Assembly: GCF_019090095.1 (NCBI RefSeq)
Contig: NZ_JAGQFP010000002.1
Location: 992,001 to 1,056,000, forward strand
Origin: Stutzerimonas stutzeri
GTDB lineage: Bacteria; Pseudomonadota; Gammaproteobacteria; Pseudomonadales; Pseudomonadaceae
Direction: 5' to 3'
Length of the DNA stretch: 64,000 nt
The notes beneath the pieces were generated by a model. The model did no database searches, was not told the origin of the DNA, and saw nothing but the letters and a program-made list of their open reading frames with translations. Made by a program: the position numbers and the translations under genes. Shown here piece by piece: positions 1 to 64,000 of this stretch; position 1 is the stretch's first letter; each line of letters opens with the position of its first letter.

Positions 1-451
1 CATGCTGACTGCCAATGGCCGCTTAGAGCAAAAAGTCCGCGGCTTGGAATCGGGCGCCGACGACTATCTGGTCAAGCCGTTCCAGTTCCCCGAGCTGCTT
101 GCCCGTATCCGGACACTGTTGCGGCGAGGCGAGGCAGTCACACTTCCGAGCAACCTGCGTGTAGCCGACCTCGAACTGGACCCGGCCCGGCATAGGGCTT
201 ACCGGAGCGGTCAGCGTATCGACCTCACCAGCAAAGAATTTGCGTTATTGCATCTGCTCATGCGCCGGACTGGCGAAGTCCTCACGCGTACGGAAATAAC
301 TGCCATGGTGTGGGACATCAATTTCGACTGCGATACCAATGTGGTGGATGTTGCGATTCGTCGCCTGCGGATGAAAGTGGACGAACCCTTCGGCGATCGC
401 CTGATACACACCATCCGGGGTGTGGGCTACGTGCTGGAGGCGCGGCCTTGA
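1..451 (+). CDS. Heavy-metal response regulator, OmpR family (C-terminal part)
   Basis: The gene enters from outside the window; about 149 C-terminal residues are visible. They hold the end of the receiver domain (the ADDYLVKPF segment with the conserved Lys) and a complete winged-helix DNA-binding domain (LTSKEFALL, then [13 protein letters not shown] and the IRGVGYVL wing). This is the pattern of CopR/CusR/CzcR/IrlR regulators. The phospho-acceptor Asp lies upstream of the window. Its stop overlaps the start of the next gene, a matching sensor kinase, so the two form a cotranscribed two-component pair. The metal sensed cannot be read from the sequence. The adjacent Cd/Pb/Zn-type genes make CzcR as plausible as CopR. 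Confidence 0.9.
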
Positions 452-1821
452 AGCCACTCAGCCTCGCATCGCGTCTCGCGCTTCAAATCACACTGACCGG
501 CGCCGCTTTGGTCGCGCTGCTGATTGCACTGAGCTACTGGGTACTGGTGCGCCAACTGGAACTGCGCGCCCAGGAGGAAGTGACGGCCAAGCTCTCTCAG
601 ATCGATCATGGACTCCTCGAAGACACCAAAGCCCGTATGGGCCGCTCCTGGCAACACGCATTGAGCGATACCGTACTCGGCCATGACAACCTTTCGATTA
701 CGGTCATCGGCGATACAGCGAAATCACCCATTTTCAGTATCGGCCGATTCGCCAATGCGCCGCAGCAGCTGGATCTCGTGAGCAGGGACGGCGACTATCT
801 TGGCTGGACAACGAAAGATGGCGTGCAGATGCTAACCGGGCGCAAGCAAATCCAAGTCCCGGGACTGGCTCCAATGACGCTTTTACTTTCGCAAGATCGC
901 AGTGCCGATCAACGGCTGGTGGCTGCATTCCTGCGCTCGGCCTTAGTGACCGTGCCGATGCTACTGATATTGATCGGATTGGCTGGATGGCTAATCGCCC
1001 AAAATGGCTTGCGGCCGCTTCGCAAGTTCCGGGCCTTGGCGACTAAGGTATCTACACAGGATCTATCACCTCGAATCCGCACCGATCGGCTTCCGCAAGA
1101 GCTCCAGGCATTGGCGCACAGCCTCAACGTAATGCTTCATCGACTCGATGACGGCGTTCAGCAACTGTCACAATTCTCGGACGATGTGGCTCATGAGTTA
1201 AAAACTCCGCTGAACAACCTGATAGGCAAGGCGCAGGTGACTTTGGTGCGTGAGCGAAGCAAGGAGCATTATCGGGAGGTGATCGAGTCGTCGGTTGAAG
1301 AACTCGAACGCATGGATCGAATCGTGTCAGACATGCTGTTTCTCGCCCAGGCCAGCCACGCCAGCCCAGCACTGAAGCTCGAACAATTATCTTTAGGAAG
1401 CGAGGCGAGGCGCGTATGTGAATACTTCGAAGTCCTTGCCGAAGAAGCGGGAGTCGCTACGACAGTAACGGGCGATGCCATGATTTTGGGAAATCGACTT
1501 ATGGTCCAGCGGGCCATTTCCAACCTGCTATCCAACGCGCTGCGGCATTCAAATACTGGCAGTACGGTCGAACTTAAGATCCTTGAGGAGGACGTAGACA
1601 TCGTCTCGCTGGCTGTCACCAATCATGGCGCGACTATCGAATCGGATCATCTCCCACATCTGTTCGACCGCTTTTACCGCGTTAACGGCATACAACCTCG
1701 CGGGGCAGGATTGGGGCTAGCGATTGTCCGCTCAGTGATGAACCTCCACAAAGGCCACGTGGCCGTCGCCAGCAAAGACGGTCGGACCACGTTTGAACTC
1801 ACGTTTCCTCGGCAGGCCTGA
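448..1821 (+). CDS. Heavy-metal sensor histidine kinase (CusS/CopS/CzcS type)
   Basis: A 457-residue inner-membrane kinase, partner of the preceding regulator. I chose the TTG start at 448 because it overlaps the regulator stop in a TTGA junction and gives an N-terminal transmembrane helix (about residues 12-35). The order is TM1, a periplasmic sensor segment, TM2 (about 165-190), HAMP, a HisKA box with His249 in the [12 protein letters not shown] motif, and a HATPase domain with [12 protein letters not shown] near the end. Length and layout fit the heavy-metal sensor kinase family. The sequence does not show which metal is sensed. Confidence 0.9.
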
Positions 1822-1943
1822 CTCAAAGTGATACCGCACGGAGACAGCCATCACTACGAAGGGGCAAAAACCACAGGGACAAACAACCATTTCGAGGGCA
1901 TGCGCGTTGGCCGGGTAACCAGGCCCGCAAGCCCCAACGCCGT

Positions 1944-2348
1944 TCATTTAATGCATGCGTCCTCGCTAATTCCGGCGAGAATGCCGCAAGCCTCAACTTC
2001 CCGCCCATCGTTGCAATTAGCCCGCAGTGAAACGAGTTGTCGTTCGAGTGATTGCAGAGCGGTTATCTGGGATCTGACTTGAGAAATGTGATCATCGAGT
2101 AAGGCATTGACGGCCGTACAAGGCTGGCGAGGGTCATCCTGGTAGCTTTGGAGTGCGTGAATCTCTGGAAGTGACAGATTCAAGATTCGGCAGCGCCGGA
2201 TGAAAGCTAGCCGCTCGCCATGCTTCTCGGTGTAGACACGATAGCCGTTCGCCTGGCGATCAGGCGGTGGCAACAAGCCCTGCTGCTCATAGAAGCGGAT
2301 CGTCTGTGTATCAATCCCTATTAGCCTTGCTAACTGACCAATGCGCAT
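1944..2348 (-). CDS. cadR: MerR-family Cd(II)/Pb(II)-type regulator (CadR/PbrR-like)
   Basis: About 134 residues: an N-terminal MerR winged helix (MRIGQLARLIG, then TQTIRFYEQQGLLPPP), a long dimerisation helix, and metal-ligand cysteines in the CTAVNAL segment and in the C-terminal NCN and EACGIL motifs, the cysteine set of the CadR/PbrR branch. An upstream in-frame ATG at 2363 would add five residues. I prefer 2348 because a GAGG ribosome-binding site sits eight bases before it. It diverges from a CDF transporter across a 19-bp-spacer promoter containing an inverted repeat, the usual target of this family. It likely activates the transporter when divalent soft metals rise. Cd versus Pb versus Zn specificity is not decidable here. 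Confidence 0.85.
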   Translation of the reverse strand: MRIGQLARLIGIDTQTIRFYEQQGLLPPPDRQANGYRVYTEKHGERLAFIRRCRILNLSLPEIHALQSYQDDPRQPCTAVNALLDDHISQVRSQITALQSLERQLVSLRANCNDGREVEACGILAGISEDACIK

Positions 2349-2376
2349 CGTGTGAATCCTCATCGGCTCTGCGTTA

Positions 2377-2407
2377 TTGACCTTATAGTAGCTATAAGGC
2401 TTTTAAT
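2377..2407 (+). promoter_or_regulatory. MerR-type promoter/operator for the CDF transporter
   Basis: The -35 TTGACC (2377-2382) and the -10 TTTAAT (2402-2407) are 19 bp apart, longer than the normal 17 and typical of MerR-activated promoters. The spacer region holds a perfect dyad, CCTTATAG (2381-2388) and CTATAAGG (2392-2399), separated by TAG. It lies between cadR and the transporter and resembles known CadR/PbrR operators. Confidence 0.85.
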
Positions 2408-2440
2408 GATCCCATCTTCGATTTCAAGTGGAGCCGTATC

Positions 2441-3331
2441 ATGAGCAAGTCCGATGGTCCCTGCGGCTGCGATGCGACGCCAGCCGCTGATGCCGATGTG
2501 CAAAACCCTTCCGATACGACGGGGCAATGGGTCAGTGTTTACGCCGTGCCCAAGATGGATTGTCCATCAGAAGAGCGAATGATCCGCTTGGCGCTGAATG
2601 GTTTGGACGGAGTTCGGAAGCTGACTTTTGATCTGTCGGACCGTCGGTTAGATGTCATGCATGACAGTGCCGTTGAGCCCATAACCAAAAAGCTGGCGAC
2701 GTTAGGGCTAGGCGCCACTCTTCAGAAAACTGTCGCGGCAGACCCAGAGATGATCAAAGCCGCCGAGAATCCGGCGAACTCTACACAGGAATCCCGCTCC
2801 CTACGTTTACTGCTAGGCATCAACGCCTTCATGTTCGTGGTAGAGATGACTGCTGGCCTGATCGCCAGGTCCGCAGGTCTGATTGCCGATTCGCTCGACA
2901 TGTTCGCTGACGCGGCAGTGTACGGCCTGGCCCTTTATGCGGTTGGGCGCAGCGTCAATCTGCAGGTGCGTGCTGCACACCTTGCTGGTGTGCTCCAGCT
3001 GATTTTGGCCCTCGGCGTGCTCGTAGAGGTGGTCAGACGCTTTATATTCGGCAGCGAGCCCGAGTCGCTGATAATGATGGCCGTCGCGTTCCTGGCATTG
3101 CTCGCCAACACGGGTTGTTTGCTGCTGATTTCCAAACACCGGGAAGGTGGTGCTCACATGAAAGCGAGCTGGATATTCTCCGCCAATGATGTGGTCATCA
3201 ACATGGGGGTTATAGTCGCCGGAGCGCTCGTCGCTTGGACTGGGTCAAACTACCCAGACCTGATTATCGGTACCGTTGTGGGATTCATCGTTCTAAACGG
3301 CGCTCGGCGTATTCTGGCGCTCAAGAGCTAA
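2441..3331 (+). CDS. CDF-family cation efflux protein with N-terminal HMA-like domain
   Basis: A 296-residue protein. Residues about 30-100 form a ferredoxin-like HMA domain with a MDCPSEE loop (one Cys, not CxxC). Residues about 122-295 form a six-helix cation diffusion facilitator domain. Helix 2 keeps D153 and D157 (DxxxD, as in YiiP). In helix 5 the usual HxxxD is altered: the His position is F246 while D250 is kept. The N-terminus has a GPCGC cysteine cluster. It should export a divalent or soft metal from cytosol to periplasm and is placed to be controlled by the divergent CadR-like regulator. The altered helix-5 site suggests a selectivity unlike canonical Zn exporters; which metal is unknown. 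Confidence 0.85.
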   Translation: MSKSDGPCGCDATPAADADVQNPSDTTGQWVSVYAVPKMDCPSEERMIRLALNGLDGVRKLTFDLSDRRLDVMHDSAVEPITKKLATLGLGATLQKTVAADPEMIKAAENPANSTQESRSLRLLLGINAFMFVVEMTAGLIARSAGLIADSLDMFADAAVYGLALYAVGRSVNLQVRAAHLAGVLQLILALGVLVEVVRRFIFGSEPESLIMMAVAFLALLANTGCLLLISKHREGGAHMKASWIFSANDVVINMGVIVAGALVAWTGSNYPDLIIGTVVGFIVLNGARRILALKS

Positions 3332-3684
3332 AGAAGCTCCCGTTACAGAAAAAGGCGTCGTCATGCCTCTAAGCCATCCGGGTCTAGCGGCGTCAGCTAA
3401 AACTGGCGACGCAGCTTTAGCCGTTAGCGGATGGTGGGTATTGTAGAACGTGGGCTGCAAAGTCCATCAGCGAGACGAAGCCGCACTGATCGGCTTTCCT
3501 TCACGCTGTTGGTGGTAGCCCCGCTTAACCAATCAGCTCTACGAATGCCTGAGTGATCACAACCGCTGCGGCCAATGCGCGAACGGACTTTGGGAGCGCC
3601 ATCGTCAGGAAAAGCACTACAAGCGAGTTGTGAGTGCTTGAACTGAAGGCCGATAGCTGGAGGCGACCTCGATGTGCGCTAGTG
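3332..3684. other. Intergenic region without recognised gene
   Basis: About 350 bases between the CDF gene and the convergent HAD gene. No convincing ORF or RNA gene was seen. Near 3395-3425 there is a weak GCTAAA/TTTAGC dyad that could act as a terminator. Confidence 0.4.
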
Positions 3685-4317
3685 CTACGTTCTAGTGACA
3701 GTCCCCGTGCCCAAAATGTGGTCTGCAAATTCGATCAGGCTAGCTAATCGGTCAGGACCACGGATGGCATCGCGCTGGAGGTGGAAGCCATGCATTCCCA
3801 GCCTTTCGGGACCGAACACATCGGCCTCCAATGTATCGCCGATCATTGCAATGGAAGACGCTTTGCAACCCAACCGCTTTAGCAGATGTTCGTAGATCGC
3901 TGGCTCCGGTTTGATCGCGCCCACCTCGAAGCTCCAGGCATAGGCGTCAAACTCAGGCAGTAGCAACTTGGCAGGTATGGCATAGGGGGTAGCCAAGTTG
4001 GAGCACAGCGCCACTTTCAGCCCCGCTCTCTTAAGGCTTTCCAGTGCCCGCAGGGCATCATCATAGGGACGCACGCTGGCCAGTTCCGCGTAGAGATCAA
4101 GCTCCAAAATAGCAAGCTCATCGTTACCTAGTTGTGTACCAAACAGGTCGGCGGCGCCGGCCAGCCCCAAGTTTCGTGTCATCAATGTCCTGGCATCATC
4201 GGCCCTAGGTTGACGACCTTGGCTGCGTACCTGTTTTAAGAGCTTGCGAAATGGCCGCCGTCGTTCACTGATTTGCAGGAGTGTGCCATAGACATCAAAA
4301 ATTACGGCTTCTATCAA
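3685..4317 (-). CDS. HAD-superfamily hydrolase (haloacid dehalogenase-like)
   Basis: A 210-residue single-domain HAD hydrolase. Motif I is FDVYGTL near the N-terminus (the D8 nucleophile; Tyr in place of the second Asp, as in 2-haloacid dehalogenases). Motif II is the CSN segment, the conserved Lys is in GAIKPEP, and motif IV is MIGDTLEADVFG. The start is TTG at 4317, with an AGGTG ribosome-binding site seven bases upstream. It stands alone on the minus strand between two metal exporters; no CopR box was seen before it. The substrate cannot be predicted; a phosphatase or dehalogenase role is equally possible. Confidence 0.85.
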   Translation of the reverse strand: MIEAVIFDVYGTLLQISERRRPFRKLLKQVRSQGRQPRADDARTLMTRNLGLAGAADLFGTQLGNDELAILELDLYAELASVRPYDDALRALESLKRAGLKVALCSNLATPYAIPAKLLLPEFDAYAWSFEVGAIKPEPAIYEHLLKRLGCKASSIAMIGDTLEADVFGPERLGMHGFHLQRDAIRGPDRLASLIEFADHILGTGTVTRT

Positions 4318-4484
4318 AACAGAGCACCTGCGCTTAGGCTTTGCACGGTTCGGTATTCATTAAAAGAAAGCGGCCGGGCTTCGGATAAGGGAGGCATAGG
4401 CTAGGCCAGCAAGCGGTATTCGCGCGAGCTACTTTTTTCAGCAGCTCGCTTCAGCATTCGTACGACCTGACATACCGGAGAACC

Positions 4485-4498
4485 TGACAGAAATGTAA
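4485..4498. promoter_or_regulatory. Putative CopR box upstream of the copper ATPase
   Basis: TGACA-gaaa-TGTAA, one mismatch from the TTACA-N4-TGTAA palindrome repeated across this island, about 125 bp before the copper ATPase start. Confidence 0.6.
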
Positions 4499-4624
4499 TG
4501 GTTACTTCAGCCTTTGGTCAGGACGCTTTGCATATATTGGTTGTCGGACGCTGTAAGCATCGGAAAAACCACAAACGTCCCCGCAGTAGGCTGTTCGTTG
4601 CTAACCAATCCATAAGGAGCCCGC

Positions 4625-6988
4625 ATGACCTCCTCGCATTGCCATCATCAGCCTGACCAAACGAAAGGCTCTGCAGGACTCACAGACCCCGTCTGCGGGA
4701 TGAAGGTGAAAGAGGACAGCGAGCATCAAGAGCACTATCAGGGAAGCACTTACCGCTTCTGCAGCCAGGGTTGCCAGACCAAGTTTCGTTCTGATCCTGC
4801 TAGATATCTCACTGCACAGCAGGATCATAGGGCGTCGTCTCAGGCTTCTACGTCGGCGGCACAGAAGGCACCCGACGGTGATGTAACGACCGAGTACACC
4901 TGTCCAATGCACCCTGAGATTCGCCAAATGGGGCCAGGTGATTGCCCTATCTGCGGGATGTCATTAGAACCGCTGATCCCTGAACTCGACGAGGAGGAGA
5001 ATCCCGAACTCAAGGACTTCTCGAAGCGATTCTGGTGGTCTCTGCCCCTGACCGTAGCAGTAACCCTGTTGGCAATGGCGGGACATGCGATACCGCTGTT
5101 TCACGGCGCTAGCCAGAACTGGGTTGAACTAGCCCTTACGACCCCGGTTGTCTTGTGGGCAGGTTGGCCATTTTTCGTGCGCGGTTTCGCATCAGTTAAG
5201 CATCGCAGCCCAAACATGTGGACGTTGATCGGGCTTGGCACAGGGGCTGCGTATATTTACAGCATCGTAGCAACCGTCTTACCGAGCATATTTCCAGAGT
5301 CATTCACTGTGGGCGGCCGGATAGGCGTTTACTACGAAGCCGCAGCGGTCATCATTTCACTGACGCTTTTAGGTCAGCTGCTCGAACTGAAGGCCCGCTC
5401 TCAGACATCTTCCGCAATCAAGTCCCTGCTTGGCTTATCACCCAAAACAGCTCGCCGTATCGCCAAGGATGGTTCCGAGGAGGACATCCCGCTCACACAT
5501 GTTCACGAGGGCGACCATCTGCGCGTTCGTCCTGGTGAAAAGGTACCCGTTGATGGAGAGGTGTTAGAGGGCGAGAGCGCCGTCGACGAATCCATGCTAA
5601 CGGGCGAGCCGGTTCCGGTGACGAAGCGGACAGGCGATTCGCTTATCGGCGCGACGATGAACACGAGCGGCTCGCTTGTCATGCGAGCCACCAGGGTTGG
5701 CTCCGGGACTATGCTTTCACAAATCGTCCAGATGGTTGCGAATGCGCAACGCTCCAAAGCACCCATGCAGCGAATGGCGGACACGGTTGCGGGTTATTTC
5801 GTGCTGACGGTCATTGGTATCGCCTTGCTGACATTCTTTGCATGGGGCCTGTTTGGACCCGAGCAGGGCTGGGTATTCGGCCTGATCAATGCAGTTGCGG
5901 TTCTGATCATTGCTTGCCCTTGCGCACTTGGCCTTGCAACGCCTATGTCGATCATGGTTGCCACAGGCAAAGCGGCTGGAAGCGGAGTGCTTTTCAGAGA
6001 CGCAGGCGCCATCGAGAACGTCCGTAAGGTAGACACGCTGATTGTCGATAAAACAGGAACCTTGACCGAGGGCCGACCTGTCTTCGATCGGGCCATAGGC
6101 GTCACGCCGTTTGACTCGCAGGAAGTCATCCGTTTGTCTGCCAGCTTGGATCAAGGTAGTGAGCATCCCCTAGCCCTCGCGATCGTAGACCATGCCAGAA
6201 GCGAAGGTATCCAGCTGGCGAAGCCAGAGACCTTCGAGTCAGGGTCAGGTATCGGAGTCCGTGGTCTGGTGGAAGGCAAGCAGCTACAACTAGGCAACAC
6301 CGCGCTTATGGAAGATGCGGGTGTGAGCGTCGAGCCGTTGAGAGATCAGGCAGAAAAAATGCGCGAGAGCGGTACCAGCATTGTGTACCTGGCTGTTGAT
6401 GGGGCACTTGCCGGCTTGCTGGCCGTATCGGACCCAATCAAACCGACTTCCAAGGAAGCTGTAGCGCGGCTCCAAGCGGAGGGCGTGCAAGTCATCATGG
6501 CCACCGGCGACGGGCTTACCACTGCCCGCGCGGTGGCTCGTGAGCTATCGATCGATGAGGTGCATGGCGAAGTGAAGCCGCAGGACAAGGAGGCGCTGGT
6601 GGTTAAGCTACAAGCCCTAGGTAAAGTAGTCGCCATGGCAGGCGACGGAATAAATGATGCGCCGGCGCTCGCCAGGGCTGATGTCGGCATAGCGATGGGC
6701 ACGGGCACTGACGTCGCCATGAACAGCGCCCAAGTTACGCTCGTTAAAGGTGACCTGATGGGGATACTGCGCGCGCGCACGCTTTCGGTGGCGACGGTTC
6801 GCAATATGCGTCAGAACCTTCTGTTTGCCTTTATGTACAACGGGTTGAGCATCCCGATTGCCGCAGGTCTGCTCTATCCGTTCTTCGGACTGTTGCTGTC
6901 TCCGATGATTGCTGCCCTGGCCATGAGCCTCAGCTCAGCATCGGTTGTGTTCAACGCACTCCGGCTCCGTCAAACGCGTGTAGTTTGA
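4625..6988 (+). CDS. Cu(I)-exporting P1B-type ATPase with YHS and heavy-metal-binding N-terminus
   Basis: A 787-residue inner-membrane pump that moves Cu(I) (or Ag(I)) from cytosol to periplasm using ATP. Instead of the common CxxC HMA domains the N-terminus carries a YHS domain (TDPVCGM through FCSQGC) and a second metal-binding module with TCPMHPEI and CPICGM. The core has TGEP, the CPC motif (C431-P432-C433), D475 in DKTGTLTEG, the SEHPLA His-Pro, [10 protein letters not shown], and C-terminal helices with YNG and MSLSS, all marks of subtype P1B-1. An AAGGAG ribosome-binding site precedes the ATG and a CopR box lies upstream. The layout resembles CopF/SilP-like ATPases of copper islands. 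Confidence 0.95.
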
Positions 6989-7013
6989 AGCCTGTCGGCT
7001 TAGGCTTAGGCTT

Positions 7014-7042
7014 AGGCTTCGGTTGCGAAGCGACCGAAGCCT
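7014..7042 (+). terminator. Hairpin terminator after the copper ATPase
   Basis: Perfect 10-bp stem AGGCTTCGGT / ACCGAAGCCT with a 9-base loop, 25 bases after the stop. It is preceded by three tandem GGCTTA hexamers (6997-7014). There is no long T-run. Confidence 0.65.
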
Positions 7043-7079
7043 CATTGATTGCTCATGAATTGCCCCGTAAGCTGGAAAT

Positions 7080-7457
7080 ATGAAGTCCTACATGCGCTCC
7101 TTCCTTGTCCTGCTGCTAGTGCTCGCGCTTCCGATCAACGGGATGGCGCAATTGCTCATGCCGGTTGGGTCGTCAGCGCATCACGTAATGCCTGATAGGG
7201 TAGGCATAGAGGCTATGGCAGCCAGCCACGCGTCGATGGCTGGCGTCAGCGGCGCTGAGCCCGAGTGCTGTGAAGCGAATGAGCATGGAACGGCGACCGT
7301 CTGCAAGACGGGCCAAGAATGCAAAACTGCAAGTATCCTTCAGCTTGTCTCAATAAAAGCCCAGCTGATGCCTGCTGCTAAACCCGTGACCACTCCCTAT
7401 AACGGCCTGATCCCCTCTAGCCTTTTAGACGCCGTCTGGCATCCACCCCGCGTCTAA
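7080..7457 (+). CDS. Small exported protein preceding the CusCBA operon (unknown)
   Basis: A 125-residue protein with a signal peptide (LVLLLVLALPINGMAQ). The mature part has scattered Met and His residues and a Cys-rich stretch (PECCEANEHG, VCKTGQEC). A protein of this kind often sits in front of copper/silver RND operons, so it may bind metal in the periplasm, but I do not recognise a named family. It is 92 bases before the TolC-like gene and probably cotranscribed with it. Confidence 0.6.
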   Translation: MKSYMRSFLVLLLVLALPINGMAQLLMPVGSSAHHVMPDRVGIEAMAASHASMAGVSGAEPECCEANEHGTATVCKTGQECKTASILQLVSIKAQLMPAAKPVTTPYNGLIPSSLLDAVWHPPRV

Positions 7458-7549
7458 TTCCGATCAAATTATAGGAACCGCCCGAGTGAGCATTCGGGCC
7501 GGCTACCGCGCGCCTTTGGCTCGCATGAAAGATCAGGAATCCTTCGCAA

Positions 7550-8803
7550 ATGAAACCCCGTATTTATTGGGCGCCGCCGTACGTGGCCGCCTTGATCATG
7601 GGCGCGCTCTCGTTTCCAGGGTTAGCGTCCGCTTTGACCTTAGAACAAGCTCTGAGCGTGGCCGAGCAAGACGCGCCTTCGCTGCATGCGCAAGCCGCCA
7701 ACCTGGTGGCCGCACGCAGCGCTGCAATCCCTGCCGGCGAGCTTCCTGACCCTAAACTTAAGCTTGGACTGCAAAGCGTGCCCATCGAAGGTGACGCTCG
7801 CTGGCAGTTGGAGCAAGAGGCCATGACCATGCAAATGGTTGGGGTCATGCAAGATGTGCCAAACCGAGCGAAAAGGCGCGCTCGTGTCGAGGCCGCGCAG
7901 GCTAGTGTTGCGCTCGCAAACGCCCAGCAAACGGTTGAACGTCTCGGTGTGCGCCAAGCAACCGCCGAGGCATGGATCGCTAGCTTCGCGGTCGAGCAGA
8001 AGCTAAGCCTTTTCAAGCAGCTTTACAGCGAGAATCAGCTCCTTTCGCGGGCTGTTCAGGCCCGCATTGCTGGCGGCAGCGGACAAACCGCAGACAGCGT
8101 ACTTCCGAGGCAAGAGGCAGCATTGCTGGCTGAACAAGAGGATGAGCTGCTGCGTAACCAGGCTGTTGCGCGGGCCGGCCTCCGGCGCTGGATAGGCGAG
8201 CTAGCAGGCCAGCCGCTTACAGGTGACTGGCCGCAATGGCTTGCCGCCGTTGATAACTATCAGCACAACCTGAACCGGCACCCGGCGTTACTCGCCTTCG
8301 ACCCGATGACTCGTGAAGCGGAGGCAAAGGTTCACCAGGCCATCGCAGAGAAAACACCGGATTGGAGCTGGGGGATCGACTACCTGCGACGTGGCCGTGA
8401 GTACGGCGACATGGTGAACCTCAGCGTCAGCTTCGACCTGCCGCTGTTTACCAGCTCTCGGCAGGATCCGAAGATCGCGGCCGAACGAGCTCGCCTTGCC
8501 CAGATCGAGGCTCAGCGCCAAGCGACCTTGCGCCTGTACAACCAAGAGCTGAGTACTGACCTCGCTGAGTATCAGCGTCTGGACCGCGCACTCATCCGCC
8601 TCGACAAAACCTTACTACCCCTCGCTGAAGAGAAGGTCCGCCTTGCCATGGCCGATTACCGCTCCGGAAGCGGTGAGCTGACCGCTGTGATCGAAGCGCG
8701 ACGACAGCTTGTGGAGACCCGGCTACGGCGTATTGACGTCGCCCGCGATCGATCGTTGAGCAATGCCCGCCTGCATTTCGCCTTTGGAGATACCCGACCA
8801 TGA
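7550..8803 (+). CDS. cusC: Outer-membrane efflux channel, TolC family (CusC/CzcC-like)
   Basis: A 417-residue protein with a signal peptide and two outer-membrane efflux repeats. Segments such as LTLEQALSVAEQDAPSL at the mature N-terminus and the long helices around residues 180-220 and 340-400 are typical. It forms the outer-membrane exit duct of the tripartite pump encoded by the next two genes; its last four bases overlap the adaptor start (ATGA). The family is CusC/CzcC, rather than the antibiotic TolC branch, judging by the operon partners. Confidence 0.9.
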   Translation: MKPRIYWAPPYVAALIMGALSFPGLASALTLEQALSVAEQDAPSLHAQAANLVAARSAAIPAGELPDPKLKLGLQSVPIEGDARWQLEQEAMTMQMVGVMQDVPNRAKRRARVEAAQASVALANAQQTVERLGVRQATAEAWIASFAVEQKLSLFKQLYSENQLLSRAVQARIAGGSGQTADSVLPRQEAALLAEQEDELLRNQAVARAGLRRWIGELAGQPLTGDWPQWLAAVDNYQHNLNRHPALLAFDPMTREAEAKVHQAIAEKTPDWSWGIDYLRRGREYGDMVNLSVSFDLPLFTSSRQDPKIAAERARLAQIEAQRQATLRLYNQELSTDLAEYQRLDRALIRLDKTLLPLAEEKVRLAMADYRSGSGELTAVIEARRQLVETRLRRIDVARDRSLSNARLHFAFGDTRP

Positions 8804-10251
8804 CATTCCAACACAAGCGGCTGGTACTCGCCTTCAGTCTGCCTCTGATGATTAGCGCTGCAGCGCTAATCGGTCTGCCTACCGCAGCCTTCGGACAATC
8901 GCCTGCAGAAGAAGACAAGGAAGTGCTCTATTGGTATGACCCTATGGTCCCCCAGCAAAAGTTCGATAAGCCGGGCAAGTCGCCATTCATGGATATGGAA
9001 TTGATTCCACGCTATGCAGATGAGGGAAGCGACGGGGCATCGATCAGTATCGACCCGAGCGTGACGCAGAATCTCGGCGTGCGCTTGGCAACCGTAACGC
9101 GTGAATCGATCAGCCAGTCGCTCGAAGCGACAGGCGCGTTGATGTTTGACGAGCGAGACGTGGCGGTTGTGCAGGCGCGTGCCGGTGGCTTTGTCGAGCG
9201 CGTTTACGACCGAGCACCGGAGGATGTCATCGAAAAAGGCGCGCCGTTAGCCGATCTTTTGGTTCCCGAATGGGCTGCCGCACAGGAAGAGTACCTGGCG
9301 CTCAAAGGGGTCGGCCAACCCCAGCTGCTCGCAGCGGCTCGCCAGCGGTTGCGCCTTGCTGGCATGCCGCCAGAAGTCATAGTGCAGCTAGAACGAACTG
9401 GTAAAGCGCGCCCCGTTTGGACAGTGACGAGTCCAATAGGCGGCGTGCTGAACAGCCTCGACGTTCGCGAGGGCATGACCGTACCCGCCGGCGCTACTCT
9501 TGCGCGCGTCAACGGGCTGGACACGGTTTGGCTAGAAGTTGCAGTACCAGAGGCGCGGATCGCAAATTTAGCGCCAGGGCAATCAGTAACAACGCGCCTG
9601 CCCGCTTTTGCGGGTGAAACGCTGGAAGGAACGATCCAGACGGTACTATCGCAGGCCAACCTGGATAGCCGCACTGTGCGTGTCCGGGTCGAGCTACCTA
9701 ACCCGCAACAACGGCTTCGTCCCGGCATGACGGCCGAGGTGACGTTGAGTCGCAACGTCGAAGATGTCTTGGTCATCCCGTCCGAGGCGGTCATTCGCAC
9801 CGGTCGGCGCGCATTGGTGATGCTGGCCGAGGATCAAGGCCGTTACCGCCCGATTGAGGTTCGCACAGGCCGGGAATTCGATGACCAGACAGAGGTGCTT
9901 GAAGGGCTGGAAGCCGGTCAGAAGGTCGTGGCGTCCGGTCAGTTTCTCCTGGATTCAGAGGCGAGCCTACGCGGGCTGACCGCTCAGGGTTTGGAGGAGC
10001 CTGCAACTTCTACAGAACCTGCGCTGCACGAGGCTGAAGGTACGATCGTCAGCCTGGAAGATGGCATGGTTGGCCTGTCGCATGGGCCGTTCAAGACGCT
10101 GAACATGCCTGGGATGACCATGTCCTTTCCGGTTGCGGATCAATCCCTGCTGTCAGGCTTGCAAGTCGACGACCGCGTCCGTGTGGGCGTGCGTGAAAGC
10201 GACGAAGGCCTGGTCATCGAGCGCATCGAGAAGCTCGGGGGCCAGAAATGA
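8800..10251 (+). CDS. cusB: RND efflux periplasmic adaptor with fused C-terminal CusF-like domain (CusB)
   Basis: A 483-residue membrane-fusion protein. After the signal peptide there is a short heavy-metal-binding domain (YWYDPMVPQ through [10 protein letters not shown]), then barrel-sandwich, hairpin and beta-barrel domains. The last ~80 residues are a CusF-like OB fold with the Cu-binding pattern [13 protein letters not shown]. The adaptor links the inner-membrane pump to the outer-membrane channel and hands periplasmic Cu(I)/Ag(I) to CusA. It overlaps both neighbours by four bases, so cusC-cusB-cusA-cusF are one translationally coupled operon. The built-in CusF domain is present in addition to the separate CusF gene at the operon end. 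Confidence 0.92.
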
Positions 10252-13200
10252 TTGCAGCCATAATCCGATGGTCAGTAGCCAACCGCTTTCTGATCCTGCT
10301 GGCCACTTTGTTCGCGGTGGCCTGGGGTATCTGGTCGGTCAAGAACACTGCTGTCGATGCGTTGCCAGACCTTTCCGACGTTCAGGTCATCATTCGCACG
10401 CCATACCCAGGGCAGGCGCCGCAGATTGTCGAGAATCAGGTCACCTACCCGCTTACGACGACCATGCTGTCTGTTCCCGGTGCCAAAACGGTTCGCGGCT
10501 ACTCCTTCTTTGGGGACAGCTACGTGTACGTCCTGTTCGAAGACGGCACAGACCTTTATTGGGCCCGTTCACGTGTGCTGGAGTACCTGAGTCAGGTTCA
10601 GAGCCGGCTCCCTGCCGCCGCCAAACCCGCCTTGGGGCCTGACGCCACAGGTGTCGGTTGGATTTACCAATATGCCTTGGTAGACCGAACGGGCAAGCAT
10701 GACCTCTCACAGCTGCGCTCATTGCAAGATTGGTTTCTGCGCTATGAACTAAAGACACTACCCAACGTGGCGGAAGTCGCACCCATAGGCGGGATGGTCA
10801 AGCAGTACCAGGTCGTAATGGATCCTATACGGATGGCCAGCCGGGGCGTGACGCAGCAGCAGATTGCAAAGGCGATCGATGAAGCCAACCGTGAAACCGG
10901 CGGGAGTGTTCTGGAACTCGCAGAAACCGAGTTCATGGTCCGTGCGACCGGGTATCTCAAGACACTCAAAGACTTTCGAGCCATTCCTTTGCGTCTCGAC
11001 GGCGGCGTGCCAGTGACGCTAGGGGACGTTGCGCATATCCAGCTCGGCCCGGAAATGCGCCGGGGCATCAGCGAGCTTGACGGTGAAGGTGAGGTAGTCG
11101 GCGGCGTGGTGATCCTGCGGAGCGGCAAGAACGCTCGGGAAACCATCGCTGCCGTTCAGACCAAACTGGATGAGCTGAAAGCGAGCCTGCCCCAAGGCGT
11201 CGAAATCGTCACGACGTACGACCGTAGCAAGCTGATCGACAGTGCCGTTGAAAACCTCACGCACAAGCTCATCGAGGAGTTCATTGTCGTTGCGTTGGTT
11301 TGCGCGATTTTTCTGTGGCATCTGCGCTCGTCGTTGGTCGCCATCGTGTCGTTGCCGATCGGCATCCTGATTGCTTTTGTGATCATGCAGCGGCAAGGCA
11401 TCAACGCCAACATCATGTCGTTGGGTGGCATCGCGATCGCCATCGGAGCGATGGTCGATGCAGCAATCGTCATGATCGAAAACGCCCACAAGCACATTGA
11501 GGCCTGGCACAAGCGGCATCCTGACTCCACCTTGAAGGGCCAGGAGCACTGGAAGGTCATTACTGACGCGGCTGTTGAAGTGGGGCCGGCACTGTTCTTC
11601 AGCCTGCTGATCATCACGCTGTCGTTCATACCAGTGTTCACCCTGGAGGCGCAGGAAGGCCGGCTGTTCGGTCCACTGGCGTTCACCAAAACCTATGCAA
11701 TGGCAGCCGCCGCGGGCCTGTCTGTCACGCTGGTTCCGGTGCTCATGGGGTATTGGATCAGGGGCAAAATCCCTGACGAACACCGTAATCCACTCAACCG
11801 TGGCCTCATCTGGATCTACAAGCCGGCCCTGGACGCGGTACTGCGCTGGCCCAAGATGACTCTGCTGGTGGCTGTTCTGGTCTTCCTGACAGGCTTGTGG
11901 CCGGCCTCTCGCCTTGGTGGGGAGTTCTTGCCCCCGCTGGATGAAGGTGACCTCCTTTATATGCCCACTGCGCTTCCAGGCCTCTCCGCTCAGAAGGCTT
12001 CTGAGCTACTGCAGCAGACGGACCGGCTCATAAAAACGGTTCCAGAAGTTGCACACGTGTTCGGTAAGGCTGGTCGAGCCGACACCGCTACAGATCCCGC
12101 CCCGCTGGAAATGTTCGAGACGACCATTCAGTTCAAGCCGAAGGATCAATGGCGCCCTGGGATGACGCCTGACAAGCTGGTTGAGGAGTTGGATCGCACC
12201 GTACAGGTACCTGGATTAGCCAATCTGTGGATCCCGCCGATTCGAAACCGTATCGATATGCTGGCGACGGGTATCAAGAGCCCGATCGGGGTGAAAGTGT
12301 ATGGCACTGACTTGGCACAGATCGACAAAGCCACCCAGGCAGTGGAAAAAATCGCCAAAACGGTGCCTGGGGTCAGTTCGGCGCTTGCTGAGAGACTGAC
12401 CGGCGGCAGGTATATCGATGTGGATATCGATCGTGTCGCCGCCGCACGCTACGGCCTGAATATCGCGGACGTGCAATCGATCGTGGCCGGTGCCATCGGT
12501 GGTCAAACCATTGGTGAAACCGTGGAAGGGCTCGCCAGGTATCCGATCAACCTCCGCTATGGCCGCGAGTGGCGCGACTCGATATCCGATCTGCGCAACC
12601 TACCGATCTACACGCCGCAAGGCAGCCAGATCACGTTGGGGACCGTGGCCAAAGTACAGGTGACAGACGGACCGCCCATGCTTAAAAGCGAAAACGCAAG
12701 GCTGTCGGGCTGGGTTTACGTCGATGTTCGTGGCCGCGACATGGCGGCTGTGGTGGGCGATCTGAGGGAAAAGATCAGCAAAGGGGTCCAGCTCGAATCC
12801 GGCATGAGCATCAGCTATTCCGGCCAATTCGAATTCATGGAGCGAGCTAACGCGAAGCTGAAGCTCGTCGTGCCGGCTACCTTGCTCATCATTTTTGTCT
12901 TGCTCTACCTCACGTTTGGGCGCTTTGGGGAGGCGTTGCTGATCATGGCCACGCTGCCATTCGCCCTAACCGGTGGCGTCTGGTTCCTCTATTTGCTCGG
13001 GTACAACCTATCCGTAGCGACAGGAATCGGTTTCATCGCACTGGCAGGCGTTTCTGCTGAGTTCGGCGTCATTATGCTGCTGTATTTGAAGAAGGCATGG
13101 ACAGATCGGGTTAACGCTGGAGCCCATGGCGAAGGCGTACTGCTCGACGCAATCCGCGAAGGCGCTGTGCAGCGGGTGCGCCCCAAGGCCATGACCGTAG

Positions 13201-13412
13201 CAGTGATTATCGCCGGTCTGCTGCCCATCCTCTGGGGTAGCGGAACCGGCAGCGAAATCATGAGCCGCATCGCCGCGCCCATGGTGGGCGGGATGATCAC
13301 CGCCCCTTTGCTCTCCCTGTTCGTTCTGCCGGCAGCTTACCTGCTGATGCGCCGCCGGCAATTGCGAGTTACCACCCAGCAAGCAACCAACCCCACTGGA
13401 GAACATCCATGA
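10248..13412 (+). CDS. cusA: Heavy-metal RND efflux pump (CusA)
   Basis: A 1054-residue inner-membrane proton antiporter of the heavy-metal efflux RND family. Twelve helices and two large periplasmic loops are evident. The signature [16 protein letters not shown] with D404 is the proton-relay motif of HME pumps, and [13 protein letters not shown] near the N-terminus is the family hallmark. Length and neighbours (CusC, CusB, CusF) support a monovalent Cu/Ag pump rather than CzcA. It removes copper from periplasm or cytosol across the outer membrane. It overlaps the adaptor and CusF genes by four bases each. Confidence 0.95.
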
Positions 13413-13765
13413 ACATTAAGCACATCACCCTTGCCTCACTCTTCCTGGTGCCAGTCGCCTATGCCGCCGACAAGGAGCCAATGGACGGCATGCCGATGGA
13501 TCACAAAGGCATGAACATGCCAATGGACCAGAAGTCGGCGGGACAGACCGCTACAGCCATCGGCACAGTCAAGAAAGTAAACACCGAGAGCGGCACCGTG
13601 ACCATTGCACACGGCCCGGTCGAAGCGCTGGGTTGGCCTTCTATGACGATGGGCTTCAAAGCGAAGCCTGATCAGCTCCAAACGCTGAAAGAAGGGGACC
13701 AGGTCGAATTCGAGTTCTCCTCGAAAGGTATGGATTCCACCATTACGCGCATCGAAAAGCAGTAA
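13409..13765 (+). CDS. cusF: Periplasmic Cu(I)/Ag(I) metallochaperone (CusF-like)
   Basis: A 118-residue protein with signal peptide ([12 protein letters not shown]), a Met/His-rich linker ([17 protein letters not shown]) and a CusF OB fold. The key copper-site pattern is [16 protein letters not shown] (His, Trp, Met, Met). It delivers Cu(I)/Ag(I) to the CusCBA pump. It is the last gene of the operon, overlaps cusA by four bases and is followed by a strong hairpin. Confidence 0.93.
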
Positions 13766-13776
13766 AGAGCAGAAAG

Positions 13777-13800
13777 CGACCGCCGCAGGCGCGGCGGTCG
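13777..13800 (+). terminator. Hairpin terminator of the cus operon
   Basis: 10-bp perfect GC-rich stem CGACCGCCGC / GCGGCGGTCG with an AGGC loop, 11 bases after the cusF stop. No T-run follows. Confidence 0.65.
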
Positions 13801-13822
13801 TACCAACACGAGAATGAAGCGA

Positions 13823-13836
13823 TTACCGCTTTGTAA
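13823..13836. promoter_or_regulatory. Putative CopR box upstream of a PtrA-like gene
   Basis: TTACC-gctt-TGTAA, one mismatch from the island palindrome, about 72 bp before the PtrA-like gene and just after the cus terminator. Confidence 0.6.
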
Positions 13837-13907
13837 CCTTGGCAACAGCTTCTTGTAAGTAGCAAGCCTTTAATCTACAGGCATCAACTAACCAAGAGGT
13901 GCAAACC

Positions 13908-14225
13908 ATGAACCGCATAACCAAAGTAATCGTTCCTTTTATTCTGACCGTTGCTTCCTCGCTTGCAATGGCCGAAGGCGGAAGCGAACGTACGCTGAAT
14001 CGCTTAAATGACTCGGCAGGAGCAAAGCCCACCCTTAAGGAGCTTGTCAAAGAGGGTCAAGTGCTGAGCATCGCACCTGCAGGGGCGACCGGCACGACTC
14101 GAATGATTCAAAACTATAGAACTAGTGCCCAAGTCCAGACGTATGAGATGAAGGTCAAGACCCCCGACGGGAAGATCCATACGGTAGAGTTCCTGAGCAC
14201 CCCAGTTGGCGTGAACAATGGCTAA
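13908..14225 (+). CDS. PtrA-like small periplasmic copper-induced protein
   Basis: A 105-residue protein with signal peptide. After cleavage the N-terminus reads EGGSERTLNRL, the signature of the PtrA N-terminal domain (PtrA of P. aeruginosa is a copper-inducible CopRS target). The C-terminal half (QTYEMKVKTPDGK, VEFLST) looks like a small beta domain. I chose the ATG at 13908, eight bases after a GAGG site, over the upstream GTG at 13899. A CopR-like box lies 72 bp upstream. It heads a cluster of three small genes. Function unknown; a periplasmic copper-binding or signalling role is inferred. Confidence 0.75.
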   Translation: MNRITKVIVPFILTVASSLAMAEGGSERTLNRLNDSAGAKPTLKELVKEGQVLSIAPAGATGTTRMIQNYRTSAQVQTYEMKVKTPDGKIHTVEFLSTPVGVNNG

Positions 14226-14257
14226 TCTGCCAAGCTTAATATCCGAGGGATAGTTAG

Positions 14258-14515
14258 ATGAGCAGCATAATATCCAAGATTAAAAGCGTACTGCAGCGCA
14301 ATCCGGTCGTAACGGGGTTAACCGCAGCTGTGGTTGGCTACATGCTACTGAACCAAAGCACTGCGGCGTTGGCAACAACGCTGCCAAGCCTGCTCTTTCT
14401 CTTGCCCTGCTTGTTGATGATGGTCGTATGCATGAAGCATATGTCTAGCGGTAAGTGCGACAAGCCCAAGGAGCCCAACGTTGGCGAAAACACCTTGTTA
14501 AGCAAAAGCGAATAA
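14258..14515 (+). CDS. Small membrane protein with Cys/Met tail (unknown)
   Basis: An 85-residue protein with one or two hydrophobic helices (about residues 18-35 and 38-57) and a C-terminal stretch CMKHMSSGKC that could bind metal. A GAGGG ribosome-binding site precedes the ATG. It lies between a PtrA-like gene and a Met-rich periplasmic protein, apparently in one transcript. I do not recognise a named family. Confidence 0.6.
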   Translation: MSSIISKIKSVLQRNPVVTGLTAAVVGYMLLNQSTAALATTLPSLLFLLPCLLMMVVCMKHMSSGKCDKPKEPNVGENTLLSKSE

Positions 14516-14538
14516 CCCACTGAACTTGGAGATTTAAC

Positions 14539-14769
14539 ATGCGAAAGGCCATCACCGTTACAGCAATCGCAATCACCTTGGCGAGCGGACTGAGTTTCGC
14601 AGCGGCAGATAAAGCGGACCAAAGCCATTCAGAAACCGGCATGATGAGCGGCGACAAGCATATGGAAATGATGGGTGACATGCGTGGAATGATGAAAGAG
14701 TGTCGTGAGATGATGGGGGCCGCCAAAGCCGACCACTCGCAAAATGGCGAAAATCCAGACGCAGCATAG
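14539..14769 (+). CDS. Small Met/His-rich periplasmic protein (unknown)
   Basis: A 76-residue protein with a signal peptide ending near AAA. The mature chain is rich in Met and His (HMEMMGDMRGMMKE, REMMGA), a composition typical of periplasmic Cu(I) binders. A GGAG site precedes the ATG. It is the last gene before a strong rho-independent terminator. Likely copper buffering, by composition and context only. Confidence 0.65.
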   Translation: MRKAITVTAIAITLASGLSFAAADKADQSHSETGMMSGDKHMEMMGDMRGMMKECREMMGAAKADHSQNGENPDAA

Positions 14770-14797
14770 GATATGAGGGTGTGAGTAACAATGATCG

Positions 14798-14829
14798 AAG
14801 CAGGTGGGGGGTGCCCCACCTGCTTTTTT
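14798..14829 (+). terminator. Rho-independent terminator between small copper genes and the sensor kinase
   Basis: 12-bp stem AAGCAGGTGGGG / CCCCACCTGCTT with a four-base loop and six Ts (14824-14829). It ends 30 bases before the kinase start, so the kinase is either read through at low level or has its own promoter. Confidence 0.85.
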
Positions 14830-14859
14830 GTGCTTGATGGCCTAACCAGGACCGTACTG

Positions 14860-16233
14860 ATGGGAAAAGTGTCACTGACGAGCAGAATGGCGATAGCTTT
14901 CATGCTCGTGGTTACGGTTGTGCTGCTGGCGGCCGCAATCAGCTTTAATTATTTTTGTCAGCTCCATTTCGAACGCAAAGATGCACAAGTGCTTAATGAA
15001 AAGGCCGCTGCAGTAGAGCGTACGCTACTCAACAGCTCAGCATTCGGGCCTGAGACCGCTTCAAGGATCGATGCCGTTATTGAGCACTCCTTTGGCTTCG
15101 CGACTGCGGTTGTAGTAGACGGTAAGACGGTTTACTCCCATCACAATCTGTCTGAGAGCTTGCTACCTCTTGTCACAGACATCCAAGAGGAACGCTGGAC
15201 GGTAAGTTTCGGTGGCCACCAGTACAGCGGAATTACCAGAAAAGTAAATCGGTGGGTAGAAGGGCAGGACACTGTTATCTATTTGGCTTTGGATGTAACG
15301 CACCGAATCCACTTCTTCGATATGATTCAGCAGTGGTTTGCTTATACGCTTGTCGTTAGTGCACTTCTGAGTGGCGCGTTAGGTGTTGTTCTGATCAGGA
15401 AAGGCTTAAAACCAATAGACGAACTGTCCAAGACTTCTTCTACGGTAACCGCCCACTGCTTAGATACCAGAATTCCTACCGAGTCGGTGCCAGGCGAGCT
15501 GCATGAACTCGTAGACAACTTCAACGAAATGCTTTCGCGCTTGGACGACTCTTTTCTCAGATTGTCAGGTTTCTCAGCGGATATCGCGCATGAGCTAAGA
15601 ACGCCGCTGAACAGCATGCTTACCCAAATGGAGGTCGCGCTCTTGCGCGACCGCGAGAATACCGACTACAAAGACATTTTGTATTCCGCCCTCGAAGAAC
15701 TTAGGCGCATGTCAAAGATGGTCGATGACATGCTATTCCTCGCCAAGGCGGACAACGGGAAGATTACGCCCAATGCCGAAGATGCCAGCATGGCTGAGAT
15801 TACCGCGAGCGTTATCGAATATTACGAGCTTGCAGCCGAGGACAAAAAGGTAGAAATCGCGCTTTCAGGCGATGGATCGGTACATGGCGATAAATCGATG
15901 CTGAGACGGGCCGTCTCAAACATAGTCTCTAACGCAGTTCGATATGCAGAGGAAGGCAGCACCATCAGCGTTGAAATAAGCGAGAGCGGTGGCTCGGTTT
16001 GCACAGCCATATCCAACCGAGGCACAACGATTCCAGCCGAGCTTCAGGCCCGAGTGTTTGATCGATTCTATAGGGTCGACACCGCAAGGCGCGAAGGAAC
16101 CACCATGAATGCGGGCCTCGGCATGGCTATCACTCGTTCGATAGTCGAAGCGCACAAAGGGCGCATCGCTTGCGAATCAGCTGAGGGGCATACGACTTTC
16201 ACAATGACGCTTCCAAAGCTTATGTCTAGTTAA
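14860..16233 (+). CDS. copS: Heavy-metal sensor histidine kinase (CopS/CusS-like), unpaired
   Basis: A 457-residue membrane kinase: TM1 (about 8-30), a periplasmic sensor region, TM2 (about 155-180), HAMP, HisKA with H244 in DIAHELRTPLNS, and HATPase with GLGMAITRSIVEAH. The ATG at 14860 is preceded by AGGA. A longer frame from 14791 runs through the terminator stem and is rejected. No response regulator is adjacent; the nearest unpaired one is the CopR-like gene about 15 kb away, which I infer to be its partner. The kinase should sense periplasmic copper or silver. Confidence 0.85.
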   Translation: MGKVSLTSRMAIAFMLVVTVVLLAAAISFNYFCQLHFERKDAQVLNEKAAAVERTLLNSSAFGPETASRIDAVIEHSFGFATAVVVDGKTVYSHHNLSESLLPLVTDIQEERWTVSFGGHQYSGITRKVNRWVEGQDTVIYLALDVTHRIHFFDMIQQWFAYTLVVSALLSGALGVVLIRKGLKPIDELSKTSSTVTAHCLDTRIPTESVPGELHELVDNFNEMLSRLDDSFLRLSGFSADIAHELRTPLNSMLTQMEVALLRDRENTDYKDILYSALEELRRMSKMVDDMLFLAKADNGKITPNAEDASMAEITASVIEYYELAAEDKKVEIALSGDGSVHGDKSMLRRAVSNIVSNAVRYAEEGSTISVEISESGGSVCTAISNRGTTIPAELQARVFDRFYRVDTARREGTTMNAGLGMAITRSIVEAHKGRIACESAEGHTTFTMTLPKLMSS

Positions 16234-16338
16234 TGGCAGAGTGCCAGCAACGACCCTGACCTACGCTCATAGAAACGCCAGGCTGAACCGAAAGAGGCCG
16301 AGACTTTCGAAGCTGTATGTTTGGTTCTGGAGGTTCCC

Positions 16339-18006
16339 GTGCAAGCGTCCTCATCGAGAAAATGCGGTACGACAGCCGCAGCGCTCAACGAAGCGTGCTT
16401 CTGCGTAAGCCTAGATCAAGCTGCGCTCGTAAACTCATTGACCGAACAGCTTGGGAATTCAGAGCTGTCGGAGCTATTGAAGTCACGTTGCCCTCATGTG
16501 TTTGCAGCACGACCGGTCTTTGTTTCATCCTTGCGGCTGCGCCAGGTTAATGAGGTTATTCAGGCCATCGAGCAGACCGTGAGCTCGCCCGGTTGGCGTG
16601 AGCATGCTCTGGATTCTGCACCTCCTATTGCCCGACACGATCCTCGGGGCGCGCGCGGCGTCTTCTTTGGCTACGACTTCCATCTGGATGATGACAAGCT
16701 TGGGCTCATCGAAATAAACACAAATGCGGGCGGAGCGATGCTAAACGTATTGCTCGCCCGCGCGCAGCGTAGTTGTTGCAGCGGCGTAGTCGGGCTTTCG
16801 CCAGGTCAGGAAGGACCCGGCGGCTTCGAGCGTTCGATTCTGGATATGTTCGCCCAGGAATGGTCTACGAGCGGCGAGCCACGTCCGCTCACGCGCGTGG
16901 TGATCTTGGATGAAAGCCCACAAGCCCAATACCTGTATCCGGAGTTCCTTCTTTTTCAGCGGTTATTCGAGTCAGCAGGAATCGACTGCCTAATCGCGGA
17001 CCCAGCCGATCTGGCCTTTCACAACGAGTGCCTCTTGGTCGACGGGAAGCCTGTGGATCTCGTCTACAACCGACTCACCGATTTCTATCTGGAAGGCGAC
17101 AATTGCAGCGCGCTGCGCAGCGCTTATTTGGCTGATGTCGTGACGGTAACGCCACATCCTCAGGCCTATGCCCTTTATGCCGACAAACGCCGGTTGGTTG
17201 ACCTAACCAACGCACGTTTTTTGGAAGAGATTGGCGTCGATCAGCAAGTCCGAGCCGTATTGGCCCAGTACGTCCCGCTTACGGTTCCTGTCGAGCATCG
17301 CAATGCGGAGCACCTCTGGCAAAACCGCCGTAGCCTCTTTTTCAAGCCTGTCAGCGGTTTTGGTAGTCGCGGTGCGTACCGAGGAGACAAGCTCACCAAG
17401 CGGGTTTGGGAAGAAATCATTGGCGGAAACTACTTGGCCCAGTCCCTTATAGCTCCTGGCGAGCGTAGAACCGTCGCCGACCCTCAGGTACGACCAATGA
17501 AGTTTGACCTGCGCGCGTACGCTTATGCTGGCGAGGTGCAGTGGAACGCTGCCAGGGTCTACCAAGGCCAAACGACCAACTTTCGAACGGAGGGGGGCGG
17601 CTTTGCTCCTGTGTTTACCTTAGGCGAGGAAGAGGAGCTGGCCGGTTCCACAAAGCAACTATCGCACGCCTCGTTCACTTTCTTGCTCGACGAAACCGGA
17701 GCCATAGAAAAGCTGCCGCACCCGCTCTATCTCGCGTTGGTTCGAGCCGAAAGGGCTACTTCGAAGCTTGCCGGTAAGCGTTTTCGATTGGCGGACTGGT
17801 ATGTGGCAATGGAAGACGGCCAACCGTCTAAGGTCATCCGAGAGTGGTACGGGTGGGTAGCGTTCGACGCAGATGGCGGTTACCACCCTGAACGTGGTTC
17901 GCCGAAAAACGACGAGTCGGATAGTGATGACAATGTAGATTCAACCGCTCTACCGACACGGGAAGAACACGATCGAATTGAGGGACTGTTGTTTAAAAGC
18001 GAGTGA
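16339..18006 (+). CDS. ATP-grasp-like enzyme of unknown function
   Basis: A 555-residue soluble protein. It has ATP-grasp-like features: an EINTNAGG motif with E125 and N127/N129, then K336 in FFKPVSGFGSRG, then K388/R392 in MKFDLRAY and TTNFRTEGGGF from 412. The metal-binding ExN-type motif comes before the lysine/glycine-loop motifs, an order suggesting a circularly permuted fold. The GTG at 16339 follows a GGAGG site at the right spacing, so I prefer it to the TTG at 16321. It lies downstream of the copS-like kinase. ATP-grasp enzymes join carboxylates to amines or thiols; a peptide or chelator ligase is possible, but the substrate is unknown. Confidence 0.6.
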   Translation: MQASSSRKCGTTAAALNEACFCVSLDQAALVNSLTEQLGNSELSELLKSRCPHVFAARPVFVSSLRLRQVNEVIQAIEQTVSSPGWREHALDSAPPIARHDPRGARGVFFGYDFHLDDDKLGLIEINTNAGGAMLNVLLARAQRSCCSGVVGLSPGQEGPGGFERSILDMFAQEWSTSGEPRPLTRVVILDESPQAQYLYPEFLLFQRLFESAGIDCLIADPADLAFHNECLLVDGKPVDLVYNRLTDFYLEGDNCSALRSAYLADVVTVTPHPQAYALYADKRRLVDLTNARFLEEIGVDQQVRAVLAQYVPLTVPVEHRNAEHLWQNRRSLFFKPVSGFGSRGAYRGDKLTKRVWEEIIGGNYLAQSLIAPGERRTVADPQVRPMKFDLRAYAYAGEVQWNAARVYQGQTTNFRTEGGGFAPVFTLGEEEELAGSTKQLSHASFTFLLDETGAIEKLPHPLYLALVRAERATSKLAGKRFRLADWYVAMEDGQPSKVIREWYGWVAFDADGGYHPERGSPKNDESDSDDNVDSTALPTREEHDRIEGLLFKSE

Positions 18007-18068
18007 GAGCCTGTCTCGCACAGCCCAGAGGTTCCTTACGGGCGCAGAGCCAAAGGAAGATTGCTTTT

Positions 18069-18482
18069 TCACTCACCTTTCAGGGCCATCATTAAACCCT
18101 TGAATGCGCCGTTCAGCCGAGTAAATGCAGCCTGGAAACGAATCGAATTTTCCGCATATTTTGCTTGTTCAACCTGAACGTCGACTGTGTTCTGATCAAG
18201 CGACGGTTGATTGGGAACCCTGTAGAGTAGGGCCGCATCGCTAAGAGTAACCTCCAAGCCACCAGTATTTATATGACTCTGGTTAGTTTTGGCCAGTGAA
18301 AACTCAGTGTTAATTGCCTGCTTGTTTTGAGCGGCAAGCACCGAGGCAAAATTCAAATCCCTGGCTTTGAAATTGGGTGTATCAGCATTGGCTATATTGT
18401 TGCTCAGCACCTCTGCTCTTTTGGCAGTGTAGAGGAGCGTTTTTTCTGGCCCGCCTACAGCCTTTTCGAAACTAATCCTCAT
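18069..18482 (-). CDS. flgB: Orphan flagellar basal-body rod protein FlgB
   Basis: A 137-residue protein, full length for FlgB. The N-terminal helix holds the rod-protein signature LSNNIANADTPNFKARDL, and the C-terminal helix (VEQAKYAENSIRFQAAFTRLN) matches the family. FlgB forms the proximal rod of the flagellum. No other flagellar gene is nearby; it lies alone between a metal-island ATP-grasp gene and a PtrA-like gene. The ATG at 18482 has an AGGA site six bases upstream. It is probably an extra copy beside the normal flg operon elsewhere. Confidence 0.88.
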   Translation of the reverse strand: MRISFEKAVGGPEKTLLYTAKRAEVLSNNIANADTPNFKARDLNFASVLAAQNKQAINTEFSLAKTNQSHINTGGLEVTLSDAALLYRVPNQPSLDQNTVDVQVEQAKYAENSIRFQAAFTRLNGAFKGLMMALKGE

Positions 18483-18552
18483 CAACGATCCTATCAAGTT
18501 GGGAGAAAACCAGTGCTGATCAGAATTACGTCGATCAGCCCCATAGGATTTA

Positions 18553-18578
18553 CGCCCGACCTGGCACCTGGTCGGGCG
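18553..18578 (-). terminator. Hairpin between a PtrA-like gene and flgB
   Basis: 9-bp perfect stem CGCCCGACC / GGTCGGGCG with an 8-base loop, 50 bases after the PtrA-like stop. It separates that gene from flgB on the same strand. Confidence 0.6.
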
Positions 18579-18629
18579 GTGCAGAGCCAGAGAGCGTTGT
18601 AATCGTAATCCTGGAAGAGTAGAGAATTA

Positions 18630-18989
18630 TTACTGATGACACTCCCTATCAGCCGTCATCAGCTTATGCTCGCGAATCATTTGTTCCAGTACGTCGTCTA
18701 CCAATTTGTCGTGCTTCTCCATCCAAGCCAAATGCTCCTCGGTAGAGACGTTTGGTCCTGGATGATCTTTATGGAGCTGGCTCATCATTTCTTCGAGCAT
18801 TCCCATATGTTCTTTCATATGCATTTGGCGCTCGCAGACTGGCGCTTTCTCTGCTTGAACCAAAACCGCTTCAGCTTTATCGCGCAGTTGCTGAAGGCGC
18901 TCGAGAGTGCGGTCGCTTCCTCCTTCAGCCAAAGCCATGGGAGACAGCATCAGCGATCCGACAAGGTAAAAAGGTATCAACGATTTCAT
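18630..18989 (-). CDS. PtrA-like Met/His-rich periplasmic protein
   Basis: A 119-residue protein with signal peptide. The mature N-terminus is EGGSDRTLERL, the PtrA-type signature shared with two other small proteins here. The rest is helical and rich in His, Met and Glu (RQMHMKEHMGMLEEMMSQLHKDH; two Cys). A GGAGG site precedes the ATG and a perfect CopR box lies about 140 bp upstream. A periplasmic copper-binding role is inferred from composition and regulation. Confidence 0.75.
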   Translation of the reverse strand: MKSLIPFYLVGSLMLSPMALAEGGSDRTLERLQQLRDKAEAVLVQAEKAPVCERQMHMKEHMGMLEEMMSQLHKDHPGPNVSTEEHLAWMEKHDKLVDDVLEQMIREHKLMTADRECHQ

Positions 18990-19128
18990 AGAGGTGACCT
19001 CCGTAGTGAAAGCTGCGGCCGTTGCTACTGAGCCTGTTTCAATGGACTAGAACCATTTTATGCCGTGTCTTGGACCATCTACTTCTGCAGATTAGTTAAT
19101 CTACCCTGTCATGAAGCTGAGCTAGTGA

Positions 19129-19142
19129 TTACATTTTTGTAA
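19129..19142. promoter_or_regulatory. Putative CopR box upstream of a PtrA-like gene
   Basis: Perfect palindrome TTACA-tttt-TGTAA, about 140 bp upstream of the PtrA-like gene that starts at 18989. Confidence 0.75.
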
Positions 19143-19260
19143 GCTATCGGTTTTTTGACCGAGCGGCCGCTCACCCGCATAAACTGGTAGCTCATTACCA
19201 GAAATCACCAGCACGGGTATTTCATCCCAAGCCAGCTCGATCAACCGGTAATAGCCGGCG

Positions 19261-20295
19261 TTATTTCGATTGCTCTCGTGCAGTCTCTTCCCGCTCCATA
19301 CGTTCACGCACGCCGCCTTCCACACCAGTGCCAGAGTGCATTGGCTTGTAAAGCGAACCCGTTGTTGGCGGTGCTGGCGGAGCTTTTTCGATCTGCCAGC
19401 GGTGCGCGATGTTCGCCGCGATTCGCTCGGTGAGAGAGGGGAACAGCGAATGCGAGATCACTGCGCCCCGGGCTTTCCAGCCTACCGGCAGACGTTTGCG
19501 CGGGTTGACCGAGACCCAGGCGATGGCTTCAACCACCTGCTCAGGGCCGTCCATTGCGGCCATGCGTGGCGTGCCGCCGGTGTAGTTGGCCGCGTGTTCC
19601 CAGAACGGTGTGTCCACAGCCCAGGGCATAACAGTGGCGACACTAATAGTCTCGCTGCCGCTCAGGCGAATCTCCTCGGCGATTGCTGCCCCGAGATTCA
19701 TCACTCCACCTTTGGTCGCTGCGTAGGAGGCATGGTAAGCCAGCGGTATCTCGCTCTCGACCGAGCCGACGTTGACCAGCGTGCCGAAGCCCTGAGTTCT
19801 GAACTGGCGCATGGCCGCGTGGCTTCCGTAGATCACGCCCTTGAGATTGACGTCCACAACCCGCGCATGGTCCTCGACGGGGACGTCTTCGAAGCGCCCC
19901 AGTGCTCCGACCGCTGCGTTGTTGATCCACACGTCGATACTGCCGAAGCGTTCGATGGCGGCTTGGGCCAGGCCTTGTATGTCGGCTGGCTTGCTCACAT
20001 CGGTGGTCACTACGAGTGCCGACCCTCCTGCCTCGCGTATCTGCGTAGCCAGTTCTTCGAGCACCGCGGTTCGGCGGGCCGCCAGCACCACGTCGCCTTG
20101 CAAAGCGGCAAGCCTGAGCGCCACGCCGCGACCGAAGCCACTGGAGGCACCAGTGATGACGAAGGTTTTGCCAGCTACGCTTGGCTGGTCGCTTGGTTTC
20201 AGGCGTGGGGAAACGGCGCAGCCACTGAGTTGCAGGGCGGTAAGCAGAAGCAGCAGCAAAGCCAATCTCTGCGATGAGAAGATTCGCAAAACCAT
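19261..20295 (-). CDS. SDR-family oxidoreductase with lipoprotein signal
   Basis: A 344-residue short-chain dehydrogenase/reductase. The N-terminus is a lipoprotein signal (LTALQLSGC lipobox), so the enzyme is probably membrane-anchored, odd for an NAD(P)-dependent SDR. The Rossmann motif is GASSGFGRG, NNAAV follows, and the catalytic YHASYAATK gives Tyr and Lys. The ATG at 20295 has an AGGAG site eight bases before. A CopR box lies about 145 bp upstream. It groups with the GH15, second SDR and VKOR/SPW genes that follow. The substrate is unknown. Confidence 0.85.
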   Translation of the reverse strand: MVLRIFSSQRLALLLLLLTALQLSGCAVSPRLKPSDQPSVAGKTFVITGASSGFGRGVALRLAALQGDVVLAARRTAVLEELATQIREAGGSALVVTTDVSKPADIQGLAQAAIERFGSIDVWINNAAVGALGRFEDVPVEDHARVVDVNLKGVIYGSHAAMRQFRTQGFGTLVNVGSVESEIPLAYHASYAATKGGVMNLGAAIAEEIRLSGSETISVATVMPWAVDTPFWEHAANYTGGTPRMAAMDGPEQVVEAIAWVSVNPRKRLPVGWKARGAVISHSLFPSLTERIAANIAHRWQIEKAPPAPPTTGSLYKPMHSGTGVEGGVRERMEREETAREQSK

Positions 20296-20439
20296 TATTG
20301 GTTCTCCTGGCAAAGTCATACGGCCGAATGGTCCGTAACTCCAGTGTTGTACGACTGCCTTGTGCCAGCGCCGCCGCAGGACAGGCGAATAGAACTTTTC
20401 AGGCTAGATCATCAATCTATTTATGGCGCGGAAACTTGA

Positions 20440-20453
20440 TTACATTTCTGTAA
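20440..20453. promoter_or_regulatory. Putative CopR box upstream of the lipoprotein SDR
   Basis: TTACA-tttc-TGTAA, a perfect outer palindrome, about 145 bp upstream of the SDR start at 20295 and 320 bp upstream of the divergent GH15 gene. The surrounding 20296-20775 region holds no other recognised feature. Confidence 0.65.
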
Positions 20454-20775
20454 GCATAGAACTGAATTATTGAGCTATACGAATGCATGCTTGGAAAAGA
20501 TTTTGCTATTCGATCTATCGAGTCTGACAAATCACAATCGCAATTGAAACTACTGATTAATCGTGCAGTCGACTAATAATCTGTTTCTTGTATTTTCGCG
20601 CGGCTTGCGCTTCGAAAAGCGACATCGTTATGGTTAAAAATAAGCCGGCGTACGTCGGGTTACTCTTCATGCCAACTTCAATGCATTTATTACCTCAACG
20701 CGAGCCTGCCGCTTTGAAGCAGCAGTCCAGACTGGCCTTTGAACCGTCTGTAAGCGCACCGACACGAAGAGAACT

Positions 20776-22581
20776 ATGAGAATTAATCAGCAACTGGCAG
20801 CTGGAAAGGCAGAATATCCAACGATCGCTTCGCTGGCGGCCATCGGTGATGGTCGCTCCATGGCATTGGTGGGCCCAGATGGCAACGTGGAATGGTTCTG
20901 TCCCCAGCGCTTCGATGCCACACCGATGATTTGGCCGCTGCTCGACCGTCAACGTGGCGGGCGGCTACAGCTGTCGACACCGGGTGACGTCAAAACGCAT
21001 TATCTGGACGATTCTGCAGTATTAGAGTTCGAAGTGCACAGCGCGTCCGGGTCCGCCCGTGTCACGCTTTGTATGGAGTGGCCTGGATCGGACGATCAGC
21101 AACGCTTGCTTTGGCAGGTAGACGGCTTAGCTGGCCGCTGTGAGTTCACTCTGCAGTTTGAGCCGCGTCCAGATTTCGGAAGCGTAGCCGGTGAGGCAAG
21201 CATTTCAGCCGAAGGGTTAACCTATTCTTATATGGGTCAACAGCTGTTGCTTCAAGCGGACTGCGCACTGTATCCGGACGGCGAAGGCTGGAAGGGAGCG
21301 ATCTCAGTAGATGCAGGAGGGCGTGCGGGAGTTTCTCTAAGCGTTTCCTTAGAGCAAGATGCCCCACCCGTTCCTGTGTCGATTGAATCTGTACCCGCGC
21401 GGATTGAGGCGACCCTGATTGCGTGGCGCGACTGGTGCGCAGCGCTGGAGTGCCCCGCAGCATATAGAGGCGCCGTGGTACGCAGCGCGATTAGCCTTAA
21501 GTTATTGATTTACGCACCCAGCGGAGCGGTCGTTGCCGCCGGAACCACTTCCCTACCTGAACACCTGGGCGGGGAGCGGAACTGGGATTACCGCTACACC
21601 TGGTTTCGAGATGCGGGGCTGACACTTGGTGCTCTTTTCGGCCTCGGTTGTCGGGATGAGGCACATTGTTGGGCCCAGTGGATGCAGCGAACCATTGAGC
21701 AGCATGGGACGCCGCTGGCCGTGCTATACGATGTAAACGGAGCTGCGCCACCGCCAGAACGTAATATCGAAGGGGTTGATGGCTATCGCGGCTCGCGGCC
21801 GGTGCGTGTGGGTAACGCTGCTGATGGCCAGTTTCAGCTGGATGTTTATGGCGAGTTGCTGGAGTGCGTGAGCATCTGCGATAGCATGGGCGACGATGCG
21901 ATGCGGGCGCACTGGCCTCATATGCGCGCCGCTGCTGATTTCATTGCAGCGCACTGGCAGGAGCCTGACCAAAGCATTTGGGAGATGCGCAGCGCGCCGC
22001 GCCACTATGTGCACTCCAAGGTCATGGCCTGGGCCGGTCTACAGCGTGCGCTATGGCTGAAGCGCCGCCATGACCTAGACGGAGATGAGGAAAGTTGGGT
22101 CAATCAGGCCGAGGCTCTACGTCAGTTAGTCCTGCGCCGTGGTCTCAGCGCCGACGGCAATAACTTCGTCCGGGCCTTCGATGACGATAGGCTGGATGCT
22201 AGCCTCCTGTTATTAGCGCGTGTTGGCTTCGTCGAAGGCGGCGATGAACGTTTCGTCAATACGGTCGATATGATCCGCAAACAACTGGACGAAGGCGGCG
22301 GCGCGCTACGGCGCTACCCTGCTGAAATTTCGGATGGGCTAGAGGGCCGAGAAGGCGCCTTCTTCATCTGTAGCTTTTGGCTGGTCGAGGCATTAGTGCA
22401 AACCGGCCGGCCTCGAGAGGCAAAGGAACTTTACGAACAGCTGCTGCAACGCAAGGGTGAGCACGGCCTGTTCGCTGAGGAGTTCGACACCCGAAGCGGC
22501 CAGCATTTAGGGAATGTACCTCAGGCCTTTTCTCATGTCGGTTTGATAAACGCCGCCCTGAGCCTCGGCTCTGCTGATTAA
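20776..22581 (+). CDS. Glycoside hydrolase family 15 protein
   Basis: A 601-residue soluble protein of the glucoamylase/trehalase-like GH15 family. The N-terminal ~220 residues form the beta-sandwich domain and the rest an (alpha/alpha)6 barrel. Motifs include GGERNWDYRYTWFRDAGLTL, the general-acid region SIWEMR, and the general-base region HGLFAEEFD followed by GNVPQAFSH. It would release glucose from alpha-glucans or trehalose. Bacterial homologues often sit with SDR and stress genes, as here. It diverges from the lipoprotein SDR. Confidence 0.92.
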   Translation: MRINQQLAAGKAEYPTIASLAAIGDGRSMALVGPDGNVEWFCPQRFDATPMIWPLLDRQRGGRLQLSTPGDVKTHYLDDSAVLEFEVHSASGSARVTLCMEWPGSDDQQRLLWQVDGLAGRCEFTLQFEPRPDFGSVAGEASISAEGLTYSYMGQQLLLQADCALYPDGEGWKGAISVDAGGRAGVSLSVSLEQDAPPVPVSIESVPARIEATLIAWRDWCAALECPAAYRGAVVRSAISLKLLIYAPSGAVVAAGTTSLPEHLGGERNWDYRYTWFRDAGLTLGALFGLGCRDEAHCWAQWMQRTIEQHGTPLAVLYDVNGAAPPPERNIEGVDGYRGSRPVRVGNAADGQFQLDVYGELLECVSICDSMGDDAMRAHWPHMRAAADFIAAHWQEPDQSIWEMRSAPRHYVHSKVMAWAGLQRALWLKRRHDLDGDEESWVNQAEALRQLVLRRGLSADGNNFVRAFDDDRLDASLLLLARVGFVEGGDERFVNTVDMIRKQLDEGGGALRRYPAEISDGLEGREGAFFICSFWLVEALVQTGRPREAKELYEQLLQRKGEHGLFAEEFDTRSGQHLGNVPQAFSHVGLINAALSLGSAD

Positions 22582-22641
22582 CGTAGCTGTAGCCGGTCTA
22601 TAACGCGCTCTTGCATGGTCTAGTCGTTGCCACCCAGCTAG

Positions 22642-23640
22642 CTAGCGGGCAATGGCAACTACTGCCGCTACACAAATCACCATTACCAGTGCCAAGGCGC
22701 CCGTGGCCAGCTTGCCCACGGATTCGGAACTGAGGCCCAGTGCCTTGTCCTTGGCCTGCGCGCCGAAGCGCCCTTCGAGACGGTGCAGGCCCTCTACGGG
22801 ATGGAACAGGTTGTCAGGCTGTTCATCACCGGCCGGCGAGTCGGTCATCTGCCCACTCCAGGCCTGCTTGGCCATCATCCGGTCGAGTAGGCCGGGCATG
22901 AACATGTTGCCGATAATCGCCTGAAAAGAGGCGCGTCCGATCCACAGTTCGCGCGGCGCATCGGTTGCCGCGCGGACAATCGCGCGCGCTGCCACAGCAG
23001 GCGTATGGATCGGTGGGACCGGCTGCGGTCGTTTTTGCATCTTGTTGCGCGACCAGTCGAACTGCGGCGTGTTGTGCGCTGGCAGCTGCACCATGGTCAG
23101 CCGCACCCGGCTGTTGGTATGGATCAGTTCGCAGCGCAGCGAGTCGGTGAACCCACGAATGGCGAACTTGGCGGCGCAGTAGGCCGATTGCAGCGGTATC
23201 GCGCGATAGGACAGCGCCGAACCCACCTGGACGATGGTGCCGCGGTTGCGAGACTCCATATGCCGCAGCGCCGCCAGCGTGCCATGCACGAAGCCCAGAT
23301 AGGTCACGTCGGTCACACGTTTGAATTCCGCCGCGCTGATCTTGTTCACCGGGCCGAACACCGTCGCCATCGCCGCGTTGACCCAGATCTCGATCGGCCC
23401 CAGTTCCGCCTCGATCCGATCGGCCGCCTGATCGATAGCTTCGGGGTCGGCGACATCCGCGGCAATTGCCAGAACTTTCGCCCCAGCCGCTTCCAGCTCG
23501 TTGCGAGTGTCCGCCAGGCCCTGCTCACCACGCGCAATCACGGCGACGCGGTAGCCCGCCTGGGCGAACGCGTGAGCCGTCGCGCGGCCTACGCCTGCGG
23601 TCCCGCCACAGATCACGGCGGTCTGTTCACGGTCAGTCAT
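22642..23640 (-). CDS. SDR-family oxidoreductase with C-terminal membrane helix
   Basis: A 332-residue SDR: GGTAGVGRA cofactor loop, NAAMA, the active-site pattern YCAAK, and a C-terminal hydrophobic helix (ALALVMVICVAAVVAI) that probably anchors it in the inner membrane. AAGGAG precedes the ATG. It ends convergently with the GH15 gene and lies 33 bases after the VKOR/SPW gene on the same strand, so the two are likely cotranscribed. Substrate unknown. Confidence 0.88.
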   Translation of the reverse strand: MTDREQTAVICGGTAGVGRATAHAFAQAGYRVAVIARGEQGLADTRNELEAAGAKVLAIAADVADPEAIDQAADRIEAELGPIEIWVNAAMATVFGPVNKISAAEFKRVTDVTYLGFVHGTLAALRHMESRNRGTIVQVGSALSYRAIPLQSAYCAAKFAIRGFTDSLRCELIHTNSRVRLTMVQLPAHNTPQFDWSRNKMQKRPQPVPPIHTPAVAARAIVRAATDAPRELWIGRASFQAIIGNMFMPGLLDRMMAKQAWSGQMTDSPAGDEQPDNLFHPVEGLHRLEGRFGAQAKDKALGLSSESVGKLATGALALVMVICVAAVVAIAR

Positions 23641-23673
23641 GTCCGGGGCTCCTTTGTGTTCGGTGAAGGTTGG

Positions 23674-25134
23674 CTACCGCAACAACGCATTCCAGCCGGC
23701 ATAACGATGGTGAATAGGACCTCTGGGCAGACTCAGGCCGATCACCAGCGCGCCGGCGATCAGACTACCCACGGTCGCGGCGAACCCTGCACCGTCGAGG
23801 AAGGCGGGTGATGCCAGTAGCCAGGCACCGATTGGCAGGTTCAGAAAACGCAGCGGCCGTGCCACTTCGGCGCACGCCAGGACCGAGACGGTGAGCAGCA
23901 GCGAGCCCATCAGGTGATCACTGTTGGCCATCGCGCCGTCGGTGCCGAAGATCAGGCGGGTTGACATCAGCCAGACGCCTAGAATGCACAGCAGCGCGAG
24001 CCCCCAGGGAAGGTTCACTCCGCGAAGGCCTCTGAGAGTCATCGAGGAGAGGCTGCCGTCGAACTCCGGCGTATTGTCCTCACGGGCGCCTTCCATCGCA
24101 TCGCCTTTGAAGAAAGTTCTCCAAAACGGTTTGCCACGGCGCCGCGCATCCTTGAGGAACTGGCCCATGGCAACCAGTTCATCCAGCGCGTAAGGCATCA
24201 TCACCAGCATAGCCAAGGCTTGAGCCAGGCAAAGCGTGCACCAAGTACCGATGAAGATCGGCTGGGCGATGATGAAGAAGATGCTCACGACGCCCAGGGG
24301 CACTACCACCACGCCGAACGCGGCGACCATCCACGGCATGGTCCGCCAGCGCCGGGCATCGCCCATCACCGCCATGAGGAGCTCGATCATATAGGCCATC
24401 ACACCGATCCCGGCATCGGACACCGGCCAGGCGCGCGACATGTCGGACGTGATGATGGTTTCCGTGCCGTTGGGCTGGGTGCCGAAGAACGGGTCCCAGG
24501 CATTCGAGGTATGGCCAAGCTGATAAGCGGTTAGATAACGTGCGAGCAGAATGCCAATCACGGCGAGAATAGCTATTGGCAGGCGTTGCAGCCAGGTTGA
24601 AGGGTTGTAATCCCAGCCCGGTGGAACCGCGGCCTTCTGCATCATCCCGGACATGCTCATGCCGGGCATCATCGGCACCAGAGTGGAGAAGGCAATTACC
24701 AGCCCGCCGACCAGCAAGGCATTGCCGTAGCTCGCCGGGGAAGGAGTCCAGAACAGCAGCGGCGCGAACATCAACCACAATCCCATAATCGTGTTGGCCC
24801 ATTGCGCCCAGCTGATCCGTTTGAGCGAGAGGATGGCGAACAACACGATCAACGCGCCGCTGATGACGTCGTTCCAGGTCATCAGCAGCGCGCGAGTGGC
24901 GACCTCGGGTAGATCACGCTCGGTTGCGAGGCGTGGCAGGTCGAGGTCGCCCGGCGCTACGTTCATGTAGCCGAATATGAAGGGCGCACTCAGCACCCAA
25001 AAGCCGAGCAATACATTGACGAAGTGGCACCAAAGCGTCGCGATGTGGCGCCGCTCCATCATCTGCATATGCACATCCATACCCATATCGGACGACATGG
25101 CGCCTTGGCGTAGATATTCCCCTTGATGCTCCAT
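23674..25134 (-). CDS. Vitamin K epoxide reductase family / SPW-repeat membrane protein
   Basis: About 486 residues with many hydrophobic helices. Two SPW-type segments (residues about 45-150 and near the C-terminus) flank a VKOR-like core with a CxxC redox pair in FIGTWCTLCLAQALAM. VKOR proteins pass electrons between quinone and periplasmic thiols. The N-terminus is Met-rich (MSSDMGMDVHMQMMERRH). I chose ATG 25134; the upstream extension begins at TTG and has no better ribosome-binding site. It is grouped with the adjacent SDR; both look like stress-membrane functions. Confidence 0.82.
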   Translation of the reverse strand: MEHQGEYLRQGAMSSDMGMDVHMQMMERRHIATLWCHFVNVLLGFWVLSAPFIFGYMNVAPGDLDLPRLATERDLPEVATRALLMTWNDVISGALIVLFAILSLKRISWAQWANTIMGLWLMFAPLLFWTPSPASYGNALLVGGLVIAFSTLVPMMPGMSMSGMMQKAAVPPGWDYNPSTWLQRLPIAILAVIGILLARYLTAYQLGHTSNAWDPFFGTQPNGTETIITSDMSRAWPVSDAGIGVMAYMIELLMAVMGDARRWRTMPWMVAAFGVVVVPLGVVSIFFIIAQPIFIGTWCTLCLAQALAMLVMMPYALDELVAMGQFLKDARRRGKPFWRTFFKGDAMEGAREDNTPEFDGSLSSMTLRGLRGVNLPWGLALLCILGVWLMSTRLIFGTDGAMANSDHLMGSLLLTVSVLACAEVARPLRFLNLPIGAWLLASPAFLDGAGFAATVGSLIAGALVIGLSLPRGPIHHRYAGWNALLR

Positions 25135-25314
25135 AAATTTAGTCCCCAGCACTGAGTATTGGTTACGTTGCGGCAAGAGAAAAAGCGTTACGGTGTTGCG
25201 ACCGCGTGCAGGTTTGGGTGAGCTCGGCCAGCGGATATCTAGGCCTTTTCTGCTAGCAAGTCAGCTGGCTTAGCTTCAACTGCACATGCTGGGATATAAG
25301 GTCATTCTGGCGAA

Positions 25315-25354
25315 GCTGCTCTGGCAACGAGATGACGAGCTTTGCCAGAGCAGC
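25315..25354 (-). terminator. Hairpin after the Csp copper-storage gene
   Basis: Perfect 13-bp stem GCTGCTCTGGCAA / TTGCCAGAGCAGC with a 14-base loop, 12 bases beyond the Csp stop. No clear T-run. Confidence 0.7.
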
Positions 25355-25366
25355 AAGTCGCGAATG

Positions 25367-25696
25367 TTACGCAGCCATGCGCTCGCATTCTTCAGCGCAC
25401 TTCATGCACGCTTTGGCACACTCTTGGCAGTGATCCACTTGATGTTTCGCGCATTCCTCTCCGCATGCACGGCAGATCTTGGCGCAAAGGGCACAAAATT
25501 CTTTAGCGTAATCACTTTCGCGACTCATCAGTATGGCGGCCAACCTACAAATGTCCGCGCAGTCGCGGTCAAGCTCGATGCAGCGTGCCATCATTTTTAC
25601 GTCATCCTCACGCAGGCAAGCAGAGGCGCACGTTTCGCACACAAGGGCACAGTTCGAACAAGCTTGGATACAGGAAGCGAACATTGAGTTTGTCAT
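25367..25696 (-). CDS. Four-helix-bundle copper-storage protein (Csp family)
   Basis: A 109-residue protein with 19 cysteines spaced every three to four residues along four predicted helices (C9, C13, C16, C20, C23, C27, then C39-C50, C68-C82, C90-C104). This is the pattern of copper-storage proteins that hold many Cu(I) ions inside a helical bundle. No signal peptide is present, so it is the cytosolic Csp3-like type. GGAG precedes the ATG and a perfect CopR box lies about 120 bp upstream. It probably buffers cytosolic Cu(I). Confidence 0.92.
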   Translation of the reverse strand: MTNSMFASCIQACSNCALVCETCASACLREDDVKMMARCIELDRDCADICRLAAILMSRESDYAKEFCALCAKICRACGEECAKHQVDHCQECAKACMKCAEECERMAA

Positions 25697-26131
25697 TGCG
25701 TTCTCCAGGGTTCGACAGTTGTATGTCGTCGGTGCCTACTGACCGATACGGCTCATCAGCCTGTTAGCAGACACTGAATTACGACACGCTCCTACCGAGC
25801 CCGTTTCGAAAAACTTCATTACAATGTTGTAAGTTAAATCCAACCGCACCGGGGCTCTGCGGGCGCAGTTGGTGGCGATGTGGCAGTCAGATTGCCTGTA
25901 CGGCTTCGCTAGTCTGTGCGAGATGATTGAGTGGGAAATGGGGGGCTCCCTGTCGCCAGGACTGGGAGCATCCATTAGAGAACGGCCGGAGCGAAAGCCG
26001 CTGAACCATATGGGCAACTAGCCTTGCGGCCTAACTTTTAGAAAGCAATTGCAGAGGCCTCCGGTACCGTTGCGTCGACCAGGATGGCCTAGAGCCGACC
26101 CTTATGCTTTTGCTGAGGCGCCTTTCAAAGA
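25697..26131. other. Intergenic region with a CopR box
   Basis: About 435 bases between the Csp gene and the cytochrome c gene terminator. Apart from the CopR box at 25819-25832 I see no supported gene or RNA. Confidence 0.5.
25819..25832. promoter_or_regulatory. Putative CopR box upstream of csp
   Basis: TTACA-atgt-TGTAA, perfect outer palindrome, about 120 bp before the Csp start. Confidence 0.7.
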
Positions 26132-26153
26132 GCCTAGTCAGAACCGACTAGGC
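26132..26153 (-). terminator. Hairpin terminator of the copAB operon
   Basis: Perfect 8-bp stem GCCTAGTC / GACTAGGC, six-base loop, 16 bases after the cytochrome c stop. Confidence 0.6.
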
Positions 26154-26169
26154 ACACACATATCGGACG

Positions 26170-26979
26170 TTAGTGCTCGTGTTGCTTCCCGTCTGCGTGC
26201 ACATGGTTATTTGCAGAGGATTTGCCTTCCGCATCGGCACGGTCATTGTCAGTGCTTTCCTCCGCCGTCTGTGGCTGGTCTGACGCATGATGGTCATCGC
26301 TTTCTTTACCACCATGATGCCCGGAGCCTGGTTGGCCGGGTGCTCCACCCGAGCTGCTAGAGCCGTGGTGATCCGAGCCGCCACTGTCGCCCTGATGGTG
26401 GTCGCCCGAGGCCATCTCGCCGTGTTGCTCACCATGCCCAGCTGGGGTCTCCCCACCACCATGCTGGTGACCACCGCTAGACGCAACGAGTGCTCGATAC
26501 GCTCCTTCATCTAGCTCAGGAAGCTTCTGCAGAAAAGCCACCATTCCCCAGATGTACGGATCAGCCATGCTTTTACCCCACGCAGGCATCCCAGTGGCCT
26601 TGATGCCATGCTTGATGACCCAAAATGTTTTTGCTGGGTCACCGTATAGCCCCGCTTCAGCCAGGCTGGGTGGAGCGGGATAAAGGCCATTGCTTAGCTC
26701 GGTCTCAGCCATGCCTGGCGCCAAGTGACAACCCACACACATCGAGTCGTAGTTCCCCGCCCCGGCGCGGATTTGGTCTTCATCGTCGAGAGATGGCACG
26801 ACTATGTCTTCGGAGCGAACCTCAATCGAGCGATTGCGAGCAGTTTCCAAGAAAGCGTGCACGGCTCCCGTATGAGGATCATCCGCGGCAACGTTTATTA
26901 GTCCCGAGAAAACAACACCGGCCACCACCAACAGGCCTAGTGCGCAGAAGGCAGCGAAGCTAATAATTATTCTTTTCAT
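26170..26979 (-). CDS. Exported c-type cytochrome with His-rich tail
   Basis: A 269-residue protein. An N-terminal membrane helix/signal (residues 5-28) is followed by one heme site C81-V-G-C84-H85 and a likely axial Met131 in KATGMPAWG. From about residue 168 the tail is low-complexity, packed with His, Gly, Ser and Asp, and could bind many metal ions. It is the last gene of the copA-copB operon, nine bases after copB. A role in electron transfer linked to periplasmic copper oxidation, or metal buffering by the tail, is inferred from context. Confidence 0.85.
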   Translation of the reverse strand: MKRIIISFAAFCALGLLVVAGVVFSGLINVAADDPHTGAVHAFLETARNRSIEVRSEDIVVPSLDDEDQIRAGAGNYDSMCVGCHLAPGMAETELSNGLYPAPPSLAEAGLYGDPAKTFWVIKHGIKATGMPAWGKSMADPYIWGMVAFLQKLPELDEGAYRALVASSGGHQHGGGETPAGHGEQHGEMASGDHHQGDSGGSDHHGSSSSGGAPGQPGSGHHGGKESDDHHASDQPQTAEESTDNDRADAEGKSSANNHVHADGKQHEH

Positions 26980-26988
26980 CTAGGGTCC

Positions 26989-27987
26989 TTAAAACCAAAG
27001 CCTGATGCCAGCAACGAACCGCGCCTCATCTACGTCTTCGCCTTCATCTCTCGCCATATCGGCGGTATTACCGTATGCCCGGCTCCACGTGACGCCGATG
27101 TACGGTGCGAACTCACGAACGATTTCGTATCGGAGGCGGAGCCCCACCTCTGTGTTTGCGAGACCAGCGCCTACTCCGCGCGCAGGATCGTCCTTGCCAT
27201 AGAAATTGAGCTCGGCAGTCGGTTGGAGGATCAGCCGGTTAGTGAGGAGAATGTCGTACTCGCCTTCAAAACGTGCTGCTGTCTGCCCACCTTCACCGAC
27301 GAAGGCGGTGGCTTCCGCCTCAAAGTTATACAGAGCCATCCCCTGGACGCCTAAAGCCGCCCACGTCTGCGGCGACTCGGGCTTAAAGTCCTGGCGAACA
27401 CCTGCTACCACATCCCACCAGGGGCTGATGGCACGCCCGTAGAGCGCCTGAATTTCCGCATCTTCAGTAACGCCATTCGTTCGCTCACCTTCCGAGCGAA
27501 ACCAGAACCGATTGATATCGCCACCAACCCAGGCAGTAGCTTCCCAACTGAGGGTGCTACCTTCATTTGCGTTCTGGTACTCAAGTTGATCTAGCAGAAG
27601 GAACCAGGCCAGATACTTGTCATGGACTGTATGACCTTGAAGACCAGGGAAAGCCGCTTCTCTATCCGCATCGGTCAATACTGGAATGAACGAGGGATGA
27701 ACCATGCCGGGCATTTCGAGCGTATCGTCATGCTTCATTTGGCCATGGTTCATCGTGCTATGGTCCATCGCACCATGACCCATCGCAGAATGGTCCGTTT
27801 GCCCACCGGAGCCATGATTCTTAGCTGCGGGCTTCGCTGAAGATGCAGGGGCTTGAGCTGCCTCAGCAGGAGGGGTTTGATGCATCGAATGATCCATCAT
27901 CTCGGCAGCGTTGGCTGTCCCTCCAGCCGCTGCGCTCAACGAAACTCCGAGCGCAATCAGAGCAAAGCGAGAAGGTCTAGTGGTCAT
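26989..27987 (-). CDS. copB: Copper resistance outer-membrane protein CopB
   Basis: About 332 residues: signal peptide, then a Met/His-rich region (repeats such as [13 protein letters not shown]) and a C-terminal domain of amphipathic beta strands typical of CopB/PcoB. It is an outer-membrane protein acting with CopA in periplasmic copper sequestration. ATG 27987 ([14 protein letters not shown]) is the family-like start; the longer open frame upstream is the shadow of the previous gene. Its start overlaps the previous gene by 11 bases, indicating translational coupling. Confidence 0.92.
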
Positions 27988-28279
27988 GGTGCGAATCCAC
28001 CTCAGTACCAGTAGCCTTCGGGTCATGATCCATCTTGCCATGGTCCATTTCACCATGGTCCATCGAGCCATGACCCATGTCGCCGTGGTCCATTTCTGAG
28101 TTAGAGGAGCCTTGTGTCTGAGATGCCGGCTTGTTGCCTGAATTTTGCGACGAAGCCGATGGTTGCTTGTGCTGATCATGCGTTTGCTCTGCAAACGCAG
28201 CTGATATATTCATTACGCCCAGCAGACTGAACATTAACGCGCTGCCGATAAGAGTTTTACGCTTCATAAAATTTCCCAT
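27977..28279 (-). CDS. Small periplasmic Met/His-repeat protein in the cop operon
   Basis: A 100-residue protein with signal peptide (ending near AAFA) and a C-terminal block of MDHG-type repeats ([19 protein letters not shown]) like those in CopA and the CopB N-terminus. It lies between copA and copB, 12 bases after copA, and overlaps copB by 11 bases. A GAGG site eight bases before ATG 28279 supports this start; ATG 28267 is an alternative. Likely a periplasmic copper binder. Confidence 0.75.
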
Positions 28280-28291
28280 ATAAAGTTCCTC

Positions 28292-30145
28292 TTACTCGTC
28301 CACTCGGACTTCACGAAACATGCCCATTTCCATGTGAAGCAGTAGGTGACAGTGATAAGCCCAACGCCCGAGTGCATCGGCTGTCACGCGGTAGCTGCGC
28401 TTCGAACCTGGAGGCATGTCGATCGTGTGCTTGCGAACCATGAACTTTCCATTGTCATCCTCAAGATCGCTCCACATACCATGCAGATGAATCGGATGGG
28501 TCATCATGGTGTCGTTGACCAAAGTGATGCGTACCCGCTCGCCATATTTGAGCCGCAGGGGCTCTGAATCAGAGAACTCTATGCCGTCAAATGACCAGGA
28601 GAACTTCTCCATGTGGCCGGTGAGATGGAGTTCGATCGTCCGACTTGGCTCGCGGCCGTCCGGATCCGGGAAAGTGCTGCTCAAGTCGCCATAGGTCAGG
28701 ACTCGGCGGCCGTTGTCTCGTAAGCCAATACCGGGATCGTTTAGCCTATGAGTCGGGCTCATGGTCTGCATATCCACCAGTGGGTTATTGGACTCTGAGG
28801 GCGGGTGCGATTGCATACCTCCGCTCATACCCGCCATCCCAGAGTGGTCCATCCCTGACATCCCAGCCATTTTGCTGTGATCCATTCCGGACATTGCGCC
28901 CATGCCGCCCATTCCCTGCATGTCACCGTGGTTCATACCGGACATGTTGCTATGGTCCATCGCACCCATGTCGCCCTGCATGCCGCCGCCATGGTCCATG
29001 CCCGCCATACCGCCCATACTGCCGTGATCCATCCCCATATCGTCCATGGTGATTAGCGGTCGAGGATCGGTTTCTGGAACAGGAGCGCTCAGCCCTTCGG
29101 CAACCGCTAGCGTGCCACGGGCGTACCCTGTGCGGTCCATCGATTGGGCGAAGATCGTGTAAGCCTGCTCGGTTGCAGGCTCGACAATCACATCGTAGGT
29201 CTCTGCCACGGCAATGCGGAATTCGTCGACGCTAACGGGGTTGACGTATTGGCCGTCGGCTGCGACTACAGTCATCTTCAGCCCTGGAATGCGGACATCG
29301 AAATAGCTCATGGCCGAGCCGTTGATGAACCGCAGACGAAGCTTCTCGCCGGGCTTAAAGATACCGGTCCAGTTCCCGTCGGGTGCTTGGCCGTTCATTA
29401 AGTAGGTATAGGTGTAGCCACTTACGTCGGCGAGGTCGGTGGGGCTCATCTTCATCTGAGCCCACATCTTCCGATTTGCAATCGTTGCGGCCCACCCGTC
29501 TTCGCTCACATCGTTAATGAAGTCTCCGACAGTGCGCTTATGGAAGTTGTAATAATCGGACTGCTTCTTGAGCTTAGAAAGGATTCGAGCAGGATCCTCA
29601 TCGGACCAATCAGTCAACATCACCACATAGTCGCGGTCATAGCTGAACGGTTCGGGATCCTTCGCATCGATGACCAACGGACCATAGACACCAAGCTGCT
29701 CTTGTAGGCCTGAATGACTGTGGTACCAATAGGTACCGTTCTGTTTAACCTGAAACTTGTAGACATACATGCCATCGGGAGCGATGCCGTGGAAGCTCAG
29801 TCCAGGCACGCCATCCATGTTGGCCGGCAGGATCATGCCGTGCCAGTGAATGGATGTATCTTCGCTCAGCTTATTCCTGACCCGCAGCGTGACCGTATCC
29901 CCTTCACGCCAACGAAGAAGCGGTCCTGGAATAGTGCCGTTGATGGTCATTGCCGTCCGAGCCGCGCCGGTGATGTTGACCGGCGTCTCCCCAATCAGTA
30001 GATCGAACTCCGTGCCGGTTAGTACGCTGGGCTGGCCGGGGCTACTCACTGCCCAGACCGGAGCTCTCCACAAACCAAGACCGCCAAGGAGGCCTGCGGC
30101 AGTCAAGCCTTTAACAAAGGTTCGCCTAGAGGTTTTACGTTGCAT
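28292..30145 (-). CDS. copA: Copper resistance multicopper oxidase CopA (PcoA-like)
   Basis: A 617-residue Tat-exported multicopper oxidase (RRTFVKG twin-arginine motif). Copper ligands appear as H100-W-H102-G, HSHSG, HPIHLHG and the C-terminal H598-C599-H600 with MEMGMF. Residues about 370-455 form a Met-rich segment with many MDHGGM/MSGMDHS repeats, the hallmark of CopA/PcoA. It oxidises Cu(I) and sequesters copper in the periplasm. It is first of the operon copA-small-copB-cytochrome c. A perfect CopR box lies about 155 bp upstream. Confidence 0.96.
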   Translation of the reverse strand: MQRKTSRRTFVKGLTAAGLLGGLGLWRAPVWAVSSPGQPSVLTGTEFDLLIGETPVNITGAARTAMTINGTIPGPLLRWREGDTVTLRVRNKLSEDTSIHWHGMILPANMDGVPGLSFHGIAPDGMYVYKFQVKQNGTYWYHSHSGLQEQLGVYGPLVIDAKDPEPFSYDRDYVVMLTDWSDEDPARILSKLKKQSDYYNFHKRTVGDFINDVSEDGWAATIANRKMWAQMKMSPTDLADVSGYTYTYLMNGQAPDGNWTGIFKPGEKLRLRFINGSAMSYFDVRIPGLKMTVVAADGQYVNPVSVDEFRIAVAETYDVIVEPATEQAYTIFAQSMDRTGYARGTLAVAEGLSAPVPETDPRPLITMDDMGMDHGSMGGMAGMDHGGGMQGDMGAMDHSNMSGMNHGDMQGMGGMGAMSGMDHSKMAGMSGMDHSGMAGMSGGMQSHPPSESNNPLVDMQTMSPTHRLNDPGIGLRDNGRRVLTYGDLSSTFPDPDGREPSRTIELHLTGHMEKFSWSFDGIEFSDSEPLRLKYGERVRITLVNDTMMTHPIHLHGMWSDLEDDNGKFMVRKHTIDMPPGSKRSYRVTADALGRWAYHCHLLLHMEMGMFREVRVDE

Positions 30146-30613
30146 GTGTACGTTCCAATCAAGCTAAGGAGCCAAGCCGAAACCAGCCCTGAGGGTTGAT
30201 GTTGCCAGCGTTAATTGATCTTAAAAGCTCGGGCACGGTGTCTTATCAAGCGACTCGCCTTTATTCGTAAATATGGCATGCCTGAGAAAGATGCGTGATT
30301 ACATTTTTGTAAGCTTAAAACGCATCAAAAGCGATCAAGAAATCACCTGACCACGTCGATTTCTGTATGGAGGCTGCGCAATAGCTTTACCTTGGGACGG
30401 AACTTTTGATTTATTTGAAGGATGTGGCTGCAATGATGCTCATTGAAAGTCGAACATCAGAAATCTAATAGCGGCTGCCTTCCAATCACTATATTTCGAC
30501 CACGCTTCTATTGTTTCCAATTTATGTCGCATAGTTGGCGATGCCGCTTAAAAATGTGAGCGGCTAATACGACTTCGCTAGTTCTTCCAACTGAGGCTGC
30601 AAGTGGCAACACC
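30146..30613. other. copA upstream region
   Basis: About 470 bases with no supported gene. It contains the CopR box at 30299-30312; the rest is AT-richer than the flanks and shows nothing else I can name. Confidence 0.5.
30299..30312. promoter_or_regulatory. Putative CopR box upstream of copA
   Basis: Perfect TTACA-tttt-TGTAA palindrome, about 155 bp before copA; 16 bases including the flanks (GATTACA...TGTAAGC) are identical to the box at 19129. Confidence 0.8.
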
Positions 30614-30645
30614 ATGGCAGCTACAACGTTCGTAGAAGCTGCCAT
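30614..30645 (-). terminator. Hairpin after the third PtrA-like gene
   Basis: 9-bp stem ATGGCAGCT / AGCTGCCAT, extended inside by CTAC/GTAG with one bulge, about 43 bases after the PtrA-like stop. Confidence 0.55.
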
Positions 30646-30687
30646 AGTTACCAGAGCCGCATGGTTAAATTTGCATAAGGCTTCGCA

Positions 30688-30897
30688 TTAGCAGTTAGCG
30701 TGAGCGTGCTTCGTTGAAGCTGCCTTTGAGACTACCTCCTGAGATTGGTCCTTCTTGTCAGCCTGATAACTAGCGATCGCTAGCTGGCGAGCCTGCTCCA
30801 GACGAGCAAAGGTACGATCACCACCACCCTCTGCCATCGCATAGGTAGAGCTTGCCGCGATGGCGAGCAGTACGGAAAGAAATCTGAAAAGTTTCAT
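30688..30897 (-). CDS. PtrA-like small periplasmic protein
   Basis: A 69-residue protein with signal peptide; the mature N-terminus EGGGDRTFARLEQAR is the closest of the three to P. aeruginosa PtrA. The tail ends in HAHANC, a possible metal site. GAGGT precedes the ATG. A weak CopR-like box lies about 117 bp upstream. It diverges from copR, matching the known closeness of ptrA to copRS in Pseudomonas. Confidence 0.8.
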   Translation of the reverse strand: MKLFRFLSVLLAIAASSTYAMAEGGGDRTFARLEQARQLAIASYQADKKDQSQEVVSKAASTKHAHANC

Positions 30898-31013
30898 CGC
30901 TTGTTACCTCGTTGAAAGACATGAACTACCCAGCACCGCTCTAAGCAGAGTCTTGGGCTAGGGCTTGTGTCTAAGCTAACCGAGCGTTCCTGTCAGATCC
31001 CTGATCTAGACAT

Positions 31014-31027
31014 TACGGTTTCGTCAG
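31014..31027. promoter_or_regulatory. Degenerate CopR-like box upstream of a PtrA-like gene
   Basis: TTACG-gttt-CGTCA, a looser match to the island palindrome, at the same distance (about 117 bp) from the PtrA-like gene as the stronger boxes from their genes. Confidence 0.4.
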
Positions 31028-31232
31028 TAATGCAGGCAAGCAGTTAGCGAAAGCGAAAGCGTGTATGCGCTTTTCGTTCTGACAATAGGCCTTGTTTCCT
31101 GCCGGCAAAAAAAAGGCGCCATCTAGGCGCCGATAGGCCAAAGGAGCATGGAAAAGGCCAAAAAGCAGAGTGTGGGAGCAACTGCTGATGTAGACGTTAG
31201 CGCTACAAGCTGTCAGACAGATGATGCGGGCA

Positions 31233-31246
31233 TTACGTTTCTGTAA
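31233..31246. promoter_or_regulatory. Putative CopR box upstream of copR
   Basis: TTACG-tttc-TGTAA, about 64 bp before copR, suggesting autoregulation. The 30898-31309 intergenic region holds this box and the one at 31014 and no supported gene. Confidence 0.6.
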
Positions 31247-31309
31247 GGTACTGGCTGCAAGATCTGAGAGTCGGCACACTGTGATCTCAATGCAGGCGGA
31301 GTACTTTCA

Positions 31310-31990
31310 ATGAAGCTTCTTGTTGCTGAAGATGAGCCGAAAACGGGCACCTACCTACAGCAGGGGCTCACTGAGGCGGGCTTCACTGTCGATCGGGTTC
31401 TGAATGGGACCGATGCTGCTCAGCATGCGCTTAATGCGGCATACGACCTGCTCATCTTAGATGTGATGATGCCTGGTTTGGATGGGTGGCAGGTTTTACA
31501 GAAAGTCCGCGCGGCCGGTAATGAGGTCCCCGTGCTTTTCCTCACCGCCAGAGATGGGGTACAGGATCGCGTAAAGGGGTTGGAGCTGGGCGCTGATGAT
31601 TATCTTATCAAGCCGTTTGCATTCTCCGAATTGCTCGCCAGGATCCGTACGTTGCTTCGCCGCGGCAACCATGCTCCCAACCAAACGATACTCAAGCTCC
31701 TCGACCTTGAGATGGATCTGCTGAGACGTCGGGTTACGCGCTCGGGGAAACGCATAGACCTAACCGCCAAGGAATTCGCACTTCTTGAGCTATTGCTTAG
31801 GCGTCGCGGGGAAGTCCTGTCCAAATCGCTCATTGCCTCCCAGGTATGGGACATGAACTTCGATAGCGACACCAATGTGATCGAGGTGGCGGTACGGCGG
31901 CTGAGAGCGAAAATTGATGATGAATTCGAGCCGAAGCTCATACAAACAGCTCGTGGGATGGGCTATTTGATCGACGCGCCAGACGCCTAG
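31310..31990 (+). CDS. copR: Copper response regulator CopR (OmpR family), unpaired
   Basis: A 226-residue OmpR-type regulator: receiver domain with the acidic pair D8/E9, D51 phospho-acceptor in [10 protein letters not shown] and the Lys in LIKPFAF; then a winged helix with [12 protein letters not shown] and [12 protein letters not shown]. It matches CopR/CusR of pseudomonads. It is not followed by a kinase gene, which is unusual; the unpaired kinase at 14860 may be its partner. It is preceded by a CopR-like box and a GGAG ribosome-binding site. It is the probable master regulator of the palindrome-bearing promoters here. Confidence 0.9.
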
Positions 31991-32055
31991 AGTGTAATAG
32001 CAGCTATCTTCTCTCGATGGGCCAACTACTCTACCTGGTCTGTCCCGGGCCGAGC

Positions 32056-32820
32056 CTAGCCTTCTGAGTTATACTTATTCAGTGGCGGCAGGAAGAAGAT
32101 GGGTCGCTGCGGGGGCGCTATCAAAATGTCAGTAGATTTGATGCTTGTGCCCTTGCGGCGCTTAGTTTTGCCATCTTTGCCGATCGCCAGCAGATCACCG
32201 GTCGCGACAGCCATACCGAGCGCCTGCTTTACACGAAGCTCGTCAGCCATGGTGTAATTGGTCAATCCACTCATCAGGCCCAGAAAAGGTTGCCGTTCAA
32301 CCTCGTAGACCTGCTTAGGCAAGAGCTCTGAAAGCTCGCCACGGATGCGGTCATCCGTGGCATCGTCGAAGTGGTGCTCATCCAGCAGCAAATCGTGCTG
32401 ACCTGTCACGGCGATATCCCGATTGGCGTCGTAACCAAAAAAGCTGGAAGGCGACAGCATATGGGAAAAGTTGTTGCCGTATTTCCAGTGGATCTTCTTC
32501 ATCACATCATTAGCGCGGTAGTTGTTCGCCAGATGGATAAACCAATAGGCCATCGGGTTGCTGCCGGCCGGACGAATGAAGAAGACGGTCATGTACTGGG
32601 CACCGCTTTCCTGCTTGATCCCCTCGGACAGATGGCGTTGGATCAGGTATTGCCAGTTTCGCGGCTGATGGGCCTTCAGCTGTTTAAGCATGTCCCATGG
32701 CACATGCTGATCCAAGCCGATATTTGCAATGGCTTTCCGGTTCGCTTGGCGGTCGGCTAGATACGTAACTGTTGCCGCCGATGATTTTTTGACCCGGGTG
32801 CCGACGCTATGCAGACCCAA
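32056..32820 (-). pseudogene. Probable N-terminally truncated TcmP-like protein
   Basis: A 254-codon open frame. The segment HLANNYRANDVMKKIHW and its surroundings recall the C-terminal half of the three-Cys-motif partner (TcmP) family, seen in some mobile-element defence-like loci. The methyltransferase-like N-terminal half expected of that family is absent, and the frame begins just before an unrelated umuD remnant, so I regard it as a broken gene. The family call is uncertain; it could be another unknown protein. Confidence 0.4.
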
Positions 32821-32946
32821 CCCAGCAGTCTTAAAAGTTGAAATGCAACAGCGAGTTCAGCGTTCGAAACTGGGGCAATGAAATACCGGCATGTGGGTCA
32901 AAAATGCATCGGCAGCAACAGATACAGTATTTTTGAAGCCGTCATC

Positions 32947-33265
32947 ATGAGTTTGACACCGCTCGGCCCGCTGCGCGCGTCCATCCAGCGGCTGCCCCTG
33001 TTCCTGAGTCCGATCGCCTCTGGCTTCCCCTCGCCGGCCGAGGATCACATCGAGGTCACCCTGTCTCTGGACGACCCGTGCGTCGCTACACCGCCAGTGA
33101 CTGCCGAGCGGGTGATGGGCGTGATGGATGCGATCAATGCGCGATGGGGACGGGGAACCATGCGATCTGCAGGGGTGCCGGTGAAACCGGACTGAGGGCA
33201 TGCGGCGGGAGATGATGAGCCCGAGCAATACGACGCGGATTGATCAGTTATGGACGGTAACGTAA
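32947..33265 (+). pseudogene. umuD-umuC deletion remnant
   Basis: The first ~43 codons match the start of pseudomonad UmuD (MSLTPLGPLRAS, then PLFLSPIASGFPSPAEDHI). The frame then jumps into the C-terminal end of UmuC (VMGVMDAINARWGRGTMRSA, VPVKPD). A one-base insertion after KPD brings an early stop; skipping it restores WGMRREMMSPSNTTR and a natural stop at 33265. So most of umuD and umuC has been deleted, leaving a fused, frameshifted scar of an error-prone polymerase V operon. It cannot be functional. Confidence 0.75.
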
Positions 33266-33406
33266 GCGCTTGAGGCAGCCTACCCTGGAAGAAACAGGTA
33301 TAAGCCAAGAGCTGCCCGAGTGCGAATTGATTCGCTCTAGTTGATTCAGGCGTTCATTGCCCCAGAGCAGTCAGCGAGATTGGCCTGACTGGCGACTGTT
33401 TCAGTT

Positions 33407-33679
33407 CTATGATGAAACCTGCCTGATATCCAACACGACCCAGACTTCATACCCTTTCTCTCGAGCCGCTTTCTCGGCCTCGAGTTGGGCAGCGAGTGTA
33501 CTGATGGAGCGGGAGCTGTGCTCGAAGCGGAATGGCGAGCCACCGTTCTTGCGCACGCTCAATTCAACGAGTGTGAAGGTGGAGTGCTGTTTGGGTATTG
33601 GCTGCTTCGATTTCGAAGGAGCGGGGTCTAGGCCAAGTGCGCGCCGCATCTCGGCTTCAATGAGTTTTGCGTCAGTCAA
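33407..33679 (-). CDS. Hypothetical protein
   Basis: A 90-residue frame, hydrophilic, with a predicted long helix (residues about 58-78) followed by a short strand (YEVWVVLDI). No family recognised. It lies in a mosaic of degraded accessory genes and may itself be a fragment. Confidence 0.4.
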   Translation of the reverse strand: MTDAKLIEAEMRRALGLDPAPSKSKQPIPKQHSTFTLVELSVRKNGGSPFRFEHSSRSISTLAAQLEAEKAAREKGYEVWVVLDIRQVSS

Positions 33680-33786
33680 GCGAGATCCCTAGAGCGATTG
33701 CGGGTGACGCCATTGTAGCGAGGAGTGGTGCTGACATGGCCTGAGTTCGATGCTGGCGAGCCAACAACCTCATCTCTGCGATATGG

Positions 33787-34068
33787 CTACGAATCACCAA
33801 AGTAGTCATCACAGGCGACTAGTCCGAATGGGCGTTCCTCGCAGGGCTGCTCATCGCTGAACAGATTCTGCGTGCGGCGCTCCTGCTTCAAAAACGCTAG
33901 CGCCGCGAAAAAGCAACTTTCGCATAGATTGACTCGATAGCGCTCGCCATCATGCCCTGCGCCATAGCCCCAGAGCGCCTGGAGCGTCCCGAACTGCTCG
34001 CCGTATCCCGGCACCCTCGTACTGGTAGCGCATACATCGCAAATGGTGTCTTTATGGGGCTCTGTCAT
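33787..34068 (-). CDS. Hypothetical zinc-ribbon-like protein
   Basis: A 93-residue protein with two CxxC pairs (CDVC near residue 10, CESC near residue 50), suggesting a small zinc ribbon. Small proteins of this kind are common on Pseudomonas plasmids and islands; no function is known to me. Confidence 0.5.
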   Translation of the reverse strand: MTEPHKDTICDVCATSTRVPGYGEQFGTLQALWGYGAGHDGERYRVNLCESCFFAALAFLKQERRTQNLFSDEQPCEERPFGLVACDDYFGDS

Positions 34069-34408
34069 CGGGCAGTTCTCGTGTTCGTATTAAAGAGGGC
34101 GGCGGGGGGGCACTGCACAACGGAGTGCCTTTTGCCAATTTGCAAGCGCCGCTGCGTCAGCTCAAGCATGGTCTGGTGCACCATGCCAGCGGTGGATGTG
34201 GCAGGTCTTCGACAACTGAACTGGGCTATCGAAGGGAGGATTCAAAAGCAACTGCGCTGATAAACTTATCGACAGTTGCAGATGCAGAAATCAGCAATCC
34301 GACTGGGTCAATTTCCCATCAGCGCCAACACTTCAAGCTGTCCATCGACGACCTGTGCCATGATTGGAAATGCGACGAGTGTCTGGAGATGCGGTTGGCT
34401 TTGGTTTG

Positions 34409-34642
34409 TCAAGGTTGTCCCCTGCACGTTTCTTGCGTTGCCGGCGGCGACCACTCCATTCCCTCTTCGAGGATCGGATGGCTTTCGCTCACGACGATCA
34501 ACGGTTTGTTCCGATTCTCCAGCGCGAACATGGCGATGGAGCCTCCGGCGTCCGCCACCGGCACCGCCCCCTGTGGCTCAAGCCTGCCAACCCAGACATA
34601 TTGCCGGGTCTCCAAACATGCAAGGTAATACGAAATACCCAT
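34409..34642 (-). CDS. Hypothetical small protein
   Basis: A 77-residue frame beginning MGISYYLACLETRQYVWVG with a GGAGG ribosome-binding site four bases before the ATG, which supports it as real. The last ~12 residues look unlike the rest and may follow a frameshift. Unknown function. Confidence 0.45.
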   Translation of the reverse strand: MGISYYLACLETRQYVWVGRLEPQGAVPVADAGGSIAMFALENRNKPLIVVSESHPILEEGMEWSPPATQETCRGQP

Positions 34643-34770
34643 GTTTCCTCCGAATTCGAATCAAGTCTTTTGCTGCGCCAATCCGGAACGGGAGGCGGTA
34701 CTGCCGCAATCATCAAAGGCAGCATGACACGCTCACACGACAACTATCCTGACGCGGCGGGGTTCCTCTT

Positions 34771-35229
34771 TCACTGATCAGCACTTGCTTTGTTGCTGAC
34801 CACCGTTTGCATTCGACCTATCCCCTCTTGGTTAAGCTCACCAGCCCTACAAAGGGCGTCAATCCCCTTGTAAGTCTCGAACAGGGACATGAGGTCGCCC
34901 TGCGCCATGATTTCCAACGGTTTACGGCCATTAAAGAAATCGTTGTGGTTTTCCTTGCCCGCAAAACCGTAGACGTTCTCAGGGTTATCAAAGACCAGTC
35001 GCAAGCTGGCGTGGCAGTTCAATACGATGCTGGCCCGCTCCAGTTGATCGAAGTCGAGTTCCACGCCCTTGCCCTGCTGAGCATGGGAAATGCTGCTGCG
35101 CGAGACACGAAGAATACTGCACACCTGCTCAGTAGTAGACTTCCATTTCTCTAGGATTCTCAGTGCCGTTCGGAGAATCACGCTGCCCTGATCCTTTGAG
35201 AATGCAAGGGTTTTGGATGCTGCATGCAT
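34771..35229 (-). CDS. Xre/MbcA/ParS-type antitoxin (orphan)
   Basis: A 152-residue protein. An N-terminal helix-turn-helix region (residues about 25-60, VCSILRVSRSSISHAQQG) precedes a C-terminal MbcA/ParS/Xre toxin-binding domain (NPENVYGFAGKENHNDFF, IMAQGDL). These antitoxins neutralise RES-domain toxins by binding and repress their own promoter. GGAG precedes the ATG. No RES-like toxin gene is adjacent, so it seems an orphan or acts with a distant toxin. Confidence 0.7.
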   Translation of the reverse strand: MHAASKTLAFSKDQGSVILRTALRILEKWKSTTEQVCSILRVSRSSISHAQQGKGVELDFDQLERASIVLNCHASLRLVFDNPENVYGFAGKENHNDFFNGRKPLEIMAQGDLMSLFETYKGIDALCRAGELNQEGIGRMQTVVSNKASADQ

Positions 35230-35294
35230 GGTGGTAGCTCCTGTATCTACGCAACATGGCGGTCGAGTCAGGTCATGCGCAACGGGGGGAAGTA

Positions 35295-35403
35295 TTTCGC
35301 TAAACCGTGACCGCCTGTTTCGAAGTAGGCTGGAAATTGGTCACGTTGTTAGCGAAATGAGTGGTCATGCGTTAGCGAAAAGGCCGGTCACGATGGGCCG
35401 AAA
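35295..35403. repeat. Array of GGTCAYG...CGAAA repeats, possible solo IS21-like end
   Basis: Four units of about 18 bp: one inverted at 35295-35312 (TTTCGCTAAACCGTGACC) and three direct at 35339-35357, 35363-35380 and 35386-35403, starting 24 and 23 bp apart and sharing GGTCA(C/T)G and (TTAG)CGAAA. Multiple internal end repeats of this style occur in IS21-family elements. No transposase is present. Iterons or operator sites are alternatives. Confidence 0.5.
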
Positions 35404-35410
35404 TACGCAC

Positions 35411-35857
35411 CTAGCCTCGCAGATGCAATGCCGCAGAGAAGATCACGTGGGTACTCATCCGAGTATCGAGAGGCTGACTCGCTGAGGTTGAGTACGTGCG
35501 ATCGCCTTCCACTCTGTACTGATGCCCAAGCACATTACCTTGAGCGTCTCGAATGGAGCTAATCTCCAGCAATGGCTCCATCATCCAACGACCAGCCTTG
35601 TTCATGTGCCCTGGATTCACAAGATACGCCTGCTCCAGCCAGGCGTGCTCAGTCTGCGCAGCTATGACCTGTTCCAGCAATGGAACCGACGGGACCATTA
35701 GCATGCTTCGAAAGGCCTCGTTTCCATCGTCCTCAACGATCTGCAAATAGAACCAGAGCCAGGTCACCTCTAGCTCGACATATGACCAGAACTGGACGCC
35801 ATCTGGCGCTGTTGAGAGTCCGGGGAGCAGCTCCGCATTTCGGCTGGTCTTGAACAC
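35411..35857 (-). CDS. Hypothetical protein
   Basis: About 148 residues from a GTG at 35857 (AGGTGA seven bases upstream), or 162 residues from a TTG at 35899. Trp/Tyr-rich with several predicted strands (WSYVELEVTWLWFYLQIVEDD). No family recognised. It diverges from an HTH regulator across a palindrome, so it may be controlled by it, like a partner gene in a regulator-target pair. Confidence 0.5.
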   Translation of the reverse strand: MFKTSRNAELLPGLSTAPDGVQFWSYVELEVTWLWFYLQIVEDDGNEAFRSMLMVPSVPLLEQVIAAQTEHAWLEQAYLVNPGHMNKAGRWMMEPLLEISSIRDAQGNVLGHQYRVEGDRTYSTSASQPLDTRMSTHVIFSAALHLRG

Positions 35858-35895
35858 GCGGCAATCACCTAATGAGAATTGTGTTTGATTGGTGC

Positions 35896-35922
35896 ACAAT
35901 ATATTTTGTAGTCATATATTGT
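35896..35922. promoter_or_regulatory. Palindromic operator candidate between divergent genes
   Basis: ACAATATA (35896-35903) and TATATTGT (35915-35922), perfect 8-bp arms with an 11-base spacer, AT-rich, between the hypothetical gene and the HTH regulator. It overlaps or abuts both start regions. Confidence 0.55.
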
Positions 35923-35961
35923 TCAATCGCGCTTCATCTTTCCATTTTGCGGAGCAGCAAA

Positions 35962-36252
35962 ATGGAAGTCCGGGATTCGTTCGGGAAAGCGTTGAGATTC
36001 GTGCGGCACCGTAGGGGGCTGGCGCAGGAAGATTTCTCGCTCGTTAGCAGCCGTACCTTCGTCAGCATGCTGGAGCGCGGGGCAACGAGCCCGACTCTCG
36101 AAAAGCTCGATAGCCTCTGCACGGTGCTCGACACTCATCCGGTCACCCTCTTGGCCCTGACCTACTTGCTTGGATCCGAAGCTCCTGAAAGTTTTGAGCA
36201 GCTCCTGGAGAAGGTTGGTGAGGAGTTGAGAGCTCTAGTCGAACCTGACTGA
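35962..36252 (+). CDS. XRE-family HTH transcriptional regulator
   Basis: A 96-residue protein with an HTH_3 domain at residues about 6-62 (FGKALRFVRHRRGLAQEDFS, SRTFVSMLERG) and a short helical tail. The ATG at 35962 follows GGAG at good spacing; the longer upstream frame is AT-rich promoter sequence. It probably represses the divergent hypothetical gene and itself through the palindrome between them. Confidence 0.8.
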   Translation: MEVRDSFGKALRFVRHRRGLAQEDFSLVSSRTFVSMLERGATSPTLEKLDSLCTVLDTHPVTLLALTYLLGSEAPESFEQLLEKVGEELRALVEPD

Positions 36253-36418
36253 TTACTCAGCGAGGCTGTGTGAGGGACCGGTTCCGTGGCCGCACAGTGA
36301 GTGTTGACCTTGCTGTCCCTCTGTGCCCTGTGGCTGGCCTGGAGGTCCCGTTTTTGGCAGGGCTTATAGTTTTTGTGGGCGTCAGAAAATATGTGGATTC
36401 TGACTTTTTGGGGCTCAT

Positions 36419-37003
36419 ATGTCCGTCGCACAAGCTATTTTAAATCGAGTCAAGCACATGCCAAAGGGGAGGCCCTTTGCCGGCGCGGTGTTCGCGCAGA
36501 TCGGTTCCCGTGCGTCGATTGATAAAGCGCTTTCTAGGCTGGTGCAATCAGGCACGCTGGAGCGAGTAGCTCGCGGTGTCTACATGCGCCCCAAAATGAG
36601 CAAGTACACCGGCAGGGTGGTGCGCCCGAGTCCGCTGGCTGTCATGGAGGTCATCACGAAGGCGAGCGGCGAGACGATCCAGATACACGGCGCGGAGGCT
36701 GTTCGGAGGTTGGGCCTCAGCACACAGATGCAGGTGTTGCCGACCTTTTACACCAGCGGATCTACTCGCGAGATCAAGGTTGGCAATGCGGTGGTTCGCC
36801 TCCGCCACGTATCCAAGGATCGCTTGCAGCACGCCGGCACGACGGTAGGTGTGGCGCTTACTGCTCTCTACTACATCGGGAAAGAAGGGCTGTCCGCTAA
36901 TGTGGTTTCCAAGATTGTTAGAGCGCTGAGCGGCGAAGAGCTGATGAAGCTCCGGGCCTGCAAGATGCCGGCATGGATGCGGTCGACATTGAGCCTTGTG
37001 TGA
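36419..37003 (+). CDS. AbiEi-like antitoxin / DUF6088 family protein (orphan)
   Basis: A 194-residue protein: an N-terminal winged helix (residues about 1-60, AILNRVKHMPKGRPF, LSRLVQSGTLERVARGVY) and a C-terminal AbiEi-like domain (IQIHGAEAVRRLGLSTQ, PTFYTSGSTR). The family comprises type IV antitoxins that repress an AbiEii nucleotidyltransferase toxin. No such toxin follows; the next gene is hrpB. It appears to be an orphan left at the edge of a rearrangement. Confidence 0.7.
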   Translation: MSVAQAILNRVKHMPKGRPFAGAVFAQIGSRASIDKALSRLVQSGTLERVARGVYMRPKMSKYTGRVVRPSPLAVMEVITKASGETIQIHGAEAVRRLGLSTQMQVLPTFYTSGSTREIKVGNAVVRLRHVSKDRLQHAGTTVGVALTALYYIGKEGLSANVVSKIVRALSGEELMKLRACKMPAWMRSTLSLV

Positions 37004-37161
37004 GCGTACGTGGATGCGACTTGCGTACTCGATCACTCGGCCTCGATGGTGATGATGTGTGTGGCGATCAGACCTTCCAGCACTTTTCACAAGAAAGGAG
37101 CCATTCGCTCTGATATGCGTGATCATCTCTGTCAGTCCTCCTTGTGTACTGTAAAATTCGT

Positions 37162-39684
37162 ATGAGCTTTCTCCCTATCGACGTTGCTCTGCCTGCCCTT
37201 CGCTCAGCATTGGCAGAGCGAAATGAAGCTGTCCTTGAAGCTCCTCCAGGAGCGGGTAAGACAACCCGAGTTCCCCTCGCTCTATTGAATGAGGCATGGC
37301 TTGGAACCCAAACCATCTTGATGCTCGAGCCGAGGCGTCTTGCTGCTCGAGCTGCGGCTGAGCGTCTAGCTAGCGAATTGGGTGAGAGAGTAGGTGAAAC
37401 CATCGGGTACCGGATTCGCTTGGAAAGCAAAGTCGGTCCGAAAACCCGAGTTGAAGTCGTCACCGAGGGCATCCTGTCCCGTCGTTTACAAGAGGATCCT
37501 GCCCTCGACGGTGTTGGGGTTGTCATCTTCGATGAATACCATCTTCGTACGCTCGACGCAGATTTAGCCTTAGCACTTTGCCTTAACGGCCGTGAGCTTC
37601 TGAGGGACGAAAGCCAACCTCTTAAGATCCTTCTCATGTCTGCAACGCTTGAGGGGGATCGCCTTTCTAAGCTCCTGAACGACGCTCCAATAGTGACGAG
37701 CGACGGTCGTATGTTCCCGGTCACCACGTATTGGGGGAGACCTTATCAACTCGGTGAGTTCGTCGAGCCACGCGTGATTCAGATCTGCCTGCAGGCCCTA
37801 TCTGAACAAAGCGGGAGCATCCTTGTATTCCTTCCCGGTCAGGCTGAAATACGCCGGGTTAACGAGCAGTTGAAAGATCAACTGAAGGGCCAAGAGAACA
37901 TTATGCTTTGTCCGCTCCATGGCGAACTTGACCTATCGTCCCAGCGAGCTGCTATCGAACCCGCGCCACAAGGCAAACGCAAAGTGGTGCTTGCCACCAA
38001 CATAGCCGAAACAAGCTTAACCATCGACGGCGTTCGCGTCGTAGTGGACGCTGGACTGGCCCGCGTGCCGCGCTTTGACCCTGTCAGTGGTATGACTCGC
38101 CTGGATACGCAACGTGTTTCTCGAGCGGCAGCTACGCAACGTGCTGGCCGCGCAGGACGCCTCGAACCAGGTGTTTGCTATCGACTCTGGTCGGAATCGC
38201 AACATGACCAGCTTGCTGCATACGACGCTGCCGAAATTTTGCAGGCAGACCTATCTGGACTCGCGCTGCAGCTAGCACGATGGGGCGTGCAGCCTGACGA
38301 TTTGGCTTGGTTAGATTCGCCTCCTGTAGCAGCTTATGCGCAAGCTCGTGACCTGCTCATCCGGCTAGGAGCATTAGATGAGCGTGGTGTTATTACTGCC
38401 CATGGCCAAGCTATGGCTGAGTTACCTGCACATCCTCGAATCGCGCATCTGTTGCTCCGTGGCCAAGCATTCGGACTTGGTAACCTCGCCTGTGACATCG
38501 CGGCGCTGCTTGGAGAAAAGGATATCCTCCGCGGTACCGGCGCCGACCTTCATGATCGTATTAGTGTATTGGGTAATGAAGCGTCCTCACGCGCTAGTCG
38601 AGGGGCTGTTCAACGAACCCGTCAGCTAGCGAGACAGTTCAGGGGATATCTACGCGGTCCGGTATCTGAGCCTGTGGCAGACCCTGATCATCCACGGTGG
38701 CAAGGGGGGCTCTTGGCCTTCGCTTATCCCGACCGAGTTGCTCGTCAGCGACGCGATGGTGGAGCTGAGTACCGATTGGCAAATGGTCGTGCCGCTCAGT
38801 TTGGCGAGCCTGACGCACTGATGAAAGAACCTTGGCTAGTCATTGCAGATCTTGGGAGCAGACAAGGTCAGAGAGAGGAGCGCATCTACATTGCCGCAGC
38901 ACTTGATCCCCAGCTATTCGACACTCTGCTTGCCGAGCAGGTAAGCCAGCGTGATGAACTCGAGTGGGATGAACGCGAAGGTGTATTGAAAGCCGAGCGT
39001 CAGCAGCGTGTGGGTGAGCTGGTACTGAGTCGAGCGGCCATTCCTGGGCTTGATGAAGAGGCTCGTTCTAAGGCCTTGGTCGGCCTCGTACGTCGCAAGG
39101 GCATGGAGCTGCTACCGTGGACACCGGATCTTCGTCAGTGGCAGGCACGAGTGTCTCTTCTTCGTGGTCTGGATCTCGAGCAAAAGGGTGAAAGTGAGTG
39201 GCCTGATCTGTCAGATACCGCACTCCTGAGCTCACTTGAAGAGTGGCTGGGACCGTATCTGGATAAAGTCAGCCGACTCAGTCATTTCGCCGACTTGGAT
39301 CTCCGAAGCATCCTTTTTGGTTTACTGCCTTGGCCGTTACCTGCACGCCTCGATGAACTTGCCCCCAAAGCGCTGCAGGTGCCTTCTGGCTCGCGCATTG
39401 CGATTGATTACTCAGAACACCCACCCGTGCTTGCTGTGAGGCTACAGGAGCTGTTTGGCCTGGCTGACACTCCACGTGTAGCAGGAGGCCGTCAGGGGGT
39501 GCTACTGCATCTACTGTCTCCAGCCCGCAGACCCGTACAGGTTACTCAAGATCTCGCCAGCTTTTGGGCCAACACTTACATTGAAGTAAAGAAAGATCTA
39601 AAGGGTCGATACCCCAAACACTGGTGGCCTGATAACCCTATGGAAGCAGAACCAACCGCTAGGAGTAAGCCTAGAAAGCAATGA
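37162..39684 (+). CDS. hrpB: ATP-dependent helicase HrpB, island-borne complete copy
   Basis: An 840-residue DExH helicase, full length for HrpB. Walker A is EAPPGAGKTT (K33), Walker B D124-E125-Y126-H127, then MSATLEGD, and a C-terminal HrpB domain ending RYPKHWWPDNP. Its coding sequence is visibly less GC-rich than the native hrpB fragment at 47407, so the whole gene, not just its 3' part, comes from another lineage. I start at ATG 37162; the GTG at 37144 adds six residues. It lies next to recombinase genes that interrupt the native copy and probably supplies the lost function. The exact role of HrpB in the cell is not well known. Confidence 0.9.
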   Translation: MSFLPIDVALPALRSALAERNEAVLEAPPGAGKTTRVPLALLNEAWLGTQTILMLEPRRLAARAAAERLASELGERVGETIGYRIRLESKVGPKTRVEVVTEGILSRRLQEDPALDGVGVVIFDEYHLRTLDADLALALCLNGRELLRDESQPLKILLMSATLEGDRLSKLLNDAPIVTSDGRMFPVTTYWGRPYQLGEFVEPRVIQICLQALSEQSGSILVFLPGQAEIRRVNEQLKDQLKGQENIMLCPLHGELDLSSQRAAIEPAPQGKRKVVLATNIAETSLTIDGVRVVVDAGLARVPRFDPVSGMTRLDTQRVSRAAATQRAGRAGRLEPGVCYRLWSESQHDQLAAYDAAEILQADLSGLALQLARWGVQPDDLAWLDSPPVAAYAQARDLLIRLGALDERGVITAHGQAMAELPAHPRIAHLLLRGQAFGLGNLACDIAALLGEKDILRGTGADLHDRISVLGNEASSRASRGAVQRTRQLARQFRGYLRGPVSEPVADPDHPRWQGGLLAFAYPDRVARQRRDGGAEYRLANGRAAQFGEPDALMKEPWLVIADLGSRQGQREERIYIAAALDPQLFDTLLAEQVSQRDELEWDEREGVLKAERQQRVGELVLSRAAIPGLDEEARSKALVGLVRRKGMELLPWTPDLRQWQARVSLLRGLDLEQKGESEWPDLSDTALLSSLEEWLGPYLDKVSRLSHFADLDLRSILFGLLPWPLPARLDELAPKALQVPSGSRIAIDYSEHPPVLAVRLQELFGLADTPRVAGGRQGVLLHLLSPARRPVQVTQDLASFWANTYIEVKKDLKGRYPKHWWPDNPMEAEPTARSKPRKQ

Positions 39685-39741
39685 CTGCCGCCCGAGCGAA
39701 GCCAAGAAAAATCTAGAGATCGAGATAAGAAGCGACCAAGT

Positions 39742-39960
39742 TTACGTGGCGCGTGCCTTGGCAATTTCAAAGTCTTCATTACGAAACTTCTTGAGCTTTG
39801 CAAGCTTTGTTGCGTACTCGGCAACAGGCATTCCTGCCTTCAAGTCGTTCAGAAGTTTCTCTTGGCTTTGGTCAAAGACTTCAATCGCCTTGATCATGTA
39901 AACCGAGGAAACCGTAGTGTGATAGTTCGATACCTTCTCGAAGGCTAGGTGAATGTAGCG
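39742..39960 (-). pseudogene. C-terminal stub of a tyrosine recombinase (ginC-like)
   Basis: About 72 codons matching the C-terminal end of the complete recombinase at 40879-42312: YIHLAFEKVSNYHTTVSSVY aligns with YYINLAFRDLAGYTETVSSV, and GMPVAEYATKLAKLKKFRNEDFEIA with its last 30 residues. The frame continues upstream only through antisense hrpB, so the rest of the gene was lost at about 39960. It ends 57 bases from the island hrpB stop, convergent with it. Confidence 0.75.
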
Positions 39961-39961
39961 C

Positions 39962-40671
39962 TCTACAGAGTCAGGACAACCCCCTGGCCCTGTTGGCCGG
40001 TGACGACAAGGCCGCGCGCGGCGCTCGTGGCGGCGTGCAGCGCGCCCGCCAGCTGGCGCGGCAGTTCCGCTCCTAGCTGCGCGGCCCGGCCAGCGAGCCG
40101 GTGGCCGATCCGGATTACCCGCGCTGGCTCGGCTGCCTGCTGGCCTTCGCCTACCCGGACCGCATCGCCCAGCAACGCCGCGCGGGCGGTGCCGATTACC
40201 GCCTGGCCAACGGCAGCGCGGCGACCTTTGGCGAGCCGGATGCGTTGATGAAACAGCCCTGGCTGGTGATCGCCGACCTCGGCAGTCGCCAGGGCCAGCG
40301 CGAGGAGCGCATCTACCTCGCCGCCGACCTCGACCCGGCGCTGTTCGAGGGGCCGCTGGCCGAACTGGCGCCGCGTACGCTGGAAGTGCCGTCCGGTTCC
40401 CGTATCCGCCTGGACTACAGCGACGAGATGCCGGTACTCGCCGTGCGCCTGCAGGAGCTGTTCGGCCTGGCCGATACCCCGCGCATCGCCAACGGTCGCC
40501 AGGCGTCAAGCTGCACCTGCTGTGCAGGTCACCCAGGACCTGGCGAGCTTCTGGCGCAATACCTACGCGGAAGTGAAGAAAGATTTACGAGGTAGGTACC
40601 CCAAGCATTACTGGCCTGAGGATCCACTTGTGGCCGAGGCTACTGCAAGAGCTAAGCCGAGAAAGCCATAG
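39962..40671 (+). pseudogene. Degenerate hrpB fragment of a third lineage
   Basis: High-GC sequence encoding pieces of the HrpB C-terminal half (VQRARQLARQFR, YPRWLGCLLAFAYPDRIAQQ, SRQGQREERIYLAADLD). Lesions: no 5' part; a TAG near 40072; an internal deletion of over 100 codons joining GPLAELAP to RTLEVPSG; and a ~20-bp deletion near 40515 that shifts the frame. The last ~95 bases switch to low GC, as if taken from yet another copy. Its residues differ from both other hrpB copies. Confidence 0.8.
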
Positions 40672-40878
40672 GTATTGCCTTAATGTTAATGCTGGTGAAT
40701 TAAAAAAGTAAGTTACTTTGTTGGGTACTGCAAGCAAAAGATTAGAAATAGAACAACTGGCTCATGCTAGGCTGCGTGCGATTCTAGAAATTTATACCAT
40801 CCTTCAACGCTCCGATTAGACCTTACGAAAAGCGCAACCGTGCATGACAGAACTGGCGTAGATCCCACGGCCCGCCCC
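40672..40878. other. AT-rich segment between the hrpB fragment and the recombinase operon
   Basis: About 200 bases, AT-rich in its first half (40678-40750), between two convergent features. GInt islands are described as having a short AT-rich end, so this may be an old element border; no gene seen. Confidence 0.35.
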
Positions 40879-42312
40879 TCATGTGCGAGTGAGTGAAGAC
40901 TCCCGCTGGCGAGCAATCTCAAAGTCCTTATTCGCCATCTTCTGCAGCACTTTGAGTCGCTGAATGTACTCGGTGACCGGCATACCTTCTTCAAGGAGGG
41001 CGAGCAATTCGTTCTCCTCTGAGAAGTACTTGTCCATCGCCATGACCAGGTGAACTGAACTTACTGTTTCCGTGTATCCAGCCAAATCGCGGAAGGCCAA
41101 GTTGATGTAGTACTCGGCCGATTGTGATGTGAGATGACCTGTCCAACTGATTACCTCAGCCAGGAATGTCTGGCTATCAAGTAGCGCACGCCGGAAGTCG
41201 TCTTCATTGGTGAGTTGGTGGCGTTTGATGAAGCGAATGAAGAGATTGGTGATGAAGGCATGACGGAACATGTGCGCGCAGACTTGGGACTCGATGCCGG
41301 CTACTTTGCGCAGATGATTGATCTCGTTTGATATTGCGCCGCTTGTGAGCGGGCGACCCGTTGTCGCAGAGACGAAGAAATACCCATGATCTTTTACGCC
41401 TTTGTACACAGTGCGCATGATTTTGCGTCGCTCCACTTCTATGTACTGTTTGAGTTTTTTTAGCGCAGTAGAAAAGACGGGAACGTAGCGCTCGGCTCCC
41501 TCGGCCTGTTTGAGCGTGTCCAGGCGTAGTACGGGATGTTCCATTTCCAATGCTCTCAGTACATCATCCACCTTAAGGTTTGCAACTTCGGTGCGCCTTC
41601 CACCTGTATCGCTGAAAAGTTCAATCATGCAGGCACGTCTTACCTTCACAAACGCAGGGCTCTTATCCTTCCGGATGGCGGCTTTCAGTTGCTGAATCTG
41701 CTCTTTCGTGATCGGGTTTCTGCGGTGTTCTCTGTGCGACTCTCCGAACGAGTGATGCGTCAAGTAAGTCCGATAGATATTTCTCCCATTTCGGGACGCG
41801 GCGACATACTTTTCCTCCCTGGCCCGTATTGACCCTTCAGGAGAAACAAAGTTAGGAATGCCATATAATCGGCCAACGAAGCCTAGAAAATCTAGCCAAA
41901 CTTTTCCCGTGGCAACTACTGAGGTCTCCGATTTCTTTGTTACCGCCGGATTGAAACTCGAGGTCTCCTTTCGAATCTCATCAATGTAATCAGTAAACTT
42001 TCCATCTTGCAGGGTGATGGGGTCGAGACTATCTCGATAGCACTTTCGTAGCAGTTGACTCAATTTTGAGGCGTACTCTCCCATTGATCCGCCTTTCTGT
42101 CCCTTTCGCGATAGCCCTTGCTTTCCACGTCCCTTGCGACTCAACAGGGATTGCATATACAGGTTGCCAATTAAACAGGGCGAACCGTTTGGCCAGATCA
42201 TAAACGGCATGTTAGTGGCATCACGGGTACTCAAGCGGTCGACCGAAAAGTGGCTGAATGTCTTGAATTCGCCCAAGAGGCTGTAAAGCTTACGGGTTAA
42301 TCGACTATTCAT
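40879..42312 (-). CDS. ginC: Tyrosine recombinase, third recombinase of a gin-type operon
   Basis: A 477-residue integrase with the complete catalytic set: first Arg in SDTGGRRTEVANL, HxxRH in CAHMFRHAF, GH in SWTGHLTSQSAEYYIN with the nucleophile Tyr near its end. It starts three bases after the preceding coiled-coil gene. It acts with the two other recombinases to cut and join DNA at the attachment site. The gene symbol follows the GInt naming by analogy and is tentative. Confidence 0.85.
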   Translation of the reverse strand: MNSRLTRKLYSLLGEFKTFSHFSVDRLSTRDATNMPFMIWPNGSPCLIGNLYMQSLLSRKGRGKQGLSRKGQKGGSMGEYASKLSQLLRKCYRDSLDPITLQDGKFTDYIDEIRKETSSFNPAVTKKSETSVVATGKVWLDFLGFVGRLYGIPNFVSPEGSIRAREEKYVAASRNGRNIYRTYLTHHSFGESHREHRRNPITKEQIQQLKAAIRKDKSPAFVKVRRACMIELFSDTGGRRTEVANLKVDDVLRALEMEHPVLRLDTLKQAEGAERYVPVFSTALKKLKQYIEVERRKIMRTVYKGVKDHGYFFVSATTGRPLTSGAISNEINHLRKVAGIESQVCAHMFRHAFITNLFIRFIKRHQLTNEDDFRRALLDSQTFLAEVISWTGHLTSQSAEYYINLAFRDLAGYTETVSSVHLVMAMDKYFSEENELLALLEEGMPVTEYIQRLKVLQKMANKDFEIARQRESSLTRT

Positions 42313-42315
42313 GCG

Positions 42316-42939
42316 CTAGCCTTTGCGGTAGTCCGAGATATTGGCAACGTCCGCTATCGGAGCGTGAGCTTCGGAATAATTTTCTACTTGATTGAACGGT
42401 GGCATGCCCATGCTCAATATGGCCCGTAAAGTGTGGAGGGCATCGTGGGTCCGCTTTGCTCGGATCTTGTCGTCCGCTGCGTCGCGTATGTTGGTGAGCT
42501 GAGTCATTGACTCGGATAGTGCGCGAAGCAATATCACATTCGTCTGCCGCTGCATCTCCAGTTCCTGTTCCAGCTGCTCGACCTTTCTTGTTAACCCTGA
42601 CTTGCTTCGTTTATTGGCGTGTTGCTGCCGTTTCTCCGCAAATTCAAGCGCCTCGAGAGCTTTGAGGCGTAGATCATTTAGTGCTTTGAAGCCACCAACT
42701 AGGTTTTCATTAGCATGTGTCTTCAGGCTGTTCAAGCTCATAGGGTAAGTTATTAGTGGCTCGTCTTTCTCGCTCGCTATAGATCGCTCGAGTTTTGCGA
42801 GACTTCCTTGGCTTTTTAGGGCGAGGTGGAGATCGGCATCCTTACTGAATTGCACTGGCCGTTGAATGATCTGCACAAGCAGAACATGAAGCGCCTTGAC
42901 GCCGGCAGCCACTAGGCTTGCTCGCGACGCCCTGCTCAT
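42316..42939 (-). CDS. Coiled-coil accessory protein of the recombinase operon
   Basis: A 207-residue, highly charged protein with a strong coiled coil at about 110-165 (LTRKVEQLEQELEMQRQ). It overlaps the upstream recombinase by four bases (ATGA) and precedes the last recombinase by three. GInt operons and Tn554-like elements each encode one small non-recombinase protein (GinD, TnpC) needed for movement; this gene holds that role by position. I see no sequence proof of homology. Confidence 0.65.
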   Translation of the reverse strand: MSRASRASLVAAGVKALHVLLVQIIQRPVQFSKDADLHLALKSQGSLAKLERSIASEKDEPLITYPMSLNSLKTHANENLVGGFKALNDLRLKALEALEFAEKRQQHANKRSKSGLTRKVEQLEQELEMQRQTNVILLRALSESMTQLTNIRDAADDKIRAKRTHDALHTLRAILSMGMPPFNQVENYSEAHAPIADVANISDYRKG

Positions 42940-45041
42940 GCTGTTTCCTCAGTTAAAATCAGGCGGGCCACTACCTTGAACTTGTGGCCCTGGTGATCCG
43001 TGAAGAATTCCGGCTCGATTTCCACCCAGCCCTCAACTAGCAAGTCTTGAATCTGGTCTTCTAGATCATGGGTATCTATCAGATTGAAGTCTTCTGTCCC
43101 GTGCCGTTTCTTGAGTAATTCGGCGAGGGCGAGGTAATTCTCAACATTGCCCATATGCAGTTGTTCGGCTACATAGTGTGCCTTGGCACTGGCTAACACG
43201 GATCCGTCGGTTGATTCGGTAATGTAATGGTAGACATGCTTTGGATCCGCATGTCCCAGCATCCATTGCAGCGTGTCGAGTTTGGCGAAACTGCCGCAGT
43301 AAAAGAACAACATTGCAAAAAAACGACGCATTTGGTGCTGGCGGAAATAGTATCGCTCACCAGCTGCGTTTAGAGGTGTTTCGAAATAGTCACAGAACAT
43401 GTCGAGGTTGCGGTTGTACACGGTAACGGACGATTCCGTGAGATTCGGTGCGCCTGTTACAGTAGGAACGGCGAAAAGGGTTTTAAGCTTACGGATGTAA
43501 CCTATCCGTTGCAGAACCTTCTGCATCCTAATGAGAGTCTTTACCATGTCTACGGCTATGGGTTCGATGGGGCGCGCTTGCCTGCGACGATGACCGAAGA
43601 GGTGGCGAGTGCTCTTTGCGTTTTTAAACATGAGCCACGTCTCAGTTTCGTCAAGGCAATCGGCTGCTTTTAATTCATACAACTCGCTAGCGCGTCGGGC
43701 CATAAGCACGCCAATAGTCAACTGTATGCACCCGATGTAAACCATTATGAGTTCATATAGACCAGAATTGCGTCTTAGGTTTTCGAAATACTCGTTTTTT
43801 TTACCCTTCACGTTGGAGCGAGTTTTGGACTTGGCTGAACCACGCACACGAGTCGAAAGACATAGTCTATTTACTCCCAGAGATGCCAGTTTTTGACCAA
43901 CTAGATATTGTACCTCTTCATGCGTAAGAGAGCTTGGAGATATGTTGCGCTTGCGGCACTCGAGTGCAACTCGACAGAAAGCTTTAGTGATTTCTTGTCC
44001 GTGATCGAGGTGGAACTCTATCGCTTGACGTACAGCCTTGAATACGATGTCGGACGGAACAGTGCGAAACCTACCCAGGGTCGACAAATCAGGCATATAG
44101 CGTTCAGCCTCAATTAGGGCCTCTAGGGGAGGGCTTGGAAGCGGGATTTCATGTAACAACCCAAGGCTGTATAAAGTTGAACGATAGAAATAGTAGGTAT
44201 TGTCTATCATTCTCTCATGCTGCCCACTTTTTACGGGCGCACTTCGGTATTCCTTTTTAAAAGTACTGGTGTCACTGTTGAAGCAGAGGATTGGGTGAAC
44301 GGGCTTGGCGAGGCTCTTGCCTCGTAGGGTATCATGGTAAATATCCTGGGCGAGCAAAAAGGTATTCGGCTGTTTGCCATAGGGAACTTGGTTGTGATAG
44401 AAATTTCTTAAGTATAGAGCCGCCCGTACCTGAGGAATTAGGTCATAAGATATTCCTAGTATGTCATCGTCCAATTGCTCATTAGTGATCAATCCAATTT
44501 CTGGAAGGCTCTTCAGTACGATTGAGATCTCGTTGGAATCGGTGCGTTTAACTAAATCAAGGCAGTATTCGCGTGCTCGATTAGTCCAATTGTATATTGA
44601 CTCTGTAGTATGTGGGGTTGATGCTATCGTCTCTAGAATTTCAATTAAGTTACTACTCGTAAGCCCGCCAAGTCCATGAGAGGATAGCTTGTAGCGTTTG
44701 CTATTTATGAGCAGTAAGTCAATGATATGACAAGCAGCGCGAAAGCGCTTGTGCTGCTGTCGCTGACCTTTCGCTTCTGCAAGAAAACTGGAAGAAATGC
44801 GTGTGCAAGACGTCAAGTAATACTTGAAGCTGTCGAGCAGTTGTTTGTGTCTGGATTCCGTAAGAGTGCTTCCGTCATCCAATACTACCCTCCAGTCAAG
44901 CTCTTTATATGTTTTGAATTCAAAGCTAATCCTCCACACTGGATCATCGAAGTCGCTGAGAAGCCAACAGGCCGATCGATATTCTTCTTTAGCCTTGATT
45001 AGAAAAGGCGAAAGAAAATCGAGTTCAGGGGGTAGATGCAT
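42936..45041 (-). CDS. ginB: Tyrosine recombinase, second recombinase of a gin-type operon
   Basis: A 701-residue protein. The C-terminal ~250 residues form the catalytic domain: Arg in MARRASELYELKA, HxxR in RQHQMRRFFAMLFF, GHADPKHVYHYI with the nucleophile Tyr. The long N-terminal half is unlike ordinary phage integrases but fits the large recombinases of tripartite elements. It overlaps its upstream neighbour by 17 bases and the next gene by four. Confidence 0.85.
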   Translation of the reverse strand: MHLPPELDFLSPFLIKAKEEYRSACWLLSDFDDPVWRISFEFKTYKELDWRVVLDDGSTLTESRHKQLLDSFKYYLTSCTRISSSFLAEAKGQRQQHKRFRAACHIIDLLLINSKRYKLSSHGLGGLTSSNLIEILETIASTPHTTESIYNWTNRAREYCLDLVKRTDSNEISIVLKSLPEIGLITNEQLDDDILGISYDLIPQVRAALYLRNFYHNQVPYGKQPNTFLLAQDIYHDTLRGKSLAKPVHPILCFNSDTSTFKKEYRSAPVKSGQHERMIDNTYYFYRSTLYSLGLLHEIPLPSPPLEALIEAERYMPDLSTLGRFRTVPSDIVFKAVRQAIEFHLDHGQEITKAFCRVALECRKRNISPSSLTHEEVQYLVGQKLASLGVNRLCLSTRVRGSAKSKTRSNVKGKKNEYFENLRRNSGLYELIMVYIGCIQLTIGVLMARRASELYELKAADCLDETETWLMFKNAKSTRHLFGHRRRQARPIEPIAVDMVKTLIRMQKVLQRIGYIRKLKTLFAVPTVTGAPNLTESSVTVYNRNLDMFCDYFETPLNAAGERYYFRQHQMRRFFAMLFFYCGSFAKLDTLQWMLGHADPKHVYHYITESTDGSVLASAKAHYVAEQLHMGNVENYLALAELLKKRHGTEDFNLIDTHDLEDQIQDLLVEGWVEIEPEFFTDHQGHKFKVVARLILTEETA

Positions 45042-47322
45042 AGATCAGATGCTCCATGTGTGAAGCGCTGACGTGCTTTCGCGCGATGTGTAGGTGATCT
45101 TGAAGGTCACTGTTGTAGCCATCTTCAATCTCTCGTACTACCAAGTCGGTGAAATTCGACCAGTAAATAGCTTTAGAGCACAGTTTGGACGGGGTGCTAG
45201 CGCTGCAAACGGCTTCTTTTAATGAAAGGAGGGCAGTAAGCACTCCGCTGTCGATCGAGATAAGTACACGATCAGCCTGGTCAATATGCTGGATGTCCCG
45301 CTGTTTTGAATCCGCCATTTTCATGTGCTCGGGGTTCCGGATATGATCTGGAATTTCTCGTAGAGCATGGTGTTTTAGGAACTCATGAAGTTCCTCCATG
45401 TTTTGGAATCTTGCGACTTCTAGTAAGCGAGGGCTGTCCTTCATGGCTTCGCAAATAATGCCGCGCTGGAAAATTCGAATCCATCGGGTCTGGAAAAATG
45501 CAAGGATAGGTTCCGGTAGGTAACTACTCAGCAAAGAAGAGTTATATCCAGTATGCCCGATAGCCTTAGCCATAGTTTCTACGCTGTTAGTCTTTAGGTA
45601 AACTTCAACTCCACTGGATGCTCGCAGCGATGTCACCGAAACACGTGAAATAAACTCTCGGATGGTGTTTTCGTCTCGGCCAGAAATAGTTGAAAATTCG
45701 TCAATTATCTGCTGGTGACGATCTATCATGCATGGCTTGATCTTGAATATCTTCGGCTTTTTTGGATAACAGATGGCTCGCTGGCAGTGAATAAATAAAT
45801 ACCGCCATGCATTATCGTCTGCATTGCGAAGTTCTTCCCGAAGGGGTTCAGTTAGTGAAATTACTCGGCGAACCCATACGGCCTGCCGAGGAGTAAGGTC
45901 GATTTTTTGCTCACTCAATTTGCCTCCTTTGCGATCTTTGTATCCAATAAGTTGATAGCCGCTGTCTGTCTTCAGGAATCCAGAAAGATTTCCCCGTTTG
46001 TCGTAGAGCTCGAGGTTATCGAAGAAGCTTTCTGTCAAGCAGGGATGATGGTAAGTGAGTAGCAACTGCAGGGCGAAGAAGTCGCTGGGTTTGGGGAGGG
46101 CAAATAATTTGGCTGCATCATCTTTCGTTGTTTGCCAAAGAATCTTGTTTGCATGCTCTCTAAGATAAGCTAGCCCAAATTTTTTGAATGTTGCACATAA
46201 GTTGTTCTCTCCGACTTCATTGATGCTTGCAAGTCGTCGGCTTATTTTTGTGATTGGTGTCCCTGTGAGCGAAAGTTGATCTCGATTGATTTGTTTCTTG
46301 CGGATGCTAAAGAGTCGTTTTTCAGCCCATTTCACTACTATCTGGTTATCTTCTAGGATTCTTTTAAATATTATTTCTATTGCTTCGGAGTCGGTTAGCT
46401 GCAGCGGTACGGAAGTTATGAGCTTGTCTTTAACAATGGTGCCATCAGCTGTCGTTCTGAGATTGGTATGGGAGCCAGGCGTAGAGGCGGAAGTCGGGCG
46501 CGGTAACTCACCAGCGAATGGCCGGGTCCAAATTCCCGATTGGATGAACGCCTCATCTATAGTATGGATGAACTTCGCATAGGAACGCGTCCGATTTGCG
46601 ATGTCAGTACCTACTTCCAGTGCTTGCTTGAAGTTGAAGAGTAAGTAATCGATGAAGAGATTCTTGATCTGCATAGGGTGCTGGAAACTGGTACTGGGCC
46701 AGCGCTCAGCATTTTGTGAGAGAAAGAGCAAAAACAAATTGAAGTCAGAGTGCGCAGGTGCAAGATGTTTTTGCGCATTCTGGCGATAGTTCTTATAAAT
46801 CTCTTCGGCAAACTCCTCGCCGTGGGAGTTCCAGATTAGGTTGATCGGAATGAAGCTGATTGCTTCTTTGCGGCCTTGAACAGGCCAGCCATTCCAGTAG
46901 CGAACTGACTTTGCGTCGAGGTGCTGCTTTTCCTGCTCCCAAACGTGCTGGTTGTAACGGGGATAAACCTGCATTCGAGATAAGGAGGGCAAAAGTGGGA
47001 TCTCCTTACGCATTTCATCCAACAGCATGACGAATCCCCTGGCGTAGCGCTGTCTGCTCGTACCGTTTAGGACGAGCAGAGATTGGTCGGCTAACGATCC
47101 GAGAAAGCCTTTCATGACATTAAGAAATGATGGGGAGGAGAGAGACAGATAAGTGATCACGGTGCCGGTGACTTGGCAGTAGGCTTCGAAGACCTTCACG
47201 AGGTGAGTAGCTTTTTCCGCAGCGTTGATCGCGGCGCAACGCTGCATGAGGTCCACGACATCTGGAGGTATGACGCTAAAGCGATAGTTCACCAACGACT
47301 GCATATGTTTGATGACTGTCAA
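45025..47322 (-). CDS. ginA: Large tyrosine recombinase, first gene of a gin-type operon
   Basis: About 765 residues. The catalytic part is near residues 600-660: VTSLRASSGVEVYL (Arg), IGHTGYNSSLLSSYLP (His and likely Tyr); the usual HxxR His seems replaced by Ser or Thr. I place the start at TTG 47322 with an AAGGA site six bases upstream; ATG 47304 is an alternative. The open frame continues to 49152 only because antisense hrpB lacks stops. It heads the operon and lies next to the junction with native hrpB. Confidence 0.75.
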   Translation of the reverse strand: MTVIKHMQSLVNYRFSVIPPDVVDLMQRCAAINAAEKATHLVKVFEAYCQVTGTVITYLSLSSPSFLNVMKGFLGSLADQSLLVLNGTSRQRYARGFVMLLDEMRKEIPLLPSLSRMQVYPRYNQHVWEQEKQHLDAKSVRYWNGWPVQGRKEAISFIPINLIWNSHGEEFAEEIYKNYRQNAQKHLAPAHSDFNLFLLFLSQNAERWPSTSFQHPMQIKNLFIDYLLFNFKQALEVGTDIANRTRSYAKFIHTIDEAFIQSGIWTRPFAGELPRPTSASTPGSHTNLRTTADGTIVKDKLITSVPLQLTDSEAIEIIFKRILEDNQIVVKWAEKRLFSIRKKQINRDQLSLTGTPITKISRRLASINEVGENNLCATFKKFGLAYLREHANKILWQTTKDDAAKLFALPKPSDFFALQLLLTYHHPCLTESFFDNLELYDKRGNLSGFLKTDSGYQLIGYKDRKGGKLSEQKIDLTPRQAVWVRRVISLTEPLREELRNADDNAWRYLFIHCQRAICYPKKPKIFKIKPCMIDRHQQIIDEFSTISGRDENTIREFISRVSVTSLRASSGVEVYLKTNSVETMAKAIGHTGYNSSLLSSYLPEPILAFFQTRWIRIFQRGIICEAMKDSPRLLEVARFQNMEELHEFLKHHALREIPDHIRNPEHMKMADSKQRDIQHIDQADRVLISIDSGVLTALLSLKEAVCSASTPSKLCSKAIYWSNFTDLVVREIEDGYNSDLQDHLHIARKHVSASHMEHLIYASTP

Positions 47323-47410
47323 AGATTTATCCTTGAGATTATTTCCATGAAATGCCCGGAATAGAAGGATACTGGAAGAGTTTGACAACATCTGGCAAGT
47401 GGCAAAGTGC
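47323..47410. other. Island/hrpB junction (putative attachment site)
   Basis: Low-GC island DNA changes to high-GC hrpB coding sequence between about 47330 and 47412. The hrpB reading frame begins abruptly at GAGCGCAGCCTGGAC (ERSLD of the DEFHERSLD motif). This is the right border of the element and should hold one attachment site. The matching border was not found in the window. Confidence 0.65.
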
Positions 47411-49551
47411 TTGAGCGCAGCCTGGACGCCGATCTGGCCCTGGCGTTGACCCTCAATGCGCGCGTGCTGCTGCGCGACGAACCGCTCAAGCTGCTGCTGA
47501 TGTCCGCCACCCTCGAGGGCGCGCGGCTGTCGAGTCTGCTGGAGGACGCGCCGGTGGTGCGCAGCGAGGGGCGCATGTACCCCGTTGTGCAGCGCTGGGG
47601 GCGACCATTCCAGGCTGGCGAACGCATCGAGCCACGCGTGGTGCAGACGATCCTGCAGGCGCTGGATGAGCAAGCCGGCAGCGTGCTGGTGTTTCTGCCG
47701 GGGCAGGCCGAGATTCGTCGCGTGAACGACGCCCTGGCCGAGCAGCTGGCGGGTCGAGACGAGGTGATGCTGTGCCCGTTGCACGGCGAGCTCGAGCTGG
47801 CGGCCCAGCGCGCGGCCATCGAGCCGGCGCCGGCCGGCAAACGCAAGGTGGTGCTGGCGACCAATATCGCCGAGACCAGCCTGACCATCGAGGGCGTACG
47901 CGTGGTGGTCGATGCCGGCCTGGCGCGGGTGCCGCGGTTCGACCCGGGCAGCGGCATGACGCGGCTGGAAACCCGGCGCATCTCGCGTGCCTCGGCGACC
48001 CAGCGTGCCGGGCGGGCAGGGCGCCTGGAGCCTGGTGCCTGCTACCGGCTCTGGTCCGAAGACCAACATGCGCAGCTGGCGGCCTATGGCGATGCCGAAA
48101 TCCTGCAGGCGGATCTGGCCGGCGTAGCGTTGCAGTTGGCGCGTTGGGGGGCCGAGCCAGACGAGCTGGCGTGGCTCGATGCGCCGCCTGCCGCCGCTTA
48201 CGCCCAAGCGCAGGATCTGCTCGAGCGGCTCGGGGCGCTCAGCCGCACGGCGCGTGGATCCTGGCAACTGACTGCCCACGGGCAGGCCATGGCCGAACTG
48301 CCAGCACACCCGCGTATCGCCCATCTCCTGTTGCGCGGCCAGGCACTGGGGCTGGCATCGCTGGCGGCCGATATCGCCGCCTTGCTGGTCGAGCGCGATA
48401 TCCAACGTACCGGCGGCGCGGACATCTCGACCCGTCTCGGGCTGCTCGATGGCAGTGCGGGCCGGCACGCAGGCGCGCAGCGGGTGCGGCAGCTCGCCCG
48501 GCAATTTCGTGGCTTGCTGCGTGGCCCGACGGTTCCGGCCCCGGCGGATGCGTCGGATCACCGTTGGCACGGCGCGCTGCTGGCGTTCGCCTATCCCGAC
48601 CGCATCGCCCGCCAGCGTCGGGAAGGGGGTGGTGAATACCGCCTGGCCAACGGCCGCGCGGCGGTATTCGGTGAGCCGGATGCGCTGATGAAGGAACCCT
48701 GGCTGGTGATCGCCGAATTGGGCAGTCGCCAGGGCCAGCGTGAGGAGCGCATCTACCGCGCCGCCGCGCTGGATCCAGCACTGTTCGATGACGTGCTGGC
48801 CGAGCAGGTCGGCGTGCGCGACGAGCTGGAGTGGGACGAGCGTGAAGGTGTGCTGCGGGCCGAGCGGCAGCGGCGTGTTGGCGAGCTGGTGCTCAGCCGT
48901 GAACCGCTGCCGGGCCTGGACGAGGAGGCGCGCGGTCGCGCCCTGCTCGGGCTGGTGCGGCGCAAGGGCCTGGAGCTGCTGCCGTGGACGCCGGAGCTGC
49001 GCCAGTGGCAGGCGCGCATAGCGCTGCTCAGGCAGATCGACCTGGCCTCCGCCGGGGCGAGCGACTGGCCGGACGTCAGCGATGAGGCGCTTGTGGCGCG
49101 ACTCGAAGAGTGGCTGCTGCCGTATCTGGGCAAGGTCTCGCGGCTGGCGCACTTCGCCGCGCTGGACCTGCGCGGCATGCTCGCCACGCTACTGCCCTGG
49201 CCGCTGCCCCAGCGTCTCGACGAGCTCGCGCCGCTGGCCATCGAGGTGCCTTCGGGGTCGCGGATCCGGCTCGATTACAGCGAGTCGCCGCCGGTGCTGG
49301 CGGTACGCTTGCAGGAATTGTTCGGCCTGGCCGATACGCCGCGCATCGCCGGTGGCCGTCAGGTGGTCAAGCTGCACCTGCTGTCGCCGGCGCGTAGGCC
49401 GGTGCAGGTCACGCAGGATCTGGCCAGCTTCTGGGCCAACACCTACCTGGACGTGAAGAAGGACTTGAAGGGTCGCTATCCGAAACACTACTGGCCAGAC
49501 GATCCGCTGATCGCCGAACCGACCGCGCGGGCCAAGCCGCGCGGGACCTGA
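47407..49551 (+). pseudogene. hrpB: Native hrpB, N-terminally truncated by island insertion
   Basis: 714 codons of high-GC hrpB lacking the first ~130 residues, so Walker A and the DExH box are missing; it starts at ERSLDADLAL. What remains (MSATLEGA, QRAGRAG, and the C-terminal domain to RYPKHYWPDDP) is intact to the stop. It continues naturally into core chromosome on the right, so it is the resident gene. It cannot work as a helicase; the island copy at 37162 presumably replaces it. Confidence 0.88.
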
Positions 49552-49604
49552 CACCTGCCAGGTACGCTTCGCCCGCAGCCTGTGGCGGAGCGCTCCCGCA
49601 CGTC

Positions 49605-50348
49605 TTATTCCGGCAGGCTGACGTCCTGGCCGGCCGCCACCAGCTCGGCATAGGCGCGATCCAGGGCATCGACGATGGTCCTGCTGTCATCGGCATGGCG
49701 CGAGACGATGAAGCGAACGGCCAGCTTCTGTAGCTCGACATGCCGCAGTTCGGGCATCGCCAGATGCTGTACGGTCTGGTTGACCGGCACTGCATAGTCG
49801 AGCAGGTAGTTGGCGCGGTGATGCTTGAGCATTTCCAGCGCCGAGGCGTGGTTGCTGGTGCGGTGCAGGCGAATCTTCAGTGTCGGGTCCGACAGCATCC
49901 GGTTCACCTGCGGCCAGTAGTTATAGCCACCGATGACGATCACCCCCCGCTTGCGCAGACTTTCCGGCACCTCGGGCGTTGGCGTGTCGGCCCGGTAGTA
50001 GAGGTTGAGGCTGATCTGGCCGAGGGTTTCACGGCCTTCGAGGGTGTCGGCCCGTAGCTCCGGTTTCCCCGGGGCGCCCGGCCAGAGATCGATGGTGCCA
50101 TCCTTCAGGGCCGCATACAGGCGCGCGCTGGGCAGGCCGCGAAAGCGTGCCTGATAGCCGGCATGCTCGAGGACGCGACGGGTGAGCTCCACCACCGGTC
50201 CCTTTGCCCGCCCTTGCGAGTCGCTGTAGATTGCCGGCGGGAAATCGTAGTAGCCGACGGTCAGGGTGCGTGGCCGGCCGGCGTCGCTCGCCGCCGAGCA
50301 AGGGCCTGCCAGCGCCGCCACACACGCCATCCAGAATAAAGGCTTCAA
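49605..50348 (-). CDS. Periplasmic amino-acid-type substrate-binding protein
   Basis: A 247-residue protein of the family-3 solute-binding fold: signal peptide (MACVAALAGPCSA) then LTVGYYDFPPAIYSDSQG and ARLYAALKDGTIDLWPG. It starts at TTG 50348, or ATG 50330. No permease genes are adjacent, so it may be a stand-alone sensor-like binding protein, common in pseudomonads. Confidence 0.85.
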   Translation of the reverse strand: MKPLFWMACVAALAGPCSAASDAGRPRTLTVGYYDFPPAIYSDSQGRAKGPVVELTRRVLEHAGYQARFRGLPSARLYAALKDGTIDLWPGAPGKPELRADTLEGRETLGQISLNLYYRADTPTPEVPESLRKRGVIVIGGYNYWPQVNRMLSDPTLKIRLHRTSNHASALEMLKHHRANYLLDYAVPVNQTVQHLAMPELRHVELQKLAVRFIVSRHADDSRTIVDALDRAYAELVAAGQDVSLPE

Positions 50349-50524
50349 GGTAATTCACTGCCCTTTGTGGTTGAGCACGCCCAAGCATGGCCGCCGCGGG
50401 CGGGCCTGTCCACAAGCTGGCGGTCCCGGATGGGGGCGGCTTGGCGGCAAGCTGGCTATGCTGGACGTTGGGGCGCCTCGGTCGTGGCAGGCGAGGCCGT
50501 CATCAATTTCGGGTGGAGCAGTTC

Positions 50525-51367
50525 ATGTATCGCAAGGTATTCGCCAGTAAGGTGTTCGACCGCAAGGTGGTGCTGATTACCGGTGGCTGCGCCGGAATCG
50601 GCCGCGCGCTGGCCGAGCGCATGGCCCAGGCCGGTGCGCGTCTGGTGATCTTCGACCTCGAGCAGAACGCCCTCGACGGACTGGTGCAGCACCTGGTCGA
50701 TCACCACAACGCCGATGCGCTGGGGTTGCGCTGCGACGTGTCGGATGCCACCGCGGTGCAGCAGGCCGTCGCGCTGGTGATCGAGCGCTTCGGGGGCATC
50801 GATGTGCTGATCAATAACGCGGGGATCACCCACCGCAGCCGCGTCGCCGAAACCAGCCTGGCGGTGTTCGAACGGATCATGGCGGTCAACTTCTACGGCG
50901 CGCTGCACTGCACCCAGGCGGCGTTGCCGAGCCTGATCGCACGGGGCGGGCAGATCATCGTGCTCAGCTCGCTGTCGCAATACGCCCCGGTTCCCGATCG
51001 TGGCGCCTACAACGCCAGCAAACACGCGCTGCATGGGTTGTTCGAGACACTGCGCAGCGAACTGACCGACACAGAGGTCAACGTCATGCTGGTCTGCCCC
51101 GGCTATACCGCGACCGATCTGCGCAAGAACGTGCTGATCGGCGATGGCTCCACGGCGCCGCAACCGGTACTGGCGGTCGGGCGCGTGGCATCGCCGAAGG
51201 ACGTCGCCGAGTCGATCTACCAGGGCGCCTTGAAGCGGCGCAAGCTACTGATCCTGTCCAACCTCGACTGGCGGGCACGGCTGGTGGCGCGTTGCTTCCC
51301 GCGGCTGTTCGAGCACCTGCTGCTGCCGCGTCTGGCCGGCGCCCGGGTGTCGGCGGACGCGCGCTGA
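50525..51367 (+). CDS. SDR-family oxidoreductase
   Basis: A 280-residue SDR: cofactor loop TGGCAGIGRA, NNAGITH, active-site YNASKHALHG. The ATG at 50525 has GGAG upstream; the longer frame is rejected. A C-terminal tail (LLILSNLDWRARLVARCFPR) is basic and could touch the membrane. Substrate unknown. Confidence 0.9.
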   Translation: MYRKVFASKVFDRKVVLITGGCAGIGRALAERMAQAGARLVIFDLEQNALDGLVQHLVDHHNADALGLRCDVSDATAVQQAVALVIERFGGIDVLINNAGITHRSRVAETSLAVFERIMAVNFYGALHCTQAALPSLIARGGQIIVLSSLSQYAPVPDRGAYNASKHALHGLFETLRSELTDTEVNVMLVCPGYTATDLRKNVLIGDGSTAPQPVLAVGRVASPKDVAESIYQGALKRRKLLILSNLDWRARLVARCFPRLFEHLLLPRLAGARVSADAR

Positions 51368-51368
51368 C

Positions 51369-51797
51369 TCAGTCAGCATCGCCGTAGAGTTTCTGGATCA
51401 ACTCGAGGTCCCAGTAGGCGGCCTCGATTTTGTGGCCATCGAGGTCACGCACGAAACAACCGTAATAGGGCTCTCCGTATTCTTCGCGCGGGCCCGGCGC
51501 GCCTTCATCCGTTGCGCCAGCGGCGAGCGCGGCGCGATGGAAGGCATCGACCGAAGCCTTGTCGGCGGCGAAGAAACCGATATGGGTGCCATTGCCGACC
51601 GTGGCCGGTTGGCCGTCTATCGGTGTCTGCAACCAGAACTCCGGATACTCGCGGCCCCAGGCGATCGCGCCCGGGTGGGCCATGATGCGCTTGCAGCCCA
51701 GGGTGGCGAGCGCCTGGTCGTAGAAGCTGGCGGCTTGTTCGAAGCGGTTGCTGCCGAGGGAGACGTGGGACAGGATGCTGGGGTTCTGGCTGGCCAT
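51369..51797 (-). CDS. VOC/glyoxalase-family protein
   Basis: A 142-residue single-domain glyoxalase-like protein (SHVSLGSNRFEQAASFYDQAL at the N-terminus, GCFVRDLDGHKIEAAY at the end). It ends one base from the convergent SDR. Substrate unknown. Confidence 0.9.
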   Translation of the reverse strand: MASQNPSILSHVSLGSNRFEQAASFYDQALATLGCKRIMAHPGAIAWGREYPEFWLQTPIDGQPATVGNGTHIGFFAADKASVDAFHRAALAAGATDEGAPGPREEYGEPYYGCFVRDLDGHKIEAAYWDLELIQKLYGDAD

Positions 51798-51864
51798 GAC
51801 GTGCTCTGCGAAAGGGACGGGCCAGCAAGCTTAGTCCGGGCGATTGCCCTGCGCCGCCCGGCCG

Positions 51865-52545
51865 TCAGCTTTTCTCGTCGAGCCCGGGCTCTGCAGCGGT
51901 GCAGAGCATGAAGCAGCGGAACAGCACCACGGTCGCCAGCAGTTGCAGCAACCCGACGGCGCTGTCGACCACCACGTTCAAGGGGCCTGCAGACGCGGGC
52001 TCGGTCCAGAGCTGCGCCGCCAGCCAGGCCTCGAGCAGCCACAACGGCAGGAGCACGGCGAGGATGCAGCCGAGCAACAGCAGGAAATGGCCGCGTGTCT
52101 GCATGAAGCTCTGCTTCAGTGCCTCCAGTGGCGTCAGGCCACGTAGCACCAGCAGGTACTCGGCGAAGGCGATCTTGACCATCACCCACAGGCCCGGCAG
52201 CACGAACAGCGAGGCGCCGAGCATGATCAGCAGCGTACCCAGCCCGGCCAGTACCGCCAGGGACGGCCAGAGCGGCAGGGCGCGTTTCAGCACTTCGCGC
52301 GGCGGCGGTGAGTAGCCGCGGCTGCGGGCGTCGAGAAACAGGATCAACGCGCCGATGTAGAGCGGGTAGAACACCATGCCGATCAACAGGTCCTGCGCCG
52401 CGGGTGCGTTCTCGCCGAACAGCCGGCTGACGACCACCCGGGTGCAGCTTTCCAGCACGATCAGTGGCAGACAGAGGCGTGCGATGGACAGCAGATTGCG
52501 GGAGTAGAAGAACCAGGCGTCACGGAGGATGGACAGGACATTCAT
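51865..52545 (-). CDS. YciC-like inner-membrane protein
   Basis: A 226-residue polytopic protein with six likely helices. MNVLSILRDAWFFYSRNL at the N-terminus and GLTPLEALKQSFMQTRGHF in the middle match the YciC/UPF0259 group. The ATG at 52545 is the family-like start. Function unknown. Confidence 0.78.
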   Translation of the reverse strand: MNVLSILRDAWFFYSRNLLSIARLCLPLIVLESCTRVVVSRLFGENAPAAQDLLIGMVFYPLYIGALILFLDARSRGYSPPPREVLKRALPLWPSLAVLAGLGTLLIMLGASLFVLPGLWVMVKIAFAEYLLVLRGLTPLEALKQSFMQTRGHFLLLLGCILAVLLPLWLLEAWLAAQLWTEPASAGPLNVVVDSAVGLLQLLATVVLFRCFMLCTAAEPGLDEKS

Positions 52546-52661
52546 CGCAGGCGGAACAACTCTCGAAGAACAGGGCAGGCACTTTAGCCCAAGCAACCGA
52601 TCGGCGACATGCGTGACGTTGCCGTCCATACTGTTTGCCCTTTCACCGCTCGGGTCGCCGC

Positions 52662-53135
52662 GTGAAGAAGATCGCCCTGTTTGCCGATGTGCAGAACCTT
52701 TATTACACGGTGCGCCAGGCCCATGGCTGCCATTTCAACTATGCCGCCCTGTGGGCAGACGTCAGCGCACGGGGTGAGATCGTCGAGGCTTACGCCTATG
52801 CGATCGAGCGGGGCGACGCCAAGCAGCAGCAGTTCCAGCAGATCCTGCGCAATCTGGGTTTCACCGTGAAGCTCAAACCCTATATCCAGCGCAGCGATGG
52901 TTCGGCGAAAGGCGACTGGGATGTCGGCATCACCATCGATGTGCTGGACGCGGCCGGACGGGTCGACGAAGTGGTGCTGGCCTCCGGCGACGGCGATTTC
53001 GATCTGTTGCTCGAGCGGGTGCGCGCTGGCGGCGCCGAGGCGACGGTCTACGGCGCACCGGGGCTGACGGCCAACTCGCTGATTCGTGCCGCCAGCCGAT
53101 ACGTGCCCATCGAAGGCAAGCTGCTGTTGCGCTAG
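52662..53135 (+). CDS. NYN-domain protein (LabA/DUF88-like ribonuclease fold)
   Basis: A 157-residue NYN/PIN-like protein: acidic residues in ALFADVQNLYYTV, KGDWDVGITID and VLASGDGDFDLLLERVR form the probable Mg-binding nuclease site. Start GTG 52662. It may cut RNA; the target is unknown. Confidence 0.88.
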   Translation: MKKIALFADVQNLYYTVRQAHGCHFNYAALWADVSARGEIVEAYAYAIERGDAKQQQFQQILRNLGFTVKLKPYIQRSDGSAKGDWDVGITIDVLDAAGRVDEVVLASGDGDFDLLLERVRAGGAEATVYGAPGLTANSLIRAASRYVPIEGKLLLR

Positions 53136-53290
53136 TAGCTGTGGAACGTCGTGAGCCCGAGCGCCGCGTTTGTCGCCAGGTTCGACCTCATCGCACGCTG
53201 ATGGGCTCCGGCTGTAGGTCGGGTCACGCCTTACCGACCCGACGGCCGGAGAAACGGTGGATGTAAACAGCGACATCCACCCTACGCTTG

Positions 53291-53359
53291 GCTTCCAGCT
53301 TCCAGCTTCCAGCTTCCAGCTTCCAGCTTCCAGCTTCCAGCTTCCAGCTTCCAGCTTCC
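53291..53359. repeat. Heptanucleotide tandem repeat (GCTTCCA) upstream of rhlE
   Basis: About 9.9 perfect copies of the 7-mer GCTTCCA, 48 bases before the helicase start. Likely a variable-number repeat; on the other strand it reads TGGAAGC. Confidence 0.95.
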
Positions 53360-53406
53360 TTTCCGAGTAAACTGCGCCCCTCGTTTTCGTATTCCCGGTT
53401 CCTGCC

Positions 53407-54732
53407 ATGACCTTCGCCTCCCTGGGCCTGATCGATCCGCTGCTGCGCACCCTCGAATCGCTCGATTACACCAAGCCGACGCCGGTCCAGGCCAAGGCCA
53501 TTCCCGCTGTGCTCAAGGGCCGCGACCTGATGGCTGCGGCGCAGACCGGTACCGGCAAGACCGCCGGTTTCGCGTTGCCGCTGTTGCAGCGCCTGCTTCA
53601 GGAAGGCCCGCAGGTGACCAGCAATTCGACCCGCGCGCTGGTGCTGGTGCCGACCCGTGAGCTGGCCGAGCAGGTCCACGAGAGCTTTCGCACCTACGGG
53701 CAGCACCTGCCGCTGCGCAGCTACGCGGTCTACGGCGGCGTCAGTCTCAATCCGCAGATGATGGCGTTGCGCAAGGGCGTCGACGTACTGGTCGCCACGC
53801 CCGGCCGGCTGCTGGACCTGTACCGGCAGAACGCCGTCAAGTTCACCCAGGTACAGGCGCTGGTGCTGGATGAGGCCGACCGCATGCTTGACCTGGGCTT
53901 TTCCGAAGAGCTGGATGCACTGTTCAGCGCCTTGCCGAAAAAACGCCAGACACTGCTGTTCTCCGCCACCTTCTCCGATGCGATTCGGCAGATGGCGCAG
54001 AAGCTGCTGCGCGATCCGCTGTCCATCGAGGTCAGCCCGCGCAATGCCGCCGCCAAGACGGTCAAGCAGTGGCTGGTGCCGGTGGACAAGAAGCGCAAGT
54101 CCGAGCTGTTCCTGCATCTGCTGGCGGAAAAGCGCTGGGGCCAGGTGCTGGTGTTCGTCAAGACGCGCAAGGGCGTCAATCAGCTGGTGGCTGAACTGCA
54201 GGCCGCCGGTATCAGCAGCGATGCGATCCATGGCGATAAACCCCAGGCCTCACGGCTGCGTGCGCTGGAGCGCTTCAAGGCTGGCGACGTGCAGATCCTG
54301 GTGGCCACCGACGTCGCCGCACGCGGCCTGGATATCCACGACCTGCCGCAGGTGGTCAACTTCGACCTGCCGATCGTCGCCGAAGACTATGTCCATCGCA
54401 TCGGCCGCACGGGACGTGCCGGTGCCACCGGCGAGGCGGTCTCGCTGGTGGCCGCCGATGAGGTGGATCAGCTGGCGGCCATCGAAACCCTGATCGGCCA
54501 GGTGCTGCCGCGCCATGACGAGCCGGGCTTTGTCCCTGACCACCGCGTGCCGACCACACAGCCCGGCGGGCAGATCGTCAAGAAACCGAAAAAACCGAAG
54601 CAGCCAAAGGCCGGCGCCGCCAAGGGGCGTATCCACCTGGGTAACTGGTTCGACGAAAGCGAAAAACCCAACGCCAAACCGATCCGCAAGGTGCCGAGCC
54701 TGGGCGGCGGCAAGCCAGCCAAGAAGCGTTAG
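53407..54732 (+). CDS. rhlE: DEAD-box RNA helicase RhlE
   Basis: A 441-residue DEAD-box helicase: Q-motif (YTKPTPVQAKAIP), AAQTGTGKT, PTRELAEQ, DEAD in LVLDEADRMLDLGF, SAT, ARGLDIHDLPQVVNFD and HRIGRTGRAG. A basic, Lys-rich tail (KKPKKPKQPKAGAAKG) follows, typical of the RhlE group. It remodels RNA in ribosome biogenesis and decay. It has a weak ribosome-binding site and a tandem-repeat leader. Confidence 0.92.
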   Translation: MTFASLGLIDPLLRTLESLDYTKPTPVQAKAIPAVLKGRDLMAAAQTGTGKTAGFALPLLQRLLQEGPQVTSNSTRALVLVPTRELAEQVHESFRTYGQHLPLRSYAVYGGVSLNPQMMALRKGVDVLVATPGRLLDLYRQNAVKFTQVQALVLDEADRMLDLGFSEELDALFSALPKKRQTLLFSATFSDAIRQMAQKLLRDPLSIEVSPRNAAAKTVKQWLVPVDKKRKSELFLHLLAEKRWGQVLVFVKTRKGVNQLVAELQAAGISSDAIHGDKPQASRLRALERFKAGDVQILVATDVAARGLDIHDLPQVVNFDLPIVAEDYVHRIGRTGRAGATGEAVSLVAADEVDQLAAIETLIGQVLPRHDEPGFVPDHRVPTTQPGGQIVKKPKKPKQPKAGAAKGRIHLGNWFDESEKPNAKPIRKVPSLGGGKPAKKR

Positions 54733-54839
54733 CCAGACGGCGGGCCCAGGTCGCACCGGGCGGTCGGGTTTGGCCATACTGGGCAAGGGTCGCTGACCGT
54801 TGCGCCCGTATTCTGATCATCCCGCGTAGGGCAAGAGAG

Positions 54840-55556
54840 GTGGTTTTGTCGAATGCCGATGCCCAGTTGCATGAACTGAGTGCTCAGAGCGTCTGGGCCG
54901 GGTTCAAGCAGCTGACTCCCATTTCGCTGTTCGTGATCGTTTTTGGTCTCGCATTCGGGCTGGCGGCAACGCAGGCCGGGCTGGGGGATGGCTCCAGCTT
55001 GCTGATGAGCGCGCTGGTGTTCGCCGGCGCATCGCAGTTCGCATCGCTCGAACTCTGGGGCACGCATGTCCCGGTGTTGCCGCTGGTGGTCACCGTGTTT
55101 GCCGTCAATGCCCGACACCTGTTGATGGGGGCCACGCTGTATCCCTATCTGCGGCATCTACCGCCGACCCAGCGCTATGCGGTCATGTTCGTCGTTTCGG
55201 ATGCCAATTGGGCGATGTCCATGCAGGCCTTCGGTCAGGGCAAGCCGGGCTTGGGCATTCTCTTCGGCGGTGGACTGGCGCTCTGGACATTCTGGGTGCT
55301 GGGCACCTGGCTGGGACTCTACTTCGGCAGCGCCATCCAGGATCCGGTCAGTCTGGGGCTGGACATGGTGATGGGCTGCTTCCTCCTGGCCATGGTAGTC
55401 GGTGGCAAGAAGGACCTGCGGATGCTGATCATCTGGATCGTCGCAGGCTGCGCGTCGATGCTGGCGTACTGGTACCTGCCACCTAACAGCCACGTGGTGG
55501 TCGGTGCGCTGGCCGGCGGCCTGCTTGGGGCCTTGTGGATGGAGAACGCGAAGTGA
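54840..55556 (+). CDS. azlC: AzlC-family branched-chain amino acid exporter subunit
   Basis: A 238-residue inner-membrane protein with several hydrophobic helices; LFVIVFGLAFGLAATQAGL and ALVFAGASQFASLELW mark the AzlC family. Start GTG 54840, or TTG 54846, which is better spaced from GAGAGG. It overlaps azlD by four bases (GTGA). Together they likely export branched-chain amino acids. Confidence 0.92.
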   Translation: MVLSNADAQLHELSAQSVWAGFKQLTPISLFVIVFGLAFGLAATQAGLGDGSSLLMSALVFAGASQFASLELWGTHVPVLPLVVTVFAVNARHLLMGATLYPYLRHLPPTQRYAVMFVVSDANWAMSMQAFGQGKPGLGILFGGGLALWTFWVLGTWLGLYFGSAIQDPVSLGLDMVMGCFLLAMVVGGKKDLRMLIIWIVAGCASMLAYWYLPPNSHVVVGALAGGLLGALWMENAK

Positions 55557-55861
55557 CCTTGGAAACCGCAGGATCCGGCGCGCTGGTGATCATCCTGGTC
55601 ATGGCCGTGGTTACCCTGGTGACGCGCTGGGGCGGTGTGTTCGTCATGTCGTTCGTCCCCATCAACCGCAGGACCGAGCAGTTCATCGGGGCGATGTCCG
55701 GTTCGGTGCTGGTGGCACTGCTGACGCCGATGGCGGTGAACGGTGACAACGGTGCGCGATTGGCGTTTCTGGTGACGGCCGTGACCATGCTGCTGCTCAA
55801 GAAGCCGCTCCCGGCGATTGCCGCCGGGATCGTTGCCGTGGCGCTGTTCAGGCAGCTCTGA
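55553..55861 (+). CDS. azlD: AzlD-family transporter subunit
   Basis: A 102-residue, multi-helix small membrane protein; GTG at 55553 overlaps the azlC stop, with GGAG upstream. It is the usual partner of AzlC. Confidence 0.92.
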   Translation: MTLETAGSGALVIILVMAVVTLVTRWGGVFVMSFVPINRRTEQFIGAMSGSVLVALLTPMAVNGDNGARLAFLVTAVTMLLLKKPLPAIAAGIVAVALFRQL

Positions 55862-55890
55862 GCTTCACTGTTGCCGTGGTTGCCGTCGCC

Positions 55891-57129
55891 TCAGCCGCGC
55901 GCTTCACGTTCCGCTAGCCAGCGCAGCATGCCGACCGCCGCGGCACGTCCGCTGGCGAAGCAGGCGGTGAGCAGGTAGCCGCCCGTGGGGGCTTCCCAGT
56001 CGAGCATTTCGCCGGCGCAGAACACACCCGGGAGCTGGTGCAGCATCAAGCCCTGGTCCAGGGCCTCGAACGGCACCCCTCCGGCGCTGCTGATCGCTTC
56101 GTCCAGCGGGCGGGCACGCAGCAGTGAGATCGGCAACGCCTTGATCGCGCTAGCCAGACGCGGCGCGTCATCGAAGACGTCCGCGGGCGCCAGCTCTCTG
56201 AGCAACCCGGCTTTGACGCCGTCGAGGCCCAGCTGGCGCTTGAGGTGCTTGGCCATGGAGTGCGAGCCGCGAGGCTTGGCGAGCGCACGGGTGATCTTGT
56301 CCAGCGAATGGTCCGGCAGGAGGTCCAGCGTGACCGTGGCGCGGCCATGACGCTCGATCGCTTGGCGGATCTCGGCCGACAGCGCATAGACCAGGCTGCC
56401 TTCGATGCCGCTGGCGGTGATGACGAATTCGCCCCTGCGTGGAGCCCCCCCGGCGAGCGCGAGGCTGACGGTTTTCAGCGGCGCGCCAGCGAACCGTTGC
56501 TGCAGATGTGGACTCCAGCCCTCCACGTCGAAGCCGCAGTTGGCCGGCCGCAAGGGGGAGAGGGCGATGCCGCGTTCGGCCAGCAGCGGCACCCAGGCGC
56601 CATCGGAGCCCAGGCGCGCCCAGCTGCCACCGCCCAGGGCCAGCAAGACGGCGTCGGCGCCGATGGTGAATTCGCCGTCCGGCCCTTTCAGGCGCAGGCG
56701 ACTGTCATCCTGCCAGCCCAGCCAGCGGTGGCGCGTATGGATCTGTGCGCCCGCATCACGCAGCCGGCGCAGCCAGGCCCGCAGCAGCGGGGCGGCCTTC
56801 ATGTCGGTGGGGAAGACGCGCCCGGAAGTGCCGACGAAGGTATCGATGCCCAGCCCGTGGATCCATTCACGCAATGACTCGGGGCCGAAGGCCTCGAGCA
56901 GCGGACGCAGGGCTTGGGCGCGCTCGCGGTAACGTGCCACGAAGGGCTCGAACGCTTCGGAATGGGTGATGTTCATGCCGCCGACGCCAGCCAGCAGAAA
57001 CTTGCGGCCCACAGAGGGCATGGCGTCGTAGAGGTCGACCGCGACGCCGGCCTGGCTCAGCACTTCGGCGGCCATCAATCCGGCGGGGCCGCCGCCGATG
57101 ATGGCGACGCGGGGTTCAGCGAAAGGCAT
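55891..57129 (-). CDS. HI0933-type flavoprotein (TIGR03862 family)
   Basis: About 412 residues. FAD-binding GGGPAGLMAAEVLS at the N-terminus, VGRKFLLAGVGGMNITHSE, and a C-terminal GVFCAGEMLDWEAPTGGYLLT. I start at ATG 57129 next to the Rossmann motif; 57159 and 57180 are alternatives, none with a clear ribosome-binding site. The reaction is unknown. Confidence 0.88.
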   Translation of the reverse strand: MPFAEPRVAIIGGGPAGLMAAEVLSQAGVAVDLYDAMPSVGRKFLLAGVGGMNITHSEAFEPFVARYRERAQALRPLLEAFGPESLREWIHGLGIDTFVGTSGRVFPTDMKAAPLLRAWLRRLRDAGAQIHTRHRWLGWQDDSRLRLKGPDGEFTIGADAVLLALGGGSWARLGSDGAWVPLLAERGIALSPLRPANCGFDVEGWSPHLQQRFAGAPLKTVSLALAGGAPRRGEFVITASGIEGSLVYALSAEIRQAIERHGRATVTLDLLPDHSLDKITRALAKPRGSHSMAKHLKRQLGLDGVKAGLLRELAPADVFDDAPRLASAIKALPISLLRARPLDEAISSAGGVPFEALDQGLMLHQLPGVFCAGEMLDWEAPTGGYLLTACFASGRAAAVGMLRWLAEREARG

Positions 57130-57234
57130 GGTGACAGCCGGCAGTTGCGAGGCGGGCATTGTAGCGGCTGGGCCGGTCACCGGTCATGCGCGCCACTGGG
57201 CCGGGGCCGCCTGGGTTGAGAGGGCAGGCTGCGT

Positions 57235-58155
57235 TCAACCCAAGCCGTGGCGGCGCCACGCCTCGGCGGCGCTGAAATGCAGTTGCGCATGCCGCCGGGC
57301 GAGCAGTGCCCGGTCCTTGTCGTAGCCGCCGCCGATCACACCGACCACCGGAATGTCCCGGCCCAGGCAGTGCTCGATCACCGCGCTGTCGCGCATCGCC
57401 AGCCCTTCATCGGTGAGGTTGAGCAAACCCAGGGCATCGTCGCGGTGAACGTCGACGCCGGCGTCGTAGATCACCAGGTCCGGCTGGTACAGCGGCAGCA
57501 GATAATTCAGCGTGTCGTCGACCACCTTCAGGTAGTCGGCGTCGCCCAGCCCCGGCGCGAGCCCGATATCCCAATCGCTGCGTGCCTTGCGCACCGGAAA
57601 ATTCTTCTCGCAATGCAGTGACACGGTCACCGCATCCGGGACCTGCTCGAGAATGCGTGCGGTGCCGTCACCCTGATGCACATCGCAATCGAAAATCAGC
57701 ACCCGGCCGACGCGACCGCTTTCCAGCAACGACAGCGCGATCACCGCCAGGTCATTGAAAATACAAAATCCCGAGGCATGATCATGGTGAGCGTGGTGGG
57801 TGCCGCCGGCCAGGTGGCAGGCCAGCCCGTGTCGCAGCGCCATTTCGGCAGCCAGCAGCGAACCACCAACCGCGCGTACGGTGCGCTGGGCCAGTTGCGG
57901 GCTCCATGGCAGGCCAAGCCGGCGCAGCTCTTCACGGCTCATGTCGCCGGTGCAGTAGCGCTCGACGTAGGTGCGGTCATGGGCGAGCACGAGCAGCTCG
58001 CTGGGGCAGGGTTCGGGGCGCAACAGGGCCTGGTCCGTGGTCAAACCGCTGGCGACCAGGTGATCGCGCAGCAACCGGAACTTCTCCATCGGGAAACGAT
58101 GTCCCGGTGGCAACGGCGGGCTGTAGTCGTCATGAAATATCAGCGGTAGCGGCAT
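57235..58155 (-). CDS. Histone-deacetylase-family (acetoin utilisation/polyamine deacetylase-like) protein
   Basis: A 306-residue zinc amidohydrolase of the deacetylase superfamily: GGTHHAHHDHASGFCIFND, DCDVHQGDGTA, DAGVDVHRDDALG and the late GGGYDKD. The twin-His, Asp/His zinc site is complete. It removes acyl groups from amines; the natural substrate is not known. Confidence 0.92.
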   Translation of the reverse strand: MPLPLIFHDDYSPPLPPGHRFPMEKFRLLRDHLVASGLTTDQALLRPEPCPSELLVLAHDRTYVERYCTGDMSREELRRLGLPWSPQLAQRTVRAVGGSLLAAEMALRHGLACHLAGGTHHAHHDHASGFCIFNDLAVIALSLLESGRVGRVLIFDCDVHQGDGTARILEQVPDAVTVSLHCEKNFPVRKARSDWDIGLAPGLGDADYLKVVDDTLNYLLPLYQPDLVIYDAGVDVHRDDALGLLNLTDEGLAMRDSAVIEHCLGRDIPVVGVIGGGYDKDRALLARRHAQLHFSAAEAWRRHGLG

Positions 58156-58233
58156 CGATCGGCGCCCGGATGGTCAGCCGCGAGTATGCAGATCCGGCAG
58201 CAGGCCCTACAAGGAAACAGCAGGAAGCACCCG

Positions 58234-58797
58234 ATGGAACGCATTGAACTGGATACGCCGCGGCTACGGTTGCGCGGCTGGCATGACACCGACCTCGACC
58301 CATTGGCCGAACTGTGCGCCGACCCGCTGGTGATGCGCTATTTCCCGGCGCTTTTGTCGCGTGATGACTGTGCGCTCGCGATGGCCCGCTGGCGGATTCA
58401 CTTCGTACGCCATGGTTTCGGGTTGTGGGCGTTGGAGCGCAAGGACAACGGTCGCTTCATCGGTTTCACCGGGCTGGCCTGGAGCCGTTTGCAGCAGCCG
58501 TTCTGCCCAGCCGTCGAGATCGCCTGGCGACTTGCCCGCGAACACTGGCGCCAAGGGCTGGCCCGCGAAGCCGCGCAGGCCTCTCTGGCCTGCGCCTTCG
58601 AGCGTTTGGAGCTGCCGGAAGTCGTGGCCTACACGGCGGCGGTCAACGACCCGTCCAGGCAGCTGATGCGCGCGCTGGGGATGCGCCACGATGCTGGAGG
58701 CGACTTCGAGCATCCGGATCTGCCCGACGGGCATGCCTTGCGCACCCACGTCCTGTATCGGCTGACGCGCCGCGAGTGGTTCGCTATTCGACGTTAG
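58234..58797 (+). CDS. GNAT-family N-acetyltransferase (RimJ/RimL-like)
   Basis: A 187-residue GNAT: LDTPRLRLRGW at the N-terminus, EIAWRLAREHWRQGLAREAA (acetyl-CoA loop region) and NDPSRQLMRALGM. AGGAA precedes ATG 58234. Substrate unknown. Confidence 0.92.
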   Translation: MERIELDTPRLRLRGWHDTDLDPLAELCADPLVMRYFPALLSRDDCALAMARWRIHFVRHGFGLWALERKDNGRFIGFTGLAWSRLQQPFCPAVEIAWRLAREHWRQGLAREAAQASLACAFERLELPEVVAYTAAVNDPSRQLMRALGMRHDAGGDFEHPDLPDGHALRTHVLYRLTRREWFAIRR

Positions 58798-58879
58798 GCG
58801 CAATCAGTGGAGCGGATACCGCGGAATCCGTACCATTGCTCGCCTGCCCCGTGCCCCGCATGAATAAAGGAATTGCACC

Positions 58880-59749
58880 ATGACCGACACCCTAGACACG
58901 CTGGTGAGCCTGCTGTCGCTGGAACGCATCGAGGAGAACCTGTTCCGCGGCGCCAGCCAGGACTTGGGTTTCCCGCAGCTGTTCGGCGGTCAGGTGGTCG
59001 GCCAGGCACTGTCCGCTGCCAGCCAGACGGTCGCGCCGGAGCGGCATGTGCATTCCATGCACGGCTATTTTTTGCGCCCCGGTGATTCGCACCAGCCGGT
59101 GGTCTACGACGTCGATCGGGTCCGCGATGGCGGCAGCTTCACCACCCGCCGGGTCAGCGCCATCCAGAAAGGCCAGACGATCTTCACCTGTAGCGCCTCG
59201 TTCCAGGCCGACGAGACCGGTTACGAACACCAGTTGCAGATGCCGGACGTCGAAGGCCCGGAGAACCTGCTCAGCGAGTGGGAGCTGCTGCACAAGCTGA
59301 CGCCGCTGGTGCCGCCGCGCGTGGCCGAGAAGCTGCGCCGGCCCAAGCCCATCGAGATCCGCCCGGTGACATTGCAGGACCCGATCAATCCGCAGCCCAT
59401 CGAGGCGATCCGGCACATCTGGTTTCGCGCCGACGGTTCGTTGCCGGACAACCCCGCGCTGCACAAGTACCTGATGGCCTACGCCTCGGACTTCAGCTTC
59501 ATCGGCACCGCGCTGCAGCCGCACGGGGTGAGTTCCTGGAGCAAGTTCATTCAGCTGGCGAGCCTTGACCACTCCATCTGGTTCCACCGCGAAGTACGTG
59601 CCGACGACTGGCTGCTCTACACCATGGACAGCCCCTGGGCCGGCAATGCCCGTGGTTTTGCCCGCGGCAGCATTTTCAACCGCGCCGGCCAGTTGGTCGC
59701 CTCGGTGGCCCAGGAAGGGCTGATCCGCGTGCGCGAGGACTGGAAGTGA
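58880..59749 (+). CDS. tesB: Acyl-CoA thioesterase II (TesB)
   Basis: A 289-residue double-hotdog thioesterase: FGGQVVGQALSAA near the start, SMHGYFLRPGDSHQPV, FTTRRVSAIQKGQTIF, and the C-terminal LDHSIWFHREVRADDW with GSIFNRAGQLVASVAQEGL. It cleaves acyl-CoA. It overlaps the next gene by four bases (GTGA). Confidence 0.95.
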   Translation: MTDTLDTLVSLLSLERIEENLFRGASQDLGFPQLFGGQVVGQALSAASQTVAPERHVHSMHGYFLRPGDSHQPVVYDVDRVRDGGSFTTRRVSAIQKGQTIFTCSASFQADETGYEHQLQMPDVEGPENLLSEWELLHKLTPLVPPRVAEKLRRPKPIEIRPVTLQDPINPQPIEAIRHIWFRADGSLPDNPALHKYLMAYASDFSFIGTALQPHGVSSWSKFIQLASLDHSIWFHREVRADDWLLYTMDSPWAGNARGFARGSIFNRAGQLVASVAQEGLIRVREDWK

Positions 59750-60336
59750 GCCTGGCCGATGCGCGGCACTGGGTGTTCGACATGGACGGCACCCTGACCA
59801 TCGCCGTGCATGATTTCCCGGCGATCAAGCGGGCGCTGGACATCCCCGAGGACGACGACATCCTCCATCACCTGGCCGCGTTGCCGGCCGACGAAGCGGC
59901 CAGCAAGCGCGCCTGGCTACTCGAACACGAGCGGGAGCTGGCGTACGCCGCAACGCCTGCGCCTGGCGCACGTGAGCTGCTGCACTGGCTGCGTGAGCGT
60001 GGGTGCCGCCTTGGCGTGCTGACGCGCAACGCCCATGAGCTGGCACTGGTGACCTTGCAGGCCGTCGGCATGGGTGATTATTTCGCCAGCGACGACATTC
60101 TCGGCCGCGACGAAGCACCGCCAAAACCTGACCCTGGTGGGCTGCTGCACCTGGCGGACCGATGGTCCGTTGCGCCGGCCGAGCTGGTGATGGTCGGCGA
60201 TTACCGCTTCGATCTGGAATGTGCCAAAGCGGCCGGTGCGCGAGGTGTACTGGTCAACCTGCCGGACAATCCATGGCCGGACCTGACCGATATGCACGCC
60301 CGCGATTGCCTGCAATTGCGCGACATGTTGGGTTAA
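59746..60336 (+). CDS. HAD-family hydrolase, IA type
   Basis: A 196-residue HAD phosphatase: nucleophile in VFDMDGTLT, LTRNAHELAL, PPKPDPGGLL and MVGDYRFDLECAKAAG. The start GTG overlaps the tesB stop, with GAGGAC upstream. Substrate unknown; coupled to tesB. Confidence 0.9.
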   Translation: MSLADARHWVFDMDGTLTIAVHDFPAIKRALDIPEDDDILHHLAALPADEAASKRAWLLEHERELAYAATPAPGARELLHWLRERGCRLGVLTRNAHELALVTLQAVGMGDYFASDDILGRDEAPPKPDPGGLLHLADRWSVAPAELVMVGDYRFDLECAKAAGARGVLVNLPDNPWPDLTDMHARDCLQLRDMLG

Positions 60337-60410
60337 CGCCAAGCCGGCGGAGAGTCGCTGTGCAGGGCTGCATCGCCGAGTGATCGAGTAACGAGTGGCT
60401 GAGTAGCCCT

Positions 60411-60652
60411 GTGGGAGCCCGGACCTCGGGGCGAAGCCTTTGCCTCTGCGCGGGCCCGGCCACCTCATTCGCCGCGGGTCGCGGCTCCTGCAAATGGCAC
60501 GCGCTGTCCTTGTGGGAGCCCCGACCTCGGGGCGAAGCGGGTACTTTTCAGCGGGCCGGAAGGCCGCTTTCGCCGCGGGTCGCGGCTCCTACAAAGAGCG
60601 CCGCGGGTTGGCACGCACTGCCTTTGTAGCAGCCCCGACCCCGGGGCGAAGC
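60411..60652. repeat. Cluster of intergenic palindromic repeats
   Basis: Three direct copies of TGTGGGAGCCC..GACCTCGGGGCGAAGC-type units (about 60411-60437, 60510-60539, 60624-60652) alternate with two inverted partners, TTCGCCGCGGGTCGCGGCTCCT.. (about 60468-60493, 60568-60594). They form strong hairpins, in the style of pseudomonad intergenic repeats. Confidence 0.8.
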
Positions 60653-60695
60653 TGTTGCTCCTCGCGCGTCCTGCGGGGCGGCTTGTTTTCCGGGC

Positions 60696-61565
60696 TTAAT
60701 ACAGCGCCTGGTAAAGCTTGCGGCGGTAGGTCGTGACCAGCGGATGATCGCTGCCCAAGAGCTCGAACACCTGCAGCAGCGTCTTGTGCGGCAGCCCATC
60801 GGCATAGGTCCGATTACGCACGAACAGCTTGAGCAGACCGTCCAGCGCCGCCTCATGCTGCTGGCGAGCGAGCTGCTGCACGGCCAGCTGGTAGGCCGCC
60901 TCATCGTCCTCCGGGTTCTGCGCCAGGCGACTCTTCAGGTCGGCGACTTCCGGCAGGTCGTTGGCTTGGCGCAGGAAGGTCAACTGCGCACGGGCGCCGG
61001 CCAGTGCCTGTTTGTGTTCATCGCCCTTGACCGCACCGAGGACGGCCTCGGCCTCGCCCAGTTCGCCGCGCTCGGCCAGGCAGCGTGCATAGAGAATCAG
61101 CGCGGCGGCATTTTCGTTGTCGTCGGCCAGCAGTTGCTTGAGCTGCTCCTCGGCATCGCCAATACGGCCTTCGGCAAACAGCGCCTGGGCCGTTTCCAGG
61201 CGGTCGGCTTCGGGGGCCGGCGGCGCCTGGACGTGGGGTTGCAGCATGGCGCGAATGGCCGACTCGGGCTGCGCACCGGCGAAACCGTCAAGCGGTTGGC
61301 CGTCCTTGAACAGCACCACGGTGGGCAGGCTGCGCACGCCGAAGCGGGCCACCACGTCCTGCTCGATGTCGCAGTTGACCTTGGCCAGCAACAGTTCGCC
61401 GCCGTATTCCTCGGTGATCTTCGCCAGCAGCGGCATCAGCGCCTTGCACGGCGCGCACCACTCGGCCCAGAAGTCCACCAGGACCGGCTTGTGAAAGGAG
61501 TTCTCCAGCACCAGTTGCTCGAAGTTGGCGCTGGTGACGTCAAAAATATAGGGCGTCTGGCTCAT
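60696..61565 (-). CDS. cnoX: Thioredoxin-domain co-chaperone CnoX (YbbN)
   Basis: A 289-residue protein: thioredoxin domain with WAEWCAPCKALMPLL (CAPC active site) and a C-terminal TPR region. It protects proteins from oxidation and passes them to chaperones. Start ATG 61565. Confidence 0.95.
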   Translation of the reverse strand: MSQTPYIFDVTSANFEQLVLENSFHKPVLVDFWAEWCAPCKALMPLLAKITEEYGGELLLAKVNCDIEQDVVARFGVRSLPTVVLFKDGQPLDGFAGAQPESAIRAMLQPHVQAPPAPEADRLETAQALFAEGRIGDAEEQLKQLLADDNENAAALILYARCLAERGELGEAEAVLGAVKGDEHKQALAGARAQLTFLRQANDLPEVADLKSRLAQNPEDDEAAYQLAVQQLARQQHEAALDGLLKLFVRNRTYADGLPHKTLLQVFELLGSDHPLVTTYRRKLYQALY

Positions 61566-61764
61566 GCTGTTCTCTAGGTTGGGCGGGCGAAATGAGACGT
61601 GCATCTTAAGTGGGGCTGCGGCCTCGGGAAAGCAAGCGCTCGCGCGTCGCCATCGGTTGGTCTATGTTTGCGCCGCCCGGGTTGCGGCACCGCTGTCGGC
61701 CCGAGGCAAAACCCTTTCCTAGACCGGTGCGGCGTTTGCAGTCGCGCGTCAGATGGAGCTTCGC

Positions 61765-62991
61765 ATGTCCTTTCTCTCCGATTTCCGGGAGCGCTACCTC
61801 GTGCGCTTCTGGTCACCCTTGCCGGCCCTGGTGGCCATGGGTGTCGCTTCCGCTTACTACTTTGCGATCACCGGCACTTTCTGGGCCGTCACGGGTGAGT
61901 TCACCCGGTGGGGCGGCCATGTGCTCGCCTGGCTGGGCTTCCAGCCGCAGGAGTGGAGCTACTTCAAGATTCTCGGGCTGTCGGGCACACCCCTGGATCG
62001 CGTCGACGGCGTGATGATCATCGGCATGCTGCTTGGCGCGCTCTGCACCGCGCTGTGGGCCAACAACGTCAGCCTGCGCTGGCCGACCAGCAAGCGGCGG
62101 CTGCTGCAGGGGCTGGTGGGCGGCATCGTCGCCGGCTTCGGCGCGCGCCTGGCAATGGGCTGCAACCTCGCGGCTTTCTTCACCGGAATCCCGATGTTTT
62201 CCCTGCACGCCTGGGCCTTCATGCTGGCCACGGTGGGCGGTGCCTGGATCGGTGTGAAGATCTGCCTGCTGCCGTTTCTGGGCACCCCGCTCAAGGTTGG
62301 CAGCCAGGCCAGTTCGCTGTTCAGCGACCCCCAGGCTACCCAGCGCCGTGCCGCCCGGCAGGCGCGGCTCGGCGTCGCGGTCGCCGTGCTGGCGCTGGTG
62401 TTCCTGGCCTGGCGTTTCGACACCTCGCTGGTGCTGGGCATGGCGGTGCTGTTCGGGCTGGTCTTCGGCGGGCTGATCGAGCGCGCGCAGATCTGCTTTA
62501 CCAGCGCGGCGCGTGACCTGTGGACCACCGGGCGCACCCGCGCCGCCTACGGCATCCTGCTGGGCATGGCAGTTGCCTGCATCGGCACCTTCGGTGCGAT
62601 CGCACTCGGCGCCAGCCCGAAGATCTTCTGGATGGGTCCCAATGCCATCATCGGCGGCGTGCTGTTCGGCATCGGCATCGTCGTGGCCGGTGGCTGCGAG
62701 ACCGGCTGGATGTACCGCGCCATGGAAGGTCAGGTGCACTTCTGGGTGGTCGGCATCGGCAACGTCATCGGCGGCACGCTGGTCGCGGTCTACTGGGATG
62801 AGCTCGGCACCTCGCTGGCGCTGCCCTATCCGAAGGTCAACCTGCTGGAAACGTTCGGCCCCGCCAACGGTCTGCTGCTGACGCTGGCCGGGCTGGCCAT
62901 CGCGATGTTGCTGGTGCACCTCAATGCTCGTCGTTTCCAATCCAACAGGAGTCCTGCCCGTGAGCCAGGCCACACCGAATCTATCGCTTGA
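61765..62991 (+). CDS. yedE: YedE-type membrane transporter (selenium/sulfur metabolism)
   Basis: A 408-residue polytopic protein of the YeeE/YedE family: RLAMGCNLAAFFTGIPMFSLH, RAQICFTSAARDLWTTGR and VAGGCETGWMYRAMEGQVHF give the conserved Cys motifs. ATG 61765 has GGAG upstream. It overlaps yedF; the pair is thought to serve selenium or sulfur uptake. Confidence 0.92.
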   Translation: MSFLSDFRERYLVRFWSPLPALVAMGVASAYYFAITGTFWAVTGEFTRWGGHVLAWLGFQPQEWSYFKILGLSGTPLDRVDGVMIIGMLLGALCTALWANNVSLRWPTSKRRLLQGLVGGIVAGFGARLAMGCNLAAFFTGIPMFSLHAWAFMLATVGGAWIGVKICLLPFLGTPLKVGSQASSLFSDPQATQRRAARQARLGVAVAVLALVFLAWRFDTSLVLGMAVLFGLVFGGLIERAQICFTSAARDLWTTGRTRAAYGILLGMAVACIGTFGAIALGASPKIFWMGPNAIIGGVLFGIGIVVAGGCETGWMYRAMEGQVHFWVVGIGNVIGGTLVAVYWDELGTSLALPYPKVNLLETFGPANGLLLTLAGLAIAMLLVHLNARRFQSNRSPAREPGHTESIA

Positions 62992-63196
62992 TCTGCGCGG
63001 CGAGCACTGCCCGTACAACGCCATCGCCACGCTGGAAACCCTGGCGACCATGCAGCCCGGGCAGCTGCTGGAAGTGGTGACGGACTGCTCGCAGTCGGTG
63101 CATGGCATCCCGGAAGACACCCGGGCCAAGGGCTACGAGTGCCAGGTCGAGCAGCACGGTTCGCTGTTTCGCTTCCTGATCCGCATCCCGGCCTAG
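62960..63196 (+). CDS. yedF: TusA-like sulfurtransferase YedF
   Basis: A 78-residue TusA-fold protein: LDLRGEHCPYNAIATLETL with the conserved Cys-Pro. GTG 62960 with CAGGAG upstream; it overlaps yedE by 32 bases, as in other genomes. Confidence 0.92.
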   Translation: MSQATPNLSLDLRGEHCPYNAIATLETLATMQPGQLLEVVTDCSQSVHGIPEDTRAKGYECQVEQHGSLFRFLIRIPA

Positions 63197-63199
63197 CCG

Positions 63200-63754
63200 C
63201 TAGCCCGGAGTCGCCTCGCCGGCGGCTTCGGGGCCGGTCAGCGGCCAGCTGCCCATCTCGCGGTAACACACGCCGTCCTCCGTGTTCTCCGACCGGTAAA
63301 GTACGAAGCGATCGGCTACCCAGCTGAACGCCGGTGGCTCGCCTTGCTGGGGCAGTTCGGCCTGGCGGGCCAGGGTCAGGTGCGGCAGGAACGGGCGGCT
63401 GTCGAGGACGATGCCCTGCGCGCTCAGCGATTGGCCAAGGCTCGCCGCCAGCTGCAACAGGGCCGTCGGAGGTGACTGCGGCCGGAGGCAGACGAATCCC
63501 TTGCCGAGGGCGACCAGGCCGTCGAGCGTCAGCTCGAAGCGCGGCGCCTCGATGGCTGCGGCCAGGTGTTTCAGCGCCTCCAGGCGGGCGGCTGGCTGCG
63601 CGCCGAGAAAGGCCAAGGTCAGGTGAAATTTCTCCGGCGCGACCTTGCGCCCTCCCGCGATCTGACCGTCGCGCCAGTGCGCGATGGCGCTTGCCTGCGC
63701 TGGCGGGCAGGGTAAGGCGAAGAACAGTCGCAGCGTGTCGGTGTGGGCCTGCAT
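63200..63754 (-). CDS. thpR: RNA 2',3'-cyclic phosphodiesterase (ThpR)
   Basis: A 184-residue 2H phosphoesterase: two HxTx motifs, HLTLAFLG and HLTLARQAE. It opens 2',3'-cyclic phosphates on RNA. Start ATG 63754; the longer frame overlaps the next gene in antiframe and is rejected. Confidence 0.9.
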   Translation of the reverse strand: MQAHTDTLRLFFALPCPPAQASAIAHWRDGQIAGGRKVAPEKFHLTLAFLGAQPAARLEALKHLAAAIEAPRFELTLDGLVALGKGFVCLRPQSPPTALLQLAASLGQSLSAQGIVLDSRPFLPHLTLARQAELPQQGEPPAFSWVADRFVLYRSENTEDGVCYREMGSWPLTGPEAAGEATPG

Positions 63755-63776
63755 GGCACCCTCCCGCGTCGTCGAT

Positions 63777-64000
63777 TCAGGCCCGCTTGGCGTGGTACAG
63801 GCTGACCCGGCGAAACTCCGCGGGCTCGGCCAGATCCGGCCAGGTGCAGGCATCGAGCACAGCCAGCCGTTCATAGGCCGGGTGCTGGAAATCGCGCACC
63901 CGGGAATCGGCCACCAGCACCTCCTTGCCACGGCTGAGAAACTGGTCGAGCAGCGGCAGATTGGCGCGATCATAGAGCACGTCGGCGACGATAATCAGGT
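63777..64000 (-). CDS. Class I SAM-dependent methyltransferase (C-terminal part)
   Basis: The last ~74 residues of a protein extending beyond the window. LIIVADVLYDRANLPLLDQF and VADSRVRDFQHP resemble the end of small class I (ETFB-lysine-like) methyltransferases. The SAM-binding motif is outside the window. Confidence 0.75.
   Translation of the reverse strand, partial: LIIVADVLYDRANLPLLDQFLSRGKEVLVADSRVRDFQHPAYERLAVLDACTWPDLAEPAEFRRVSLYHAKRA

Follow-up and report, generated by a model that had tools for sequence, protein, structure and literature searches.

How can a mobile element afford to land in the conserved motif of a valuable gene? This question is raised by an island in Stutzerimonas stutzeri that interrupts the helicase gene hrpB, and one end of which lies in the 64,000-nucleotide stretch analysed here (referred to as the window). 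Judged from sequence comparison, it is probable that a recombinase-moved island splits hrpB and brings a replacement gene changed at the landing site, so that the recombinases cannot use the spare.

Recombinase operon, borders and cargo of the island

Four closely packed genes are found on the minus strand at 40879-47322, encoding products of 765, 701, 207 and 477 aa, which confirms the tightly spaced cluster reported in the original prediction. The first gene, g1 (45025-47322, minus strand, 765 aa), has a predicted tyrosine-recombinase fold, apparently lacks the first catalytic Arg and would have a GinC- or Tfp-like role. Its K462, R567, H590 and Y601 are invariant in a 14-row alignment. The g2 gene (42936-45041, minus strand, 701 aa) encodes a large tyrosine recombinase with catalytic residues (PF00589, 2.9e-4), in which R449/R450, K476, H569, R572 and Y606 are invariant (14 rows). 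The g3 product (42316-42939, minus strand, 207 aa) is a helical protein and likely an auxiliary factor with a GinD-, Srap- or TnpC-like role. The g4 gene (40879-42312, minus strand) encodes an ordinary tyrosine recombinase of 477 aa (PF00589, 1.9e-18). Read by eye, the alignments show a full catalytic set in g2 and g4, while g1 seems to be without the first Arg. At one end of the element, a single operon thus encodes three proteins of the tyrosine-recombinase type plus a small one; this part of the prediction is supported by the PF00589 matches of g2 and g4 and by the predicted fold of g1. The third position of the small gene had been taken as an oddity. It is instead a family trait: every one of the 16 relatives with a mapped operon has the order g1, g2, small g3, g4.

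The operon forms one terminus of a 69.6-kb island that splits native hrpB between the H and E codons of motif II (DEFH^ERS). Both native parts are present at the junctions (DEFH/element/ERS). The 5' part is found 22 kb left of the window, beside the native upstream neighbours, and the displaced 3' part (47414-49551, plus strand) resumes inside the codon of the Glu after DEFH. The alternative assignment, with the left hrpB as native and the right one as duplicate, was rejected, as the native 5' part left of the window fits the right-hand copy. An island end at the g4 side near 40879 was also rejected; the other end is at C2:969816. The g1-side end carries the inverted-repeat arm GGCAAGTGGCAAAG (47394-47407, plus strand), and its partner TTTTGCCATTTGC starts at G000:C2:969816, outside the window. 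A split attB is found at both borders as imperfect inverted repeats, TTTGCCACTTGC (reverse complement of the g1-side arm) and TTTGCCATTTGC, which agree at 11 of 12 positions by eye and have a 6-bp spacer. The island cargo within the window (1-37003) includes genes for Cus-type efflux, a P-type ATPase, CopB, a multicopper oxidase, two-component genes and antitoxin-like genes. The predicted insertion into hrpB with copper cargo is supported, with native gene parts on both flanks. The refuting case named with the prediction, the same operon beside an intact hrpB without island borders, was seen at none of the loci examined.

Spare hrpB genes and the landing site

The account of the island in the original prediction overlooked its central feature, a complete recoded hrpB. 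This intact foreign spare, copy A (37162-39684, plus strand, 840 aa; TIGR01970, 1189.7 bits), shows 77% aa identity to the native hrpB part and 97% aa identity to the spare of G110. Its landing site is recoded (37522-37572, plus strand): VIFDEYH-LRTLDADLAL replaces DEFH-ERS, and the Glu-to-Leu codon (residue 128) is at 37543-37545. Between copy A and the operon lie a second g4 remnant, consisting of the last 74 codons (39742-39966, minus strand; 93% identical to G110 g4 and 45% to the window's own g4), and a decayed third hrpB copy (39999-40665, plus strand) with fragments, stops and an internal deletion. The first 370 nt of the decayed copy are 90.5% identical to the native hrpB of G101 and 88.6% identical to the G103-type spare. 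It does not include the landing site. On these sequences, two elements have contributed to the composite island of the window: the spare comes from a G110-like element, and the intact operon of recombinases from another one, the spare of which has decayed.

Among 398 Pseudomonadaceae genomes sampled, a g1 match was found in 30, of which 20 have the element in hrpB. Every one of the 20 hrpB-resident elements carries a full-length spare hrpB (with a frameshift in the G077 copy). At the insertion point 20/20 spares have Leu, and 57 of the 58 uninterrupted hrpB genes inspected have Glu (Fisher p 1e-17, with shared ancestry ignored). Different Leu codons are used (CTT, CTG and TTG), and natural recoded sites include DEYHLRT, DEYHLRS and DEFHLRN. 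Nine G103-type genomes share a spare that is almost the same in each and are counted as a single lineage. The spare adjoins g4 in some elements and is at the g1-distal end in others. In contrast to the hrpB cases, three of three relatives inserted in comM are without a whole comM. Recoding is not universal, since the copy on plasmid pPA1609-475, located in a terD gene, carries an hrpB with unrecoded ERS. The Leu form can also exist outside elements: in G124 the native-locus hrpB is of the Leu type, and this genome has no g1 or g2 match. In G245 the native 5' part and a left end of the G000 type are present and a whole hrpB was not found, which indicates that rescue is not absolutely needed.

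A single clade of Leu copies was rejected (AU p=0.000195; 19 Leu rows in a 56-row tree). Four Glu/Leu changes are counted on the 56-row tree and five on a 65-row tree; these are quick, unrooted trees with a long-branched HAI-2 row, in which gain and loss are indistinguishable. Gene conversion over short tracts is another way in which the recoded patch could spread. The operon proteins of G122 and G152 are 90-96% identical and their spares 78% identical, both recoded. Between diverged spares dN/dS is 0.06-0.12, indicating purifying selection. Of 403 residues invariant in 47 natives, nine are changed in copy A and five in the G103-type spare, the att Glu in both. When scaled by native divergence, the att-site segment is highly diverged, but other segments of the gene diverge more (ranks 16, 26, 27, 27 and 131 of ~815 in five spares), against a median rank of 640 for native controls, one of which ranks as high as 3. 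Divergence read window by window along the gene thus gives moderate support to recoding at the att site.

Footprints and relation to known elements

The 6 bp next to the g1-side arm, TGCTTG (47408-47413, plus strand), match the central hexamer of the megaplasmid site in its unoccupied form (pKF715A). In hrpB, the window-type element thus bears the megaplasmid centre, and the copy of the same element in the megaplasmid site bears TCCACG, a common hrpB centre. These reciprocal footprints indicate that the element has moved. The g1-side 6 bp as a fixed part of the element was rejected, given TGCTTG in hrpB versus TCCACG on the plasmid contig. A 6-bp target duplication was also rejected, because the flanking hexamers differ from each other in the hrpB cases read. 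The two 84-bp end regions were searched against plasmids with no match. The footprint is operon-proximal; the SE rule holds by reciprocal exchange with mirrored polarity. By analogy with SEs, a circle would carry six bases from the g1-distal flank and leave them at the g1-proximal flank of the next site, and the footprints would record passage between chromosomal hrpB and megaplasmid genes. From reciprocal 6-bp footprints one can read where a given element has travelled, from chromosome to megaplasmid and back, and the movement rule of SEs now covers a separate family of operons.

The g1-g4 element is GInt- and SE-like, yet its gene order is unlike either. As described in the available part of PMC5385486, GInts likewise have an operon at one island end for three proteins of the tyrosine-recombinase type and a small one, as well as high site specificity, resistance cargo and a 6-nt exchange region. 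Their third recombinase (GinC) is without the first catalytic Arg, a residue that here seems to be missing from g1, the first gene. The published ginABCD order ends with the small gene, beside the cargo; in the present operon that gene is third and an ordinary recombinase comes last. In the same part of that paper GInts are placed at gene ends, at gene starts or between genes, and are also mentioned at a duplicated ribonucleotide reductase gene; here the insertion is mid-gene with a whole recoded replacement (PMC5385486). GInts are further characterised by imperfect direct repeats of 10-17 nt at the borders, an AT-rich far end and excision as a circle that needs all four genes; the borders of the present element read as inverted repeats around a 6-bp spacer. 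The distinction from GInts drawn here is one of gene order and published description, not of GinA-D sequences (PMC5385486). The predicted GInt identity is supported in composition, which resembles the gin set (g2 and g4 with catalytic residues, g1 seemingly GinC-like), and not in the family name, as the order differs.

SEs share four core genes of similar size (467, 773, 731 and 165 aa in pSEA1, assigned by position), terminal inverted repeats, a 6-bp spacer, a 6-bp fingerprint/footprint rule, and plasmid and chromosome copies, as far as the available text of PMC10214605 goes. Their order is intA-tfp-intB-srap, in contrast to tfp-intB-small-intA by role here; their published footprint is on the intA-distal side of the element, so that polarity relative to the operon is mirrored here; and carriage of the own target gene is not reported for SEs in that text (PMC10214605). 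RIT elements and Tn554 also resemble the system in that several tyrosine recombinases act together, with a 6-bp footprint in Tn554 (PMC10214605, available part). In a 12-sequence search the g4 family profile matched SE IntA at 2.7e-6 and that of g2 matched IntB at 0.03, only g4 being a clear match. The g1 and g3 family profiles gave no significant match to the Tfp and small protein of pSEA1, the one SE used. We know of no RIT element or Tn554 with this four-gene order or with a target rescue copy. Some integrases rebuild the end of the interrupted target, as in phages in icd and SXT in prfC, and engineered gene drives carry a rescue gene recoded to escape cutting by the nuclease. In both, as here, an element repairs the gene it interrupts or brings a recoded rescue; the present case differs in being natural and in carrying a whole foreign gene recoded at the recombinase site.

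Explanations for the carried hrpB

In the favoured explanation, the island is site-specific and is moved by four proteins that form a tyrosine-recombinase machine. It lands in hrpB exactly behind the DExH-box codons and splits the native gene. The carried full hrpB, intact and under purifying selection, would replace the lost function. The landing-site change in the spare, chiefly Glu to Leu right after DExH and recurrent among spares, would leave the element's own recombinases and those of relatives unable to target it. After insertion the island would hold the only whole hrpB of the host, so that its loss should be costly. There is perhaps an even chance that this amounts to a natural insert-and-rescue element, with a spare safe from itself and from rivals, a dependent host, alternation between megaplasmid and chromosome, and competing elements that succeed one another by replacing each other's spare.

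The spare may instead serve rescue without immunity: hrpB would be kept because insertion destroys a valuable gene, and Leu would reflect protein function or chance. HrpB does look valuable, with spares kept at dN/dS 0.06-0.12, and the unrecoded hrpB on pPA1609 and the Leu form at the native locus of G124 fit this account. It is nevertheless unlikely, given that the change falls exactly at the insertion point in 20/20 hrpB-resident spares from several lineages with different Leu codons, and that Glu is kept in 57/58 uninterrupted genes. Less probable still is that the carried hrpB is ordinary passenger DNA, all recoded copies descending from one carried ancestor. For elements that live at this locus hrpB is within easy reach, and the nine G103-type spares hardly differ; against this stand a spare in 20/20 elements at two element positions under strong purifying selection, the rejection of one Leu clade, and different spares under near-identical recombinases. 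A plain GInt as published, new only in target and copper cargo, would account for the similar gene composition, site-specific insertion and resistance-gene cargo (PMC5385486, available part). We consider it very improbable, since the 16 relatives with a mapped operon have the small gene third and end with the ordinary recombinase, and a duplicated, site-recoded target is not described in the available part of PMC5385486.

The favoured explanation, a spare changed at the landing site, shows how an element can afford to land in a valuable gene's conserved motif: the replacement is presumably beyond reach of its own enzymes. If true, it is a toxin-free route to a hard-to-lose island and a natural counterpart, built on tyrosine recombinases, of engineered recoded-rescue gene drives. 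It would also explain why foreign alleles have repeatedly replaced hrpB in Pseudomonadaceae, and it makes immunity of a target through recoding open to direct testing. No title or abstract among the matches listed describes a replacement hrpB, in a search with thin coverage of subscription literature. No mention of hrpB or helicase was found in PMC4821235 and PMC7809047, both cited by PMC8373256. In the available part of PMC8373256, hrpB is named in passing as a P. aeruginosa genomic-island site, and the findings thus bear on resistance islands too. The composite make-up of the window island also suggests replacement of spares among competing elements.

The recombinase operon and the borders of the element

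The genome is 4.9 Mb in size, and the window spans C2:992001-1056000. The positions of the four minus-strand genes in the original prediction (g1 to g4, window 40879..47322; 765, 701, 207 and 477 aa) were exact when re-read on the window sequence. Pfam search identified g2 and g4 as tyrosine recombinases and gave no meaningful match for g1, for which a tyrosine-recombinase fold is predicted; g3 is a small, helical protein. In 14-row alignments with residues assigned by eye, g2 and g4 retain the catalytic residues and g1 retains K462, R567, H590 and Y601, while the first catalytic Arg seems to be absent from g1. Near-identical operons are found in Stutzerimonas stutzeri 28a22 and Pseudomonas sp. 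ZH-FAD. The gene order differs from that of GInt (ginABCD) and from that of the SEs; no membership in either family is claimed.

The borders were located by searching the genome with an intact hrpB. Within the window this search matched the intact copy (copy A, 37162..39684, plus strand), the native 3' part, which starts next to g1, and decayed pieces lying between copy A and that part. Outside the window, 22 kb to its left, it matched the native 5' part (match to residues 3-128; C2:969440-969817). Two weaker matches fell on other helicases. The neighbours of the 5' part also adjoin hrpB in other genomes. At the left junction GACGAATTTCACG is followed by TTTTGCCATTTGC, and on the g1 side TGCTTG lies between GGCAAGTGGCAAAG and AGCGCAGC. 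The element is therefore 69.6 kb long, with its ends at C2:969816 and window 47407, and is positioned after the DEFH codons of hrpB. Cargo annotated within the window includes a set of Cus-type efflux genes, genes for a P-type ATPase, CopB and a multicopper oxidase, and two-component genes. An ORF at window 32056-32820 matches only the C-terminal part of the three-Cys-motif partner protein (TcmP) profile and is possibly a truncated island gene. Elsewhere in the window, short repeats at 52584-54231, near a DEAD-box helicase gene, translate as repeated LEAGSWK in overlapping ORFs (by eye), and two direct repeats of ~140 bp, 74% alike, lie close together at 60407-60652.

Distribution among Pseudomonadaceae

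The g2 query found matches in 19 of 198 family genomes and the g1 alignment query (E <= 1e-30) in 30 of 398. In 20 of these 30, hrpB is split at one common place with g1 adjoining the 3' part (G000, the genome of the window, G077, G103, G110, G122, G143, G152, G172, G176, G180, G202, G211, G217, G233, G275, G298, G323, G326, G339 and G349). For G298 the places coincide with those of P. putida HAI-2 (G200). A full-length hrpB is present besides the split one in all 20 genomes; that of G077 has a frameshift near the start. Nine of the remaining 10 g1-positive genomes have a whole hrpB, so the element or remnant there lies outside hrpB.

The last of these 10 genomes, G245, has an hrpB 5' part cut after DEFH (C1:3566771-3567172; L248, L261), followed by an element left end identical to the one in G000; neither a whole hrpB nor an hrpB 3' part was found in this genome. 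G245 also has two gin operons, both of another subtype (about 30-39% identity), one of them on a 909,734-bp replicon. Three more distant operons with the same gene order, in three genomes (L036, L051, L052), interrupt comM; counted on the family profile, the break comes after residue ~304 or ~345. A whole comM was found in none of the three. The site of a further subtype (L045, L046 and L047 in G146, G070 and G142) is the start of a small gene that by eye resembles YggL and seems to get a new start from the element's end.

The carried hrpB and its recoded landing site

Native hrpB genes read DEFHERS or DEYHERS at the landing site, and the spares (element-borne copies) read DEYHLRT, DEYHLRS, DEYHLRN or DEFHLRN. 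Leu replaces Glu at the insertion point in 20/20 spares of hrpB-resident elements, and Glu is found in 57 of 58 uninterrupted hrpB genes inspected; the contrast was compared by Fisher test, which ignores shared ancestry. Among 403 residues invariant in 47 natives, 9 are changed in copy A, 5 in the G103-type spare and 11, 13 and 22 in three further spares, and the Glu at the insertion point is among those changed in all five. The Leu type accounts for 51 of the best 120 HrpB homologs of copy A, counted whatever their context with a query that favors it. The exception among uninterrupted genes is the only hrpB of G124 (C1:1789858-1792368; L110), a Leu-type gene (DEFHLRN) at the native locus with no element. 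It groups with the carried copies and is possibly a domesticated spare; the gene may be what remains of a replacement, or may have been a source. The element on plasmid pPA1609-475 (NZ_CP090650.1; L140/L139) carries an hrpB with the unrecoded ERS site.

The Leu copies are not one clade: a single clade for the 19 Leu rows is rejected by the AU test (p = 0.000195) on a tree built without the three motif residues. Glu/Leu changes number four on this tree (56 rows) and five on a 65-row tree, both thinned beforehand with displaced fragments omitted; a larger tree (103 rows) includes these fragments. The G103-type spare groups with natives from another genus (support 97 on the 103-row and 56-row trees, 88 on the 65-row tree). 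The operon proteins of G122 and G152 are 90-96% identical and their spares, both Leu, just 78%. One group of elements has the spare next to g4; another has it at the g1-distal end. The dN/dS is 0.06-0.12 between diverged spares; values of 0.18 and 0.35 for two almost identical pairs rest on very few changes.

Probable composite structure, footprints and movement

The interval from copy A to the operon contains the final 74 codons of another g4, with 93% identity to the G110 g4 and 45% to the g4 of the operon itself. It also contains pieces of a third hrpB; over 370 nt these share 90.5% identity with native hrpB of G101. Copy A is 97% identical to the G110 spare. The simplest reading is that two elements arrived in turn: one like that of G110 would have left the intact spare and a second one the recombinases, the remainder being lost by deletion. 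The composite seems to move as a single unit, since the same arrangement is found in G176 and ZH-FAD. In G150 (C18:584500-604400; L137) an orphan hrpB 5' part and an element left end are followed by cargo that by eye resembles restriction genes and by a whole hrpB of the native type; the operon is absent from this locus, which looks like a decayed element.

SEs are described with a 6-bp spacer between inverted repeats (PMC10214605), and the junctions here were read by eye with such a spacer. The g1-distal hexamer agrees with the native gene (TYCAYG in hrpB); in G077 it is ACCACG and the native site is DEYH. The g1-proximal hexamer is foreign: TGCTTG, TGCGTG (TGCGAG in G233), TCTTCG, TCGTCG, ATGCTG, TCGACG, TGCCCC, TTTGCC, TCTCCG or CAGTGG. 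Element ends differ among lineages, e.g., AATTACTAAATGC in G110.

In ZH-FAD, a copy of the window's element interrupts a gene that is uninterrupted on megaplasmid pKF715A, from which we infer that the two ZH-FAD draft contigs are plasmid DNA. The empty site on pKF715A is CACTATC-TGCTTG-GCCTCGG and the occupied site is CACTATC-TGCTTG-element-TCCACG-GCCTCGG. The hrpB footprint in G000 and G176 is TGCTTG, the hexamer of the plasmid site, and the footprint at the ZH-FAD plasmid site is TCCACG, a common center of hrpB. The sequences thus read as a record of movement in both directions between hrpB and plasmid. By analogy with the SE work, the element would have a circular form. The second plasmid copy, on pPA1609-475, lies within terD of a megaplasmid and again has the footprint TCCACG; the terD site hexamer is TCTACG in the two empty plasmids looked at. 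About 33 kb separates hrpB from the operon in this element.
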